From: Sapientia aquatica
GTDB taxonomy: Bacteria > Pseudomonadota > Gammaproteobacteria > Burkholderiales > Burkholderiaceae_D
DNA: 64,000 bases
Assembly (NCBI RefSeq): GCF_004358105.1
Contig: NZ_SMYL01000002.1
Coordinates: forward strand, 372,001-436,000
Direction of reading: 5' to 3'
In this document: piece after piece, positions 1-64,000 of the stretch
Layout of the letters: each line of letters opens with the position of its first letter
How positions within the stretch are numbered: position 1 is the stretch's first letter
The notes under the pieces: model-generated
Told to the model about the DNA's origin: nothing
Seen by the model: only the letters and a program-made list of their open reading frames with translations
Databases searched by the model: none
Translations under genes and position numbers: made by a program

Positions 1-770
1 GGGTAAATAATGTTGCCGTCTTTAGTCACGACGCCCAAACGGTCGCCATCACCATCGAATGCTAAACCGAGTTCCGCGTCAGTTTCTTTAACGTGTTTGA
101 TTAAATCTTGTAGATTTTCTGGATGCGCAGGATCAGGGTGGTGATTCGGGAAAGTACCATCTACTTCACAGAATAATTCATCGACCTCGCAGCCAAGACC
201 GCGGTACAAATCGCCCGCAAATGCGCCTGCCACACCATTGCCACAATCAACCGCGATCTTCATCGGACGCGCTAATTTAATGTCGGAAATAATTCGTTCC
301 AAGTAGGCCGCACGAATATCATGTTGCTCATAGTTGCCAGCGCCGTGGGTAAATTCTTGCTTAACAATGGCGTGATACAAGGCTTGAATAGTTTCGCCAT
401 AAATCGCTTCGCTAGCTAACACCATTTTGAAACCGTTGTAATCCGGGGGATTATGGCTACCGGTGACCATGATGCCGGATTTTGCATCTAATAAGTGCGT
501 TCCTAAATAAACTAGCGGCGTTGCAACTACGCCTAAATCAATCACATTCACACCACTGGCTTGCAAACCTTTAGCCAAAGCCGCACTTAATTCTGGGCCC
601 GATAAGCGGCCATCGCGGCCAATAACTACCGTGCGCTCTTTTTTCGCCAACACGGCTGTACCAAAAGCTTGTCCAAGTTGAAACGCTACATGGGTGTCTA
701 ACGTTTTGCCAACAATGCCGCGAATGTCATAGGCTTTGAAAATCGAAGGGGAAATAGTGGATGTAGTCAT
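1..770 (-). CDS. Phosphomannomutase/phosphoglucomutase, N-terminal part (gene runs off the left edge)
   Basis: Only the first ~256 codons are present; the 3' end lies left of base 1. The enzyme belongs to the alpha-D-phosphohexomutase family, which interconverts hexose 6- and 1-phosphates for exopolysaccharide and LPS sugar precursors. Reading the complement from ATG at 770 gives MTTSTISPSIFKAYDIRG. The phosphoserine loop TGSHNP has its Ser at residue 105, and the metal-binding loop DGDGDR is at residues 239-244; both spacings match AlgC-type enzymes. The gene is divergent from grpE across a 393-bp gap. Whether mannose or glucose phosphate is preferred cannot be told from sequence. The family call is firm; AlgC-like is my best guess for the subfamily. 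Confidence 0.93.
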   Translation of the reverse strand, partial: MTTSTISPSIFKAYDIRGIVGKTLDTHVAFQLGQAFGTAVLAKKERTVVIGRDGRLSGPELSAALAKGLQASGVNVIDLGVVATPLVYLGTHLLDAKSGIMVTGSHNPPDYNGFKMVLASEAIYGETIQALYHAIVKQEFTHGAGNYEQHDIRAAYLERIISDIKLARPMKIAVDCGNGVAGAFAGDLYRGLGCEVDELFCEVDGTFPNHHPDPAHPENLQDLIKHVKETDAELGLAFDGDGDRLGVVTKDGNIIY

Positions 771-1163
771 GGAGTGATAGCGCCGCTAAATGGTGAAAAG
801 ATTGAAAATAAAATAGCCGCTAGTGTAGCGCCGTTTTTTAGGCACAGGCATAAAGTGGGTAAAAGAATAATGGCAATTCAATGACAAACAACTGTTAATT
901 GGTCGGCGCTTATCGCTTTATCTTGTTTGTCGCCAAACGATGTTCTAGATTTGTTGCTAAGAATTTGCATTTCTGATTATTTTCTTCGTTATAAGAATTG
1001 CCTCTTTTTTATTAAAACCAGAGTTTTCCCGTGTTTTTTGCTCCGAAAACGCTGTTTTTAACCCTTTTTTATCCTAAATCACACTTAACGCCTTGAAAAA
1101 CTAAGTGATAACCCCACTTCCGCTACACTATTTTTGAATGCCATCGATTATTGGAGGTAAGGA
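771..1163. other. Divergent intergenic region between the phosphohexomutase gene and grpE
   Basis: This is 393 bp of AT-rich DNA with no plausible gene. It holds the grpE heat-shock promoter (1092-1119) and must also hold the promoter of the leftward phosphohexomutase gene, which I could not place. I see no CIRCE-type inverted repeat, so HrcA control is not suggested. Confidence 0.6.
1092..1119 (+). promoter_or_regulatory. Sigma-32 (RpoH) heat-shock promoter for grpE
   Basis: CTTGAAA at 1092-1098 and CCCCACTT at 1112-1119 are separated by 13 bp. This is a near-perfect match to the sigma-32 consensus (CTTGAAA, 11-16 bp, CCCCATnT). The ATG of grpE lies about 45 bp downstream, behind a TTGGAGG ribosome-binding site. 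Confidence 0.88.
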
Positions 1164-1718
1164 ATGCAAGACCAAGCAAAACCAGAAGTGCAAAACGATC
1201 AAGTAGAGCAAGCGCCAGCGACGCCCGAAGTGGAAGAGCCGGTCGTCGTGGCAGTTGATTCCGACTTTGAAGAAAAATTACTTCAAACCGAAGCGAAATT
1301 AGCTGAACTGCAAGACGCCTACTTACGCGCTAAAGCCGATGGTGAAAATATTCGACGTCGCGCACAAGATGACATTAGCAAGGCGCATAAATTCGCGGTA
1401 GAAAGCTTTGCCGAATCAATGATTCCAGTCAAAGACAGCCTAGAAATGGCCCTCAAAATTGAGAACGTCACCGTGGAATCGCTCAAAGAAGGTACTGAAG
1501 TGACCTTGCGCCAGTTGGTTAATGCGTTTGAAAAAAACCGTTTGTTAGAAATTAATCCAGTACGTGGCGAGAAGTTAGACCCAGCCAAACACCAAGCGGT
1601 ATCAATGGTGCCAGCCGATCAAGACGCTAATACGGTGGTGGAAGTTTTGCAAAAGGGTTACACCATTGCTGATCGTCTGTTAAGACCGGCACTCGTAACG
1701 GTGGCTCAAGCCAAATAG
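1164..1718 (+). CDS. grpE: Nucleotide exchange factor GrpE
   Basis: GrpE releases ADP from DnaK and so drives substrate release in the Hsp70 cycle in the cytoplasm. The 184-residue protein has the family layout: an acidic disordered N-terminus (1-35), a long dimerising helix (about 36-100, with [15 protein letters not shown]), then the beta domain with [16 protein letters not shown] and a C-terminal [16 protein letters not shown]. The ATG at 1164 follows TTGGAGG at 1151-1157. It lies 127 bp upstream of dnaK in the same orientation and sits directly behind a sigma-32 promoter, so heat induction is expected. Confidence 0.97.
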
Positions 1719-1761
1719 TTCCAAAAACTAGCGAAAATGGCGCAAAAAGCTCAAAAAATCG

Positions 1762-1790
1762 CTTGAAAATCGCTTTTTTCGCCTTATATA
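1762..1790 (+). promoter_or_regulatory. Candidate promoter for dnaK
   Basis: TTGAAA at 1763-1768 and TATATA at 1785-1790 are spaced by 16 bp, which fits sigma-70. The same left box reads CTTGAAA (1762-1768), so a weak sigma-32 match is also possible, though the CCCCAT-like half is poor. The box sits inside two direct copies of AATCGCTT. It suggests that dnaK can be transcribed separately from grpE. Confidence 0.5.
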
Positions 1791-1845
1791 CCATTCATAG
1801 CAGCAACAATATTAACCAAATAACCAAATCAAAAAAGGAAAAATC

Positions 1846-3777
1846 ATGGGCAGAATCATCGGTATTGACTTAGGTACAACCAATTCATGCGTATCCGTCG
1901 TTGAAAACGGCATTCCAAAAGTTATCGAAAACGCCGAAGGCGCACGTACTACGCCTTCCATCATTGCGTATCAAGAAGACGGCGAAATTTTAGTTGGCGC
2001 ATCCGCAAAACGTCAGGCTGTGACCAATCCAAAAAACACGCTATACGCCGTTAAGCGTTTGATTGGTCGCAAATTCGACGAAAAAGAAGTTCAAAAAGAC
2101 ATCGGCTTGATGCCTTACTCCATCGTTAAAGCCGACAACGGCGACGCATGGGTCAGTGTGCGCGACAAAAAAATGGCGCCACCACAAATCTCCGCAGAAG
2201 TCTTGCGCAAAATGAAAAAAACCGCCGAAGACTACCTCGGTGAAGAAGTAACGGAAGCCGTTATTACTGTTCCAGCCTACTTCAATGATGCGCAGCGTCA
2301 AGCAACTAAAGACGCTGGTCGTATCGCTGGCTTGGAAGTTAAACGTATCATCAACGAACCGACTGCTGCGGCATTGGCGTTCGGTTTGGATAAATCCGAA
2401 CGTGGCGATCGTAAAATCGCTGTATACGATTTGGGCGGTGGTACGTTCGACGTATCGATTATTGAAATCGCAGACGTCGATGGTGAAATGCAATTCGAAG
2501 TCTTGTCGACTAACGGCGATACGTTCTTGGGCGGTGAAGATTTCGACCAACGCATCATCGATTACATCATCGACGAATTCAAAAAAATCAACGGCTTGGA
2601 TTTATCCAAAGATGCAATCGCTTTACAGCGTATTAAAGCCTCAGCTGAACGCGCCAAGATCGAATTGTCGAGCTCGCAGCAAACTGAAATTAACGAACCA
2701 TACATCGCGATGGCAAATGGCGCACCGGTGCATTTGAACTTAAAAATGACACGCGCTAAGTTGGAATCGTTGGTCGAAGAATTGGTTAATAAAACATTGG
2801 AACCATGCCGTTTAGCGATCAAAGACGCTGGCGTAAAAACATCGGATATCGACGATATTATTTTGGTCGGTGGTATGACGCGTATGCCGAAAGTGCAAGA
2901 ATTGGTGAAAGAATTCTTCGGCAAAGAACCACGGAAAGACGTTAATCCAGATGAGGCAGTTGCCGCTGGTGCTGCGATTCAAGGTTCGGTATTGTCGGGC
3001 GACCGCAAAGATTTGTTGTTGTTAGACGTGACGCCATTGTCCTTAGGTATTGAAACTTTGGGCGGTGTGATGACTAAGATGATTCAGAAAAACACCACTA
3101 TTCCAACCAAGTTTAGCCAAGTGTTTTCCACTGCGGACGACAATCAACCAGCCGTGACGATTAAGGTTTATCAAGGTGAGCGCGAAATCGCTGCCGGTAA
3201 CAAAGGCTTGGGCGAATTCAATTTAGAAGGTATTCCACCAGCAGCACGTGGCACACCGCAAATCGAAGTGACTTTTGATATCGATGCTAACGGTATTTTG
3301 CATGTTGGCGCAAAAGACAAAGCCACTGGCAAAGAAAACAAAATCACCATTAAGGCAAACTCCGGTTTGACTGAAGAAGAAATTCAAAAAATGGTGAAAG
3401 ATGCTGAATTGAATGCGGAAGAAGACAAAAAAGTGAAGGAATTAGCTGAGTCCCGCAATCAAGGCGACGCGCTGGTGCATTCCACACGCAAAGCATTGGC
3501 TGAACATGGCGATAAATTAGACGCTGGTGAAAAAGACAAAATCGAAGCATCGATCAAGGACTTGGAAGAGTCGTTGAAGAGCGGTGACAAAGCATCGATC
3601 GATGCCAAAATCGCAGCGCTGTCAACAGCTTCGCAAAAGTTAGGCGAAAAAATGTATGCTGAAACACAAGCTCAACAAGCTGGCGGCGACGCTGGTGCGG
3701 CGGGCCACGCTGGATCAGAAGCCAAGCATGAAGACGATGTTGTCGATGCTGACTTTAAAGAAGTGAAAGACAAGTAA
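1846..3777 (+). CDS. dnaK: Molecular chaperone DnaK (Hsp70)
   Basis: DnaK is the ATP-dependent Hsp70 chaperone that binds hydrophobic peptide stretches, working with DnaJ and GrpE. The protein has 643 residues, normal for the family. The nucleotide-binding domain opens with GIDLGTTNS (about 6-14) and carries [13 protein letters not shown] near residue 195 and [12 protein letters not shown] near 340. The linker [13 protein letters not shown] is near 390. The substrate-binding domain follows, and the acidic tail ends [14 protein letters not shown], the conserved DnaK C-terminus. An AAAAAGGAAAA ribosome site precedes the ATG. Confidence 0.99.
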
Positions 3778-3812
3778 TAGTGGTTTGGCGAGGTAATTAC
3801 TCGCTTTAGCTC

Positions 3813-3858
3813 GCCGAGAAGGGGTGTCGTTTTTTACGACTAACCTGCTCGGCTTTTT
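3813..3858 (+). terminator. Terminator-like hairpin after dnaK
   Basis: GCCGAG (3813-3818) pairs with CTCGGC (3848-3853), and TTTTT follows. A smaller hairpin, GTCGT/ACGAC, sits inside the long loop. It lies between dnaK and dnaJ, so dnaJ is probably partly uncoupled from dnaK. Confidence 0.6.
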
Positions 3859-3959
3859 CACATAAAATTCGAAACTTTCCTTAAACACTGGTAGTGTAGA
3901 TGTTGCGCTAGAGCACTAGTGTTTTTTAGTCTGAATATATTAAGAAGGTGCCAAACAAG

Positions 3960-5087
3960 ATGGCGAAGCGTGATTTTTATGAAATATTAGGCGTTGCTAA
4001 AAATGCCTCTGAGGACGAAATTAAAAAAGCGTACCGCAAATTAGCAATGAAACATCATCCGGATCGTAATCCAGACAGTAAGCAAGCCGAAGAAAAATTC
4101 AAAGAAGCCAAAGAAGCTTACGAGATGTTGTCGGACGCCAAAAAGCGCGAAGCATATGATCGCTACGGTCATGCTGGCGTCGATCCGAACATGGGTGGCG
4201 GCGGTGGTGCCGGTGCTGGCGGTTTTGCCGATGCGTTCGGCGATATCTTTGGCGATATTTTTGGTGGCGGCCGCGGCGGTGGACGTAGTTCTGGACCACA
4301 AGTGTATCGCGGTGCCGATTTGCGCTACAACTTGGAAATCACGTTAGAGCAAGCGGCCAACGGCTTTGATACAACGATTCGCGTACCGTCTTGGGATGAA
4401 TGCGAACCTTGTCATGGCACCGGCGCAAAACCCGGCACATCGGCAGTCACTTGTACCACCTGCGGCGGACACGGCCAAGTTCGTATGCAGCAAGGTTTAT
4501 TTAGCATTCAGCAGACCTGTCCAAAATGCCATGGTACCGGCAAAATTATTCCGGAACCTTGCACTAGCTGCTCAGGCGTTGGCCGCATCAAGCGCAATAA
4601 AACATTAGAAGTGAAAATCCCCGCCGGTATTGATGACGGTATGCGGATTCGCTCGTCGGGCAATGGTGAGCCGGGCGTTAATGGCGGTCCACCGGGCGAT
4701 TTGTATGTCGAAATTCATATCAAACCGCATTCGGTATTCCAACGCGAAGGCGATGATCTGCATTGCGAAATGCCGATTTCGTTCGTGAAAGCGACTTTGG
4801 GCGGTGAGATTGAAGTGCCAACCTTAAGTGGCAAGGCAAGTTTCACGATTCCAGAAGGCACTCAAACTGGCAAAACTTTCCGCTTGCGCAGCAAAGGCAT
4901 CAAGGGTGTGCGCTCGGGATTCCCCGGTGATTTGTTCTGTCATGTAGTGATTGAGACGCCGGTGAAACTGACCGACAAGCAAAAAGATTTATTACGCGAC
5001 TTTGAAAAACTAACGACCGAAGGTGGATCAAAACATAGTCCGCAAAGTAAGTCTTGGATGGACAAAGTGAAGAAGTTTTTTGAGTAA
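3960..5087 (+). CDS. dnaJ: Chaperone protein DnaJ (Hsp40)
   Basis: DnaJ is the type I Hsp40 co-chaperone that delivers unfolded proteins to DnaK and stimulates its ATPase. The J domain (1-70) has HPD at residues 33-35. A Gly/Phe-rich linker follows, then four zinc-binding repeats ([32 protein letters not shown]) and the C-terminal substrate-binding domains; 375 residues in all. I chose ATG 3960 ([11 protein letters not shown]) because it is the family's usual start and AGAAGG lies 11 bp upstream. An in-frame GTG at 3948 overlaps that ribosome site. Confidence 0.97.
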
Positions 5088-5096
5088 GTAAGCAGG

Positions 5097-5134
5097 AAAT
5101 AGCGCATAAGATTAAAATCGAGTGCGCTATTTTT
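5097..5134 (+). terminator. Intrinsic terminator after dnaJ
   Basis: AAATAGCGCA (5097-5106) pairs with TGCGCTATTT (5123 onwards), and a T-run follows to 5134. It lies 10 bp past the dnaJ stop and ends the chaperone cluster. Confidence 0.75.
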
Positions 5135-5199
5135 ACATAAACAGTGCGAGAAAAATGCCCCTTTTTCTACGTGCTGAATTCTAATAATGAAGGTGAGAG

Positions 5200-5778
5200 A
5201 TGAAACGTACATTCCAACAAGTATTACTTTGCGCAGCCATCGCTTTTGCGGGAACTGCCCATGCGATTGATGTTGCCGGTGTTAAAGTTGATGACACCAT
5301 TACTGCGGCCAACACAACCTTAAAGCTCAACGGCGCTGGTATTCGCACCAAAGTGTTTTTTAAAGTTTATGTGGCTTCGCTATATACAACTGATCCCAAA
5401 ACGACGACCGAAGCTATTTTAGCGGTACCAGGTCCAAAACAAGTTAATCTCACCATGTTACGCGACGTGAGCAGTGACGATTTAGGTAGCGCTTTTATGG
5501 CTGGCGTGAGAAAAAATACCGATAAGGCCGACTTGGCAAAGTTGACTAATCAGTTGATTAATTTCGGCCAATTGTTTTCGACTGTTCCTGAATTGAAAAA
5601 GGGTGACGTCATTTCGATTGAATGGGTTCCTGCTGACGGCTCGATTATGATGATTAACGGGAAAAAAATCGGAAGTACTTTCCCTGACCAAGCTTTCTTT
5701 AATGCGATTTTAAAAATCTGGATTGGCGAAAATCCCGTTGATGGCGCGCTTAAAACTAAGCTACTGGGCGGTAAGTAA
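5200..5778 (+). CDS. Secreted chalcone isomerase-like family protein
   Basis: The 192-residue protein starts with a clear signal peptide: MKRTF, a hydrophobic run, then a likely cut after GTAHA (residue 22). It should be periplasmic. The motif NGAGIRTKVFFKVYVASLYT and the later PDQAFFNAILKIWIGENPVD are typical of the bacterial chalcone-isomerase-like family. Members have the chalcone isomerase fold, but their substrate is generally unknown and I infer no reaction. A GAAGGTGAGAG ribosome site precedes ATG 5200. The gene stands alone between two terminators, convergent with sodB. Confidence 0.82.
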   Translation: MKRTFQQVLLCAAIAFAGTAHAIDVAGVKVDDTITAANTTLKLNGAGIRTKVFFKVYVASLYTTDPKTTTEAILAVPGPKQVNLTMLRDVSSDDLGSAFMAGVRKNTDKADLAKLTNQLINFGQLFSTVPELKKGDVISIEWVPADGSIMMINGKKIGSTFPDQAFFNAILKIWIGENPVDGALKTKLLGGK

Positions 5779-5820
5779 TTGAAGAACTATCGATCGCGCT
5801 GTTAATAAAATTAGGTCGAA

Positions 5821-5854
5821 AAAAATGCCCTTTTTAAAAGGGCATTTTTATTTT
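5821..5854. terminator. Bidirectional terminator between the chalcone-isomerase-like gene and sodB
   Basis: AAAAATGCCCTTTT (from 5821) pairs with AAAAGGGCATTTTT (to 5849). A-runs on the left and T-runs on the right serve both convergent genes. Confidence 0.88.
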
Positions 5855-5910
5855 CTAGCGCGCTAACTAAACAGTCCATCGCGCTAGATCTACACAATAA
5901 CTAAACAAAC

Positions 5911-6489
5911 TTACGCAAAATTAGCCGCTGCGAAATTCCAATTAGCCAATGCAAAGAATGTCTCAATGTATTTAGGACGTGCATTGCGGTAGTCGATGTA
6001 ATAAGCATGTTCCCACAGATCGCAAGTGATCAATGCTTTGTCAGCAGTAGTTAATGGTGTTGCTGCATTGGATGTATTGACGATGTCTAATGAACCGTCG
6101 GCTTTTTTCACCAACCAAGTCCAGCTTGAACCAAAGTTGCCGATAGCAGATTTAGTGAACGCTTCTTTGAATGCATCGAACGAACCCCATTTTGCGTCGA
6201 TTGCTGCCGCCAACGCGCCAGTAGGAGCACCGCTACCGCCTGGAGTTAAGCTGTTCCAGTAGAAAGTGTGGTTCCAAACTTGGGCCGAATTGTTAAACAC
6301 ACCAGCAGATGATTTTTTAACGATTTCTTCTAATGTTGCATTTTCAAACTCAGTGCCTTTGATCAAATTATTTAAGTTGGTCACATAAGTTTGATGATGT
6401 TTACCGTAGTGGTATTCCAATGTTTCTTTTGAGATGTGTGGAGCCAAAGCATCTAAAGCGTATGGCAAAGCTGGCAAAGTGTGTTCCAT
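5911..6489 (-). CDS. sodB: Superoxide dismutase [Fe]
   Basis: This cytoplasmic enzyme converts superoxide to hydrogen peroxide and oxygen. The 192-residue length is typical of Fe-SOD. All four metal ligands are visible: His27 (LEYHYGKHH), His74 (QVWNHTFYW), Asp157 and His161 ([12 protein letters not shown]). The [10 protein letters not shown] block and GSSWTWLV favour iron over manganese. A GGAAACAAC ribosome site precedes the ATG at 6489. It lies 205 bp downstream of xseA on the same strand, an arrangement I recall from other Burkholderiales. Confidence 0.96.
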
Positions 6490-6694
6490 GTTGTTTCCTT
6501 TGTTTTAAGAAAAATCAGACAAAACGAGTAATAAAACGGTAAATAAATCGCTAAAAACGACGGCAGGTTGCGCTTATTAGAATAGTGTTTGTGGTTCTCC
6601 AGCACAAAACCGTTCAAGCGCGATTCAAACAAGCCCGTATTGTAATGGCGTTGTGAATTGTTTGCATGCGCAAAAAACGCACATGCTTATTCGT

Positions 6695-8044
6695 TTAACC
6701 CAAATTGCTTTGTACGCTGGCAATTCCCAAATCGACTTCGCCTTCGGCCAGTTTGACCCGAATGGAACTTGGCGCTTTTAACTGCGATGGCTTGCGCAAA
6801 ATCGCACCGCTTTTATCCCAAATAATGGCGTAGCCGCGCTCCAAGGTGCGCTGTGGATTGAGTAATTCTAATTGCACGTTGAGGCTAGTTAATTGTTGTT
6901 GCTTGTGGGCGTATTGCTGTCCGACGCTAGATTTGAGCAGCTTACTTAGATGCTCAAGCTGACGTTTATGTGGCACAACATCGGGCTTTTGTTGCGTTAA
7001 TCGCTGCTTTAGCTGGCTAAAAGCAAAAAATGCGCTTTGCTGAGATCGTTCCGATGCATGCTTGACACGCCGTTGCAAACCAAGCAATTTGAGTCGTTCA
7101 CTCTGAATATAAGCAATCGGACTAATTAAGCGGCGCGAAAAATGATCCAAGCTTTGCGCATCTTGCTCGACCTTGCGCCGCACGGCGCGCCGTAACGCAT
7201 AGCCGTAATCGTTGAGTTGCTGAACCAAATCGGCACGCGCAACCACAGCCAATTCGGCGGCGGCGGTCGGAGTCGGCGCTCGCAAGTCAGCCACAAAATC
7301 AGCGATAGTGAAATCAGTTTCATGCCCGATTCCTGCGATGACGGGAATGCGGCAATTTACCAGGGCATAAGCGACTTGCTCATCGTTAAACGACCATAAA
7401 TCTTCAATGCTGCCACCGCCGCGTGCGACTAACAGCACGTCGCATTCATTGCGGGTTGAGGCGGTATTAATTGCCTGAGTAATTTTCTCCGCCGCGCCGT
7501 TGCCTTGTACTGGTGTCGGATAAATGATGACGCGCACATGCGGAGCGCGGCGTCTGAGGGTAATTAAAATATCGCGCAGGGCGGCTGCTTGCGGGCTAGT
7601 CACGATGCCAATTGATTTGGGAAACGCTGGCAAGCTCCGTTTGCGCTCTGGATTAAATAGGCCAGCGTTGTTGAGTTTTTGTTTGAGTTGCAAGAACGCT
7701 TCGTACAAATTGCCCATGCCAGCGCGGCGTATGCCTTCGACACTTAATTGATAATCACCACGCGGCGCATACAAGGTTACCGTTGCGCGTACTTCGATTT
7801 TTTCGCCTTCACGCGGAATAAAATCCACGCTCATGGCGCGACTTTTAAACATTACTGCTCGGACTTGAGCTTGCGCATCTTTGAGTGTGAAATACCAATG
7901 CCCGGAGGCCGCGCGGGTAAAGTTCGACACTTCGCCACTAATCCAACACAGCGGAATATTTTTTTCCAGTAAACGCGCCACGGTTTGATTTAAGGCGCTA
8001 ACGCTGATGACTTGTGGCCCAGAGGAAATGATGTCGGTCTGCAT
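6695..8044 (-). CDS. xseA: Exodeoxyribonuclease VII large subunit
   Basis: XseA is the catalytic subunit of exonuclease VII, which with several XseB copies degrades single-stranded DNA to oligonucleotides. The 449-residue protein has an N-terminal OB fold (about 12-105, with [22 protein letters not shown]), the catalytic core with [13 protein letters not shown] and [18 protein letters not shown] (about 140-230), a long helical coiled-coil region, and the closing [13 protein letters not shown] segment. The ATG at 8044 fits known N-termini. The gene faces the repeat-rich gap 8045-8813. Confidence 0.97.
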
Positions 8045-8145
8045 GAATTTGATTGTTTTGCGTAAAGTTATTAGATTCTGCTTAAATTTTGAGCAGTTAG
8101 AAAAAGCAGCGTTAAATCATGGTGTTAGAACACGTTCAGCACGCT

Positions 8146-8176
8146 TGCACACAAAGTTACCCACATTTTATGTGCA
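8146..8176. repeat. DnaA-box palindrome, copy a
   Basis: TGCACA and TGTGCA bound a 31-bp unit. At its centre is TTACCCACA (8157-8165), one base from the DnaA box consensus TTATNCACA. Confidence 0.7.
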
Positions 8177-8310
8177 CGGTCGGTGGATAGCGTAGCCCGA
8201 TTATATCCTGATCGCGAAGCGCAAAATTAGCTTGGGTGAACTGCTTGAATTCTAAGCACGATTAATTAAATTAGTAAAATCAAGTACTTATGAAGCGCTC
8301 CCACTATTAC

Positions 8311-8337
8311 GCACAACGTTATCAACAGATTGTGTGC
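8311..8337. repeat. DnaA-box palindrome, copy b (divergent)
   Basis: GCACA and TGTGC arms flank TTATCAACA (8319-8327), one base from a DnaA box. CAAAACTA follows the right arm, as in copy d. This copy is the most diverged. Confidence 0.6.
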
Positions 8338-8451
8338 AAAACTAGCTGGCTAAGCTTCAACAAAACATCAACAAAAAAGCGGCTGCTCAGTTTCTGGGCA
8401 GGCTAACTATTCATAATTAGAATCAAACACTTAGCCATGATTGTCATGGTT

Positions 8452-8482
8452 TGCACACAAAGTTACCCACATTTCGTGTGTA
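8452..8482. repeat. DnaA-box palindrome, copy c
   Basis: This 31-bp unit matches copy a in its first 22 bases, with TTACCCACA at 8463-8471. It ends TGTGTA and is followed by AAACTTTA. Confidence 0.7.
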
Positions 8483-8598
8483 AAACTTTATTTAGAGTTA
8501 TTTCCGCAAGGCATTAAATAGTAAAATACAACGGCGTACAAATTGAGCAGAACTTGGATTGCTATACAAATCAGTGGCTTGCAGCTTTAATGACGCAA

Positions 8599-8629
8599 TG
8601 CACACAGACTTATCCACATTTTCTGTGCA
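8599..8629. repeat. DnaA-box palindrome, copy d (perfect box)
   Basis: TGCACA/TGTGCA arms enclose a perfect DnaA box, TTATCCACA, at 8610-8618. The unit is 31 bp, as in copies a and c. Confidence 0.75.
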
Positions 8630-8813
8630 AAACTATTTTTGCTTTTTAATCGGACTGCTCAGAATTGCCGTGATGCGGTTTAATCACGCGGAAATCTTTA
8701 CCAGTTATTCTCAAGTACTTGCTCAGTGTTGCGCAACACGATACATTGCGCACTTGTGTTTTTCATTAACGATGAGAACGGTTTGATCGCCGTTTCTTGC
8801 TAGGGAGTTTGCA

Positions 8814-9419
8814 TTGTTCGACATATTACAATCGGCTGGATGGCCAATTTACTTTTTATTGATTGCTTCCATCGTGGCGTTGGCATTGATTATTGAGCGT
8901 AGCTTATCCTTGCGTGCCAAACGTATTTTGCCGCGCACCTTGCTAGAAGAAGTCATTCGCGTCTATCACAGCGGTAAAGTCAATAAAGACGTCGTAGAAA
9001 AATTAGAACAAAACTCGCCTTTGGGCCGCGTGTTGGCGGCCGGCCTGCGTAATGTCGATGCGCCGCGTGAAGTCATGAAAGAAGCGATTGAAGAGGCTGG
9101 TCGCGCTGCAGCGCATGAGTTAGGACGCTTCTTAACTACCTTGGGTACGATTGCTTCGCTCGCGACTTTGATGGGCTTGTTTGGAACTGTGGTCGGGATG
9201 ATTGAAATTTTCGGCGCGCAAAATGCGACCGGCGCCAATCCGGCGCAACTGGCGCACGGTATTTCGGTAGCGCTCTACAACACCGCATTTGGTATTTTGA
9301 TCGCCATGCCAACGATATTCTTTTATCGTCATTTCAGCGGTTTGGTCGATGGCTTCATTATTGAGATGGAACAGCAGGCGGTGAAATTTGTGGACACTGT
9401 CCACAACCACCGCAAATGA
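8814..9419 (+). CDS. exbB: MotA/TolQ/ExbB family proton channel protein
   Basis: ExbB forms the inner-membrane proton channel that, with ExbD, powers TonB-dependent or Tol-like energy transfer to the outer membrane. The 201-residue protein has a membrane segment at about 10-30 and two more at about 105-130 and 155-175. The family motif TLGTIASLATLMGLFGTVVGMIEIF is present in parts across 110-135. The start is TTG at 8814, set by AGGGAG six bases upstream. exbD follows after 46 bp. No tonB is in view, so the energised partner is unknown; ExbB rather than TolQ is favoured by the lipid A context. Confidence 0.9.
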   Translation: MFDILQSAGWPIYFLLIASIVALALIIERSLSLRAKRILPRTLLEEVIRVYHSGKVNKDVVEKLEQNSPLGRVLAAGLRNVDAPREVMKEAIEEAGRAAAHELGRFLTTLGTIASLATLMGLFGTVVGMIEIFGAQNATGANPAQLAHGISVALYNTAFGILIAMPTIFFYRHFSGLVDGFIIEMEQQAVKFVDTVHNHRK

Positions 9420-9465
9420 GGTCGACAGCAGTGATCCATCCACGAATTAACCAGCAAGGACAGCA

Positions 9466-9912
9466 ATGAATTTTCGTAAAGGCAGCAAATTTCGTAGTGA
9501 GCCAGAAATTAACTTAATCCCGTTCATCGATGTGCTATTGGTGATCCTGATCTTTTTAATGGTGACCACGACTTATAGTCGCTTTACGGAATTGCAAATT
9601 AATTTGCCTACCGCGGACGCTTCAGCGTCGCAACAACGTCCGAATGAAATCCAAATCGGCGTGGATAGCCGCGGTAATTACAAAATCAATCAAAAGCCAG
9701 TGGCGCGCATTGACGTAGCTGATTTGGCGGAGAATTTAAAAGCGGCTGCTGGCGCGTTTGCCTCGTCTTCCAATCCCAATTCACCGGAGCCGATTGTGAT
9801 TATCAACGCTGATGGCGCAGCTAGCCACCAATCGGTGATTGATATTTTGGAAGCAGCGCGTTTGGCTGGATTATCTAAAATCACCTTCGCAGCGCAAAGT
9901 CATCCTAAATAA
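9466..9912 (+). CDS. exbD: ExbD/TolR family biopolymer transport protein
   Basis: ExbD is the second part of the ExbB proton channel complex. The 148-residue protein has a basic N-terminus, then a single membrane helix (about 18-42) that opens with NLIPFIDVLLVILIFLMV and includes the conserved membrane Asp. A periplasmic domain with the peptidoglycan-side fold follows. A CAAGGACAGC ribosome site precedes the ATG. It lies between exbB and lpxK in one transcription unit, a linkage I know from other betaproteobacteria. Confidence 0.92.
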   Translation: MNFRKGSKFRSEPEINLIPFIDVLLVILIFLMVTTTYSRFTELQINLPTADASASQQRPNEIQIGVDSRGNYKINQKPVARIDVADLAENLKAAAGAFASSSNPNSPEPIVIINADGAASHQSVIDILEAARLAGLSKITFAAQSHPK

Positions 9913-9982
9913 TGGGTTCAGTTTTACCCGCATTAGTGGTTTCTTCCCTCGTTAGCGGCATTACTTGCTTTGATTTTTCTAC

Positions 9983-11005
9983 ATGGCTGAAAACAATTTA
10001 GCGGCAGCCATCCTGCGTGCGTGGATGCACCGTGGATGGTTTGCGTGTTTAGCTTGGCCAATTTCGTTGATATTTGGCGCGCTGCTGCGCGTGCGTGGTT
10101 TGCTCTACCGATTCGGGATTCTCAAGCAAGAATCGTTGCCAGTGCCGGTCATTGTGGTGGGTAATATTTTTGTCGGTGGCACGGGTAAAACTCCGTTTAC
10201 GCTATGGTTGTTGGCGCAGTTAAAACAGGCCGGTTTTAAGCCGGGTGTGATTTCGCGGGGGTACGGCGCAGAGCGCACTGAACCAGAAATCGTTCGGCCA
10301 AATTCCTTGGCGCAGCAGGTCGGCGATGAGCCGATTCTCATCGCGCAGCAAAGTGCTTGTCCGGTGGTGGTAAGTCGCAATCGCGCCGCCGCAGGTCGCG
10401 CTTTGTTAGCCGCGTTCCCAGACGTGAACATCATTATCGCCGACGATGGCTTGCAGCATTTAGCGTTGGCGCGCGATGTAGAAATCACGCTGTTCGATTC
10501 GCGGGGAGTGGGAAATGGCTGGCTATTTCCAGCTGGCCCATTGCGTGAACCCGCTAGCAGACGGCGTGATTTGACCGTGGCAAATTTAAATCCGGGTGAG
10601 TTAATCAGCGCCGATTTACCAAGTGACACGGTGCGCATGCAATTAAATGGCAGCCGCGCTTATCAATTAATCGATCCTAAACAAGTGCGTGAATTGGCGC
10701 AATTGCATCCCACATTGCTGGTCACCGCGGCGGCGGGAATCGGAAACCCAGAGCGATTTTTTGCCATGTTGCGCCAATATGGTTTAACAATCACCGCATT
10801 GCCGCTGCCCGATCATTTTGATTACGCCATCAATCCCTTTGCCAACATAACCGCCGACATGATCCTAATAACCGAAAAGGATGCAGTAAAATGTCGTCAA
10901 TTGCACGACCTCAGCAGTGACCCGCGCCTTTGGGTGGTGGCCGCGGAAGCCCAGATAGACCCGGCTGCATTTGACCGAATACTGAAGAAATTAACGGAAA
11001 GATAA
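9983..11005 (+). CDS. lpxK: Tetraacyldisaccharide 4'-kinase
   Basis: LpxK phosphorylates the 4' position of the lipid A disaccharide, a late step of the Raetz pathway at the inner-membrane surface. The 340-residue protein has a hydrophobic N-terminal helix (about 18-40), a Walker A loop GGTGKTP at residues 64-70 within VVGNIFVGGTGKTPF, then VISRGYG and IIADDGLQHLALARD, all LpxK signatures. The Trm112-like gene begins 12 bp after its stop, and kdsB follows, so this operon combines lipid A and KDO steps. Confidence 0.96.
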   Translation: MAENNLAAAILRAWMHRGWFACLAWPISLIFGALLRVRGLLYRFGILKQESLPVPVIVVGNIFVGGTGKTPFTLWLLAQLKQAGFKPGVISRGYGAERTEPEIVRPNSLAQQVGDEPILIAQQSACPVVVSRNRAAAGRALLAAFPDVNIIIADDGLQHLALARDVEITLFDSRGVGNGWLFPAGPLREPASRRRDLTVANLNPGELISADLPSDTVRMQLNGSRAYQLIDPKQVRELAQLHPTLLVTAAAGIGNPERFFAMLRQYGLTITALPLPDHFDYAINPFANITADMILITEKDAVKCRQLHDLSSDPRLWVVAAEAQIDPAAFDRILKKLTER

Positions 11006-11017
11006 TTGGAGAACAGA

Positions 11018-11221
11018 ATGGATACTCGCCTGCTCGATATATTGGTATGCCCTTTATGCAAAGGCCCGCTGGTCTACAACAAGGCCGCACAAGAATTAAT
11101 CTGCAAAGGCGACAAACTAGCCTACCCAATTCGGGACGATATTCCGATTATGTGGGCCGATCAGGCGCGTGAATTAAACTCCGCGGACATGGCGGCTAAT
11201 ACTAACGGCCCCAGCGCCTAA
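11018..11221 (+). CDS. Trm112 family zinc-ribbon-like protein
   Basis: The 67-residue protein opens [18 protein letters not shown] and later has [10 protein letters not shown], the standard bacterial Trm112-like (YcaR) sequence between lpxK and kdsB. The eukaryotic homologue activates methyltransferases; the bacterial role is unproven. ATG 11018 is chosen because TTGGAGA lies just upstream; a TTG at 11006 would fall inside that ribosome site. The lpxK stop is 12 bp upstream and kdsB starts 11 bp downstream. Confidence 0.92.
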
Positions 11222-11232
11222 GGCGACTAACG

Positions 11233-12033
11233 ATGACAGTGCTGACCACCACCACATTCAATGGACATAATAATTTCACCGTTATTATTCCAGCCCGTTT
11301 AGCTTCGACTCGACTACCTAATAAACCCTTAGCCGATTTAGCTGGAAAACCGATGATTGTGCGCGTGGCAGAACAAGCAAAATTATCGGGCGCCGAGTTG
11401 GTTGTGGTGGCTTGTGACGACTTCAGCATTATGGAAGCCTGCCAAAAGCACGGAATCACCGCCTATCTGACCAGCCCCGATCACCAATCCGGTACCGATA
11501 GAATTGCCGAAGTCGCGGCAAAATTAGGCTTGCCGGATGACGCAGTAATCGTCAATGTGCAAGGCGACGAACCATTAATCGAGCCTGCCTTAATCACCGC
11601 CACTGCTGCACAAATTAAGCGCGGCGTGCCTATGTCCACCGCGGCGCATCCGATTACTAGCGCCGAAGAGGCCTTTAATCCCAATGTCGTCAAAGTCGTT
11701 TTGGATAAATCTGGCCGAGCGTTGTATTTCTCGCGCGCGACGATTCCGTGGAACCGAGATGGCTTCGCGGTGAGTAAAGACGTGCTGCCGCCGGATTATC
11801 AAGTTTTTAGGCATATTGGCATTTACGCTTACACGCAGGCGTTTTTACAAAAATATTCCACTTTGGAAGTTGCGCCTTTGGAGCAAAGCGAGGTGTTAGA
11901 GCAATTGCGCGTGCTGTGGAATGGCTACCCAATTGCGGTGCATGTTACGCCCGAAACGCCAATGGCTGGAGTTGATACTCCGGCTGACTTGCTGCGAGTG
12001 CAGCAATATTATCGAGATAACCAAGTCGCTTAA
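11233..12033 (+). CDS. kdsB: 3-deoxy-manno-octulosonate cytidylyltransferase (CMP-KDO synthetase)
   Basis: KdsB activates KDO with CTP to CMP-KDO for the LPS inner core. The 266-residue protein has the nucleotidyltransferase opening VIIPARLASTRLPNKPL (about 17-33), then SGTDRIAEVA, the metal site in VNVQGDEPLI (about 97-106), and PETPMAGVDTPADL near the end. The N-terminus is about ten residues longer than usual, so an internal start is possible, but no better start codon with a ribosome site is evident. It ends the exbB-to-kdsB run; adk follows after 220 bp. Confidence 0.96.
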   Translation: MTVLTTTTFNGHNNFTVIIPARLASTRLPNKPLADLAGKPMIVRVAEQAKLSGAELVVVACDDFSIMEACQKHGITAYLTSPDHQSGTDRIAEVAAKLGLPDDAVIVNVQGDEPLIEPALITATAAQIKRGVPMSTAAHPITSAEEAFNPNVVKVVLDKSGRALYFSRATIPWNRDGFAVSKDVLPPDYQVFRHIGIYAYTQAFLQKYSTLEVAPLEQSEVLEQLRVLWNGYPIAVHVTPETPMAGVDTPADLLRVQQYYRDNQVA

Positions 12034-12232
12034 AATTTAGGCAGGTCGAGCGATTTCAAAACAATAACTTTCACCCGAATTAGCCTAAGCTTGCTCGAAT
12101 AAAATATAAAGTTGCGATATTTTATGGTAAGTTTCGTGCAATGATCTGGTGCTAAAATTCAAAAAATATGTCAGATCAATGACATGACAACACAATTTAT
12201 AAAAAAATATAGACAACGTTCACCCAATTTAA

Positions 12233-12910
<678 letters not shown>

Positions 12911-12943
12911 AAAAAGGCGGACATCAGTGTCCGCCTTTTTTTT
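12911..12943 (+). terminator. Intrinsic terminator after adk
   Basis: AAAGGCGGACA pairs with TGTCCGCCTTT across a TCAG loop, followed by a T8 run. It begins right at the adk stop codon. Confidence 0.93.
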
Positions 12944-13114
12944 ATCCATTTTTGTTAAATCGAATCAGGGTTGTTGCTTATCAAAGGAGGTCGTTTTTTG
13001 TAGTGGTGTAATGAAGTATCGATGTTTTTGCAGATTCAGAACAGCTTTATAAATTGCGTTTGTTAGTTGGTTGGGAAATCGTCGTTTTTTCTATAATAAA
13101 AAAGGAGATTTACA

Positions 13115-15346
13115 ATGGTGACAGGCTTGTGGTTTGTAGTTGGGTGTGGATTGATAGCAGTGCTGTATGGCTTAATCTCACGTGCTTGGATTTTAAAACA
13201 AGATGCTGGCAATGCACGAATGCAAGAAATTGCCGCAGCGATTCAACAAGGAGCAGCGGCTTATCTAGCCCGCCAATATCGCACTATTGCGATCGTCGGA
13301 GCGATTTTATTTATCGTCATTGCTGTGTTACCTGGATTAGGAATGCCAACTGCGGTTGGCTTTTTAATTGGCGCTGTGTTGTCGGGCGCCTGTGGATTCA
13401 TTGGGATGAACGTCTCGGTGCGCGCCAATGTGCGAACTGCTCAGGCAGCGACCAATGGCATTAATCCCGCGTTGGATGTGGCGTTTAAAGGCGGCGCAAT
13501 TACCGGGATGTTAGTGGTTGGTTTGGGTTTGTTGGGTGTGAGTTTGTTCTACTGGTTCTTGTCCACCCAAGGGCATGACGGCGCAACACTGACCCAGCAC
13601 GATATGCTCAAGCCGATGATTGGTTTAGCCTTTGGCGCTTCGTTGATCTCTATTTTCGCTCGTTTGGGTGGCGGCATTTTTACCAAAGGCGCTGACGTTG
13701 GTGCGGATTTGGTTGGTAAAGTCGAAGCTGGAATTCCCGAAGACGATCCCCGTAACCCTGCCGTGATCGCCGATAACGTCGGTGACAACGTTGGTGATTG
13801 CGCTGGTATGGCGGCTGACTTGTTTGAAACTTATGTAGTCACGTTAATCGCCACCATGTTGCTCGGCTCCTTATTGATGCCAGACATGGGCGCGCAAGCC
13901 GCTTTGTATCCATTATTATTGGGCGGTGTGTCTATCTTGGCCTCGATTGTTGGCTGCTCGTTTGTCAAAGCTAAGCCCGGTAAAAAAATTATGTCAGCCT
14001 TATACACTGGTTTATGGTGGGCGGCAGGTTTATCGCTGATCGGTTTTGCGGCGGTGACTAAATATGTGGTGCCTGAAGCGCAATTTGTGCCGATGCTAGG
14101 CTCCACCGTGGTTGGTATCGTGTTGACTGGTTTGATGGTCTACATCACTGAGTACTACACCGGTACCGATTTCCATCCAGTGCGCCATATTGCTGAAGCG
14201 TCCACAACCGGTCACGGCACGAACATTATTGCGGGCCTGGGCGTGTCGATGAAATCAACCGCCTATCCGGTGTTGGCTGTTTGCGTGGCGATTTTGGTGT
14301 CCTACCATTTAGCCGGTTTGTACGGGATTGCGATTGCCGCCACGTCGATGTTGTCGATGGCCGGTATTGTGGTCGCCTTAGATGCGTATGGGCCAATTAC
14401 TGATAATGCTGGCGGTATCGCCGAAATGTCGGAAATGCCAGAATCCGTGCGGGCTGTGACAGATCCCTTGGATGCGGTTGGTAATACGACTAAAGCGGTA
14501 ACCAAAGGCTACGCGATTGGCTCAGCCGGTTTGGCATCTTTGGTGCTGTTTGCCGATTACACCCACGCGCTGGAATCCGTTGGTAAAAGCGTGACCTTTG
14601 ATTTATCCAATCCCAATGTGATCGTTGGCTTATTTATCGGTGGCTTGATTCCTTATCTGTTCGGCGCATTAGCGATGGAAGCAGTTGGTCGCGCCGCCGG
14701 TGCCGTGGTGGTAGAAGTGCGGCGTCAATTTAAAGAAATCAAAGGCATCATGGATGGTTCTGGTAAGCCAGAATACGACAAAGCGGTCGATATGCTGACC
14801 AGCTCTGCGATTAAAGAAATGATCCTGCCATCGTTATTGCCAGTGGTTGTGCCGGTCATCGTCGGTTTGTTGCTCGGACCGGCAGCATTGGGCGGCTTGT
14901 TAATGGGAACAATCGTGACAGGTTTATTCGTTGCGATCTCGATGACGACTGGTGGCGGTGCGTGGGATAACGCCAAAAAGTATATTGAAGATGGTCACTT
15001 TGGAGGTAAAGGTTCTGAAGCGCATAAAGCAGCGGTGACCGGTGATACGGTCGGTGATCCGTATAAAGATACGGCGGGTCCAGCGATTAATCCGCTCATC
15101 AAAATCATCAATATCGTTGCTCTGCTGTTAGTGCCTTTGTTGCCGATGGAAGCGAGCGTTCCGGCGCATGTGCAGTTCGTGCCGGCGGCGAGCCATGCGA
15201 CCGAAGTCAATGCATCGGAAAGTGCGGCTCCGGTTGCGGCAAGCGCTGCGGCTGCACCAAGCACAGCTTCTGGCGCAGTTGTAGAGCCAGCGCCGTCAGA
15301 TAAAGCGCCCGTAGCCGAGCCAGCTAAGGAAGGCGCGGCAAAATAG
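13115..15346 (+). CDS. hppA: Membrane-bound proton-translocating pyrophosphatase (K+-independent type)
   Basis: HppA hydrolyses pyrophosphate and pumps protons across the inner membrane. The 743-residue protein has about 15-16 membrane segments. The catalytic loop contains [20 protein letters not shown] and [14 protein letters not shown] (about 190-235); a second acidic cluster is in [18 protein letters not shown] (about 645-662). Lys in [17 protein letters not shown] sits where K+-dependent enzymes have Ala, so this is the K+-independent class. After the last helix comes an unusual Ala/Pro/Ser-rich tail of about 60 residues. AAAGGAG precedes ATG 13115. Confidence 0.96.
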
Positions 15347-15372
15347 CGATAGTCACCTCTGACGTAGCACAC

Positions 15373-15400
15373 AAAAAAACCAGCCGCGGCTGGTTTTTTT
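15373..15400. terminator. Bidirectional terminator between hppA and the MscS-type gene
   Basis: A7 + CCAGCCG/CGGCTGG + T7 forms a compact palindrome that serves both convergent genes. Confidence 0.92.
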
Positions 15401-15402
15401 GT

Positions 15403-16275
15403 TTAGGTGCTGGATTTATTGTTGACCGATCGCACGCTACTTGTTTGCGGCATTTTTCGTAAGAACTCGCGCAAGATGCGTTGCTCGATCTGGGCAGATT
15501 TTCCGAAAGGACAGGGCATCTGTAACAGCAGGCTAACATGGTCAACATCATTGAGTAGCAGTCGCACATGCGCATGTTGTAGCGGAGCTTCTAAGGCATA
15601 AATATGCGTCACTTTATGGGCATTGCGCGCCAATTTATCGGCATATTCGCTAATAATTTGATTGCCCGATTCAAGCAATATTTGCTCGGCCAATTCCCAA
15701 TTGTCATCGCGTTGCAATTGAATATGAACGGTTTGCGTCACAAAATTACCCAAGCGGCTTTCATTGAATACCGGCTGGCTAAAGAACATCGAGTTTGGAA
15801 TCGTAATAGCACGCCCCACGTTGCCTTTCTCGACGCAGGCTTGATTTGACTCCACCAAGCTAGTTGAAAATAAATTCATATCAATGATTTGTCCCTTAAT
15901 CCCATCAATTTCAATCCAATCACCGATGCGACACAAATCGTTGGTGGTGCGATACACCGAGCCAAGAACGCATAGCAACATCTCACGAGTAGCCAAAACA
16001 AACGCCGCCGCGACCGCCACCAAGGACACCGCGAAACTCTCGATTTCGTGGCCCCAAATCATGGTGATACCGAGCGCAAAAATCAACAGCGCCACATTAC
16101 GCACGCTACCCAACCAACGGCGCTTGGTTTCTGGCTCCAAGGAATTACGTTGCAAAATCGCTTTTCGCACCATGGTGCGCAATAGGATTAGCGTGAAAAC
16201 AAACAGCAAAGTGATAATGATGTCACGCAATAAGGCGCGATCAATTTCGCTTAAAAAACGATGAATTTCTGACAT
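15403..16275 (-). CDS. MscS-type mechanosensitive ion channel family protein
   Basis: The 290-residue inner-membrane protein has hydrophobic segments at about 17-36 and 60-95. The last leads into the pore-lining helix and MscS beta domain: VRIGDWIEI-like sequence is present as CRIGDWIEIDGIKGQIIDMN near residue 137, with ITIPNSMFFSQPVFNES near 178. Such channels open on membrane tension to release solutes in osmotic downshock. The N-terminus is short, as in small MscS homologues. The gene stands alone, with its own terminator. The family is secure, its gating role in this organism is not. Confidence 0.85.
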   Translation of the reverse strand: MSEIHRFLSEIDRALLRDIIITLLFVFTLILLRTMVRKAILQRNSLEPETKRRWLGSVRNVALLIFALGITMIWGHEIESFAVSLVAVAAAFVLATREMLLCVLGSVYRTTNDLCRIGDWIEIDGIKGQIIDMNLFSTSLVESNQACVEKGNVGRAITIPNSMFFSQPVFNESRLGNFVTQTVHIQLQRDDNWELAEQILLESGNQIISEYADKLARNAHKVTHIYALEAPLQHAHVRLLLNDVDHVSLLLQMPCPFGKSAQIEQRILREFLRKMPQTSSVRSVNNKSST

Positions 16276-16533
16276 ACGACTTCCCTTTTGATAAAACCCA
16301 TGCCATTTCCTAATTAGGCGTTTTAAACAATGAAGTTAAAAATGGCGGCAACAATGCTTGCTATTATAGTAAATAGTTGTTCCAAAACGATGACGGCCCG
16401 CTGTGTTTTTGTGAAGGAGTGTTACCGCAAAACGAATCAATTAGTGCCTTTTCGTTAGCAACTTAAGCATGTAGAATGGCGCTCTCCGAAGTAAGCGCTG
16501 AAATGAACCAGATTTGGCCTTGCTTTGTCGTGT
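16276..16533. other. Region between the MscS-type gene and tRNA-Arg
   Basis: This 258-bp stretch holds no gene. TAGAAT at 16472-16477, followed by GGCGC, resembles a stable-RNA promoter -10 box with a GC-rich discriminator. It could drive the tRNA, but its -35 partner is poor. Confidence 0.35.
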
Positions 16534-16608
16534 GTGACCATAGATCAACGGATAGATCAAGTTCCTCCTAAGAATTAGATACAGGTTCGATTCCTGTTGG
16601 TCACACCA
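16534..16608 (+). tRNA. tRNA-Arg (anticodon CCT)
   Basis: The cloverleaf folds cleanly. The acceptor stem is GTGACCA (16534-16540) with TGGTCAC (16598-16604), the D stem is GATC/GATC (16543-16546, 16555-16558), and the anticodon stem is AGTTC/GAATT with one G-T pair. The 7-nt loop CTCCTAA places CCT at 16567-16569. The T arm is ACAGG-TTCGATT-CCTGT. The discriminator A is followed by an encoded CCA (16606-16608). The variable loop has only 4 nt. Anticodon CCT reads AGG. The gene stands alone, upstream of uup. Confidence 0.92.
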
Positions 16609-16785
16609 ATCCTCCCATCGCTTAAGTCACATGTTAATGCGCCACCAAAGCCTTATTAAAATCTTAATTCGGCAGGTAATTTCCGCGATAAATACCGAAT
16701 TGAAGCAATCGACGAGCTAACTTATCGGTACAATGCTGCCTTTATACTTGGATGGGGCGTGCCTTTTGGGCCGTCAATGAATGTT

Positions 16786-18690
16786 ATGGCAGTTATTTCT
16801 CTCTCAAACGCGCAACTCGCTTTTGGTCACGTCGCACTTCTCGATCACACAGAATTCTCTATTGAAACCGGCGAACGCGTCGGTTTGATTGGCCGCAACG
16901 GCACCGGTAAGTCTTCCTTATTGAAGGTGATCGCTGGCACATCCAAATTGGATGATGGCTTATTGGTGATGCAGCAAAATTTGCGCATCGCCTATGTCGA
17001 GCAAGAGCCGCTATTTGACCCGACCCAGAATGTATATGATGCGGTTGCTGCCGGCTTGGGCGAGTTGCCCGCTTTGCTCAAAGAATACGAAGACATCAGC
17101 GGCCAATTTGGTGGCGATAATGACGACGCGCTGATGGAGCGTATGCACGACATTCAATTGAAGCTCGATGCGGCCGACGCGTGGGGTTTATCGAGCAAAG
17201 TCGAGGCGACACTTGATCGCCTAAATTTGCAAAAAGATGCCTTGATCGGCAGCCTGTCAGGCGGTATGAAAAAGCGCGTGGCATTAGCCGTCGCCTTAGT
17301 CAGCGCACCGGACGTTTTACTGCTCGATGAGCCAACTAACCATTTGGATTATTCCTCGATTTTGTGGTTAGAAGGATTGCTGCGCGACTTTAAAGGTAGC
17401 GTCCTGCTGATTACCCATGATCGTAGTTTCTTGGACAATGTGTGCACCCGTATTATTGAGTTGGATCGCGGTCGTATTTTATCTTTCCCAGGTAACTTCA
17501 CCACTTACCAAACACGTAAAGCCGAATTGCTAGAAAACGAATTGGTTGAGAATGCCAAGTTTGATAAATTTCTAGCGCAGGAAGAAGTTTGGATACGCAA
17601 AGGCGTGCAAGCGCGTCGTACCCGCGATGAAGGCCGTGTGCGCCGCTTGGAAGATTTGCGGCGCCAACGCACGGCGCGTCGTGATCAACAAGGCCAAGTG
17701 AAATTGGATGTGTCTGCGGGCGAGCGTTCTGGCAAGATCGTGGCTGAGTTAGAAAATGTCTGCAAGAGCTACGGCAGCAAAGTCATCGTGGATAACTTTA
17801 GCGCTACGATTTTGCGCGGCGATAAAGTTGGTTTGATCGGCGCAAACGGCGCGGGTAAAACGACGTTGCTAAAAATGATTTTGGGCGAAGAACAAGCCGA
17901 TTCTGGCACGATCAAACAAGGCAGCAAATTACAAGTCGCGTACTTTGACCAAATGCGCGCGCAGCTCAATGAAGATGCTAGCTTGGCTGAGACGATTGCA
18001 CCGGGTTCGGATTGGGTGGAAATCAATGGCCAGAAAAAGCATGTCATGACCTATCTCAACGATTTCCTATTCGCTGCTGAACGCGCTAGATCGCCAGTCA
18101 AATCACTCTCCGGTGGTGAGCGAAATCGCTTGCTGTTGGCGCGTTTATTTGCTAAGCCAGCCAACGCCTTGGTGCTCGATGAACCGACCAACGATCTCGA
18201 TATCGACACCTTGGAATTACTGGAAGAATTATTAGAAAACTATACCGGCACGGTATTTTTAGTCAGCCATGATCGCGCCTTCTTAGATAACGTGGTCACC
18301 CAGGTGATTGTGTCCGAAGGCCAAGGTCAGTGGAATGAATATATCGGCGGGTTTAGCGATTGGGAACGGTACGCCAACAGCGTAAAAGAAAGCGCGAAAT
18401 CGGCATCAAAGACAGCGGCTAAAGTGGCGGTGAAGCTAGAAGTTAAAAGCGAACCCAAAGCCAAAAAGCTGAGCTACAAAGAGCAGCGCGAGTTGGAAGA
18501 ATTACCCAAGCTAATCGCTAAATTAGAAGCCGAACAACAAACTATTACTGAGCGTCTGCAAGACAATAATCTGTACAAAACGCAACCAGAAGAAGTCAAT
18601 AAGCTCAATCTGCGTTACGCCGAAATCGATGATTTATTGTTGACCAGCTTAGAACAATGGGAAGCGATTGAAGCGCGCAGCAAAGAGTAG
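16786..18690 (+). CDS. uup: ABC-F family ATP-binding protein Uup
   Basis: Uup is a soluble ABC-F ATPase that acts on ribosomes and affects precise excision and replication-related processes. Two ATPase domains are seen: Walker A GRNGTGKS near residue 36 with signature LSGGMKKR and DEPTNHLD, then GANGAGKT near 340 with LSGGERNR and DEPTNDLD. A charged linker joins them, and the C-terminal 80 residues form a coiled coil (KLSYKEQRELEELPKLIAKL), the Uup hallmark. I chose ATG 16786 (MAVISLSNAQL) by family N-termini; ATG 16777 and GTG 16759 are in frame, and none has a strong ribosome site. Confidence 0.92.
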   Translation: MAVISLSNAQLAFGHVALLDHTEFSIETGERVGLIGRNGTGKSSLLKVIAGTSKLDDGLLVMQQNLRIAYVEQEPLFDPTQNVYDAVAAGLGELPALLKEYEDISGQFGGDNDDALMERMHDIQLKLDAADAWGLSSKVEATLDRLNLQKDALIGSLSGGMKKRVALAVALVSAPDVLLLDEPTNHLDYSSILWLEGLLRDFKGSVLLITHDRSFLDNVCTRIIELDRGRILSFPGNFTTYQTRKAELLENELVENAKFDKFLAQEEVWIRKGVQARRTRDEGRVRRLEDLRRQRTARRDQQGQVKLDVSAGERSGKIVAELENVCKSYGSKVIVDNFSATILRGDKVGLIGANGAGKTTLLKMILGEEQADSGTIKQGSKLQVAYFDQMRAQLNEDASLAETIAPGSDWVEINGQKKHVMTYLNDFLFAAERARSPVKSLSGGERNRLLLARLFAKPANALVLDEPTNDLDIDTLELLEELLENYTGTVFLVSHDRAFLDNVVTQVIVSEGQGQWNEYIGGFSDWERYANSVKESAKSASKTAAKVAVKLEVKSEPKAKKLSYKEQRELEELPKLIAKLEAEQQTITERLQDNNLYKTQPEEVNKLNLRYAEIDDLLLTSLEQWEAIEARSKE

Positions 18691-18699
18691 GGCGCGCTA

Positions 18700-19458
18700 T
18701 TAAAAGGCGGGAACTCCAGCGTCTTGAAATTCCTGATCGGGAAAATACTTTTTGAAAATCGCCTTCAGAGTTCCGTCTTTTTTTATGGACTCCAAAGCGT
18801 TGTTCCAACTGCTGACCACTTTTGGGTTGGTGTCTTTTGAGGCGGCGATATAGACCGGCGATTTGAGGAAAACATAGAGCAGCTTGACGTCTTGCATGCT
18901 GTAACCGGTGCGTTTGGTTTCATCCTTAATTCCAAAAGCCGAGCTAGCAATTACGGCGGTTCGTCCTGCCATCAATTTTTTAAAGTTCGATAAATTATTG
19001 TCGGCTCGATCTAAGTTGGTGAAGCCTTCCTTGGTCAAAAACTGATCGCGGATATCATTTCGGTAGACGCCAATCGACGCCACTTTTTTGGCATCATCCA
19101 GATTGTTTATCGTAATGGTTGAATCGGCTTTTGCGTAAAAGCCGTAAGAGCTTTCAGAAATCGGGCCTATCCATTGGTAGCGATTATTGCGTTCTTTGGT
19201 GCGCGCCAATGAAAACAGAATGGTATTGGCTTGAGTATCCAGATACTTTATTCCGCGTGTGAGCGGGACTAATTCGATTCGATCGGTGTTGCCAACGCGT
19301 TTTTGAAGCTCCGACAAAATATCAAAATCTAAGCCGGCAAACTTGCCATCCACGTTTTTGGTTTGCGCGTTATCTTCGGTGTAAATACTAAGCGACTGCG
19401 CCATACAGGTCGATGCGAACATCAGACAGAGTGCGGCGACAAATAATAACTTTTTCAT
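18700..19458 (-). CDS. Periplasmic solute-binding protein, family 3 type
   Basis: The 252-residue protein has a signal peptide (MKKLLFVAALCLMFASTCMA, cut near residue 21). The mature part reads as a small bilobed binding protein of the amino-acid-binding (SBP_bac_3) type: LSIYTEDNAQT, FAGLDFDILSELQKRVGNT, and WNNALESIKKDGTLKAIFKKYF at the end. The ligand is unknown; many solitary members bind amino acids or act as sensors. No permease or ATPase gene is adjacent. The next gene upstream on the same strand is a Cache-type chemoreceptor, 209 bp away. Confidence 0.85.
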   Translation of the reverse strand: MKKLLFVAALCLMFASTCMAQSLSIYTEDNAQTKNVDGKFAGLDFDILSELQKRVGNTDRIELVPLTRGIKYLDTQANTILFSLARTKERNNRYQWIGPISESSYGFYAKADSTITINNLDDAKKVASIGVYRNDIRDQFLTKEGFTNLDRADNNLSNFKKLMAGRTAVIASSAFGIKDETKRTGYSMQDVKLLYVFLKSPVYIAASKDTNPKVVSSWNNALESIKKDGTLKAIFKKYFPDQEFQDAGVPAF

Positions 19459-19667
19459 AGGGCGTGCCGTTGTGCTGGGCTGTACTAAAATGCCTCAGGA
19501 AGGGCGGCATGGTTTGTTTTACCAGCCGCTATTCTATCTTATGTAGAAAAGTAGTAACGAGCTGCTTGATCTAACGCTTTTCATTTTTAGTCATCTCAAA
19601 ACTAGGTTCGAACCCGGATGGCCGAGTTTGGTTGAGGATTGACGATCAATCGCGCGCAGCTCGCTGA

Positions 19668-21641
19668 CTATGACAGTTTAAATACGCTCACCGCTTTCAT
19701 GAGCTGGTTCGCTTGCTCGTGCATGCTTTCGGTCGTGGCGGCCGCTTCTTCAACCAAGGCGGCATTTTGCTGCGTCATATCATCCATGGCCGTGACGGCG
19801 TGATTAACCTGCTCAATGCCATCGCGTTGCTCTTGGCTAGCCCGATTAATCTCCGACATGATTTCCGTGACCTGATTGATGGATTCTAAAATTTCACTCA
19901 TGGTCATGCCGGTTTGCTCGGCTAAGAAGTTGCCGGATTCGACTTTCGTGACGGAGTCGTTAATTAATGCCGAAATTTCTTTGGCAGCACTGGCCGAGCG
20001 TTGCGCTAAATTACGCACCTCGGTGGCCACGACGGCGAATCCACGTCCTTGTTCACCAGCCCGCGCCGCTTCGACCGCAGCATTTAGCGCCAAGATGTTG
20101 GTCTGGAATGCGATTCCATCGATCACGCTAATAATGTCAACAATCTTCTTGGAGCTATCTTTAATCGATGACATGGTTTCAATCACTTGATCCATCGCTT
20201 GCCCACCTTTGCTGGCAATTACGGAAGCAGATGCGACTAAGCTATCGGCTTGTTTGGCGCTGTCGGAATTCTGTTTGACAGTGGTGGTAAGCTGATTCAT
20301 TGATGCGGCAGTTTGTTCCAGTGAGCTGGCTTGCGATTCAGTGCGCTCGGAGAGATTCAAGTTACCTTGCGAAATTTCTTCGGATGATCCCACAATCAAT
20401 TCGGTGCTCTCGCGCACTTGATTGACCATTTCAGTTAATCCTTGACCGATGCCGTTGATCGATGTCATGAGTTGACCGATTTCATCAGCTCGATCAACTA
20501 CGAGCGTGGTACGTAGATCGCCATTGGCAAGATTGCGTGCTGCTTGAATTACGCTTTGAAGTGGAGCGCTCACATGGGTGCGCATCATCTGGTACAAAAT
20601 CGTTCCAAGCACCGCAATTAAGATCAAGCTGGCTAGTTGATAAATCCGTGTTTGCCTACTTGATTCTTTGGTGTATTCATCGGCATAAATTCCCCCAACA
20701 ACAATCCAATTCCAATTTTTCATGGGATAAAAAGCCACTAATTTTTCTCGCGCTTGGGTTTCGCCTAATTCTTGGTTAATCCAAGGGTAGCGCAGTGTTC
20801 CTTCTTTTTTCTGAATAATATCTTTGATGAATTCATGTCCATCGTTATCCTTTGAGTCGATAACATTGCTGCCTTCTTTGGAGGGATGGATGAGTAAATT
20901 ACCTTGGGTTTTACCCTCGGTCGCGTCTAGCGCGTAGAAATAACCAGATTCTCCGAGCTTCATGTCGCGAATCTTGGCTTTGATTGGGGCAAATGCCTCA
21001 TTAAAATTGAGACCAGTAAAAAAGATCCCGATGACTTTGCCCGAGCCATCTTTGATCGGATCGTATTGCGTCATGTACTTGATGTGAAATAGCTCAGCAA
21101 AGCCGAGGTAGCTTTTGCCATCCATAATTTGCTGATAGGCGGGATTGGTATGGTCAAGTTTAGTGCCGACTGCACGTTCACCATTTTCTTTTTTTAGTGA
21201 TGTGCTAATTCGAATAAAGTCGTCGCCGCTTCGGACAAAAATGGTTGCCACTACGCCTGATTGGGTAGAGATTTTGTCAATTAGCGCAAAATTACCGTTG
21301 ATATCTTGATTATTCGATAACAGTGCTGGCGTGCTTAAGCCGTTAATGTCTATTGCGCGACTGGCATCAAGCGCGAGGCCAGCCGCGAAGTTATCTTTAA
21401 CCATGGCGGCAGAATCAGCCAGCCGTTTGCGTAAGTTGGTATCCACGATATCGAGCATATCGACCACCATTTTCGTTTTGCTGGTAGTGTCTGATATCGA
21501 TTGGCGTTCCGCTTGTTGTTTGATGTTGTAGTCAATGAGGGCAGTGAATGCGATCAAAATCGCGCCAATAATGGTCACTAAAATTAGGGTTAGTCGACTG
21601 CCAATTGTCCATTCGTTAAAATGGCGTAAATGTTTGAACAT
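19668..21641 (-). CDS. Methyl-accepting chemotaxis protein with Cache sensor domain
   Basis: The 657-residue chemoreceptor has a first membrane helix (about 16-38), a periplasmic Cache region (about 40-330; GVVATIFVRSGDDFIRIST, then FFTGLNFNEAF and ESGYFYALDATEG), and a second helix (about 337-356). The HAMP domain follows (about 357-410) and then the signalling helical hairpin. The tip, [20 protein letters not shown] then [19 protein letters not shown], is intact. It senses small ligands outside the membrane and controls CheA. The layout resembles the Cache_3-Cache_2 fusion class, whose ligands are often organic acids; the ligand here is unknown. No che genes are in the window. Confidence 0.94.
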   Translation of the reverse strand: MFKHLRHFNEWTIGSRLTLILVTIIGAILIAFTALIDYNIKQQAERQSISDTTSKTKMVVDMLDIVDTNLRKRLADSAAMVKDNFAAGLALDASRAIDINGLSTPALLSNNQDINGNFALIDKISTQSGVVATIFVRSGDDFIRISTSLKKENGERAVGTKLDHTNPAYQQIMDGKSYLGFAELFHIKYMTQYDPIKDGSGKVIGIFFTGLNFNEAFAPIKAKIRDMKLGESGYFYALDATEGKTQGNLLIHPSKEGSNVIDSKDNDGHEFIKDIIQKKEGTLRYPWINQELGETQAREKLVAFYPMKNWNWIVVGGIYADEYTKESSRQTRIYQLASLILIAVLGTILYQMMRTHVSAPLQSVIQAARNLANGDLRTTLVVDRADEIGQLMTSINGIGQGLTEMVNQVRESTELIVGSSEEISQGNLNLSERTESQASSLEQTAASMNQLTTTVKQNSDSAKQADSLVASASVIASKGGQAMDQVIETMSSIKDSSKKIVDIISVIDGIAFQTNILALNAAVEAARAGEQGRGFAVVATEVRNLAQRSASAAKEISALINDSVTKVESGNFLAEQTGMTMSEILESINQVTEIMSEINRASQEQRDGIEQVNHAVTAMDDMTQQNAALVEEAAATTESMHEQANQLMKAVSVFKLS

Positions 21642-21785
21642 AGATTCTCCGAGCGATTTGAGTTTTACGAGAGTTGCGATGCATTGTTGTTAAAATTTAA
21701 TTTAGCAGATTAAAAAAATATTTCATCCTTTATTCGACCTATCCCACGTTAATTAAATAGCTCTAATTTGTTAATCAAAAATAGT

Positions 21786-22283
21786 ATGCAAATTCGTCCC
21801 GCCAATGTTAAAGATGCGTCCGCTATCAGTGACCTAATTAAACGTCTTTCGCCCTTTTTTATCGCCCATCCTGACGGTGCCGGAACAGAGCCGTTCTTTG
21901 CCAAGATGAGTGCTGAAAAAACAGCACAACTTATTTCGTCGTCTAACTGTTCGTATTGGGTGGCTGAGGTGGATGGTCAATTTGTAGGCGTGGTTGCTAT
22001 GCGCGATCACACGCACTTGTTCCATTTATTTGTTGATGAGCGCTTTCATCGAATGGGCATTGCGACCCAATTGTGGAATGTGGCGAAAGCCTATGCGCAG
22101 AAGGCCGGCAATGAGCAAGGATTTACGGTGAATTCGTCGCCTTATGCGCTGCAGCTTTACGAGCGATTGGGCTTTAAAGCGGTGGGAGAGCGAAGCGAGA
22201 AAGATGGCATTCTGTTTATACCAATGTATTTGTCGTTGCCAGCACAGGAAGTCAGCCAGCGCGATGAGCCCGCGGGTGATTAA
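21786..22283 (+). CDS. GNAT family N-acetyltransferase
   Basis: The 165-residue protein matches the GNAT fold. It starts IRPANVKDASAISDLI, has the core strand YWVAEVDGQFVGVVAMRD, the acetyl-CoA loop in LFVDERFHRMGIATQLW (RRxGxG-like, here HRMGIA), and the closing YERLGFKAVGERSEKDGI. The acceptor is unknown. ATG 21786 is preferred to an in-frame TTG at 21768; neither has a clear ribosome site. It is divergent from the chemoreceptor gene and followed by a 236-bp gap without a gene. Confidence 0.85.
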   Translation: MQIRPANVKDASAISDLIKRLSPFFIAHPDGAGTEPFFAKMSAEKTAQLISSSNCSYWVAEVDGQFVGVVAMRDHTHLFHLFVDERFHRMGIATQLWNVAKAYAQKAGNEQGFTVNSSPYALQLYERLGFKAVGERSEKDGILFIPMYLSLPAQEVSQRDEPAGD

Positions 22284-22519
22284 TCGGTTCTGCTTGCCGC
22301 TTCGTGAAAATCATTGAACTTACGGCTTTTTCTCGCTACCATCCTTGCGGTTCACCTAAGTCCCACATCATTACAATTAATGGGCTTGGCGGAATTGAAC
22401 CACAAACCCCACTAGCTAGTTTGCTAGAGTAAGAATGTTTAATAACGCGTACCAAATGACCCCGTGCCTAGCGTGGGCATTTTTGAATTCAACTCTGCAT
22501 TCATCTTAGAAAGCATTTA

Positions 22520-23917
22520 ATGAATACACCGAATGACGCCACACAGCAGCATTTTGGCGAGATTGCCCAGCGTGAAAAAGGTTTAAAACATGCCTTAAGC
22601 AGTGGGCAAATGGGCATGATCGCGCTGGGCGGCGCGATTGGCACCGGTTTGTTTTTAGGCAGCGGCTTTGCGATTGGTTTCGCTGGTCCGAGCGTGATGA
22701 TTAGTTTTGCCATCGGCGCGTTGATCACCGTGTTGCTCATCGGTTGCTTGGCGGAGATGACGGTCGCTCAGCCGACTTCAGGTTCCTTCGGTACTTATGC
22801 TGATTACTACATCAATCCGTGGGCTGGCTTTTTAGTCCGTTACGGTTACTGGACTTCCTACGTATTAGCGGTGGGGATGGAAGCGACTGCGGTTGCCATC
22901 TACATGAAGTATTGGTTTCCTGACTCTCAATCGTGGGTTTGGATTACTATTTTTTCGATTGCGTTAATCACGATTAATACCGTGAGCGTTAAAGTTTTTG
23001 GTGTTATTGAATATTGGTTTTCAATGATCAAAGTAATCGCCATCGTCATTTTTATTTTGTTGGGTTCCTACATGATCTATGGCGCACCGAATGATGCGTC
23101 GAGCACGATAGGTTTTAAAAATTACGTGGAATACGGCGGCTTTTTTCCTAAAGGAATTTGGGGCACATGGATAGCCGTGATCGTCGCGCTGTTTAGTTAT
23201 TTTGGGATTGAAGTCATCGCGATTGCGGCCGGCGAAGCGCAAAAGCCCGAGGTCGCGGTGGTGCGCGCGTTTAAAACATCCATTGTTCGCTTGGTGGTTT
23301 TTTACTTGTTGACCTTGGGATTAATGCTGGCAATTATGCCTTGGACCGAAGCGGGGCACGGCAAGAGTCCTTTTGTACAAGCCATGGAAGCGATACACAT
23401 TCCTGGTGCGGCAAGCCTGATTAATTTTGTCGTGTTGGTCGCGGCCTTATCGGCCATGAATGGCCAGTTGTACGCGACATCGCGCATGATGTTTAGTCTG
23501 TCGCGCGCCAATCAAGCGCCGAAAGTTTTTGGTCGATTAAATCGCCATCAAATACCGATGAATGCGTTGCTTTTGTCTTGTTCTGGCGTCGCTGTGGCTG
23601 CTGTGTTTAGCGTTTTATTTGGTGAAACATCGATCACACTAATGATGTCGATTGCGATGTTTGGCACCATGTTCGCGTGGGCGATGATCTTTGTTACCCA
23701 TTTATTTTTCCGTCGTCGCTGGACGCAAGAAGGCAGCCCATTGCTGTTCAAAATGTGGGGCTTTCCGTATTTGACGATCTTGGGAGCGGTGCTGATGTTC
23801 TCGGTGATGTTTAGCACTTTGTTGACCAACGAATTTCACTACACCGTGATCTTTGGTGCGCCATTCTTTGTGCTAGTAAGCGCGATGTACTTTGCTTTTT
23901 ATCGGGCAAAAAAGTAG
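22520..23917 (+). CDS. Amino acid permease (APC superfamily)
   Basis: The 465-residue inner-membrane protein has about 12 membrane helices. The family motif IALGGAIGTGLFLGSG lies in helix 1 (about 34-50), QPTSGSFGTYADYYI near residue 84, and FSYFGIEVIAIAAGEAQKPE near 230. These belong to the amino-acid-transporter (AAT) family of proton symporters, as in GabP, AnsP, ProY and AroP. The exact substrate cannot be read from sequence. An AGAAAG ribosome site is weak. The gene is convergent with the LysE-type exporter. Confidence 0.9.
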   Translation: MNTPNDATQQHFGEIAQREKGLKHALSSGQMGMIALGGAIGTGLFLGSGFAIGFAGPSVMISFAIGALITVLLIGCLAEMTVAQPTSGSFGTYADYYINPWAGFLVRYGYWTSYVLAVGMEATAVAIYMKYWFPDSQSWVWITIFSIALITINTVSVKVFGVIEYWFSMIKVIAIVIFILLGSYMIYGAPNDASSTIGFKNYVEYGGFFPKGIWGTWIAVIVALFSYFGIEVIAIAAGEAQKPEVAVVRAFKTSIVRLVVFYLLTLGLMLAIMPWTEAGHGKSPFVQAMEAIHIPGAASLINFVVLVAALSAMNGQLYATSRMMFSLSRANQAPKVFGRLNRHQIPMNALLLSCSGVAVAAVFSVLFGETSITLMMSIAMFGTMFAWAMIFVTHLFFRRRWTQEGSPLLFKMWGFPYLTILGAVLMFSVMFSTLLTNEFHYTVIFGAPFFVLVSAMYFAFYRAKK

Positions 23918-23946
23918 TTCGGGATGATAAAAGTTTTCCGCTACTT

Positions 23947-24579
23947 TTAACGCGCTAAAACTAAACGTAATCCTAAAGCGATGAAAATGCTGCCAGCAAT
24001 TCTGTCTAGCCATAATCCCGCTTTAGGGCGCTTGTTGAGCCACTGTCCCACTGCGCCCGAAAAATAACCCAGCAAGCCGAACAGCACTACCGCCTGTGCC
24101 GTAAAAGTAATCCCAAGTTGCGCGGTTTGCAGTCCAATATGCCCGTTTTGTTGGATAACAAATTGCGGCAGGAACGAGAGAAAAAACAGCACGACTTTTG
24201 GATTAATGCTGTTGGCGATTAAGCCCTTGAAAAACAATTTTAGCAAACTGTCTTGCGGATAGTTTTGAGCGCCGATTTGATGTCCTATCCCGCGGCTGCG
24301 CAGCGCCTGGCTACCCAAATAAATTAAATATAAACCGCCAGCGATTTTTAAACTGGTGAAGGCAATTGGTGATGCCGAAATCAGCGCGCTAATACCCAAC
24401 GCCGCCAAGATCGTGTGCGACAAACAGCCTAAAGCGCAACCCAAACCAAACGCGACACCTTGCTTGCGCCCACGCGAAACACCCATGCTCAACACCATCA
24501 AATTATCTGGGCCGGGGGATGCAGTAATTAATAACGCGGCGGTTAAGAATCCAAAAAATTGTTCCGGTGTGAGCAGCAT
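23947..24579 (-). CDS. LysE/RhtB family amino acid exporter
   Basis: The 210-residue protein has about six membrane helices and the family motif ASPGPDNLMVLSMGVSRG (about 20-37) followed by QGVAFGLGCALG. A second signature, KGLIANSINPKVVLFFLSFLPQFV, lies near residue 115. Members export amino acids such as homoserine, threonine or lysine; the substrate here is unknown. The start ATG is at 24579. The gene lies 29 bp from the end of murJ's neighbouring frame on the same strand and is convergent with the permease gene. Confidence 0.9.
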   Translation of the reverse strand: MLLTPEQFFGFLTAALLITASPGPDNLMVLSMGVSRGRKQGVAFGLGCALGCLSHTILAALGISALISASPIAFTSLKIAGGLYLIYLGSQALRSRGIGHQIGAQNYPQDSLLKLFFKGLIANSINPKVVLFFLSFLPQFVIQQNGHIGLQTAQLGITFTAQAVVLFGLLGYFSGAVGQWLNKRPKAGLWLDRIAGSIFIALGLRLVLAR

Positions 24580-24608
24580 AATGTTTTAGTGGTGGTCGTT
24601 TGAGAGGA

Positions 24609-26159
24609 TCAATTTTCAATCCGTTTAAAATCGCGGAACCGGAATCCCATCGCAAAAAGACTGGCGAAGTAGGTCACCATGCAAGCGATGAGAACTCCCG
24701 CCAAAGCAAGAATCCGATAAAACTGGTGGGCCTGCATCGTCACCCAGTTGAATTGCGCGCTTAAGTACAATGCGACGCCCGCCATTAAAACCAGCGCAAC
24801 TGCTTGCTTGGCAAAAAATAACATCCAACCCGGCTTAGGCTGGTAAATTTTATGGCGTCGTAACGCCGCATATAAGAACCCAGCGTTAAAGCATGCGCCG
24901 ACGCCGACTGCTAAAGCTAATCCAACGTGGGCGAGATAAGGAATGAAAATTTGGTTCATGATTTGGGTCGCTAGCAAAACGCCTAAGGCAATTTTTACTG
25001 GCGTTTTAATATTTTGTTTGGCGTAAAAGCCCGGCGCTAAAATTTTTACCACGATCAGTCCGATCAAACCAACGCCATACGCAATCAATGCGTGGCTGGT
25101 TTCGATCAATGCGATTTCATCAAATTTGCCGCTATGAAAAAGCACGGCAGTCAGCGGAATAGATAAGGTAGCCAAGCCAACCGCGGCAGGAAGTGCTAAT
25201 AAGAATGTAAGGCGTAAGCCCCAATCCAGCAGCGAAGAATACTCTTCTTGATTACCCTGTGTATGCGCGCGCGACAAGCTCGGTAACAGAATCGTTCCCA
25301 ATGCTACGCCAAGCAGGGCGGTAGGGAATTCCATCAAGCGATCGGCGTATCCCAGCCAAGACACACTTCCGGTTGGTAAGTGTGAAGCTAAGTTGGAATT
25401 AATTAGAATGCTTAACTGCGCCGCCGATACCGCAAAAATTGCCGGCCCCATATTACGTAGCACACGTTTGACGCCAGGATCATTCAAGGCTTCCATTGGA
25501 TGAAACGAAATGCGCGGCAGCATCCCAATTTTGATCAGATAAGGGAATTGAATTCCGAGTTGCAAAACACCACCCAAAATCACCGCAACGGCTAAACCAT
25601 AAATCGGTGGGTTAAAGAAATACACCAAGACAACCGAGCCGAAAATCGACGCTAAATTGAATAACACCGGCGTAAAGGCGGGAATCTTGAATTCCCGCCA
25701 AGTATTCAAAATCCCACCTGCCAAAGCGACTAATGAAATTAACGCAATATAGGGAAACATAATGCGCGTCATGACAACGGTGTTGGAATACTTTTCAGGA
25801 TCTTTGATGAATCCGCTAGCCAACCCATAAACCAGCAATGGCGCGCCAATGACGCCGATAATGCTAGTAATGACCAAGGCCCAGGTCAGGAGCGTACCGA
25901 CGGCATCGACCAAGGATTTGGTGGCTTGGGGACCTTTTTGGTCGTGGTATTCGCTCAAAATTGGCACAAATGCTTGCGAAAAAGCACCTTCTGCGAACAC
26001 CCGCCTTAATAAATTTGGTATCCGAAATGCAATATTGTAGGCATCTGAATAAGCCGAAGCGCCAAAGGCGTGGGCAATTAAGATTTCGCGGACCAAACCA
26101 GTGATGCGCGACAGCATGGTCATGCCACTAATAGTAGCGAGTGTTTTGAGCAGGTTCAT
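24609..26159 (-). CDS. murJ: Lipid II flippase MurJ
   Basis: MurJ flips the peptidoglycan precursor lipid II across the inner membrane. The 516-residue protein has 14 predicted membrane helices. It opens with LLKTLATISGMTMLSRITGL and carries the signature FRIPNLLRRVFAEGAFSQAFVP (about 47-68), then IMFPYIALISLVALAGGILN near 130. The gene is divergent from rpsT, a pairing typical of betaproteobacteria. The 183-bp gap upstream holds the rpsT promoter. Confidence 0.97.
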   Translation of the reverse strand: MNLLKTLATISGMTMLSRITGLVREILIAHAFGASAYSDAYNIAFRIPNLLRRVFAEGAFSQAFVPILSEYHDQKGPQATKSLVDAVGTLLTWALVITSIIGVIGAPLLVYGLASGFIKDPEKYSNTVVMTRIMFPYIALISLVALAGGILNTWREFKIPAFTPVLFNLASIFGSVVLVYFFNPPIYGLAVAVILGGVLQLGIQFPYLIKIGMLPRISFHPMEALNDPGVKRVLRNMGPAIFAVSAAQLSILINSNLASHLPTGSVSWLGYADRLMEFPTALLGVALGTILLPSLSRAHTQGNQEEYSSLLDWGLRLTFLLALPAAVGLATLSIPLTAVLFHSGKFDEIALIETSHALIAYGVGLIGLIVVKILAPGFYAKQNIKTPVKIALGVLLATQIMNQIFIPYLAHVGLALAVGVGACFNAGFLYAALRRHKIYQPKPGWMLFFAKQAVALVLMAGVALYLSAQFNWVTMQAHQFYRILALAGVLIACMVTYFASLFAMGFRFRDFKRIEN

Positions 26160-26244
26160 GGAGGCGCATTATAGCGAGAACCACTATTGATTTGTTTGAA
26201 TGCAACTAGCGAAACGTCTTTTTGCAGGGAAAGTAGCGAGCGTA

Positions 26245-26273
26245 TTGTAAGTTGAAATAAATTCGATTATAAT
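26245..26273 (+). promoter_or_regulatory. Sigma-70 promoter for rpsT
   Basis: TTGTAA (26245-26250) and a perfect TATAAT (26268-26273) are spaced by 17 bp. Transcription would start near 26280, giving a leader of about 60 nt before the rpsT ATG at 26343. Confidence 0.8.
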
Positions 26274-26342
26274 AGCGAGCTGTACAGAATTCACGGCCAT
26301 CGCAAATTTGTGACGGCACATTGACATAGTTTAGGAAATTTC

Positions 26343-26606
26343 ATGGCAAATACCGCACAAGCGCGCAAACGTGCTCGTCAAGCAGTTAAACAAAACGCTC
26401 ACAACTCGAGCCAACGTTCCACATTGCGTACTGCAATCAAAGCAGTTCGTAAGGCAATCTTGGCTGGTGATAAAGCAGTGGCAACTTCAATTTTCCAAGC
26501 TTCGGTTTCGACAATTGATAGCATTGCGGATAAAAAAATTATCCACAAAAACAAAGCTGCCCGTCACAAGAGCCGTTTGGCTGCTGCTTTAAAAGCACTG
26601 GCTTAA
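26343..26606 (+). CDS. rpsT: Small ribosomal subunit protein S20
   Basis: S20 binds 16S rRNA early in assembly of the 30S subunit. The 87-residue, strongly basic protein starts [18 protein letters not shown], includes [15 protein letters not shown], and ends in a [18 protein letters not shown] helix. These are the standard S20 features. The leader follows a clear sigma-70 promoter, and a terminator lies about 100 bp after the stop. The gene forms a single-gene unit divergent from murJ. Confidence 0.98.
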
Positions 26607-26701
26607 TATCAGCGGCTACGTGTTAGCCCTTGATTCGAGACTGCTTACTTAAATTGCTTTGAATTCGCTTAGCGCGAATTGACTGCCAGATTAAGTAAAA
26701 C

Positions 26702-26735
26702 AAAAAACCACATGAATTTATTTGTGTGGTTTTTT
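26702..26735 (+). terminator. Intrinsic terminator after rpsT
   Basis: AAAAAACCACA pairs with TGTGGTTTTTT across a loop of about 12 nt. The symmetric A and T runs may also serve the convergent rluE gene. Confidence 0.82.
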
Positions 26736-26840
26736 GTCGTTTTTTGCTTTGTTTTTTGCTTTGGGTGTTTTGTGATTTAACTAGTTATGTTTTGGTTAAT
26801 GCACATTGCAGTAGCCCCAAAATAGCATTGGCAACCACTC

Positions 26841-27386
26841 CTACGTACTTAATTCGACCCATTCCCCCGGTAAAAGCGGATGACTAGCCAGCGAATAGGG
26901 ACCGATTGCCGAGCGGATCAAGCGCAATGTCGGCAAGCCAACTGCCGCGGTCATTCGTCGGACTTGACGGTTTTTTCCTTCTTTTAGCGTAATTGCCAAC
27001 CAGGCCGCCGGAATATCGGCGCGCTCACGAATCGGTGGATTGCGCGGCCACAACCAGTCGGGCGCGTAAATGTGCTTAACTTCGCAAGGTTGGGTCACAA
27101 AGTCACCCAAATTGAGTGGTTCGGACAATCTTTGTAACTGATCGGCGCTAGGTTTTCCTTCAACTTGTACTAAATAGGTTTTCGCTTCCTTGTGATCGGG
27201 ATGGCTAATTTTGTGCTGCAGTTGCCCGTCATCAGTTAGTAGCATTAAGCCTTCACTATCTGCATCAAGCCGCCCTGCGGGATAAATCCCGGGAATCGCG
27301 AGGTGATCCGCCAAGGTTGGTCGGGTTTCATGGGCCGAAAATTGGCTCATCACTTGGAATGGTTTGTTAAATAAAATCAGTTTCAT
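26841..27386 (-). CDS. rluE: 23S rRNA pseudouridine synthase, RluE type
   Basis: The 181-residue enzyme belongs to the RsuA family without an S4 domain, which fits RluE (pseudouridine 2457 of 23S rRNA). It starts MKLILFNKPFQVMSQF. The catalytic motif AGRLDADSEGLMLLTDDG places Asp at residue 41. KEGKNRQVRRMTAAVGLPTLRL near residue 133 is the second family motif. The exact target base is inferred from similarity. The gene is divergent from icd. Confidence 0.92.
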   Translation of the reverse strand: MKLILFNKPFQVMSQFSAHETRPTLADHLAIPGIYPAGRLDADSEGLMLLTDDGQLQHKISHPDHKEAKTYLVQVEGKPSADQLQRLSEPLNLGDFVTQPCEVKHIYAPDWLWPRNPPIRERADIPAAWLAITLKEGKNRQVRRMTAAVGLPTLRLIRSAIGPYSLASHPLLPGEWVELST

Positions 27387-27598
27387 AGTTACAGTGTCGC
27401 AAATTTATGGCATCTAGTAAAATACTAGTGCATAATGTGAAATTACTGTCTTATGTCTTATATAAGAGCTGGCGAAGATTAACACGGATAAAATACGAAA
27501 AACGTGAAATTTGTCTTTCAGTGACTACAATAAGATAGGCTACTATTACGGGCGCTACCTACCCCTAGCGCTATTTTCGCCTCACTTCGGAGATTACA

Positions 27599-28852
27599 AT
27601 GTATCAACACATCAAAGTACCTGCCGACGGTCAAAAAATCACCGTCAATGCTGATTATTCAATCAATGTCCCAAACAACCCGATTATTCCTTATATCGAA
27701 GGTGACGGAACTGGCGTGGATATTAGCCCAGTGATGATTAAAGTAATCGATGCAGCAGTGGCAAAAGCTTACGGCGGCGCACGCAAAATTAGCTGGATGG
27801 AAATCTATGCGGGCGAAAAATCAACTCAAGTATACGGCCCAGATGTATGGTTGCCAGAAGAAACACTGAAAGTGTTGAAAGACTACGTCGTCTCCATTAA
27901 AGGCCCACTGACCACACCAGTAGGCGGCGGTATTCGCTCATTGAACGTAGCATTGCGCCAAGAATTAGATCTGTACGTTTGCTTGCGCCCCGTGCGTTAT
28001 TTTACTGGCGTTCCTTCGCCAGTACGTGAGCCGGAAAAAACTGACATGGTTATTTTCCGTGAAAATTCAGAAGATATTTACGCTGGCGTTGAATTTCAAG
28101 AAGGCTCCGACCAAGTTAAGAAATTGATCGCATTCTTGGTCAACGAAATGGGCGTGAAAAAAATCCGCTTCCCAGAAACATCCGGTATCGGTATCAAGCC
28201 AGTATCCCGCGAAGGTACAGAGCGTTTAGTCCGTAAAGCAATTCAATACGCGATCGACAACGATAAGCCATCCGTGACTATCGTTCATAAAGGCAACATC
28301 ATGAAATACACCGAAGGTGGATTCCGTGATTGGGCTTATGCATTAGCGCAAAAAGAATTCGGCGCAGAATTGATCGATGGCGGCCCATGGTGCAAATTCA
28401 AGAATCCAAAAACGGGTAAAGAAATTATCGTTAAGGATTCCATCGCTGATGCATTCTTGCAGCAAATCTTGTTGCGCCCAGCTGAATACAGCGTTATCGC
28501 TACCTTGAATTTGAACGGCGACTATATTTCTGACGCGCTCGCGGCACAAGTTGGTGGTATCGGTATTGCACCAGGCGCTAACTTATCGGATTCCATCGCA
28601 ATGTTCGAAGCAACCCACGGCACCGCGCCTAAATATGCTGGTAAAGATTATGTGAACCCAGGTTCTTTGATTTTGTCGGCAGAAATGATGCTGCGCCACA
28701 TGGGTTGGTTGGAAGCAGCAGATTTGATTATTGAATCAATGAGCAAATCGATCGCCCAGAAGAAAGTAACCTATGACTTCGCACGTTTGATGGAAGGCGC
28801 AACACAATTGTCTTGCTCCGGATTCGGCGACGTGATGATTGAAAATATGTAA
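27599..28852 (+). CDS. icd: Isocitrate dehydrogenase (NADP+)
   Basis: Icd oxidises isocitrate to 2-oxoglutarate in the TCA cycle. The 417-residue length equals the E. coli type homodimer. [17 protein letters not shown] lies at about 29-45, and [26 protein letters not shown] near residue 115 contains the substrate-binding Ser that is phosphorylated in enterics. [14 protein letters not shown] lies near 230, and the NADP-site [13 protein letters not shown] near 340. A CGGAGA ribosome site precedes the ATG. I did not find aceK in the window. Confidence 0.98.
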
Positions 28853-28881
28853 TTAATGCAGTGCTAGAAACATAGCAAATT

Positions 28882-28912
28882 AAAAAAGGCCGATTCATAT
28901 CGGCCTTTTTTT
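28882..28912 (+). terminator. Intrinsic terminator after icd
   Basis: GGCCGA pairs with TCGGCC across ATTCATA-like loop sequence, with A6 before and T7 after. It lies 30 bp past the icd stop. Confidence 0.9.
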
Positions 28913-28935
28913 ATGGACATAAATAATTGACCCAT

Positions 28936-28962
28936 AAAAAAAGCTCCGCAAGCGGAGCTTTT
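28936..28962 (-). terminator. Intrinsic terminator of the cold-shock gene
   Basis: On the complement, AAAAGCTCCG pairs with CGGAGCTTTT and a T7 run follows. It lies 17 bp past the stop of the leftward cold-shock gene. Confidence 0.88.
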
Positions 28963-28979
28963 AAGAGCTATCCTTAAAA

Positions 28980-29183
28980 TTAAGGAGCTTGAATATTTGA
29001 TGCTTGTTTACCCTTAGGACCTTGAGTCACTTCGAATTGTACTTTTTGGCCTTCTTTGAGCGTTTTGAATCCGTTCATTTGGATTGCTGAGAAGTGGGCG
29101 AACAAATCTTCACCGCCGTCGTCTGGAGTGATAAAGCCAAAGCCTTTTGAATCATTAAACCATTTAACTGTACCTGTTGCCAT
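28980..29183 (-). CDS. CspA family cold-shock protein
   Basis: The 67-residue protein is a single cold-shock domain. RNA-binding motifs RNP1 (KGFGFI) and RNP2 (DLFAHF) are intact. It starts [17 protein letters not shown] and ends [14 protein letters not shown]. Such proteins bind single-stranded RNA and melt structures; some are cold-induced, others constitutive. I chose ATG 29183, the family start; an open frame reaches back to 29207 but has no support. The long region upstream (to the clpS start) leaves room for a structured leader typical of cold-shock genes. Confidence 0.96.
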
Positions 29184-29603
29184 AATACATCTTTCAGAAA
29201 ATATCAAAAAACACGAGCCGCCAGAAATTCAGCAAAATGCTAAATCGACCGAAACTTGCCCTCTCAGTGTTAACGAGAAGCAAATATCTCATTAACAATT
29301 TCATTTTTGGGTTAATGAATAAGAATGTCAAGAATTTTCACTGAAGCATTATGTGTAATAGGCAATATTTCATTAAAAATAGTTTTTTTACGGTAATTTG
29401 CAGGATTTTTGGTGGGAATTTACAACACTAGCAGTGTGATAAGGTTTTGGTGTTAGGAAAGAAAATTGTGTTGCCCACGGTTTATACCTATTGATCTTGG
29501 GCAAATTAGCTCCATCTCTGAGCATCCAAAGCGAACTACAAAAAATTAAATTACACTGCGTAATTAAAGCTTTGAATTTAGATGGAATCTGTTAAATTTA
29601 CTT
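29184..29603. other. Divergent region between the cold-shock gene and clpS
   Basis: This 420-bp AT-rich stretch has no gene. On the complement, TTGACA at 29331-29326 is a perfect -35 box for the cold-shock gene, but the box 17 bp on is a poor -10. If real, it would give a leader of about 120 nt. I could not place the clpS promoter. Confidence 0.4.
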
Positions 29604-29912
29604 ATGGCAAATAAGCACGAAAATAGTACAGTGATAGAGCGGCAGGCACAAAAGTTGAAGCCGCCATCTATGTACAAAGTGGTTTTGTTGAATGACGACT
29701 ACACACCAATGGAATTTGTGGTGGCGGTTATTCAAGAGTACTTTAATAAAGACCGAGAAACGGCGATGCAAATTATGCTTAAAGTTCATCGGGACGGTAA
29801 AGGCGTATGCGGGATTTTTCCTAAAGATATTGCTGCTACAAAAGTTGATTTAGTAATGGCATATGCCAGGCAAGCAGGGCATCCCCTGCAATGTGTGATG
29901 GAGGAAGTATGA
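29604..29912 (+). CDS. clpS: ATP-dependent Clp protease adaptor ClpS
   Basis: ClpS binds the N-terminal domain of ClpA and delivers N-degron substrates to ClpAP. The 102-residue protein has the flexible N-terminus, then [18 protein letters not shown] (about 23-40), where the NDD residues contact the substrate N-terminus, and [19 protein letters not shown] near 65. Its last codons overlap the start of clpA (ATGA), implying coupled translation. The ribosome site before ATG 29604 is weak. Confidence 0.97.
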
Positions 29913-32206
29913 TTGCGCAAGAATTAGAAGTAAGTTTGCATATGGCGTTTGTTGAAGCAAGACAGGCCAGATATGAATTCATTACAGTCGAGCATTTATT
30001 GCTAGCTCTGCTGGATAATCCTTCTGCTGCCGAAGTTATGCGCGCATGTGCGGTCAATATTGAAGATTTGCGCAAAACGTTAAGCAATTTTGTGAGCGAC
30101 AATACGCCAACCGTGGCTGGGAATGGCGAAGTAGATACCCAGCCAACATTGGGCTTCCAACGCGTGATTCAGCGCGCAATTATGCATGTCCAATCGGCTT
30201 CCAACGGCAAGAAAGAAGTGACAGGCGCGAATGTGCTGGTCGCAATTTTTGGCGAAAAGGACTCACACGCTGTCTATTACTTACATCAGCAAGGCGTAAC
30301 TCGACTGGACGTAGTCAACTTTATCTCGCACGGCGTGCGTAAAGATCATCCTGCTGACGCACCTAAATCGGTCGAAGGTGCAGAAGAAGCGCATGGCGAA
30401 GCACAAGCGAAAGAAAGCGCGTTAGATCAATTCACGCTCAACTTAAATAAAGCCGCTGCCGATGGCAAAATCGATCCATTGGTCGGACGCGATAGCGAAG
30501 TCGAACGCGTGGTGCAAATTCTATGCCGTCGTCGCAAAAATAATCCATTATTGGTCGGTGAAGCTGGTGTTGGCAAGACTGCGATTGCCGAAGGCTTAGC
30601 GCTGCGTATCACCATGGGCGATGTGCCAGATATTTTGCAAAACGCTGTGGTGTATTCCTTAGATATGGGCGCTCTGCTAGCCGGAACAAAATACCGCGGC
30701 GATTTCGAATTGCGCTTGAAGGCGGTATTAAAACAACTGAAAGACGCGCCACACGGTATTTTGTTTATCGATGAAATTCATACTATTATTGGCGCGGGTT
30801 CTGCCTCAGGTGGTACGTTAGACGCGTCGAATTTGTTGAAGCCAGCTTTATCCTCTGGTCAATTGAAATGCATAGGTGCTACGACATACACCGAATATCG
30901 CGGTGTGTTTGAAAAAGATCATGCATTGTCACGTCGCTTCCAAAAAATCGATGTGGTTGAGCCAACTGTTGAGCAAACTGTGCAGATTTTGCGTGGCCTG
31001 AAATCACGTTTTGAAGAACACCATAACGTTAAGTATTCAGCCTCGGCATTAACTTCGGCAGCCGAGTTGTCGGCACGCTTTATTAACGATAGACATTTGC
31101 CTGACAAGGCGATCGATGTGATCGACGAAGCCGGTGCCGCGCAACGTGTTTTGCCGAAATCGAAGCAAAAGAAAACGATAGGCAAATTAGAGATCGAAGA
31201 AATCATCTCGAAGATTGCGCGTATCCCACCACAAACAGTTAATCAAGACGATCGCAGTAAGCTGCAAACCATTGAACGTGATTTGAAAAACGTCGTGTTC
31301 GGTCAAGATGCCGCAATTGATGCTTTGTCGTCAGCGATTAAGATGGCGCGTGCTGGTTTGGGTAAATTGGATAAACCAATTGGTTCGTTCTTATTCTCTG
31401 GTCCGACTGGTGTCGGTAAAACAGAAATGGCTAAGCAATTGGCCTTTACCTTGGGCATCGAATTAATTCGTTTTGATATGTCGGAATACATGGAGCGTCA
31501 TGCAGTAAGCCGTTTGATTGGTGCGCCTCCAGGTTATGTTGGCTTTGATCAAGGTGGATTGTTGACTGAGGCGATCACTAAAAAACCGCACACGGTGTTG
31601 TTATTAGATGAGATTGAAAAAGCTCATCCTGATGTGTTCAATATCCTGTTGCAAGTCATGGATCATGGCACGTTGACGGACAATAACGGACGCAAGGCGG
31701 ACTTTAGAAATGTCATCATTATTATGACGACTAATGCGGGTGCTGAGAGTCTGCAAAAACGTTCGATCGGCTTTACCGATAACAAAGAAGCTGGCGATGA
31801 AATGGCCGATATTAAGCGCATGTTCACGCCGGAATTCCGTAATCGTTTGGATGCCATCATTAGTTTTGGCGCGTTGGATGAAGCGATTATCTTGCGCGTG
31901 GTCGATAAGTTCTTGATGCAGTTAGAAGAGCAATTGCATGAGAAAAAAGTCGATGCGATCTTCTCTGAAGGCTTACGTAAATTCTTGGGTAAAAAAGGCT
32001 TTGATCCATTGATGGGCGCGCGTCCGATGGCGCGTTTGATTCAAGATATGATCCGTAAAGCCTTGGCCGATGAGCTGTTGTTTGGCAAGTTGGTGTCGGG
32101 CGGCAAAGTCTTGGTTGATTTGGATGAAAACGACAAAATCAAATTGAGCTTTTCGGAAGGCGATGCAAAATCTTCCGCGGCACAAGAAGTCGTTGAAACG
32201 GAATGA
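29909..32206 (+). CDS. clpA: ATP-dependent Clp protease ATP-binding subunit ClpA
   Basis: ClpA is the hexameric unfoldase of ClpAP. The 765-residue protein has an N-domain (1-150), first AAA+ domain with Walker A GEAGVGKT and [17 protein letters not shown], and second domain with GPTGVGKT and [17 protein letters not shown]-type [22 protein letters not shown] and the ClpP-binding IGF-type loop region are present (KRSIGFTDN). Start ATG 29909 overlaps the clpS stop and has GGAGGA just upstream; an in-frame ATG at 29891 lies inside clpS and lacks support. Confidence 0.98.
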
Positions 32207-32248
32207 TGACGTTATTTTGAGCCAGAATTAAAGCATCGATCAGGCAAT

Positions 32249-32285
32249 AAAAAACCGGCGCATTGTACGATGCGCCGGTTTTTTT
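32249..32285 (+). terminator. Intrinsic terminator after clpA
   Basis: CCGGCGCA pairs with TGCGCCGG (32255-32278), with an A-run before and T7 after. It separates clpA from the convergent chemoreceptor operon. Confidence 0.92.
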
Positions 32286-32368
32286 ATGCGTTGGCTTAAA
32301 CTATTTACGCGACCGATCAAGTGGTTTGATTCTGTTCTTGATCAGTGTCCAAGTAGAAAAACGATAGG

Positions 32369-33949
32369 CTATTCGTTCTCTAATTGCAGCATGGGCTTGC
32401 TCGAAAATCCGCCGCGCGAGTTGGAACTCACCGTGTTGGATAACTTAAATACCGCTAAGGATTCGGTGAGACGTTCTGCCTCGGTATTCATTGACGCGGC
32501 AGCCGCAGCGGCTTCTTCTACCATCGCGGAGTTTTGCTGCGTCATTTCATCCATGTGTTCAATCGCTTTTCCGATTTCTTGGATGCCGGTATTTTGATCT
32601 TGGCTAGCGGCTGAAATTTCTTTCATGATGTCGCTGACGCGTTTAACCGAGTCAACGATTTCACCCATGGTTTGTCCGGCTTGGTCGACCAATTGCGAGC
32701 CTTGGGTTACTTTGTCAACCGAATCACTAATCAGAGTTTTAATTTCTTTCGCCGCAGCGGCACTGCGTTGCGCTAGATTTCGCACCTCGGACGCAACCAC
32801 CGCAAAGCCGCGTCCTTGCTCGCCAGCGCGCGCTGCTTCAACTGCTGCATTCAAGGCCAAAATATTGGTTTGGAATGCGATGCCATCGATGACGGTGATA
32901 ATGTCGACGATTTTTTTCGAGGAACCATTAATCTCTGACATCGTGCCGATAACTTGATTAACTACCGCGCCGCCTTTTACCGCCACGTCGGTTGCGATAT
33001 CGACCAGATGATTAGCTTGTTTCGCGTTTTCGGCATTCTGACGGACGGTGTCACTTAATGAGGCCATCGAGCTTGATGTTTCTTGCAAACTGTTGGCTTG
33101 CGATTCGGTTCGTGACGACAAGTCGCTGTTGCCGGAAGCGATTTCTGAGCTAGCGACTTTGATCGTTTCGGCGGACACTTTGATGCCAGAAACCATGACC
33201 TCCAGTTTCTCACGCATTTCTTTTAACGCGACCAATAAGCTGCTGTTGTCGTTGGCGTCGGTCTCGATTGACATCGATAAGTCGCCGCCCGCAACTGCTG
33301 CGGCAATGTCACGGGTGTATTCGGGTTCACCGCCGAGTTGCTGCCAGATGCCGCGTACCACCACAAACGAAACGCCACCCAAAGTTAAGATCACAATTGC
33401 CGCAACAATAATGGTCGTATACAACACATTATTAACGCTGTTACCGCTGCGCTGCACGCCAGCTTTAAACTGTTTTTTTGCGTTCTCTTGGACTTTTGTG
33501 AGATCTGTTTGTAACGTATTTAAGGTGGTTTGCATTTGCCCGATTAACGGCATCGGGTCACCTTGATCGAGTTCCATCATCACACGTGCAACGCTTAAAG
33601 CGGGGGAATAATAGCCTTCAAATTCCTTGGTTAAGCGCTCGGAAATCTCCAACTCGCCAGGAATTTTCCCCATCGTTTTGATATTGTCGCGAATATTTTT
33701 GGCCGATTGCTCGATGGCTTCTAATCGCTTTTTGTCACCTTCGCTCACTGCTTCTTGTAACGCTTTAACTAAACCATTGACGTCGGTAATTAACGATTTG
33801 GTTTGATCCAGCATTGGATAGTCAATGCTCTCAGTAGTACTAATCGACGATATCGCTATCGTCGAAAAATACACACTGACAGCCAGACCGATACCAAAGA
33901 TAACAGTAGCGGTCGCCGGTAATGCCCAGATGCGGCGTTTGATACTCAT
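32369..33949 (-). CDS. Methyl-accepting chemotaxis protein, last gene of the porin operon
   Basis: The 526-residue chemoreceptor starts at ATG 33949 ([11 protein letters not shown]), with AAGGACGAG just upstream; an open frame continues to 33982 without support. A membrane helix (about 8-30) is followed by a mostly helical periplasmic domain of about 140 residues, a second helix near 172-197, a HAMP-like segment ([19 protein letters not shown]), and the signalling domain with [20 protein letters not shown]. It is the third gene behind a porin and a small PstS-like protein (34-bp gap), so the binding protein may be its ligand carrier. That coupling is inferred. Confidence 0.94.
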
Positions 33950-33983
33950 TTCTCGTCCTTTCGACGCAAAAGCAGACTTCAAT

Positions 33984-34415
33984 TTATTCGATCGTGTACA
34001 GCACTTTCACAGAGCCGTCGACCGCGCTCTTTTCAATATAGCCTATATCCGATAAATTAGAAGAGACTTGTTTCTTGACGTCTGCTGAATTAGACACCTC
34101 CTTGGGAGGTGTTCCTTTTCCTGAAAAAGTTAAGCGTGACCAGGTCGATTTGATCTGGGACGCCGACTTATCCGTGATTTTGCTGTAGAACTGTTTGCGC
34201 ACATCTGCACCATCCGGCTGATCTAATAAACCTACACTTGCGCCGTTAGGTAATACAAACGAACTACCGACATAAAGCGACGCGACTTGGTCTTTGGTCA
34301 GCGTTGGAATGGTACTTTTGGCACCTGCAACAACGACTTGCGCGGAGCATGTCTGGATCAAAAGAGCATTAACTCCAACGAGAAATACACGTTTTAAAGT
34401 AATGGAATTCATCAT
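33984..34415 (-). CDS. Small PstS-like periplasmic substrate-binding protein
   Basis: The 143-residue protein has a signal peptide ([25 protein letters not shown], cut near residue 25). The mature part, [24 protein letters not shown] and [40 protein letters not shown], matches the small phosphate-ABC-transporter substrate-binding-like family. It is only about half the length of real PstS, and no pstCAB genes are near, so transport is doubtful. It sits 8 bp after the porin stop and 34 bp before the chemoreceptor, which suggests a sensing role. Confidence 0.82.
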
Positions 34416-34423
34416 GTTTTCAC

Positions 34424-35638
34424 TTAAAAAATACGATCGTAACTAACCCGTACAACATTTACGTTTCCGCTGGTGTTCGAAGTCGTATCGAGATGATGAT
34501 CAACTTGGGTCTTGATATCGCTATTTGAGTCGATGTCATAGCGCAGCGTGAGGGAAGTACGTTTGAATTTCGAAGGCGTTGTTGGGAACAGAGTTGGGTT
34601 ATCTGCGCTTTCTGAGTAGGTCGCGTAATTGATAAAAGGCGTCCATTTCTCTAAGCGCAGACCAGCGCCAATAGTTGCTGCTGGCGCTTTATAGCTGTAC
34701 ACAGTTGGACCGTAATCACGAGTGAGTTGTGTTAATTCTGACAGAACAAACCAGCTATCAAAATCCAGATTGACCGCAACTCCGTAGGCTTTGAGCTTGG
34801 ACGATATGTCGAGGCTCAGCGCGGGATTAGTTGTGGTGGTGTTGGATTGCAGATAGACGGCACGCACAGTAAGCGGGCCACGGTTTAATTCTACGTCCGC
34901 GCCGATAATTTCGGACCAACTGATGTCAGTGTGACCGGCGTACAGAATCTTGTAGTATCCCGATTCAGCAATTTTTTCTTGGCCACCAAACACGCTGGCA
35001 GTGACGTTGTTGTCACCAAAACTATTGGTATAGCGCAGACTTGCACCGTTGTAATTGGTCGCATCCCAGCCATACAACTCTGGCGGTGGACTTACCCAAG
35101 GATAGGCAAAGCCAACGTCTTGGAAAGGTGAATAGTAATACAGCGGAATACGCTGACGACCGGCGTGTACTTCCCAATGGTCATCTAACTTGTAGTTGAA
35201 ATACGCCCAGCTCACGTTAGGTGTCGTGTCTTCGCCGCGAATAACTACTTGGCCAACGAAATTCAATTTCGGGCTAAAGTTATATTGCACTTGCACGCCA
35301 GCATGTGATTCTGGTTTGAGTGAAAAATTGTCACGATATACGCCGCCATTAGCCCAATCGGCAATGTAGCAAGGACAAGTCACCCCATTGATTTGACTTG
35401 GGCCAAAGTAATTGCCTGGCAGGCTGCCATTAAACACTTGTCCGCCAATGACCGATAAAAATCCGGTTACGTGAAAGTTGGACGGTGTCTCTGCTGGTGC
35501 CGAAGCAGTCGGGGCTGCTGGAGCTTCATCGGCTAGATTTGGATCAGCGTGCACTAACGATGTGCTGGCCAACGCCGAGATAAGTAACATCAGGTGACTC
35601 AATCGTGGTAGTGGTGTTTTAGTAAGGCTCATCATCAT
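34424..35638 (-). CDS. Outer-membrane porin-like beta-barrel protein
   Basis: The 404-residue protein has a signal peptide ending near VHA (residue 31), an Ala/Pro-rich linker (about 35-52), and then alternating strands rich in Tyr and Trp, such as FHVTGFLSVIGGQVFNGS, WEVHAGRQRIPLYYYSP and YNGASLRYTNSFGDNNVTASVFGG. It ends SYDRIF; a C-terminal Phe is the outer-membrane insertion signal. It resembles unclassified phosphate-selective or DcaP-like porins, but the solute is unknown. It opens the operon with the PstS-like and chemoreceptor genes. The 573-bp upstream gap must hold the promoter. Confidence 0.85.
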   Translation of the reverse strand: MMMSLTKTPLPRLSHLMLLISALASTSLVHADPNLADEAPAAPTASAPAETPSNFHVTGFLSVIGGQVFNGSLPGNYFGPSQINGVTCPCYIADWANGGVYRDNFSLKPESHAGVQVQYNFSPKLNFVGQVVIRGEDTTPNVSWAYFNYKLDDHWEVHAGRQRIPLYYYSPFQDVGFAYPWVSPPPELYGWDATNYNGASLRYTNSFGDNNVTASVFGGQEKIAESGYYKILYAGHTDISWSEIIGADVELNRGPLTVRAVYLQSNTTTTNPALSLDISSKLKAYGVAVNLDFDSWFVLSELTQLTRDYGPTVYSYKAPAATIGAGLRLEKWTPFINYATYSESADNPTLFPTTPSKFKRTSLTLRYDIDSNSDIKTQVDHHLDTTSNTSGNVNVVRVSYDRIF

Positions 35639-36211
35639 TTTTGTCCAGTAAAAAGCGGCACACTTGAATGGAAAAGTACTTAAACGAAAACGCCTATTTA
35701 AGTGTTAAGTGGCACAGGTTGTTCTATAAAAAGCAATTAACAAACGAAGTAAATAATGTAAATAACTCAACAAAATCAAGTCAAAACAGCAAGTTCTTAA
35801 AATTCATTATAGTTAACGGTGAGAAAATGCAAATTAAAAACGCACAATTTTTTCAAATTTGCGATTTAATTTTGTTTTAATGTCGATACGCCAATAATCG
35901 ATGAAATGGCTGAATAGCCGTTTGACGGAGCGCTTAAAAAGAATTATTTGGATTGAGCGCAATGCGGGATGAGGAGAAAAATACCGCCAAGTTTGTCCGA
36001 TCCGGCGGTGTAGCTTCAATCACTAGCAAGTTACAGTTTTCACGTCGTGATAGGGAGCCAACAAACTCGTCCAGTGAATTGGGTCAATCGACAAAAGCGG
36101 GCATCGGCGATTGCCAGCGCCATGTTGTCAGTTTTAATAATGTTCGAGAAGCGCCCCAATTTGACCTAAGCTTGCGCGGTTTTTACAACTCACCTTTTCA
36201 ACTCCTTAGTC
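35639..36211. other. Gene-free AT-rich region upstream of the porin operon
   Basis: These 573 bp contain no gene I can support. Two small inverted repeats are visible: ACTTAAA/TTTAAGT (35678-35684, 35697-35703), about 40 bp upstream of the porin start and so a possible operator, and ACCGCC/GGCGGT (35983-35988, 36004-36009). The stretch 35700-35880 is very AT-rich. Confidence 0.5.
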
Positions 36212-36718
36212 ATGTTTAAAAAGCAAAGCTTTGCCCCGGTCGTCAATCACAACACCAAATTATTGGTCTTGGGTAGTTTGCCCGGCGAAAAATCGTTGGC
36301 GCAAAATCAGTACTATGGCAACAGCCAAAATCGTTTTTGGTTGTTAATGTCCGAAGTACTTGGAGTGGAATTAGTCGCACTGACTTATCCGATGCGTTTG
36401 CAGACTCTGCTGAATAACGGAGTTGGACTGTGGGATGTTGTGGCTCAAGCGCATCGCGAGGGCAGTTTGGATAGCAATATTCGCGACCAAACCAATAACG
36501 ATTTAATTAGCCTGATCACTACGCTGCCACAACTCACCACTATTGCTTTTAATGGCGGCACGGCAGCGCGCATTGGGATGAAAGTCTTGGGCCAATACGC
36601 CGAGCGCTATCGCGTTATTCAACTTCCTTCTAGCAGCCCAGCCTATACGCTGACGTATGATAAAAAATTAGCCGCTTGGTGTGTCTTGCGGGATCAACTT
36701 AATACCACTTCCAGATAA
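36212..36718 (+). CDS. DNA-deoxyinosine glycosylase (uracil-DNA glycosylase superfamily)
   Basis: The 168-residue protein belongs to the hypoxanthine-DNA glycosylase family, which removes deaminated adenine from DNA. The opening LLVLGSLPGEKSLAQNQYYGNSQNRFW is the family's active-site block (GS-PG-S-----YY--N-FW). The later LPSSSPAY corresponds to the second motif of the superfamily (SPAY in place of HPSP). The gene stands alone. Base specificity is inferred from the family. Confidence 0.88.
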   Translation: MFKKQSFAPVVNHNTKLLVLGSLPGEKSLAQNQYYGNSQNRFWLLMSEVLGVELVALTYPMRLQTLLNNGVGLWDVVAQAHREGSLDSNIRDQTNNDLISLITTLPQLTTIAFNGGTAARIGMKVLGQYAERYRVIQLPSSSPAYTLTYDKKLAAWCVLRDQLNTTSR

Positions 36719-36873
36719 AAGTTCACTCTATCGCTCACGCATATTCGGCGACATTTTTTGATTCGAGTAGAACATTTCTTCATCCTCGTTATCTATGCAG
36801 CGCTAAAGAATCCGCCTTGTTGTTCGCAGAAGAGAGACGTTGTGTTGATGGTTGACGAGAAAGGGAGAATGCA

Positions 36874-37125
36874 GTGAATTCGTTTTTATTTAATGTTTTG
36901 ACGGTGCTGGTTCCGGCCGTGGTGATACCGCACATCATCAACAATTATCGGCGCTCGCCATACTATCGGTGGTCGTTTCCATTGGTGATCATTTATTTCT
37001 CATTCGTGATGTTTTTTGTTCCGCATGGGGGGCATATATTTCACCCTGTTTGGGATGGAACCATTGTCGGGATTTTGTATGCCGTGGTGATGGGTTTGGT
37101 GATTCGCTACAAATCATCGGTATGA
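36874..37125 (+). CDS. Small membrane protein of unknown function
   Basis: An 83-residue frame starts at GTG 36874, six bases after a strong AAGGGAG site. An ATG just upstream (36869) meets a stop after one codon, so GTG is the likely start. Three hydrophobic segments are visible: about 4-22, 33-50 and 62-77, separated by basic loops (NNYRRSPYYRW). I recognise no family. The ribosome site and clean membrane topology support a real gene. It is convergent with dut. Confidence 0.65.
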   Translation: MNSFLFNVLTVLVPAVVIPHIINNYRRSPYYRWSFPLVIIYFSFVMFFVPHGGHIFHPVWDGTIVGILYAVVMGLVIRYKSSV

Positions 37126-37158
37126 GAATTTGTGAACTGACGTATTCTTGGGTGGGTA

Positions 37159-37194
37159 CTCGATCGGCATGCGCTGTGAGATCAACCGATCGAG
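37159..37194. repeat. Inverted repeat between convergent genes
   Basis: CTCGATCGG (37159-37167) and CCGATCGAG (37186-37194) form a perfect 9-bp stem with an 18-nt loop. It has no T-run. It lies between the small membrane protein gene and dut, where it may stop transcription or protect 3' ends. Confidence 0.45.
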
Positions 37195-37214
37195 GTAGAG
37201 AAGACGTGATTGAC

Positions 37215-37664
37215 TTAGTGTTTTCCGGTGCTACCAAAACCGCCTTCACCGCGCGCACTGTCACCAAATTCTTCGACGACTTCAAAACCAACTTGCACGA
37301 CCGGTACGATGATTAATTGTGCCAAGCGCTCCATCGGCTGTAGGGTAAATTCTTTGTTGCCACGGTTCCAGGTCGAGACCATTAATTGGCCTTGGTAATC
37401 GGAATCGATCAAGCCAACCAAATTACCCAAGACGATGCCGTTTTTATGTCCCATGCCACTGCGCGGCAAAATCATGGCGGCGTAATTTGGATCGGCTAGA
37501 TGAATTGCTAAACCAGTTGGAATTAACACGGTTTGTCCAGCTTGAATAGTGATTGGCTCATCAATGCAAGCCCGCAAATCTAAACCCGCGCTGCCCGGTG
37601 TGGCGTAAGCAGGGAGTTGATCTTTCATGCGTGGGTCGAGGATTTTGACGGCGATGTTTTTCAT
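37215..37664 (-). CDS. dut: dUTP diphosphatase
   Basis: Dut hydrolyses dUTP to dUMP, keeping uracil out of DNA and feeding dTMP synthesis. The 149-residue protein shows the five trimeric dUTPase motifs: [50 protein letters not shown] and the C-terminal [12 protein letters not shown] that closes over the substrate. coaBC lies 22 bp upstream on the same strand, the familiar coaBC-dut pair. Confidence 0.98.
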
Positions 37665-37686
37665 GTTCTTTGGCTAAAAATAGTGA

Positions 37687-38895
37687 TTAAAGGCGGGCTG
37701 CGATTTCGGTAATGAGCTGGCGCGCTAAGCTGGTTTTATCTGACGGTGCTAGGGCGGTGTGGCCTTGGGCGTCGAATAACAACAACTCGTTTTGATCTTG
37801 TCCTAGCGTGTTTTGCGCGATGTTACCAACCAACAGTGGAACGTTTTTCTTAAGGCGCTTTTGTGCGCCGTATTCGATCAAATTTTCGGATTCAGCGGCA
37901 AAGCCCACGCAGAATGGAGCATGTTTTGAGGCAGCCACTTCGGCCAAAATATCGGGATTTTGGGCGAAGCTCAGTTGCGGTAAATCACCCGCATGATTCT
38001 TTTTTAGCTTTTGATCGCTGGCGTTACTTACATGCCAATCAGCTACCGCCGCCACCGCTATAAAAATATCCTGATTAGTGAGATGAGCGAACACCGCATC
38101 GTGCATTTGCTGCGCTGTTTGTACTTGATAGCGTTGACAGCCGTAAGGCGTATCGAGCGCGGTTGGGCCAGAAATTAGTTCAACCGTTGCGCCCGCTTCA
38201 AAGGCCGCTTGCGCAATGGCGTAACCCATTTTGCCAGACGATAAATTGGTAATGCCGCGCACTGGGTCGATCGGTTCAAATGTAGGGCCAGCGGTGATTA
38301 ATACACGCTTGCCTTGCAACGTTTTGGGCGTAAAGGCTGCGAGTAATTCCGAGATCAGTTGTTCTGGTTCGAGCATGCGACCCATGCCCACTTCGCCACA
38401 GGCTTGTTCGCCCGGAGCAGGGCCGAAAATGCCTAAACCATCCTCGCGCAATGTCGCCACATTACGCTGTGTCGCGGGCTTTTGCCACATCTCGACATTC
38501 ATGGCGGGCGCGATAAATAAAGGAACCGAAGCAGGGCGTGCGACGCACAAGGTTGATAACAAATCGTCGCAAAAACCTTGGGCCAACTTGGCGATGAAAT
38601 TGGTGGAGCAGGGCGCAATTAATATCGCATCGGCAGCGCGACTGAGTTCAATGTGCGCCATGTTGTTGTGTATCCGCGCATCCCATTGATCGGTGTAGAC
38701 CGTGTTGCCCGACAGTGCTTGCATGGTCACCGGTGTGATGAATTGCGTGGCCGAGTTCGTCATGACCACTTGCACTGTCGCGCCGTGTTTGATCAAGCTG
38801 CGACACAGTTCGGCCGACTTGTAACACGCTACGCCGCCCGTTAAACCGAGCAAGATATGTTTGCCTTGGAGTGGATTAACGGTGGAATTGGCCAT
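37687..38895 (-). CDS. coaBC: Bifunctional phosphopantothenoylcysteine decarboxylase/phosphopantothenate-cysteine ligase
   Basis: CoaBC makes 4'-phosphopantetheine from 4'-phosphopantothenate and cysteine for coenzyme A. The N-terminal flavoprotein part has ILLGLTGGVACYKSAELCRSL and APAMNVEMW (CoaC), and the C-terminal part has ITAGPTFEPIDPVRGITNLSSGKMGYAIA (CoaB). I chose ATG 38895 (MANSTVNPLQGK), giving 402 residues, which is normal. The open frame reaches 39000 but would overlap lspA. It lies 37 bp after lspA and just before dut. Confidence 0.96.
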   Translation of the reverse strand: MANSTVNPLQGKHILLGLTGGVACYKSAELCRSLIKHGATVQVVMTNSATQFITPVTMQALSGNTVYTDQWDARIHNNMAHIELSRAADAILIAPCSTNFIAKLAQGFCDDLLSTLCVARPASVPLFIAPAMNVEMWQKPATQRNVATLREDGLGIFGPAPGEQACGEVGMGRMLEPEQLISELLAAFTPKTLQGKRVLITAGPTFEPIDPVRGITNLSSGKMGYAIAQAAFEAGATVELISGPTALDTPYGCQRYQVQTAQQMHDAVFAHLTNQDIFIAVAAVADWHVSNASDQKLKKNHAGDLPQLSFAQNPDILAEVAASKHAPFCVGFAAESENLIEYGAQKRLKKNVPLLVGNIAQNTLGQDQNELLLFDAQGHTALAPSDKTSLARQLITEIAARL

Positions 38896-38932
38896 GATGT
38901 ATTGTCCGTGTATGAATGACAGAGGGTGACGA

Positions 38933-39445
38933 CTACGACTTATTTTTAACCCGACGTAATTCGTCGAGAATAAATAAAGCCGCGCCCAGGCAAATCGCAC
39001 TATCGGCTAAATTGAAGGCTGGGAAGTGGCTGGTGCCGTAGAAAAAATCCAAGAAATCGACCACATGTCCGTACATCACGCGGTCAATCACGTTGCCAAT
39101 CGCGCCACCCAAAATCAAGGACAAGGCCCAGCAAAACATGCGCTGGCTGCTGTGATTTTTGATCAGGTAAATAATGTACAAGGCCGCGCCGATGCCGATA
39201 ACGGTAAATAAATGCCGCTGCCAGCCCGATTCGTGCGCTAAAAAGCTAAACGCGGCACCGGGGTTATAGGCTAGTACAAGATTGAAAAAACTGGTGATTG
39301 GCATTGATTCACCGGTGACGAATAATTTGGTGATCGTGATTTTAGATAGTTGATCCAACAAAATCACAATCGCCGCAATGCCCAGCCAAGGTGTGAGTGA
39401 GCCGCCGCTTTTATTGCTAATCATTGGTTTTTTCTTTGTAGCCAT
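38933..39445 (-). CDS. lspA: Lipoprotein signal peptidase (signal peptidase II)
   Basis: LspA cleaves prolipoproteins before the lipid-modified Cys in the inner membrane. The 170-residue protein has four membrane helices. The two catalytic Asp are in [22 protein letters not shown] (NxxDR motif) and [14 protein letters not shown] 39445 (MATKKKPM) is chosen; a TTG at 39478 is in frame but the encoded extension is not family-like. ileS lies 75 bp upstream on the same strand, the standard ribF-ileS-lspA order. Confidence 0.97.
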
Positions 39446-39520
39446 GTGTGTGCAAGAAGATACTTTGTCGTTAATCAAATCTGCGATGGATTACCAAGCG
39501 CAGATTATTTCCATTCATGC

Positions 39521-42385
39521 TTAAGCAAATTGACGTGCTTCGCCTTGTCCAAATAAATTATCGTCGCAGCGCTTGCATAAACCCGGATGCGCCGGATTGA
39601 TGCCAACGTCCGCACGATAATGCCAGCAGCGTTCGCATTTCTTCTCAGTGGATGCGGTGACGGCGACGCCTTCTTCTTCGGTCGAATTCACCAGCGCCAC
39701 TTTCGCGCTCGAAGTGATGAAGATGAATTTTAAATCATCGCCCAAGCTGGTCAGCAAGGTGTATTTCGGCTGCGATGCGCGCAAGGTTAAGTCGGCTTGC
39801 AAAGACGCGCCGATTGCACCCGAGACACGCACTTCTTCGAGCTGTTTGGTGACGTCTGTGCGAATCGTGCGCAACTCGCTGTACTTGGCCAGCAACGATT
39901 CGGCGTCGGCTACTTCTGGTAGGACGTAAAACAATTGCGTGAAGATCGTTTCATCGCTGGCTTTGAATTCGTCGCCACTGGCAAAGAACTTCCACGCTTC
40001 TTCGGCGGTGAAGGATAAGGTCGGTGCCATCAAACGCAACAAGGATTGGGTGATGTACCACAATGCGCTTTGCGCCGAGCGACGGGCGTGCGAATTGGTG
40101 CCGCTGGTGTACAAGCGATCTTTCAGAATATCCAAATAGAAGCCGCCCAAATCTTCTGAGCAGAAGCTTTGTAATTTAGCGATCACGGGATGGAATTCAA
40201 ATTGCTCGAAATGCGCTAAAACATCGCTTTGCAATGCTTGCATATTGGCCACGGCGTAGCGATCAATTTCCAACATATCGGCCACGGCAACCATGTCTTT
40301 ATTGGCGTCAAAATCAGAGGTGTTGGCTAACAAGAAGCGCAAGGTGTTGCGAATGCGGCGATACGATTCGGTTACGCGTTTTAAGATTTCGTCCGAGATC
40401 GTGATTTCGCTGGTGTAGTCCGACGAGGCCACCCACAAGCGCAAAATGTCCGCGCCCAAGGTATTAAAAATCGTTTGCGGTTCGACGCCATTGCCCAACG
40501 ATTTTGACATCTTGCGACCTTCGCCATCGACCACAAAACCGTGTGTGAGCAAGGCTTTGTAAGGTGCGCGACCATTTAACATGCTTGAAGTGAGCAGCGA
40601 AGAATGGAACCAACCGCGATGCTGATCGGAGCCTTCTAAATACAAATCGGCAGGGAAGCTCGCTGGGTGCGAACCGCGCAATACTGTTTGATGGGTACAA
40701 CCAGAATCGAACCACACGTCGAGCGTGTCGCGGTTCTTGACATACATATCCGCTTCGTCGCCCAATAGATCGGCTGGCTCGATACTTTGCCACGCTTCGA
40801 TACCTTCTTTTTCAACGCGCTGAGCGATTAATTCTAATAATTCGCTAGTACGTGGATGCAATTGGCCGGTTTCTTTGTGCAAGAAAAACGCCATCGGCAC
40901 GCCCCATTGACGTTGACGCGACAAGGTCCAGTCCGGACGATTTGCGATCATGCCTTCTAAGCGCGCTTTACCCCAGCTTGGGAAAAACTGAGTCGCTTCA
41001 ACGCCAGCCAATGCGGTTTCGCGCAACGTTGGGCCACCGTCCTTGGGCGTGACATCCATACGCGCAAACCATTGCGACGTGGCGCGATAGACGATTGGTG
41101 TTTTGTGACGCCAGCAGTGCATGTAGCTGTGCTCAAACATGACCAATTTAAATAAGGTTCCCGCTTCTTTAAGTTTGTCGCAAATCGGCTTGGACGCTTC
41201 CCAAATTGTCATGCCACCAAAAAACGGCAACCACGACGCGTATTTACCATCGCCCATTACCGGGCTGATGATGTCGTCGTCCTTCATGCCATGCGCTTTG
41301 CAGGAGTTGTAATCTTCGATACCGTAAGCAGGGGCGGAGTGCACCACACCGGTTCCGCTATCGATGGTGACGTATTCACCTAGATACACTGGCGAGACGC
41401 GATCGTAGCCCGGATCCAAGGCGGCTAAAGGATGTTTGAATTCGATCAACGATAAAGCGCTACCCAAGCAAGTCGCTAAAATTTCGCCCTCTAAGCCGTA
41501 ATTTTTCAGGCACGTTTCCACCAAATCATTCGCCAAAATTAACAAGGTCGGCACGCCATCGCGTACCGTTTGGACTAAGGCATAGGTGATTTCGGGGTGC
41601 ATGTTTAACGCTTGGTTGGACGGGATAGTCCAAGGCGTCGTAGTCCAGATGACGCAGTAGCCGTGCTGTAAAGGTAGTTTGTCTAGACCGAATGCGGCGG
41701 CGATTTTATCGTGCTGTAAAAACGGGAAACCAACGTCGATCGATGGATCGCGCTTGTCTTGGTATTCGACTTCCGCTTCCGCTAACGCGGAGCCACAATC
41801 AAAACACCAGTTGACCGGTTTCAAACCGCGGTACACATAGCCTTTATCGAGAATGGTACCCAAGGCGCGGATTTCATCGGCCTCGTTACCAAACGCCATG
41901 GTTTTGTAGGGATTATCCCACTCGCCTAAAACACCTAAGCGTTTGAAGTCGATTTTTTGTTTTTCGATTTGCGAATCCGCGTAAGTACGCGCTTTGCTTT
42001 GTACTTCGGCGACGGGCAAATGTTTGCCAAACATTTTTTCGATCTGGATTTCAATCGGCATGCCGTGGCAATCCCAGCCAGGTACATAGGGCGCATCAAA
42101 GCCGGCCAATGTGCGCGCTTTGACGATCATGTCTTTGAGAATTTTGTTAACCGCGTGGCCCAAGTGAATTTCACCGTTGGCGTACGGAGGACCATCATGC
42201 AGAACGAAGCTCGGGCGGCCTTTAGCGGCTTTGCGAATGCGTTGATAAATTTGTTTTTCTTGCCATTCTTTAACCCATTGCGGTTCGCGCTTGGCTAAGT
42301 CACCGCGCATGGGAAATGGGGTTTCCGTCATGTTGACCGGATAGGCTGATTTTGGCGCTTTATCTTTAGACTTTTCGTTAGACAT
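39521..42385 (-). CDS. ileS: Isoleucyl-tRNA synthetase
   Basis: IleS charges tRNA-Ile and edits misactivated valine. The 954-residue class I synthetase has the HIGH motif as HLGH in [17 protein letters not shown] (near 70), the KMSKS motif in [10 protein letters not shown] (near 615), and a C-terminal zinc knuckle [12 protein letters not shown] with CKRC. Start ATG 42385 ([11 protein letters not shown]) is chosen; a TTG at 42424 extends the frame without support. It lies between ribF and lspA on the same strand. Confidence 0.98.
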
Positions 42386-42472
42386 AGGATTCTCTGGAGC
42401 TTTTTTAAATAGGGTGAAATTCAAACAGGTTGCGCCAATCGAAGCGCTGTTTATGATGCTTTAGTTTGAGTT

Positions 42473-43465
42473 TCAAATTCGGTCGGTCGCTGAATTGGTG
42501 CGCAGCGGAGTTGCCGAGATTTGGCGTTCATGAAAATAGTTACGCGCCTGTGCCGCATCGTTATCAATCGCATTGGTCATGCTGATTAAATCGGGGAATT
42601 TTTGTTCGCCACGAATTTTTTGTAAAAACTCGATTTGCACTAATTTGCCGTAGCACTGCTGGTTGTAATCAAAAATATGCGTCTCTAATAACACGCGCCC
42701 CGCATCTTCCACGGTGGGGCGATTACCGATAGAAGCCACCGCTGGCAATGGATGTTTTTCAAGGCCATGTACTTGCACCACAAACACGCCATGCACCGCT
42801 GGGTGTTGATGCGCCACGCGCACATTTAATGTTGGGTAGCCTATCGTGCGGCCTAATTTTTGCCCATGTACCACGCGTCCGGTGATCGAGTACGAGTGAC
42901 CGAGCAACGCTTGCGCTTGCTGGAAATCACCGTCTGCTAGCGCTTGGCGCACCGCCGAGGACGAAATGCGCAGTCCTTCGTGATTCACAGTCGGCAGGGT
43001 TTCAACGCTAAAACCGTATTGTTGGCCAGCTTGTTTTAACAAGGCGATATTGCCTGCGCGTTTAGCGCCAAAACAAAAATCCTCGCCAACCATGAGCCAT
43101 TTAACATGCAAGCCATCGACGAGAATTTTTTTGATGAAATCGTCAGGCGATTGATTGGCAAACGTGTCGTTAAAGTGCTCAACGATCACATGATCAATGC
43201 CAGCGTCGTTCATCGCGTTCATGTTGTCGCGCAAATTGGCAATACGGCTTGGTGCTTTGCTTGGGTCGCCAGCGCGATGGGCAAAAAATTCGCGTGGATG
43301 TGGCTCAAATGTCATCACGGATGCCGTTAGATTTAAGCGGTCTGCGGCATGGCGCACCTCAGCCAGCAGGGCTTGATGACCAAGATGAACGCCGTCAAAG
43401 TTGCCGATGGTGAGCGCACATGGGCTAGCTGGGATAGCGTGGGAGATTCCGCGAAATACCTTCAT
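42473..43465 (-). CDS. ribF: Bifunctional riboflavin kinase/FAD synthetase
   Basis: RibF turns riboflavin into FMN and then FAD. The 330-residue protein has the FAD synthetase part first (GNFDGVHLGHQALL, about 22-35, then VGEDFCFGAKRAGN and RISSSAVRQAL) and the kinase part after about 190 (GRVVHGQKLGRTIGYPTLNV, ASIGNRPTVED). It opens the ribF-ileS-lspA-coaBC-dut run, all on the complement. No FMN riboswitch was seen upstream. Confidence 0.97.
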   Translation of the reverse strand: MKVFRGISHAIPASPCALTIGNFDGVHLGHQALLAEVRHAADRLNLTASVMTFEPHPREFFAHRAGDPSKAPSRIANLRDNMNAMNDAGIDHVIVEHFNDTFANQSPDDFIKKILVDGLHVKWLMVGEDFCFGAKRAGNIALLKQAGQQYGFSVETLPTVNHEGLRISSSAVRQALADGDFQQAQALLGHSYSITGRVVHGQKLGRTIGYPTLNVRVAHQHPAVHGVFVVQVHGLEKHPLPAVASIGNRPTVEDAGRVLLETHIFDYNQQCYGKLVQIEFLQKIRGEQKFPDLISMTNAIDNDAAQARNYFHERQISATPLRTNSATDRI

Positions 43466-43732
43466 TCGAGCTTAATAGGAAATGATGCAAAGTGGTCGAT
43501 TATAAAGGTTTTCGGACTAATTCTTATTGGAGATTAGGGCTTGCTCAGTGGTTTTTATCGAGAACGGGACACGAAATCACATGAAATCGTCGCTTTTTGA
43601 AGAATTTGGCCGAATTTTGACTATTTTTTGCTGATTTTAAGGGCTAGCGTGGGCGATTGTGTTGAGCTGGCTTGGTTCAATCCAAGCATCAACCAGTCAA
43701 CCACGCTGCTATTGGCTAGCCCTTATGGGAAT

Positions 43733-44164
43733 TTACGCCTTGTTTTGGCCCATAAATTGACCGAGCATTCCCGCCAAGCCGCTTAGACCACCAGCGGAAC
43801 CGCCATTTTGACTAAACTTTTCTATGATTCCAGGCAACATTTCAGCCAAATGTCCAGCCACTTGATCGTGCGGTAAACCGGCTGTTTCGGCCAATTGTTG
43901 CAAAATCCCGTTGCTGCCCAAAGCAGCTTGAATTTGTTCGCCCGTGACCGGCAAGTTTTCGCCGTTTCCCGCCCATGAAGCAACATGGTCAGCTAAGCCA
44001 GAACTTTGTAATGTGCTAATCAAGGTTTGCATGCCGCCCGCAACGCCACCTTCGTGGTTAGTCATCATTGCAATCGCGGCTTGCATGACGGCCGTTTTTG
44101 GATCGGCGCTTGGATCAGCATTATTGCCGCTTAACATGCTCAGTGCAGAATCGAGGAGTCCCAT
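43733..44164 (-). CDS. YidB family protein (DUF937-like)
   Basis: The 143-residue protein is rich in Gly, Ala and Gln. It starts MGLLDSALSMLSGNNAD and contains LISTLQSSGLADHVASWAGNGENLPVTGEQIQ and LPGIIEKFSQNGG, typical of the YidB family. Function is unknown. It has no signal peptide or membrane helix. A GGAAACACC ribosome site precedes ATG 44164. It lies between rsmE and ribF on the same strand, with gaps over 130 bp on each side, so it is probably its own unit. Confidence 0.82.
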   Translation of the reverse strand: MGLLDSALSMLSGNNADPSADPKTAVMQAAIAMMTNHEGGVAGGMQTLISTLQSSGLADHVASWAGNGENLPVTGEQIQAALGSNGILQQLAETAGLPHDQVAGHLAEMLPGIIEKFSQNGGSAGGLSGLAGMLGQFMGQNKA

Positions 44165-44297
44165 GGTGTTTCCTTTTGCTAGGTTGGGTAGAAAAATCAG
44201 GAAGTGAACGTTAAAGCTAAAACGCCAAAACTGTAAATCAAAATCACCCTGAAATTACGCCATGTAACAATAATTTAATATTGCGACCAGCGGTCGG

Positions 44298-45020
44298 CTA
44301 TCCGCCCCACAAGGCAGTAATCGAAGCGAGTGCCGCCAAGCCAGCGGTTTCGGTGCGCAGCACGCGGCTTCCCATTGATAACGGAATCGCGCCGTGCTGC
44401 AATGCAAGTTGCTCTTCTTGCTCGCTAAAGCCGCCTTCCGGCCCGATCATAATGGTCAGCGCCTGCGCAGGGTGATGCTTGACCCAATCGGCTAAAGAAT
44501 GCTCGGCTCGTGGGCTTAAAAATAAGCGCTTATGCATGTCTTGTTGTGCTATCCACTGTTTAAAGTCGCTGACTTCGCCCAATTGTGCCAAACGATTGCG
44601 CCCGCATTGTTCGCTCGCGGACTCGATCACGCCTTGCCAATGCAGACGGCGCTTTTCTGCTCGCTCGCCGGATAAGCGCATCACGCAGCGCTGGGCGGCT
44701 AAGGGTTGAATCCCTGCCGCACCGAGTTCAATGGCTTTTTCGATAATCCAATCCATTTTGCTCGATTCTGGCAAGGCTTGGGCCAGCGTGATGGCGTAGG
44801 GAAGTTCAACCTCGGAAGAATCAAATGTTTTGACCTCGGCGGCGGCGCGTTTTTTGTCAATCGACGTCAAGCTAGCCACATACGAGCCGCCGGTGCCGTT
44901 AAACAGCACTATCGTGTCGCCGGGATTAAGGCGCAGCACGTGGCAATGGTGGGCGACGGTATCGGGCAAAGTGACTTGCTCACCGATGGCGAGTGGTAGT
45001 GGGTAGAAAAAGCGCGGCAT
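44298..45020 (-). CDS. rsmE: 16S rRNA (uracil-1498-N3)-methyltransferase
   Basis: RsmE methylates U1498 in the decoding region of 16S rRNA. The 240-residue protein has an N-terminal PUA-like part (HHCHVLRLNPGDTIVLFNG) and a SPOUT domain with the knot motif TIMIGPEGGFSEQEEQLA and SMGSRVLRTETAGLAAL. ATG 45020 (MPRFFYPLPLA) fits the family start; the frame open to 45134 encodes low-complexity sequence and is rejected as coding. No ribosome site is clear. Confidence 0.95.
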   Translation of the reverse strand: MPRFFYPLPLAIGEQVTLPDTVAHHCHVLRLNPGDTIVLFNGTGGSYVASLTSIDKKRAAAEVKTFDSSEVELPYAITLAQALPESSKMDWIIEKAIELGAAGIQPLAAQRCVMRLSGERAEKRRLHWQGVIESASEQCGRNRLAQLGEVSDFKQWIAQQDMHKRLFLSPRAEHSLADWVKHHPAQALTIMIGPEGGFSEQEEQLALQHGAIPLSMGSRVLRTETAGLAALASITALWGG

Positions 45021-45221
45021 TGGGGAAATTGGTTGGGCGGATGAAGTGGTTATGCTAAACCAAGTGGGGGAGGGAAGATAGGGGATTTGATGTTGTTGGG
45101 GCTTTGGGTATCTTGGTTTTATTTGGTTGGTCAATGGTGGCGCTTGATTAACCGGTGGATTTGCTTGGTCGTGCTGTTGGCTTGATGATAGTGATTACTT
45201 TTAGTGCGTGTTAGGTTTAGG

Positions 45222-45267
45222 GGCTGAGTAGCCCTTGTGTCCTGATTGGAACACAAGGGCTAACCCG
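45222..45267. repeat. Small palindromic intergenic repeat, copy A
   Basis: TAGCCCTTGTGT (45229-45240) and ACACAAGGGCTA (45251-45262) form a perfect 12-bp stem with a 10-nt loop, followed by ACCCG but no T-run. A diverged relative lies at 47986-48027. It sits in the 185-bp gap between the M13 peptidase gene and rsmE. Confidence 0.6.
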
Positions 45268-45319
45268 ATCTACTAAGCGACAAAAGTCTTACAGCAGGCA
45301 ACGAATATGAGATGAATAA

Positions 45320-47380
45320 TTACCAAACACGTACTCGTGCATTCGGTGCTAAATACAATTTCTCTCCTGCCTGCACATCAAACGCGCCATACCAAGCGTC
45401 TAAATTACGCACCGTGTAAATACGGAATGCATCCGGCGCGTGTTCGTTGGTGGTGATTTGGCGGCGTAAGGCTTCCTCACGCTCGACGCCGCGCCAGCTC
45501 TCGGCATAGGCCAAGAAAAACTCTTGGTCCAAACGCTTGTCGGTCGCCGCGTCCTGTTTGCCAGCCGCTTTGTGGAAGGCGTCGTAAGCGACATTTAAAC
45601 CGGCTAAGTCGGCAATATTTTCGCCCAAGGTTTGTTGCCCGTTGATTGCTAAATCAGGGAAAGGGCGATAGGCGGAATACTGCGCCACTAAGGCTTTAGC
45701 GGATTTTTTGAAATGGCTGAAATCGGATTTTTGCCACCAGTTGCGCAACTCACCTTTGGAATCAAACTGCGCGCCGGAATCGTCGAAGCTGTGGCTGATT
45801 TCATGGCCAATCGTCGCGCCAATCGAGCCATAATTGGCCGCGTCTGACGCGTTAATGTCAAAGTATGGCGCTTGCAAAATCGCTGCTGGGAAATTGATCG
45901 CGTTTTGCATTGGCATATTCACCGCGTTAATTTCTTGCGCCACCATGCACCATTGCGCGACATCGACTGGCTTGCCTAATTTTGCCAACGCTTGTTGATA
46001 GGTATAGATTTGCGCCCGATCCACATTGCCAAAAGCATCGTCCGCTTTAATCTCCAAACCGGAAAAATCACGCCATTTATCGGGATAACCAACGCCCACA
46101 TACATCGTTTTGAGTTTGGCTTGTGCTTCGGCCTTGGTGCTTGGTGCCATCCAATCAAGCGTGGCAATGCGCGCGCTAAATGCATCCAATAAGTTCGTCA
46201 CCAAAGCGCGTACCTTAGCTTTGGCTTCGGGTGAAAAATGTTTGGCGACATACATTTTTCCCAGCGCATCACCGAGCGCGGCGTTCACCATTTGAATCGC
46301 GCGACGATTGCGCGGCTCTTGTTCTGGCGTGCCGGATAACGTCGTGCCGTAGAAGGCAAACTTTTGATCCGAGAACGCCTTTGGTAACACCGAAGCGCGG
46401 GTGTTAATGGCGTGGAAGCGCAGATAATCTTGCCAGTCGGCCAGCGGTACGGAGGCAACTAAAGCCGCTTCGCCTTTGACCGCGGTTGGGTGCCAAATGA
46501 TGAACGATTCTTGGTTGGATAATCCAGCAGCGGCAAAGTAATTGGCCCAATCCAAGCCAGCAGCTTTCTTGCTGAAATCGGCTTGGGTCCAGCTATTGTC
46601 GGCTTTTAACACGTTAGAAGTATCTTCACGCGGCGCGTGGGTTTGGGCGATTTTGTGCTCTAGCTTGATGACTCGCCTGGCAGCGTTGTCGGCATCGGGC
46701 ACGTCCGCTAATTTGAGCATTGCAGCGACATGCGCGTGATACTTAGCACGCAGCTCGACCATTTTGGGATTTTTGGATAAGTAGTATTCCCGATCCGGCA
46801 AACCGATACCGCCTTGCATAAAGTAAGCGGTGTACTTGCTATTGTCGTGGAAGCCTTGCGCTATCCACATACCGAATAAATTTTCAGTCCACACATTGGT
46901 CGCATTGATCGGATCAACGTCGGCGCGTAAGTTGGCCCCTAAGTAGGTCGATAAATCCGCTTTGGTTTTGAGCGCTGCAATGCTGTCCATGCGCGCTTTG
47001 AGCGGCGCAGTACCAGCTTTCTCAATGGCTGCTTGGTCCATGTAGGCGGTGTAATAATCCCCAACTTTGCGTTCCTCACTGCCCGGCGCTGCTTGGGTGG
47101 CAGTTTGGATTAAGGCGTCCAATTGCTTATTGGTGCGCTCGTTAATTTCACCAAAAATTCCCCAGCCACTTTGGTCCGCCGGTATCACGGCTTTTTTCTG
47201 CCAGCCGCCGTTGGCGTAGGCGTTGAAGTCATTACCCGGCTTGACGCTGGTGTCCATCCCGTCAATTTGGAAGCTGTTAGTTGTGCTGGTGTTTGATGCT
47301 GTTTGCTGTGCTTGGGTGGGCAGCGCTATGAGCGACGCAGCGGCGAGCAGGGCACATAGGGCTAGGGGTTTTAGGTTCAA
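45320..47380 (-). CDS. M13 family metallopeptidase (neprilysin/PepO type)
   Basis: The 686-residue zinc peptidase has a signal peptide (MNLKPLALCALLAAASLIALPTQA region, cut near 25) and is probably periplasmic. The zinc site is intact: HEISH at residues 526-530 within IGATIGHEISHSFDDSGAQFD, and ENIAD with Glu587 as the third ligand. The N-terminal peptidase_M13 domain starts with NDFNAYANGGWQKK. It ends NARVRVW, close to the family's CRVW end but with Val for Cys. It cleaves small peptides. Its upstream gap carries the structured repeat cluster. Confidence 0.95.
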   Translation of the reverse strand: MNLKPLALCALLAAASLIALPTQAQQTASNTSTTNSFQIDGMDTSVKPGNDFNAYANGGWQKKAVIPADQSGWGIFGEINERTNKQLDALIQTATQAAPGSEERKVGDYYTAYMDQAAIEKAGTAPLKARMDSIAALKTKADLSTYLGANLRADVDPINATNVWTENLFGMWIAQGFHDNSKYTAYFMQGGIGLPDREYYLSKNPKMVELRAKYHAHVAAMLKLADVPDADNAARRVIKLEHKIAQTHAPREDTSNVLKADNSWTQADFSKKAAGLDWANYFAAAGLSNQESFIIWHPTAVKGEAALVASVPLADWQDYLRFHAINTRASVLPKAFSDQKFAFYGTTLSGTPEQEPRNRRAIQMVNAALGDALGKMYVAKHFSPEAKAKVRALVTNLLDAFSARIATLDWMAPSTKAEAQAKLKTMYVGVGYPDKWRDFSGLEIKADDAFGNVDRAQIYTYQQALAKLGKPVDVAQWCMVAQEINAVNMPMQNAINFPAAILQAPYFDINASDAANYGSIGATIGHEISHSFDDSGAQFDSKGELRNWWQKSDFSHFKKSAKALVAQYSAYRPFPDLAINGQQTLGENIADLAGLNVAYDAFHKAAGKQDAATDKRLDQEFFLAYAESWRGVEREEALRRQITTNEHAPDAFRIYTVRNLDAWYGAFDVQAGEKLYLAPNARVRVW

Positions 47381-47560
47381 TTTTGTCTCCTTGGGTTGCG
47401 GATTTGGATTTGGGGGTTTCTTTTGGAAAATTGGAATTGAGGGGGATTTTGAGGTTGTTGGGGGGAAAGTGCAAATTATTCTTTCGGGGCAGCGGGGCGG
47501 AGATTGTTTGTTGATTTTTAAATAAATTACTTGCTTGGTTGTTTTTGTACTTGGGGTCGG

Positions 47561-47759
47561 GGGTAGCCCGACGGCTACTCACTTTTTTGTCTCGCCAAAA
47601 AAGGTAACCCAAAAAAGGCGACCACGGTATTTCGGAAACCCTGAAAAATTAGGTTCAAAAATGGGAAAGGAGTGAAACTCGCTGCGCTCAATCAGCACTC
47701 CTTTCTGATCCATTTTTAAGCCTAATTTTCCAGCCGAAATACAGTGGATTAAGGTCAAC
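47561..47759 (+). repeat. Structured dispersed repeat, copy 1
   Basis: In order: hairpin TAGCC/GGCTA (47564-47577); TCGCC/GGCGA (47592-47621); outer stem 47622-47635 with 47734-47747 (13 of 14 pairs); inner stem 47643-47664 with 47710-47731; apical stem GAAAGGAGTG/CACTCCTTTC (47665-47674, 47696-47705); loop 47675-47695. The flanks, outer stem and loop match copy 2 at 56950-57150 (reverse strand), while the inner and apical stems differ but stay complementary. No coding is evident. It resembles no named repeat family I know. Confidence 0.8.
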
Positions 47760-47848
47760 AAACATCATTGATTCAAGGATTTCGCTTGGTTACATTGGGT
47801 GTCTTTGACTTTGTGTTTTGATGCGTATAAAGAATGCAAGAATTTGGT

Positions 47849-47931
47849 GCTGAAAAAGTCGGAGTTTCAGCGACGGCTGGGTCGCCTTTTTTTGCTTATT
47901 TTTTGGCGAGACAAAAAAAGTGAGCTGTCGG
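47849..47931 (-). repeat. Structured dispersed repeat, decayed copy 3
   Basis: On the complement, 47931-47879 repeats the left flank of copy 1: GGCT/GTC-like start, TCACTTTTTTTGTCTCGCC, then AAAAAAGGCGACC. The outer stem is lost. A short hairpin GCTGAAA/TTTCAGC (47849-47855, 47865-47871) stands where the long stem would be. It points towards copy 1, so the two flanks form a wide inverted repeat about 300 bp apart. Confidence 0.6.
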
Positions 47932-47985
47932 TGATGCGTGGGTTTCGATTGGCATGCCAATCGCGCGCGCAACGCTGTTCGCATG

Positions 47986-48027
47986 CGGGTGAATACTCCC
48001 TCCCTATTGGGACACAGGGTCTACCCG
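47986..48027. repeat. Small palindromic intergenic repeat, copy B
   Basis: CGGGT (47986-47990) pairs with ACCCG (48023-48027), and the inside ATTGGGACACAGGGTCTACCCG resembles the right half of copy A at 45222-45267. Pairing of the left inner arm is imperfect. Confidence 0.45.
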
Positions 48028-48103
48028 TGACCTGCAAACTCAAATAATTAGCAAAGGTAAATAAACATCACTGCAACAAGAAATATCCAAACAGCTAAAA
48101 ACC

Positions 48104-48943
48104 TCACAACTCTGTTCGTAAAGCGAACAACTCAGGAAACAAAACCACATCCAACATTTTCCTCAAATAACTAACCCCAGCCGTTCCCCCAGTGCCTGTT
48201 TTAAATCCAATAATCCGCTCCACCGTAGTCACATGCCGGAAGCGCCAAATTCGGAACGCTGTTTCCAAATCCACTAACTTCTCCGCCAATTCATACAAAA
48301 CCCAATGCTGTTCGGGCGCTTGATAAACCTGCGTCCAAGCGGCTTGAACCGAAGCGTTGGCTTCGACTGGTAGGCGCCAATCGCGTTGCAAACGCGCTGC
48401 ATCGATGGCTAAACCTTCTCGTGCCATTAACAAAATCGCCTCGTCATAAATCGACGGTGAACTTAATGCCGCCGCGAGTTTGGCGTGGTTTTCTGGTTCG
48501 GTTTCATGCACCTTCATCAGGGTTGCGTTTTTATTGCCTAATAAGAATTCCAACTCCCGATATTGGTACGATTGAAAGCCAGAGGATTGTCCTAAATAAG
48601 GGCGAATTGCGGTGTATTCGGACGGCGTCATGGTGGCCAGCACGTCCCACGCATGCACTAACTGATCCATGATTCTGGCTACGCGCGAGAGCATTTTAAA
48701 GGCGGGTGGTAAATCGCCCGATTGGAGTTGCGTGCGCACGGCGCGCAATTCGTGCAGCATTAATTTAATCCACAATTCGCTCGTTTGATGCTGCACGATG
48801 AAGAGCATTTCGTTGTGGTTTGGTGAGCGCGGATGTTGGGCGGTGAGTATTTGCCCTAGGCCTAAATAATCGCCGTAGCTCATATCTTTGCTGAAATCTA
48901 ATTTGGCATCATGCCAAGTGCTGGGTTTGGTTTGGTCAGTCAT
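48104..48943 (-). CDS. kynA: Tryptophan 2,3-dioxygenase
   Basis: KynA opens the indole ring of tryptophan with O2 to N-formylkynurenine, using haem. The 279-residue protein shows [33 protein letters not shown] (His near 58 in the active site), [19 protein letters not shown], and [28 protein letters not shown] with the proximal haem His, TDO signatures. It is the last gene of the kynB-kynU-kynA operon, 28 bp after kynU. Confidence 0.98.
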
Positions 48944-48971
48944 GGTGGTGGCTTAGTTGGATGGATTCAAA

Positions 48972-50216
48972 TTAGGTCACTGCGTTGCGCGGTGCGTGAA
49001 TCTCATAATCGTTGTTATCCAAAATATGTTTGAGTGCTTGCACCGCATTCCACACGTCCATGTAGCTGGTGTAGAGCGGCGTAAATCCAAATCGGGCGAC
49101 TTGCGGTTCGCGGTAGTCGCCGATGACGCCGCGTTTGATTAAGGCTTGAATAATTGGGTAGGCATGGGGATGCATGTAACTAACGTGACTGCCGCGTTTG
49201 GCGTGCTCGGTTGGTGTGACTAAGCTCAAGCCATGGGTACCGCATTCTTGCGCTACCAAAGCGATGAATAGGTCAGTAAGTGCTAACGATTTGCCGCGTA
49301 CTGCGTTGATATTGGTTTGTTCGAAGGTCGATAAACCGACTTCCACCAAGGCTAAGGAAACAATCGGTTGCGTGCCGCACAGAGCGCGTCGGATTGTCTT
49401 GGTGGGAGTGAATTCGGCTTGCATGGCAAACGGTGCATTGTGTCCCCACCAGCCTGATAGTGGATGGGTGAAGGCGGTTTGATGGCGTTCTGCGATCCAA
49501 ATAAATGCTGGTGCGCCGGGGCCGCCGTTTAAGTATTTGTAGGTGCAACCAACGGCGAAATCGGCGTTGCATCCATTTAAATCAATCGGCACCGCGCCAG
49601 CGGAATGGCATAAATCCCAGATGGTTAGCACATCGTGTTTATGCGCATGCGCGGTGAGTGCTTGCATGTCTAGCAGCTCGCCGGTACGGTAGTTGACTTG
49701 GGTCAGCAACACCAAGGCGGTGTCGTCGTTGATGGCCGTGTAGAGTTCTTCCGTGGTGTCAATCAATTGCAACTGATAGCCTTGGTTTAGCCACTCGGTG
49801 ATCCCTTGGATCATGTACAAATCGGTGGGGAAATTAATCCGCTCGGTGACGATGACTTTGCGCTGCGGATGTTTTTCTGCTTGGATTTTTAATCCTGCGG
49901 CTAAGGTTTTGAACAGATTGATTGAGGTGCTATCGGTCAATACCACTTCGGACGATTTCGCGCCGATTAAGGGTGCCAATAAATCGCCTAAACGCGATGG
50001 CAGATCAAACCAGCCAGCGCTGTTCCAACTGCCAATTAATTTGTCGCCCCATTCTTGCTCAATCACTTGCTGCGCCCGCTGGATGGCGGCTTTGGGCTGC
50101 GCGCCTAGTGAATTGCCATCTAAATAAATTACATTCGGCGGCAGATTAAATTGCTCTCGGATGGGGGCGAGCGGATCTTGTTGATCCAGTTGCTGGCAAG
50201 TGGCTTGGGTAATCAT
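48972..50216 (-). CDS. kynU: Kynureninase
   Basis: KynU cleaves kynurenine to anthranilate and alanine with PLP. The 414-residue protein has the PLP lysine, Lys227, in [19 protein letters not shown]. It also has [14 protein letters not shown] near the start, and [14 protein letters not shown] with the Asp that binds the PLP ring. It is in the middle of the kyn operon, 30 bp after kynB. The three enzymes together take tryptophan to anthranilate. Confidence 0.98.
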
Positions 50217-50246
50217 GGGGATTCCGATAAAAAGTAACTAACAATA

Positions 50247-50873
50247 TTAAGCAAGGCTGCGCAGAATCGCGCGCACTGGGCTGGCGTCCAAGCCGGCTAA
50301 TTTGAGCGGCAGGGCGATTAACTCGTAATCTCCCGCTGGCACGTTATCTAAGACGATTCCTTCCAAAATTGCCATGCCGTGTGATTCCACTGCATGGTGC
50401 GCGTCCAAGGTCTTTGATTCTTGTGGATCAAGCGAAGGGCTATCAATTCCAATCAGTTTAACGCCCGCTTGTGCTAACAAATGTATGGCGTCCGCCGCGA
50501 TGCAGGGGAAATTGCTGTCCCATTGCATTGGCGTTTGGCTGTAGGTGCGGATTAAGACCCGCGCTGGGACATTGGCTAGGTGCGGCTTGAGCTGTTCAGC
50601 TTGGATTAAGCGGGTGCCTTGCAAATCAATCACTCGGCAAGGGCCGATATACGTATTCAATTCAACTTCATCGATGGCTTTGCCGTTAACCCCGTAATGC
50701 GAAGGGGCATCGCAATGGGCGCCGGTGTGGGTGGACATGGTGATTTTGCTGACCTTCACTGGGCAGCCATCGGCGATTTCCCACGTAGTGTCGGACTGAA
50801 AAGGCGTGTCACCCGGCCAGACGGGCAGTGCGGCATGAACTAAGGGGCTGATGTCCCAGATTATTGTGCTCAT
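50247..50873 (-). CDS. kynB: Arylformamidase (kynurenine formamidase)
   Basis: KynB hydrolyses N-formylkynurenine to kynurenine. The 208-residue, metal-dependent enzyme has the cyclase-family motif [15 protein letters not shown] (HxGTHxDxPxH type, with Ala for Thr) and VWPGDTPFQ and GIDSPSLDP, which are typical of KynB. ATG 50873 ([13 protein letters not shown]) is chosen over a TTG at 50897. It is the first gene of kynBUA, divergent from the Lrp-type regulator. Confidence 0.96.
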
Positions 50874-50940
50874 CGGTAGCGCTCGAAATAAGGTCAAAAG
50901 TTAAGCTGCGGATGCATAAATAGCAAACTAATTTTATTCT

Positions 50941-50954
50941 AATTTAGCTAAATT
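50941..50954. promoter_or_regulatory. Candidate KynR operator (perfect palindrome)
   Basis: AATTTAGCTAAATT is a perfect 14-bp palindrome in the gap between kynB and the Lrp-type gene. It lies 11 bp upstream of that gene's -35 box. Lrp-family regulators bind AT-rich palindromes, so this is a plausible binding site for both directions. Confidence 0.5.
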
Positions 50955-50965
50955 TTCCTTGCATA

Positions 50966-50993
50966 TTGACGTAATGTTTGCCATAACTATAGA
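50966..50993 (+). promoter_or_regulatory. Sigma-70 promoter for the Lrp-type regulator gene
   Basis: TTGACG (50966-50971) and TATAGA (50988-50993) are spaced by 16 bp. The start codon follows about 40 bp downstream. Confidence 0.65.
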
Positions 50994-51034
50994 ACAAGCT
51001 GTCAATTTAACAGGGATATTTGGAGAAATGTGTC

Positions 51035-51514
51035 ATGGAGCTAGATAAAACCGATTTCGCGATTTTGCGCTACTTACAAGAAGATGGTCGCATCAACAAC
51101 TCTGATTTAGCCGATAAGATTTTTCTATCGGCGTCCTCCTGTTTGCGCCGCGTCCGTGCCTTGGAAGAGGCCGGCATCATCGCTGGCTACCGCGCTGTTT
51201 TGGACGGCAATGCAGTTGGGCTAGAAGTCGATGCCTTTGTGCAGGTGACTATGCGCCGCGATGTGGAACAGTGGCATGAGAACTTTAGTAAAGAAGTGCA
51301 GCAATGGCCAGAAGTAGTTGGCTGTTTCATCATTACTGGGGAAGCTAATTATCTGTTACGGGTGCGGGCGCGAAATCTTAAGCACTATTCTGCATTTATT
51401 ATGGATCGCTTGTACAAGACCTTAGGCGTGTTGGATATTCGCTCGAACATTGTTTTGCAAATGTTAAAAGATACCCACGTGATTGATTCGGCATTGATGA
51501 AAAATCACGATTAA
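51035..51514 (+). CDS. kynR: Lrp/AsnC family regulator, probable KynR
   Basis: The 159-residue protein has an N-terminal helix-turn-helix (LDKTDFAILRYLQEDGRINNSDLADKIFLSASSCLRRVRALEEAG) and a C-terminal RAM ligand-binding domain (VVGCFIITGEANYLLRVRA). It is divergent from kynBUA. In Pseudomonas and Burkholderia relatives, the divergent Lrp-type KynR responds to kynurenine and activates kyn genes; I infer the same here. ATG 51035 follows TTGGAGAAA. It may also control its own promoter through 50941-50954. Confidence 0.85.
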   Translation: MELDKTDFAILRYLQEDGRINNSDLADKIFLSASSCLRRVRALEEAGIIAGYRAVLDGNAVGLEVDAFVQVTMRRDVEQWHENFSKEVQQWPEVVGCFIITGEANYLLRVRARNLKHYSAFIMDRLYKTLGVLDIRSNIVLQMLKDTHVIDSALMKNHD

Positions 51515-51556
51515 AGAAGTAATCCAAACCGACAATACTTGTTAGTAAAATAAATT

Positions 51557-51590
51557 TAGGGCCAACAGCACGCAAATGCTGTTGGCCCTA
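51557..51590. terminator. Hairpin between kynR and the S53 peptidase gene
   Basis: TAGGGCCAACAGCA and TGCTGTTGGCCCTA form a perfect 14-bp stem with a 6-nt loop. Flanking sequence is AT-rich, with a fair T-run on the complement. It likely serves both convergent genes. Confidence 0.7.
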
Positions 51591-51632
51591 ATCACTTTAT
51601 GACCAAATAATAACGTTTAAGTTGGCTTAACC

Positions 51633-53513
51633 TTAATCGTCATCACCCCAATCATCGTCGCTAATGCCAAACGAACGCGCCAAATTGTTGACGTTCAACG
51701 CGCCAATTCCTGAGGCTGGGTTGTAGCCTTGGGTTGCTTGCCAATACAGATTGTCTCCAGAAGTAATCGCCGTAAATGGAGAATTTTTAGCATAGCCGTA
51801 TTGTAAGAAACGAGCATACAACTGCGGATTCAAGTGGCCTAAACGTGAATGGCTGTGCTGTGAGACCAACGCAGCAATACCATTTAATTGCGGCGCGACG
51901 AAGCTAGTTCCGCCGTAACCTTGCAGCCAGCCACCACTGACATAAACCAAATAGCCCGTATCTGGATCAGCGTTGAGCGACACATCCGGTACGTTACGAC
52001 CTGCGTAACCGGCTGGGGCATCGAATAAATCAGAAGGTGTGTAGGCTGAGCAAACTAAGGATTGACCTGCTGCGCTGACTTGGGTGCCGGGAACATTTTT
52101 CTGATACTTTGGAAGATCAAAGTTCAAGCTAACGCCACCGCCACCGCCAACGGGGAACAGGTAGGTGTAATAAACACTTGGGGAAAAATAGTTTTGCAAA
52201 TAATCCCAACCCCAAGGGCGGTCTTTAGGGATAGTCAACGTCGTGCCGTTTTGGAATTGCAATACCGACGCCAAGGTCAAACCACCTGCTGCGACCACAT
52301 ACGGATCGCTTGCAGGCGAATCCACGGTCAGAAGTTGACTGCATCCCGGATAAGCAAACGGACCTTGGTTATTGTTAATGTCGTAAGCACCTTCATCACC
52401 AGAAGCCGCAAACACGCTGATACCTTGTGCTGCTAACTCCAAGAAAGCTTGATGCTGACCAGCCATGACTTCTGGTGTTTGGGCGATTTCAGGCGAGCCC
52501 CAGCTTACTGACAAGGTATCGACTTTGTTGTCCGCCGCGGCTTTAAAGAATACGTCCATAAAGCCCGAATCCGTATTGGGCGCGTCATACACAATCACTT
52601 TTGCCGCCGGAGCTAAGCCACCAGATTGTTCTACGTCTAGCGTGGTTTCGTCCGCGCCATTTGTGCCCGCGCCTCCGTCGATGTGAATTTGTTTGATTCT
52701 ATTTGGTTTGACTTTTAAACCAATGCTGCTCCAGTAAGTATAGGCATCGTTCGGATCAAAGGTCGCTAAGGTGGCAATCCCAATTGTTCTGCCTTGACCG
52801 TAGAAATGATGTTTATACAAAGGAGTGACGTTGTACAAGCTCGCCACGTCTTGCACAGTAAATAAACCAGGTGCATTGGTGGTGCCGGATTGGTTGATTA
52901 ACTTGGCATTGACAATCGCTGCTTGGGATGATTTCGCCGCAGCGGCTGGCAATTGGCGGGACCTTGGATGGGCGTGTTCTCTGCCGTTGAGCCCAGTCAC
53001 TGCGAGCACCACGTCGGAAATTTCACCCGGAACAGTCACAGGAACACTGGGTTTGCTGTAGATCGTATTTTTTTCGCTGTAGTTGTGCAGTTGTGTATTA
53101 AAAAATTGATTGAACTGCGCGGTCGTGCCAGTGGCGCGAATGACCATGTGGTTTTTATACACTTCATTGACCGTAATGCCGAGCGCACTGAGCGATTTCT
53201 TTACACGTCGAATATCGGCGTGGCTTGGCGCATAGCGTTCGGTAAATTCTTCAACCGACAAAAACTGACGATACTCGTCGCTGTTTGGGTTGACTGTGCG
53301 TGCGATAAATCTCTCTAGTTTATCGACATCGTGCAATTGCAAAACGATCGAAACTGTTTGTGGCGCATCGACGGCGGTTGCACCTAAATCTTGAACGGCT
53401 GCTGTGGCCGCAAAAGCGGCTGACGAACTTAAAGCACCTGCAAATAAAACGGACACTAATGTCGCCATTGGTTTCATCGTTAGCTTAGCGACGGATTTAG
53501 TTCTAAATATCAT
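51633..53513 (-). CDS. S53 family peptidase (sedolisin/kumamolisin type), secreted
   Basis: The 626-residue acid-type serine peptidase has a signal peptide (cut near AFA, residue 35), then a pro-domain (about 50-185, with FLSVEEFTERYAPS) that normally inhibits the enzyme, and the catalytic domain. Catalytic residues fit the family: Glu289 and Asp293 (ADETTLDVEQSG), Asp373 (ASGDEGAYD) and Ser537 (GYGGTSFVAPQ). The end has GYNPASGIGALN, near the calcium site, and an acidic tail DDDWGDDD. A probable extracellular protein degrader; the gene stands alone. Confidence 0.94.
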   Translation of the reverse strand: MIFRTKSVAKLTMKPMATLVSVLFAGALSSSAAFAATAAVQDLGATAVDAPQTVSIVLQLHDVDKLERFIARTVNPNSDEYRQFLSVEEFTERYAPSHADIRRVKKSLSALGITVNEVYKNHMVIRATGTTAQFNQFFNTQLHNYSEKNTIYSKPSVPVTVPGEISDVVLAVTGLNGREHAHPRSRQLPAAAAKSSQAAIVNAKLINQSGTTNAPGLFTVQDVASLYNVTPLYKHHFYGQGRTIGIATLATFDPNDAYTYWSSIGLKVKPNRIKQIHIDGGAGTNGADETTLDVEQSGGLAPAAKVIVYDAPNTDSGFMDVFFKAAADNKVDTLSVSWGSPEIAQTPEVMAGQHQAFLELAAQGISVFAASGDEGAYDINNNQGPFAYPGCSQLLTVDSPASDPYVVAAGGLTLASVLQFQNGTTLTIPKDRPWGWDYLQNYFSPSVYYTYLFPVGGGGGVSLNFDLPKYQKNVPGTQVSAAGQSLVCSAYTPSDLFDAPAGYAGRNVPDVSLNADPDTGYLVYVSGGWLQGYGGTSFVAPQLNGIAALVSQHSHSRLGHLNPQLYARFLQYGYAKNSPFTAITSGDNLYWQATQGYNPASGIGALNVNNLARSFGISDDDWGDDD

Positions 53514-53748
53514 TTGAAGCTCTCCCCGGATTGGATTTTTGTCGAGTCAATTGTTAGCAATGGATAATTGCGAAATTGATCTTATGGGAGAAAAAAACAG
53601 AAATCTAATGATATTTTGGAAGGTGTTGGATTTTGTTAAAAAAGATAATTTTTAACATTTACAAAAAGCTATCTATGATTACTCTGACTAGTAAAAATCG
53701 GTTAAAAACCCCTCAAAATACGCTAATACGCTTTAAGATTAAATGATC

Positions 53749-54474
53749 TTAGAACCGTTCATAGCCCAATAAATAGCGCCATTGACCCAGCGGCAAGCTC
53801 GATAACGGAATTCGTCCGACCCGCAAACGTTTCAAATTAACGATCGTCAAACCAACGCGTTGGCACAGTAAATTAATTTGCTCAAGCTGTATGCCTTTAC
53901 CCGCAAAACGCAGTCGGGTTTCGTTTTGCCAGCTCACTTTTAATGCTGGCGCAAGCTTGCCGTTTAGCGTGATGGATTGGTTGAGTTGGGACATTAATTC
54001 GGCTGGATTAAGTGAGCAATTTTCACGATTGATTTCAGCCAAATATTCTTGCTCAATTTTGCTCGCGTCGTCGATTAATTTACGTTTGATTTTGAAATCC
54101 TGGCTAAAGATGACCAAGCCGCTGGCACTGGTTTCCAAGTTATTGGTCAACGCTAAACCCGATGTATGGCGCTTTAAAAATCGTAAGCCAGAGCGATTAC
54201 CCGCAGCCATTGTCTCGGCAGTCAAGTTGTGCGCCAACCAATCGGCTTCGATGCCGGCCGGCTTGTGCCACAAAATAGTCACGTCCGTTAGTGGAGCTAA
54301 ATTTGCCTTGGGCAGCAGCGCGATTTGGTGCGACTCATCAACCCGAAAACCGGGTTCTTCGACCACTTGCCCATCCACAGTGACCCAACCGCCCGCGATG
54401 TATTGTTCGGCTTCTTGGCGTGAACAAGGAACTTGCTCGGCAAGACGTTTAGCGAGTCGGATTGAATTTGACAT
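53749..54474 (-). CDS. S4-domain pseudouridine synthase-like protein with altered catalytic motif
   Basis: The 241-residue protein has an S4 RNA-binding domain at the N-terminus (RLAKRLAEQVPCSRQEAEQYI, GGWVTVDG) followed by an RsuA/RluF-like domain (VTILWHKPAG, GLVIFSQDFKIKRKLIDD, VGLTIVNLKRLRVGRIPL). The catalytic motif normally reads GRLD with essential Asp. Here the aligned block is NNLE (residues 111-114), with Glu for Asp and Asn for Arg. Either it is inactive on RNA and works as a binding protein, or it is a variant of the family. The target RNA is unknown. Confidence 0.8.
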   Translation of the reverse strand: MSNSIRLAKRLAEQVPCSRQEAEQYIAGGWVTVDGQVVEEPGFRVDESHQIALLPKANLAPLTDVTILWHKPAGIEADWLAHNLTAETMAAGNRSGLRFLKRHTSGLALTNNLETSASGLVIFSQDFKIKRKLIDDASKIEQEYLAEINRENCSLNPAELMSQLNQSITLNGKLAPALKVSWQNETRLRFAGKGIQLEQINLLCQRVGLTIVNLKRLRVGRIPLSSLPLGQWRYLLGYERF

Positions 54475-54626
54475 GAAAAATAGGAGAGCGTGAGAAGAGC
54501 GCTATTGTAGCCGCCTAGTCTGGCAGTTGGCGAATAATGCCTGCATCAACACGTCAATTAGGTGGTAATTTCACCAGAGTGTCATATAAGACGAGTAAGA
54601 TTTTGTGATAACTTTTTTTGGGGAAT

Positions 54627-56060
54627 ATGTTGAAAAAGCACTCTTTGCTATGTTGTCTCATCGCAGCCGTTGTCGCGCTAAGCGCCTGCCGTACCGCTCC
54701 ATCGAATCCATCAGCAACCTCCAGCGCCGCTGTCGATGCAAACGCGGCTAATCAAATTCAAGCGGCCTTTGTCGTACTTGGTGAACAAGGTCAAGCGCAA
54801 GCGCGTGTCATTACTAGCGCATCTGCCTGCCCCGCGTTGACGCAAGACGGTGTAACAAGTGCCATGTCGATTCGCGCACTGCCAGCCACGATTGCACAAC
54901 GCAAAACGCTAAGCAGTCCGACCGATTCGAAGCCGTCCGACTTCCCCGTGTTGACATGTGAGGCAACACTAAAAACAGGCGTTAAAGTCGCCAGCGTTGC
55001 TGGAAAAACGCTAGCCGTGCCTAAAGCGGTTCCGTTAAAAATTTTGGTGGTCGGTGATACCGGTTGTCGCATGAAATTGGCCGATAACTATTTTCAGTCT
55101 TGCTACGATTCCGATAAATGGGCCTTTGGCACGGTGGCTAAATCCGCCGCAACGTTTGCGCCCGATTTAGTCATTCATGTGGGCGATTATCAATACCGCG
55201 AAAACCCCTGTCCGGCTGGCAATGCCGCTTGTGCCGACAGCCCGTGGGGCTTTGGTTGGGACACTTGGAAAGCCGATTTCTTTGATCCTGCAGCACCCTT
55301 GTTGTCGGCTGCTCCTTGGGTATTAGCGCGCGGTAATCACGAATCCTGTGCGCGCGCTGGTCAAGGCTGGTGGCGCTTTATGGATCCACGTAGCCTACAA
55401 ACGGGGCGCGATTGCAATGTTGAAGCCAATGATATGACCGGCGACTACAGCGATCCTTACGCGGTTCCGCTAGGTGCAGGTGCGCAGTTGATCGTGTTTG
55501 ATTCAGCCAAAACAGCATCGAAACCCGTCGCCAAAACCGACCCTGTTTATGCGATTTATGCAGCGCAGTTCAAACAAGTTGACCGTTTAGCGGAGCAAGC
55601 GCCGTTTTCGATTTTCTTAGAGCACCATCCAATTTTGGGCTTCGCTCCAGAGAAAGCCAAAAACAGTAATGTTGAAGTAAAGTCCGGTAACGCCGCTCTG
55701 CAAAGCATTTTGCAAGACAGCCATCCACAACGTTTATTTGCACCAAATGTGCAGCTTTTGTTGGCGGGACATGTGCACTTGTTTGAAGCGATCACATTTG
55801 AAACCGACCACCCAATGCAAATCGTCAGCGGCAACGGCGGATCGTCGCCGGACGTTGATTTACCAACGCAGTTGTCACCACAAGCCACGCCGTTTAGCGG
55901 TGCGAAGGTTGCCCATTTCAACAGCACTAGCGAGAGCGGATTTATGACGATGGAACGCGCTTCGGTGACGGCGACCGATTGGGTAATGAAATCGTATGAT
56001 CGGAATGGTAAGTTGATGACGACTTGTACTATTAGCCGCGGGAAGCAAGCGTGTAATTGA
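54627..56060 (+). CDS. Lipoprotein metallophosphoesterase
   Basis: The 477-residue protein has a lipoprotein signal (MLKKHSLLCCLIAAVVALSAC, lipobox LSAC with Cys at 21). The phosphoesterase motifs are spaced through the middle and end: VVGDTGCR, HVGDYQYRENPC, ARGNHESC, LEHHPILGF and LLAGHVHLFE, which supply the two-metal site. The first motif reads GDTG rather than GDxHG, as in purple-acid-phosphatase-like members. It is likely a periplasmic or outer-membrane phosphatase; the substrate is unknown. ATG 54627 is preferred to TTG 54618. Confidence 0.87.
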   Translation: MLKKHSLLCCLIAAVVALSACRTAPSNPSATSSAAVDANAANQIQAAFVVLGEQGQAQARVITSASACPALTQDGVTSAMSIRALPATIAQRKTLSSPTDSKPSDFPVLTCEATLKTGVKVASVAGKTLAVPKAVPLKILVVGDTGCRMKLADNYFQSCYDSDKWAFGTVAKSAATFAPDLVIHVGDYQYRENPCPAGNAACADSPWGFGWDTWKADFFDPAAPLLSAAPWVLARGNHESCARAGQGWWRFMDPRSLQTGRDCNVEANDMTGDYSDPYAVPLGAGAQLIVFDSAKTASKPVAKTDPVYAIYAAQFKQVDRLAEQAPFSIFLEHHPILGFAPEKAKNSNVEVKSGNAALQSILQDSHPQRLFAPNVQLLLAGHVHLFEAITFETDHPMQIVSGNGGSSPDVDLPTQLSPQATPFSGAKVAHFNSTSESGFMTMERASVTATDWVMKSYDRNGKLMTTCTISRGKQACN

Positions 56061-56082
56061 TGGATTGAGTGGTTCTTGATGT

Positions 56083-56120
56083 ATGGCGCTAACCGAGATT
56101 ATTGGGTTAGCGCCATTTTT
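56083..56120 (+). terminator. Intrinsic terminator after the phosphoesterase gene
   Basis: TGGCGCTAACC pairs with GGTTAGCGCCA across a loop of about 10 nt, with TTTTT after. It lies about 23 bp past the stop codon. Confidence 0.88.
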
Positions 56121-56219
56121 ATTTGTGTTGGTGAGTTGGAACTCAGGTAAATTTTGTGATCTATAGAAGCGTTTTATTTTATGCGGATATTTGATTAATT
56201 TTATCTTTGAGTGTTGACG

Positions 56220-56639
56220 ATGTTGATTAGAAAAATATTTCCTCAGGAGCTTGATTGGGCGAATGCCCAATATTCGACAATTAAGTTCAAATTATCGAGT
56301 GATGCTGATTTTGTAGCGCTTGCTGAATTGGATGGAATTAGGGTGGGGCTTGGGCGATTAACATTTGTTGACAGCACCATTGGCGAATTAGGCGGGATGT
56401 TTGTGTTGCCTGAATATCGAGGGCGAAAAATCGCTGAGAACATTGTTAGCTTCTTGTTGGAAAACTCTTCTTTTTCGTGTTTGTACTGTATTCCCTTTGC
56501 GCATCTTGAGCGCTTTTATGAGCAATTTGGATTCGTGAGGGTTTGCGAACCTGTGGTTGCTCCTGAGTCGGTGGTGGATAAGTTTTCTTGGTGTGCGGAG
56601 GCTTATGAATCTCCTGTTGTTCTTATGAAAAGGGGGTGA
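56220..56639 (+). CDS. GNAT family N-acetyltransferase
   Basis: The 139-residue protein matches a small GNAT. VALAELDGIRVGLGRLTFV is the core strand, ELGGMFVLPEYRGRKIAENIVSFLL holds the acetyl-CoA loop (RGRKIA), and HLERFYEQFGFVRVCEP is the closing part. The acceptor is unknown. ATG 56220 is preferred to TTG 56211. No clear ribosome site is seen. The gene is more AT-rich than its neighbours and lies next to repeats and homopolymer runs, so it may be a recent arrival. Confidence 0.8.
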   Translation: MLIRKIFPQELDWANAQYSTIKFKLSSDADFVALAELDGIRVGLGRLTFVDSTIGELGGMFVLPEYRGRKIAENIVSFLLENSSFSCLYCIPFAHLERFYEQFGFVRVCEPVVAPESVVDKFSWCAEAYESPVVLMKRG

Positions 56640-56949
56640 GGTTTGCTTTGGTTTTTTTTTGGGGGGGGAGGTTAGGTGTAGCAATGGGCCCCTGTATGGA
56701 TTCAGTATTCGCCAGCATGCTAACGCCGTTAAGCAAGAGATAAGCATGGTTATCGAAACCCTTGCTGGAATTTAGATCACTGTATTTTTTAGTTCATCCT
56801 AGGATTAAAAAGTCGTTAGCAGCAGGGGGGTAAGTCAAAACCGAAATAACCGTTGTCAGCGCCAAATACTTTTATTCTTCTTGGACCATTAAAAAATCAG
56901 GTCTAAATCATCCGAGTTAGACAACGTAAGGTTTCCAATCAATGGTTTG

Positions 56950-57150
56950 TTTTGACGTTAATCCACTGTATTTCGGCCGGTTATTTTTTGAAAAAATGGA
57001 TCAGGAAGTAGCGTTGTCTGAGCGAAGCGAGTTTCGCTACTTTCCCATTTTTTCAAAAAATAATCGGGGTTTCCGAAATACCGTGGTCGCCTTTTTTGGG
57101 TTCCCTTTTTTGGCGAGACAAAAAAGGGAACTAGCCGCCGGGCTACCCCC
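56950..57150 (-). repeat. Structured dispersed repeat, copy 2
   Basis: This is copy 1 (47561-47759) on the other strand. The outer stem is 56963-56976 with 57073-57086 (13 of 14 pairs), the inner stem 56981-56999 with 57045-57063 (19 perfect pairs), the apical stem 57004-57013 with 57035-57045, and the 21-nt loop 57014-57034. On the complement the loop starts AAACTCGCTTCGCTCA, against AAACTCGCTGCGCTCA in copy 1. Hairpin TAGCC/GGCTA is at 57132-57145. No coding is evident. Confidence 0.8.
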
Positions 57151-57516
57151 GGCCAGCAAAACTGCAAAAAATCGAATTGGTATTTTGGGATGGGCACCTA
57201 ATTCATTATGTTTTTCAACTGCGCAAATGCAATCCCAATATTCGTGAGATAAAAAAGATAACTAACCGTCAGGCTAGCGCCCTACCAACCTCAACAAAAA
57301 ATCAAAGTCACTACCTATTTCGGGATCGAACCAGATGGCGCCTACAACCGCAGCGCCGAAGTCGCCGATCAAAGCCTCGTGTTGCGCCGAAAAGAAACGA
57401 AATCTACAACTCAACAAACACAAATATCATCCCATTTTCTACCCACAGCGCGAATTCATATTTCTATTTACACAAGTAAAAACACACCATTCGCCTTCCT
57501 TATCTCTTTGATTTGC

Positions 57517-57544
57517 TTGAGTATTCCTACCCCTGGCGTATAGT
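57517..57544 (+). promoter_or_regulatory. Sigma-70 promoter for the hut operon
   Basis: TTGAGT (57517-57522) and TATAGT (57539-57544) are spaced by 16 bp. Transcription would start near 57551, just upstream of the HutC-type operator. Confidence 0.6.
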
Positions 57545-57576
57545 AAATCCGGGATTACAAAAAAACCTTGCGCAAG

Positions 57577-57588
57577 TTGTATATACAA
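57577..57588. promoter_or_regulatory. HutC-type operator
   Basis: TTGTATATACAA is a perfect 12-bp palindrome and fits the known HutC (GntR family) site, which centres on TGTATATACA. It is preceded by CTTGCGCAAG (57567-57576), another palindrome. It lies about 30 bp downstream of the -10 box, so bound repressor would block transcription. Urocanate is the usual inducer. No hutC gene lies in the window. Confidence 0.8.
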
Positions 57589-57634
57589 ATTAAAATCTGA
57601 AAAAATCCCAACCACTTCCCATCAAAGGAATGCC

Positions 57635-59335
57635 ATGAACAGCTTAAAAGATGATCCACGCTACGACGCAACTCGTGTAATTCGTGCTCCGCGCGGGGCT
57701 GAGAAGACCTGTAAGACGTGGGTTGCTGAGGCGGCCTATCGGATGATTCAGAATAATTTGGATGCCGAAGTGGCAGAAAATCCTAAGCATTTGGTGGTGT
57801 ACGGCGGTATCGGTCGTGCGGCGCGTGATTGGGCTTGTTTTGATCAGATTTTGGCTAGCTTAAAAGAGTTGGGCGAAGAGGAGACTTTGTTAATTCAATC
57901 GGGTAAGCCAGTTGGCGTGTTTAAAACCCATTCCGATGCGCCGCGAGTGTTGATTGCAAACTCCAACTTGGTCCCGAAGTGGGCTAATTGGGAACACTTC
58001 AATGAACTCGACCGCAAAGGCTTGTTCATGTACGGTCAGATGACTGCGGGTAGCTGGATTTATATTGGTACACAAGGCATTGTTCAAGGCACGTTTGAAA
58101 CCTTTGCCGAAGCGGGTCGCCAGCATTTTAACGGTGACTGGGCGGGTCGTTGGATTTTGACCGCCGGTTTAGGTGGTATGGGTGGCGCGCAACCATTGGC
58201 CGCGACGTTTGCGGGTGCGGTGTCGTTGAATATTGAATGCCAACAATCAAGTATCGATTTCCGTTTGCGCACACGTTATGTCGATAAACAAGCGCGTGAC
58301 TTGGATCATGCGTTGGAATTGGTGAAAGAACATTGCGCTAAAAAAGAAGCAGTGTCGATTGCTCTCTTAGGCAACGCAGCAGAGCTTTTGCCAGAGTTGG
58401 TTAAGCGCGCTAAAGCGGGCGGAATTCGCCCAGATATGGTGACCGATCAAACCTCGGCCCACGATTTGATTAACGGTTATTTGCCGATCGGCTGGAGCGT
58501 TGAGCAATGGAAAGCCGCGCAACACGATGCGTCGCAGCACGCTAAGTTGACCGCTGACGCCGCCGCAGGTTGTGTGGCGCATGTGCAAGCAATGCTGGAT
58601 TTCCATCAAATGGGAATTCCTACCGTTGATTACGGCAACAATATTCGCCAAGTCGCGTTTGATCATGGTTTGAAGAATGCCTTCGATTTCCCTGGGTTTG
58701 TGCCAGCCTACATTCGCCCGCTGTTCTGCGATGGCAAAGGCCCATTCCGTTGGGTGGCTTTGTCGGGCGATCCAGAAGATATTTACAAAACTGACGCGAA
58801 GATTAAAGAGCTGTTCCCAGAAAACAAAGGCGTGCATCGCTGGTTGGACATGGCGCGTGAACGTATTTCCTTCCAAGGTTTGCCGGCGCGCATTTGCTGG
58901 TTAGGTTTGGGTGAACGTCACATCGCTGGATTGGCATTTAATGAAATGGTCAAAAACGGCGAATTGAAAGCACCGGTTGTCATTGGCCGCGATCATTTGG
59001 ACACCGGCTCGGTATCAAGTCCTAACCGCGAAACGGAAAGCATGAAAGACGGCACCGACGCGGTGTCCGACTGGCCGTTGCTCAATGCGTTATTGAATAC
59101 AGCGGGCGGCGCTTCATGGGTCTCCTTGCATCATGGCGGCGGTGTTGGGATGGGCTATTCACAGCACTCCGGTATGGTGATTGTGGCCGATGGTACTGAG
59201 GCAGCGGCCAAGCGTTTGGCCCGTGTGTTGGTCAATGATTGTGGATCTGGAGTGATGCGACATGCGGATGCGGGGTATGAGGAGGCTGTGGCTTGTGCTA
59301 AGCGTAATAAACTTAATTTGCCGATGATTAAGTAA
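57635..59335 (+). CDS. hutU: Urocanate hydratase (urocanase)
   Basis: HutU converts urocanate to imidazolonepropionate with tightly bound NAD+, the second step of histidine breakdown. The 566-residue protein shows [33 protein letters not shown] (NAD+ site), [22 protein letters not shown] with the active-site Cys, and [22 protein letters not shown] near the end. AAAGGAA precedes ATG 57635. It is the first gene of hutU-hutH-hutD-hutI. A terminator-like hairpin separates it from hutH. Confidence 0.98.
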
Positions 59336-59464
59336 GGGCCTTTAATTTGCTGGTGGTTGATTGGCGCTAGCCACGGCCTGCAGACCTAAAAACATCAACA
59401 AAGATAATTGAAAGTCCACGCATCATTAGCAGCATAAGTAAGCGCTTCAAACCAAATTATTTGT

Positions 59465-59497
59465 AAGGCGGCCACATTCGCTTGTGTCCGCCTTTTA
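59465..59497 (+). terminator. Terminator-like hairpin between hutU and hutH
   Basis: AAGGCGG pairs with CCGCCTT, and CACA with TGTG inside it, with one mismatch between; TTTTATT follows. It would reduce read-through from hutU to the rest of the operon. Confidence 0.7.
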
Positions 59498-59552
59498 TTA
59501 AAAAATAGCAGTCATCTAAATCCAGAAATTTAAGAAAACAAAGGAATTCATC

Positions 59553-61091
59553 ATGGCGACATTCACCATCAAACCAGGCCAATTTACGTTAGCCGATTTA
59601 CGTTCCGCTTGGCAGGCCAAGTCAACATTGGCGCTCGATCCAACGGCTTATGACGCCATTGACGCATCATCAGCAGCGATTGCGCGCATTGTCGCTAAAG
59701 GTGATGCGGCTTACGGGATCAACACGGGGTTCGGGAAACTAGCCAAGACTCGCATTCCTGATGATCAGTTGGAACTGTTGCAGCGTAATCTGATTTTGTC
59801 GCACTCGGTTGGCACTGGTGATTTGATCGCTGAAAATATCGTGCGTCTGATTTTGTTGATGAAGATCGGTAGTTTGTCGCGTGGCTTTTCGGGAATTCGT
59901 CGCTCGGTGATTGACGCCATGATTGCGGTGTATAACGCTGGCATTACGCCTTGCATTCCGGTCAAAGGTTCGGTTGGCGCATCGGGTGATTTATCGCCGT
60001 TGTCGCACATGACTTTAGCATTGTTGGGCGAGGGCGATGTGCTGGTTGGCGGTAAATTGGTCGCGGCTAAACAGGCATTAAACGATGCGGGCATTACGCC
60101 CGTTGTGTTGGCCGCAAAAGAAGGTTTGGCCTTGATTAACGGCACCCAGGTTTCCACTGCATTGGCCTTGAATGGCTTGTTTTTGGCAGAGCGTTTATTA
60201 GAAGCTGGCACCGTTTCTGGCGCGATGTCGGTTGATGCAGCTAAGGGTTCGGATGCGCCGTTTGATGCGCGGATACATGCCGTGCGCGGTCAGCCTGGAC
60301 AGATCGCTACCGCTAATTTGTATCGCACATTATTGAGCGGCAGCGTGATTCGTCAATCGCATTTAGTCGATGATGAGCGTGTGCAAGATCCGTACTGCTT
60401 GCGTTGCCAACCGCAAGTTATGGGCGCTTGCTTAGATTTGATCAATAGCGCAGCGCGCACTTTGTTGATCGAAGCAAACGCGGTGACAGATAATCCATTG
60501 GTATTTATCGAAACCAATGAAGTGATCTCAGGCGGTAATTTCCACGCTGAGCCGGTCGCCTTTGCAGCCGATACGTTGGCCTTGGCGATTGCTGAAATTG
60601 GTTCGATTTCCGAGCGTCGCATCGCTTTATTGATCGATGCATCGAATTCTGGTTTGCCACCCTTCTTGGTGCCTTCATCGGGTTTAAATTCAGGCTTTAT
60701 GATCGCGCATGTGACTGCGGCGGCCTTGGCGTCGGAAAACAAATCCTTGGCCCATCCGGCCTCAGTGGATAGCTTACCGACTTCGGCTAACCAAGAAGAT
60801 CACGTCAGTATGGCGACCTTCGCTGGACGACGTTTGCATGACATGGCGCACAACACGGCGGTGATCGTTGGTATTGAATTGCTGGCAGCGGCGCAAGGTA
60901 TCGACTTCCACGCACCATTAGTAACCTCGCCAAAATTGGCCGAATTACATCAACGTTTGCGTCAGCAAGTCAGCTTCTACGGCGAAGATCGTTTGTTTGC
61001 ACCCGATATCGAAGCGGCGAAACAAATGGTGTTAAAGGGCGAATTAAGCAGCAACTGCCAAGACGTATTTAACGGTTTGTATTTAGCATAA
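59553..61091 (+). CDS. hutH: Histidine ammonia-lyase
   Basis: HutH removes ammonia from histidine to give urocanate, the first step. The 512-residue protein has the Ala143-Ser144-Gly145 triad that forms the MIO cofactor, in [26 protein letters not shown] is at about 53-62, and DNPLVF and the closing [26 protein letters not shown] are also intact. GGAATTC precedes ATG 59553. The gene follows hutU by 217 bp, which includes a terminator-like hairpin; hutD follows after 12 bp. Confidence 0.98.
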
Positions 61092-61103
61092 TCAGTCGCC
61101 GCG

Positions 61104-61685
61104 ATGAAAAAGCTCACCCCCGACAACTACCGCAGCATGCCGTGGAAAAACGGCGCTGGTACGACGATTGAGATTGCTGCTTTTCCTGAAGGCGCAACGA
61201 TTTCAGATTTCACTTGGCGCGTAAGCCGAGCGCAAGTTGTGGCGGACGGAAGCTTTTCGCATTTTGATGGAATTGATCGTTCCTTGGCTTTGTTGGACGG
61301 AAACGGTATGCGCTTGCTGGTTAATGGCCAAGCGCTGCTAGTCGATCAGTATCACAATATTGCCATTTTTGCGGGGGACGCGGAAACGTCGGCGCAGTTG
61401 TTGGATGGCCCGATTAGCGATTTCAATTTAATGACGCGGCGCTCGCTGTGCTCCCACAAATTGACGCACTGGGTTGGTCAAGCTGAACATAAATTACCCA
61501 CCAATTCGGTGCTGTTGTATTGCGCCAAAGGTGCGGGAATGATCATCGGTAAAAGCGCGCACCATGAATTAATTGCCGACGAAGCGGTACAGTTTGTTTC
61601 CAATCAAGAGGGCGCGGAATTTACGCTGCACAGCAGGGCGGACAGTGTTTTTTATTGCGTACAAATCACCATGAATGAGCATTAA
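61104..61685 (+). CDS. hutD: HutD family protein
   Basis: The 193-residue cupin-like protein has the family features [18 protein letters not shown] near the start and [29 protein letters not shown]. HutD is encoded in many hut operons. In Pseudomonas it is thought to bind a Hut intermediate and keep urocanate levels in check, without being a main pathway enzyme. It lies between hutH and hutI, 12 bp after hutH and 2 bp before hutI, so translation is probably coupled. Confidence 0.94.
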
Positions 61686-61687
61686 CA

Positions 61688-62926
61688 ATGCAAACAACTC
61701 AGTGGGATAGTCTTTGGATTAACGTGCATTTAGCCACCATGGCGCAACAGGGCGGTTATGGCGAATGCACAAACGGCGCTATCGCTATTAAGGATGGCGT
61801 AATTGCTTGGCTCGGTAAGCAAGCCGACCTACCTGAGCGCAGCGTTGATGCGGCCAATGTGTTTGACGGGCAAGGCGCTTGGTTGACGCCGGGCTTGATC
61901 GATTGCCATAGCCACATTGTGTATGGCGGTAACCGTAGCAATGAATTTGAAGATCGCCTAAACGGCGTGTCGTATGAGGAAATCGCCAAGCGCGGTGGCG
62001 GGATTGTTTCCACTGTCACGGCAACCCGTGCGGCCAGCGAAGCGCAATTGTTAGCCCAAAGCAGTGTGCGGGTTAAGCGCCTGTTGCAAGAAGGCGTAAC
62101 CACTTTGGAATGCAAATCGGGCTACGGCTTAAATCTGGATACGGAAGCCAAGATTTTGCGCGTGGCGCGCCAGTTAGGAGAACATTTTCCGGTACGCATT
62201 AGCACCACGTTTTTAGGCGCCCATGCTTTGCCGCCTGAATACGCAGGTCAAGCAGACGCGTATATTGAGTTGGTCTGTGAGGTGATGTTGCCGGCTTTGG
62301 TTGAGCAAGGCTTGGTTGATGCGGTCGATGCGTTTTGCGAAAAAATAGGCTTTAGTGCCGCGCAAACGGAACGGGTTTTTCAAGCCGCTAAGCGTCATGG
62401 GTTGCCCGTAAAACTGCATGCCGAGCAATTATCCGATCAAGGTGGAGCTGCTTTAACAGCGCGCTACCAAGGTTTATCGGCGGATCATTTGGAATATTTA
62501 TCCGATGACGGTATCGCAGCGATGGCTGAAGCGGGAACCGTAGCGGTGTTATTGCCGGGCGCGTATTACTTTTTGCGCGAAACCAAATTGCCGCCCTTAG
62601 CCGGACTGCGCGCAGCGGGAGTGCCGATTGCGATTTCTACGGACTGTAATCCGGGTACCTCGCCCATGACGTCGATTTTATTGGCGATGAATATGGCTTG
62701 CACGTTATTCAAAATGACGCCACTCGAAGCCTTGCAAGGCACGACCTGCAAGGCTGCAAAAGCATTAGGCTTGTCGCATTCGGTGGGGCAGTTAGCGCTC
62801 GGAATGCAAGCAGATTTCGCGCTTTGGCAAGTTGATCGACCCGCGGATTTATCCTACGCAATTGGAGCGAATCCTTGTTCTGGCGTGGTGTTTGGTGGGA
62901 AGCTAGTTGCATCAAACCGTTATTGA
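61688..62926 (+). CDS. hutI: Imidazolonepropionase
   Basis: HutI opens the ring of imidazolonepropionate to N-formimino-glutamate, the third step. The 412-residue amidohydrolase has the metal site [12 protein letters not shown] near residue 74, then [34 protein letters not shown] near 242, and [12 protein letters not shown] near 318. It ends the operon. The fourth step (HutG or HutF/HutG) is not in the window and must lie elsewhere. Confidence 0.98.
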
Positions 62927-62981
62927 TTTTGCTGATGGATTGACCAATCTGTAGGGCGCTCGATAAAGCGCCGCGGCAAAG

Positions 62982-63020
62982 AAAAAGGAGCTTGATTCCA
63001 AATCAAGCTCCTTTAATTTT
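62982..63020. terminator. Bidirectional terminator between hutI and parC
   Basis: AAAGGAGCTTGATT and AATCAAGCTCCTTT form a perfect 14-bp stem with a CCA loop. A-run and T-run flanks serve both convergent genes. Confidence 0.92.
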
Positions 63021-63037
63021 TACTGCTCTTGCTTCGA

Positions 63038-64000
63038 TCAATTGGCGCGCAAACTGACCGGTTTCAATTTAGATTCCAACGCCTTACCTTTACGCGCACG
63101 TTTGTTGATATGCGGCGCAAGATTGCTTGCTGATAAGCTGACTTCCTGCGGCTTGGCGGCGCGTCCTATACCGGACACTGTTACGCCTTTTTGTGAAATT
63201 GCTTGCACAGCGATTAATTTTTCGCCTTTTTCCAATTCCATCAAAATCACGCCTTTACCGCCGCTGGCTAAATGTTTGCATTCGGTCAAACCAAATACCA
63301 GCAATCGACCTTTTTCCGACAAACAAGCAACCGCGCTGCTATCCGGAGCGACTTTACTTGGCGCGATTAATTCATCGCCTTCATCAAAGTTGATAAACGA
63401 TTTGCCGGCTTTCATGCGACCAACCATATCACCCACGGCGGCAGTGAAGCCCATGCCGTTTTGGCTGGCTAATAACAGGACCGTTGCAGCGTCGCCAGCA
63501 AAGTAATGCAGAATTCGGCTACCGCTGGCGAGGTCAATCAAACTGGTAATCGGTGCGCCGTCGCCACGCGCGCCGGGCAGGGAGGCAACTGGTACGGAGT
63601 ACACGCGCCCGTTGGAGCCGAAGGCCAATAAATTATCGACGCTGCGGCATTCAAACGTGCCATGCATCGCGTCACCGGCTTTGAAGGCAAACTGCGCTGG
63701 ATCGTGGCCGTGACCAGTTCGGGCGCGTAACCAGCCTTTTTGCGAAATGACGACAGTGATTGGTTCGTCGATGACTTTTTGCTCGATCGCAGCGCGCTCA
63801 GCGACTTCGATTAAAGTGCGGCGCGCATCGCCAAATTGCTTTTGATCGGCTTCGATTTCTTTGATGATTTTGCGTTTCATCGAGGAAGGGTTTTCGAGCA
63901 AATCTTTTAAGCCAGCCTGCTCGGTGCGCAATGCCGCCAATTCTTGCTCAATCTTGATCGCTTCTAAACGAGCTAATTGGCGCAAACGGATTTCTAAAAT
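63038..64000 (-). CDS. parC: DNA topoisomerase IV subunit A, C-terminal part (gene runs off the right edge)
   Basis: Only the last 321 codons are present; the 5' part lies beyond base 64000. The visible protein has the end of the breakage-reunion domain's long helices (ILEIRLRQLARLEAIKIEQELA) and then the C-terminal beta-pinwheel blades (ITVVISQKGWLRARTGHG, LLAFGSNGRVYSVPVASLPG, ASQNGMGFTAAVGDMVGR). It ends with a basic tail. ParC rather than GyrA is favoured because the pinwheel lacks the GyrA box QRRGG. Topoisomerase IV decatenates daughter chromosomes. Confidence 0.93.
   Translation of the reverse strand: MLEIRLRQLARLEAIKIEQELAALRTEQAGLKDLLENPSSMKRKIIKEIEADQKQFGDARRTLIEVAERAAIEQKVIDEPITVVISQKGWLRARTGHGHDPAQFAFKAGDAMHGTFECRSVDNLLAFGSNGRVYSVPVASLPGARGDGAPITSLIDLASGSRILHYFAGDAATVLLLASQNGMGFTAAVGDMVGRMKAGKSFINFDEGDELIAPSKVAPDSSAVACLSEKGRLLVFGLTECKHLASGGKGVILMELEKGEKLIAVQAISQKGVTVSGIGRAAKPQEVSLSASNLAPHINKRARKGKALESKLKPVSLRAN

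Follow-up and report, generated by a model that had tools for sequence, protein, structure and literature searches.

A dispersed, mobile-like DNA repeat under strand-specific structural selection, traced from two hairpin copies in Sapientia aquatica

Two intergenic hairpins in a 64,000-nt stretch of the Sapientia aquatica genome (the window) raise the question of what kind of element keeps its fold while the sequence of its stems changes, and of which strand carries the fold. Both hairpin copies described in an earlier note were found where it had placed them (Table 1), with folding-energy z-scores of −8.1 (copy 1) and −6.5 (copy 2) against dinucleotide shuffles. The 14-bp outer stem described there was present in copy 1, with a single position unpaired. 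The repeat proved real, and its unit was longer than the ~200 bp first proposed, namely an “arm” of ~230 bp; the flank was shared by the copies as claimed, and it contained two covarying structures (H3 and H2) that the earlier note had not described. Copy 1 was flanked by two minus-strand genes, for peptidase M13 and tryptophan dioxygenase, and copy 2 by two plus-strand ones, a GNAT acetyltransferase ORF and a urocanase gene. Of a second arm convergent with copy 1, only a remnant was left, a minus-strand blastn match to the copy 1 flank (89%; genome place C22:419880-419924).

Table 1. Features of the two hairpin copies, in window positions
Feature	Position	Strand	Description	Basis
Copy 1 H3, outer structure	47557..47578		Helices TCGGG/CCCGA and GTAG/CTAC interleaved; pseudoknot-like or alternative hairpins	Sequence
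Copy 1 hairpin H2	47581..47605	−	ACTTTTTTG...CAAAAAAGGT	Sequence
Copy 1 H1, main long hairpin	47622..47747	−	Outer, inner and apical stems; folds on the minus strand	
Copy 1 outer stem	47622-47635 with 47734-47747		13/14 positions paired	
Copy 1 apical stem			GGAGTG/CACTCC, above the inner stem	
Copy 1 apical loop	47681-47687		GCTGCGC; minus-strand reading GC(GCA)GC	
Copy 1 tail side, start	47748..47780		..GGTCAACAAAC..	Sequence
H2-flank remnant of second arm, inverted	47880..47924	−	Convergent with copy 1	
Copy 2 H1, main long hairpin	56963..57086	+	Arm on the minus strand, hence folded strand is the plus strand	
Copy 2 outer stem	57086-57073 with 56976-56963	−		
Copy 2 apical stem		−	GTAGCG/CGCTAC	
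Copy 2 apical loop	57028-57022	−	GCTTCGC; plus-strand reading GC(GAA)GC	
Copy 2 hairpin H2	57101..57130	+	TTCCCTTTTTTG...CAAAAAAGGGAA	Sequence and fold
Copy 2 H3, outer structure	57131..57152		CCGGG/CCCGG with GTAG/CTAG, one mismatch	Sequence

From its outer end, the arm consists of H3, H2, a mini-hairpin (in most copies), H1, and an A/C-rich tail. On the strand written from the outer end to the tail, as in the earlier note, H3 comprises two interleaved helices (e.g., CCGGG/CCCGG and GTAG/CTAC), H2 has the layout ACTTTCTTTG..CAAAGAAAGT, and the mini-hairpin, usually present between H2 and H1, reads CCCTTCGGG. H1 begins with the outer stem, followed by a hypervariable inner stem, a conserved one-sided bulge (GGGAA opposite TTCTGATCC), and a variable apical stem that carries the loop (AACTCGCTNCGCTCARACA). 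The tail is degenerate, with a period of 6 or 12, and takes the form (GTCAAAAGCAAC)n in relatives. Many relatives carry an inverted second arm beside the first. Neighboring arms within a locus were convergent in 73 cases, divergent in 13, and on the same strand in 18 (redundant loci counted), and twelve convergent pairs in relatives spanned 502–590 bp. The S. aquatica genome contained mostly single arms; in many relatives, the convergent arm pairs formed terminal inverted repeats. Pair geometry was not uniform, since four adjacent pairs in the nearest relative, Solimicrobium silvestre (Oxalobacteraceae), were divergent. The window genome falls in the GTDB genus of Solimicrobium silvestre; a contig of G001, another member of this genus, agrees in its first 400 bases with a record of that species.

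Covariation was measured in 47 nonredundant copies out of 177 distinct copies, which were picked by the loop-and-bulge motif. When each stem was paired with its own partner in an alignment-free swap test, 17.06 of 20 inner-stem positions paired, compared with 10.42 when the partner of another copy was used. None of 2000 permutations reached this inner-stem pairing; thus, the matched changes on the two arms of the stem reported earlier were not due to chance. The paired share of the apical stem was 0.907 with its own partner and 0.622 when swapped (0 of 2000 permutations). In the alignment of the same copies, 91.2% of 1634 cells were paired (shuffled, 61.1%, SD 0.9), the covariation score was 0.747 (shuffled, 0.190), and two-sided changes occurred in 518 cells (shuffled, 169.7). 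The number of column pairs with a two-sided change (28 of 35) did not discriminate, because shuffled alignments averaged 26.1 and 52 of 500 reached the observed value. With the partner shifted by 1 to 3 columns, the paired share fell to 33–52%. The two helices of H3, in a register chosen for best pairing, also covaried among 61 distinct 22-mers: one formed 205 of 244 pairs and the other 160 of 183, vs. 135.5 and 101.5 when swapped. The swap test, the column test, and the mismatches in H2 all agreed with the claim that the hairpin, not the sequence, has been kept.

Further copies, for which the earlier note had proposed a search across the genome and its relatives, were numerous, and their stems paired; neither of the outcomes that it had set against structural selection (unpaired stems in additional copies, or a family of just two copies) was observed. 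In the S. aquatica genome, blastn and a covariance model built from 7 of its own copies (R1) identified 8 places, one of them weak (67.8 bits), and 7 of the 8, being palindromic, gave a match on both strands. Matches were present in 3 of 5 genomes of the genus and, under stricter filters, in 107 of the 294 genomes of the family, which represent 26 of its 44 genera. A broader model built from 47 diverse copies (R2) matched 23 of 398 genomes, and 20 of 213 genera, in a sample of the phylum. These were the S. aquatica genome, one other genome of its family, 8 from other families of the order, and 13 from other orders of the class, and no match was found outside the class in this sample. The conserved loop was present in 22 of 23 loci from the 22 other genomes, the exception (L330) being a weak match. 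A strict pattern retrieved 94 stretches among named genomes. Among the matches listed (80 of 94), 74 were Burkholderiales or betaproteobacterial and 6 were from other groups (two Methylophaga, three Desulfuromonadales or -aceae, and one Elusimicrobiales). Copies in the Methylophaga, Desulfuromonadales, and Elusimicrobiales records had the same layout; the Desulfuromonadales and Elusimicrobiales records and one Methylophaga record are MAGs, in which binning errors are possible, and Methylophaga lonarensis MPL is not titled as a MAG.

Plasmids carried almost nothing of the repeat: 5 of 72,556 records matched, covering 17–23% of the single arm used as query. The same type of query gave no match in 50,697 phages, and one strict pattern gave none in viral contigs. 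No Rfam family reached its gathering score in the window or in 14 loci of relatives; at E ≤ 1, the only matches on the repeat were sub-threshold hairpin matches (10.6 kb of the window and the 14 loci). The open-access literature searched contained no description of this family, in line with the suggestion of an undescribed structured element, and a search of the literature for a likeness to primosome assembly sites found nothing. Excerpts of two reports on the “multicopy nucleotide sequences” of Geobacter describe intergenic multicopy families, some of them palindromic (PMC2700814, PMC2996986), in a host group near the Desulfuromonadales that carry relatives of the arm; the comparison was made by description rather than by alignment. 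We conclude that the two window hairpins belong to a large, dispersed DNA repeat family found in many bacteria and apparently undescribed.

If either strand, or only double-stranded DNA, mattered, then G·T and A·C mismatches should be alike in the stems. On the written strand, the 47 copies had 49 A·C, 2 G·T, and 38 other mismatches in 981 stem positions, and the 177 distinct copies had 286, 8, and 124, respectively, in 3692 positions. The ratio of A·C to G·T was 40/2 in the inner stem, 9/0 in the apical stem, and 13/2 in H2 (62 distinct H2 sequences); H3 was without asymmetry (4 A·C, 6 G·T). Because A·C mismatches correspond to wobble pairs on the reverse strand, the reverse strand is indicated as the folded one. 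As judged from these sequence counts, selection acts on one strand, the reverse of that written from the outer end to the tail; the earlier note had printed the complement of this structurally constrained strand. At a single orthologous site, the copies L057, L058, L089, and L093 carried GCGGGAC/GTCCCGC, GCAAGAC/GTCTCGC, and GCAAGAC/GTCTTGC, a series that runs on the folded strand from G-C over G·T to A-T, the middle step being exactly the wobble that this strand allows. The folded strands of the two arms of a convergent pair lie on opposite DNA strands.

When read on the folded strand, 179 of 184 distinct arms had a GNA triloop at the apex, closed by 2 or 3 bp (GCA, 93; GAA, 51; GTA, 34; GGA, 1). 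The remaining arms had another triloop (two), had no stem (two), or were not recognized (one), and leaving out the pattern-fetched loci L134–L227 gave a GNA triloop in 111 of 116 arms. Among the mini-hairpins, 126 of 151 had a GNA loop closed by C-G, and 33 further arms were without one. The GNA triloop is a motif of very stable DNA mini-hairpins. For the DNA hairpin CGCGAAGCG, an excerpt of one study gives a calculated Tm of 88.5° (Celsius; PMC10527192). By itself, the wobble asymmetry fits RNA as well as single-stranded DNA; the GNA triloops would tip the balance toward single-stranded DNA without proving it.

The main rival explanation is a structured RNA, in which the folded strand would be transcribed, as a small RNA or by read-through, and would serve at gene ends, for example as a decoy, a stabilizer, or a signal for processing, with dispersal being secondary. 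Wobble pairs restricted to one strand, strong covariation, the two interleaved covarying helices of H3, and the gene-end position all speak for such an RNA. However, the GNA triloop is known as a DNA motif, no Rfam family was matched at gathering score, and an informal look at the tail noticed no conserved promoter. In addition, no coupling of single arms to the transcription of one neighbor was found among 43 single arms: the tail-side gene read toward the arm, the direction that gives the folded strand, in 29, and the outer-side gene did so in 24. We consider a structured RNA possible but on the unlikely side.

The mobile hairpin, one of several options in the earlier note, was the best-fitting of them. 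In Undibacterium terreum, arms were 95–96% identical (up to 96.1%), and their 70-bp upstream flanks were without match. One intergenic site was followed in 39 genomes of a single genus (g33), with 30 loci read: arms were present in four genomes (L279, L281, L283, and L284), and 26 of the 30 loci were without arms, nine of these being collinear on both sides with no insert. The site was thus occupied in part of the species and unoccupied in the rest of those shown to be collinear; the junction was not seen because the right flanks were just 66–71% alike. Arms were often located near gene ends, a position that the earlier note had proposed to check. With genes taken as long ORFs rather than curated calls, and 20 locus-edge islands not classed, islands of arms avoided the gaps between divergent genes (4 of 81 vs. 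76 of 340 background gaps, P = 1.2 × 10−4) and were enriched between convergent genes (29 of 81 vs. 74 of 340, P = 0.014).

In one genome (G045), four convergent pairs, one of them cut by a contig end, spanned 1.0–1.4 kb and had ORFs between their arms, namely a 289-aa restriction endonuclease of the Mrr type, a 73-aa ORF together with one of 166 aa, a 136-aa ORF, and a 218-aa ORF. These AT-rich accessory genes had a GC content of 39.6–46.7%, compared with 52.6–58.4% in the flanks, and their relatives on plasmids were weak matches to hypothetical proteins. Cargo is rare, since G045 was the only genome with convergent pairs more than 400 bp apart among the neighboring pairs counted.

Such cargo, together with convergent arms that behave as ~230-bp inverted repeats, is what a classical double-stranded DNA MITE would present. 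Such an element would be a DNA transposon shortened by deletion, bounded by long terminal inverted repeats and dependent on a standard transposase, and its hairpins would be a by-product. The arms share with MITEs a non-autonomous nature, inverted repeats at both ends, and an intergenic position. They differ in that one strand is under structural selection, and neither the strand bias of the mismatches nor the hypervariable stems that remain paired would be explained by a double-stranded substrate. Moreover, no transposase-bearing copy or parental element was seen among the neighboring ORFs, and no target-site duplication was identified. A classical MITE is the least probable of the explanations that we weighed.

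The resemblance to integron attC sites proposed in the earlier note held in general terms only. attC sites are hairpins with conserved features and a variable stem, in which structure and one strand matter; the arms likewise have a variable stem, one strand that matters, and cargo in one genome. In contrast to attC sites, the arms are mostly inverted rather than direct, their conserved parts are the loop and the bulge, and no neighbor gene recurred beyond small groups (384 ORFs of 116 islands). The largest of these groups contained 6 ORFs, which we read as ABC-ATPase-like.

Closer likeness was found with REP sequences, for which one study describes single-stranded, strand-specific recognition through loop and bulge (PMC8266576). 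Like REP, BIME, and REPIN elements with their TnpA-REP (RAYT), the arms are dispersed intergenic palindromes in inverted pairs near gene ends, with strand-specific features of single strands and with a bulge and a loop. The strand asymmetry would be consistent with one-strand recognition of the TnpA-REP type. The arms might be REPs of unusual size, mobilized by a TnpA-REP of the host, a reading with which the occurrence of GTAG in the H3 of many copies also agrees. However, GTAG is not invariant and covaries with its partner (GTAG/CTAC, GTGG/CCAC, TCGG/CCGA), and the arm of ~230 bp, with several helices, hypervariable stems, and a GNA loop, contrasts with the palindromes of 20–40 bp given for REP in an excerpt of another study (PMC3733652).

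The distribution of Y1 (PF01797) genes bears on the same reading. They occurred in all 7 element genomes examined and in all 18 g33 genomes that bear the element (G175 belongs to both sets); of 34 genomes surveyed, the two that lacked Y1 genes (G012 and G017) had no element match. All 6 g33 genomes that were tested and had no element match carried Y1 genes as well; G298, which has no assigned element status, was tested too. None of 59 stretches around Y1 genes, some of which represent the same gene, held an arm. We therefore rejected Y1/RAYT as a neighboring partner, given that adjacency was lacking in all 59 stretches and presence discriminated poorly, and no other partner gene was found. The arm works like a REP in several respects but fails other REP features that were tested, and thus we did not file it as one; a REP/BIME system proper is improbable.

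Taken together, the data point, with a probability of about 0.95, to a repeat that is dispersed, mobile-like, and selected for its structure on one particular strand. The family, its spread, its covariation, the frequent convergent pairing, the dispersal to unrelated sites, and the presence or absence of arms at one orthologous site were all observed. For the more specific reading, a non-autonomous REP/MITE-like mobile repeat recognized as folded single-stranded DNA in trans by an enzyme encoded elsewhere, we see an even chance. The folded strand would act as single-stranded DNA, exposed, for example, during replication; it would be recognized through its loop and bulge, and the arm would be mobilized in trans, in much the way that TnpA-REP acts on REP sequences. 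The variable stems would be free to drift via G·T intermediates, provided that pairing holds. The lack of a linked transposase or of a widely recurring neighbor gene, the Y1 genes in genomes without an element match, the mixed pair geometry, the position of the folded strands of a convergent pair on opposite DNA strands, the absence of asymmetry in H3, the equal fit of the wobble asymmetry to RNA, and the near-absence from plasmids, phages, and viral contigs count against this reading. A more far-reaching version, which we regard as rather unlikely, is an ancient single-stranded DNA mobile system spread over several phyla, whose paired arms would be cut on the folded strand and could carry genes, including the restriction enzyme. 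If true, it would be a third type of folded single-stranded cassette mobility, beside integrons and IS200/IS605-REP.

The family, for which no Rfam entry reached gathering score, may rank among the more widespread structured repeats in Proteobacteria. If the arms move genes, then they would provide an added route for the spread of defense genes. The strand asymmetry offers a means of recognizing, from sequence alone, the strand in use within a palindromic repeat, and it names a precise candidate ligand, the bulge plus the GC-GNA-GC hairpin, with which the missing protein could be fished. The repeats also contain spurious open reading frames, and for this reason the same signal would aid annotation.

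The repeat seems to break assemblies, given that the hairpin match starts at base 156 or 157 in six contigs of the S. silvestre genome. The word GAGCGCAGCGAG, or its complement, which lies in the apical loop of the long hairpin (H1) of the arm, was present in published papers. This word is found in a cloning-vector ori region with a PriA primosome assembly site, which is a possible lead to the function of the repeat.

A second repeat, module B (GGGTTTCGATTGGCATGCCAATCGCGCG..), was located on the tail side (the end of the arm beyond H1) of both window copies, and the same was observed for other copies in this genome. A module B-like piece was also found within one arm of the relative genome G175. 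The direct arms in G175 were spaced by about 400 bp, with the dRS3-like palindrome ATTCCCGCGAAAGCGGGAAT between them.

Repeat features and neighboring sequences
Feature	Source	Position	Location
Module B	Window	47930-48000	
Module B	Window	about 56700-56762	
Module B-like piece	L084 (G175)	about 9610-9690	Apical loop
Four arms, direct orientation	L084 (G175)	7631-9071	
Palindrome GGGTCAGAGTCAAAATTCG.., whole or part	L254, L251, L252, L255, L248, L090 (G045)		Immediately outside arms

Several arms of G045, a genome with four convergent arm pairs enclosing ORFs (cargo), were bordered by the palindrome listed. A different palindrome, CCCTCTCCC..GGGAGAGGG, occurred in the outer flanks of cargo-bearing pairs (L190, L249, and L090), and on both flanks at L190. 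Some of the PF01797 (Y1) genes were flanked by the word GGGTCAGAGT (L271 and L272).
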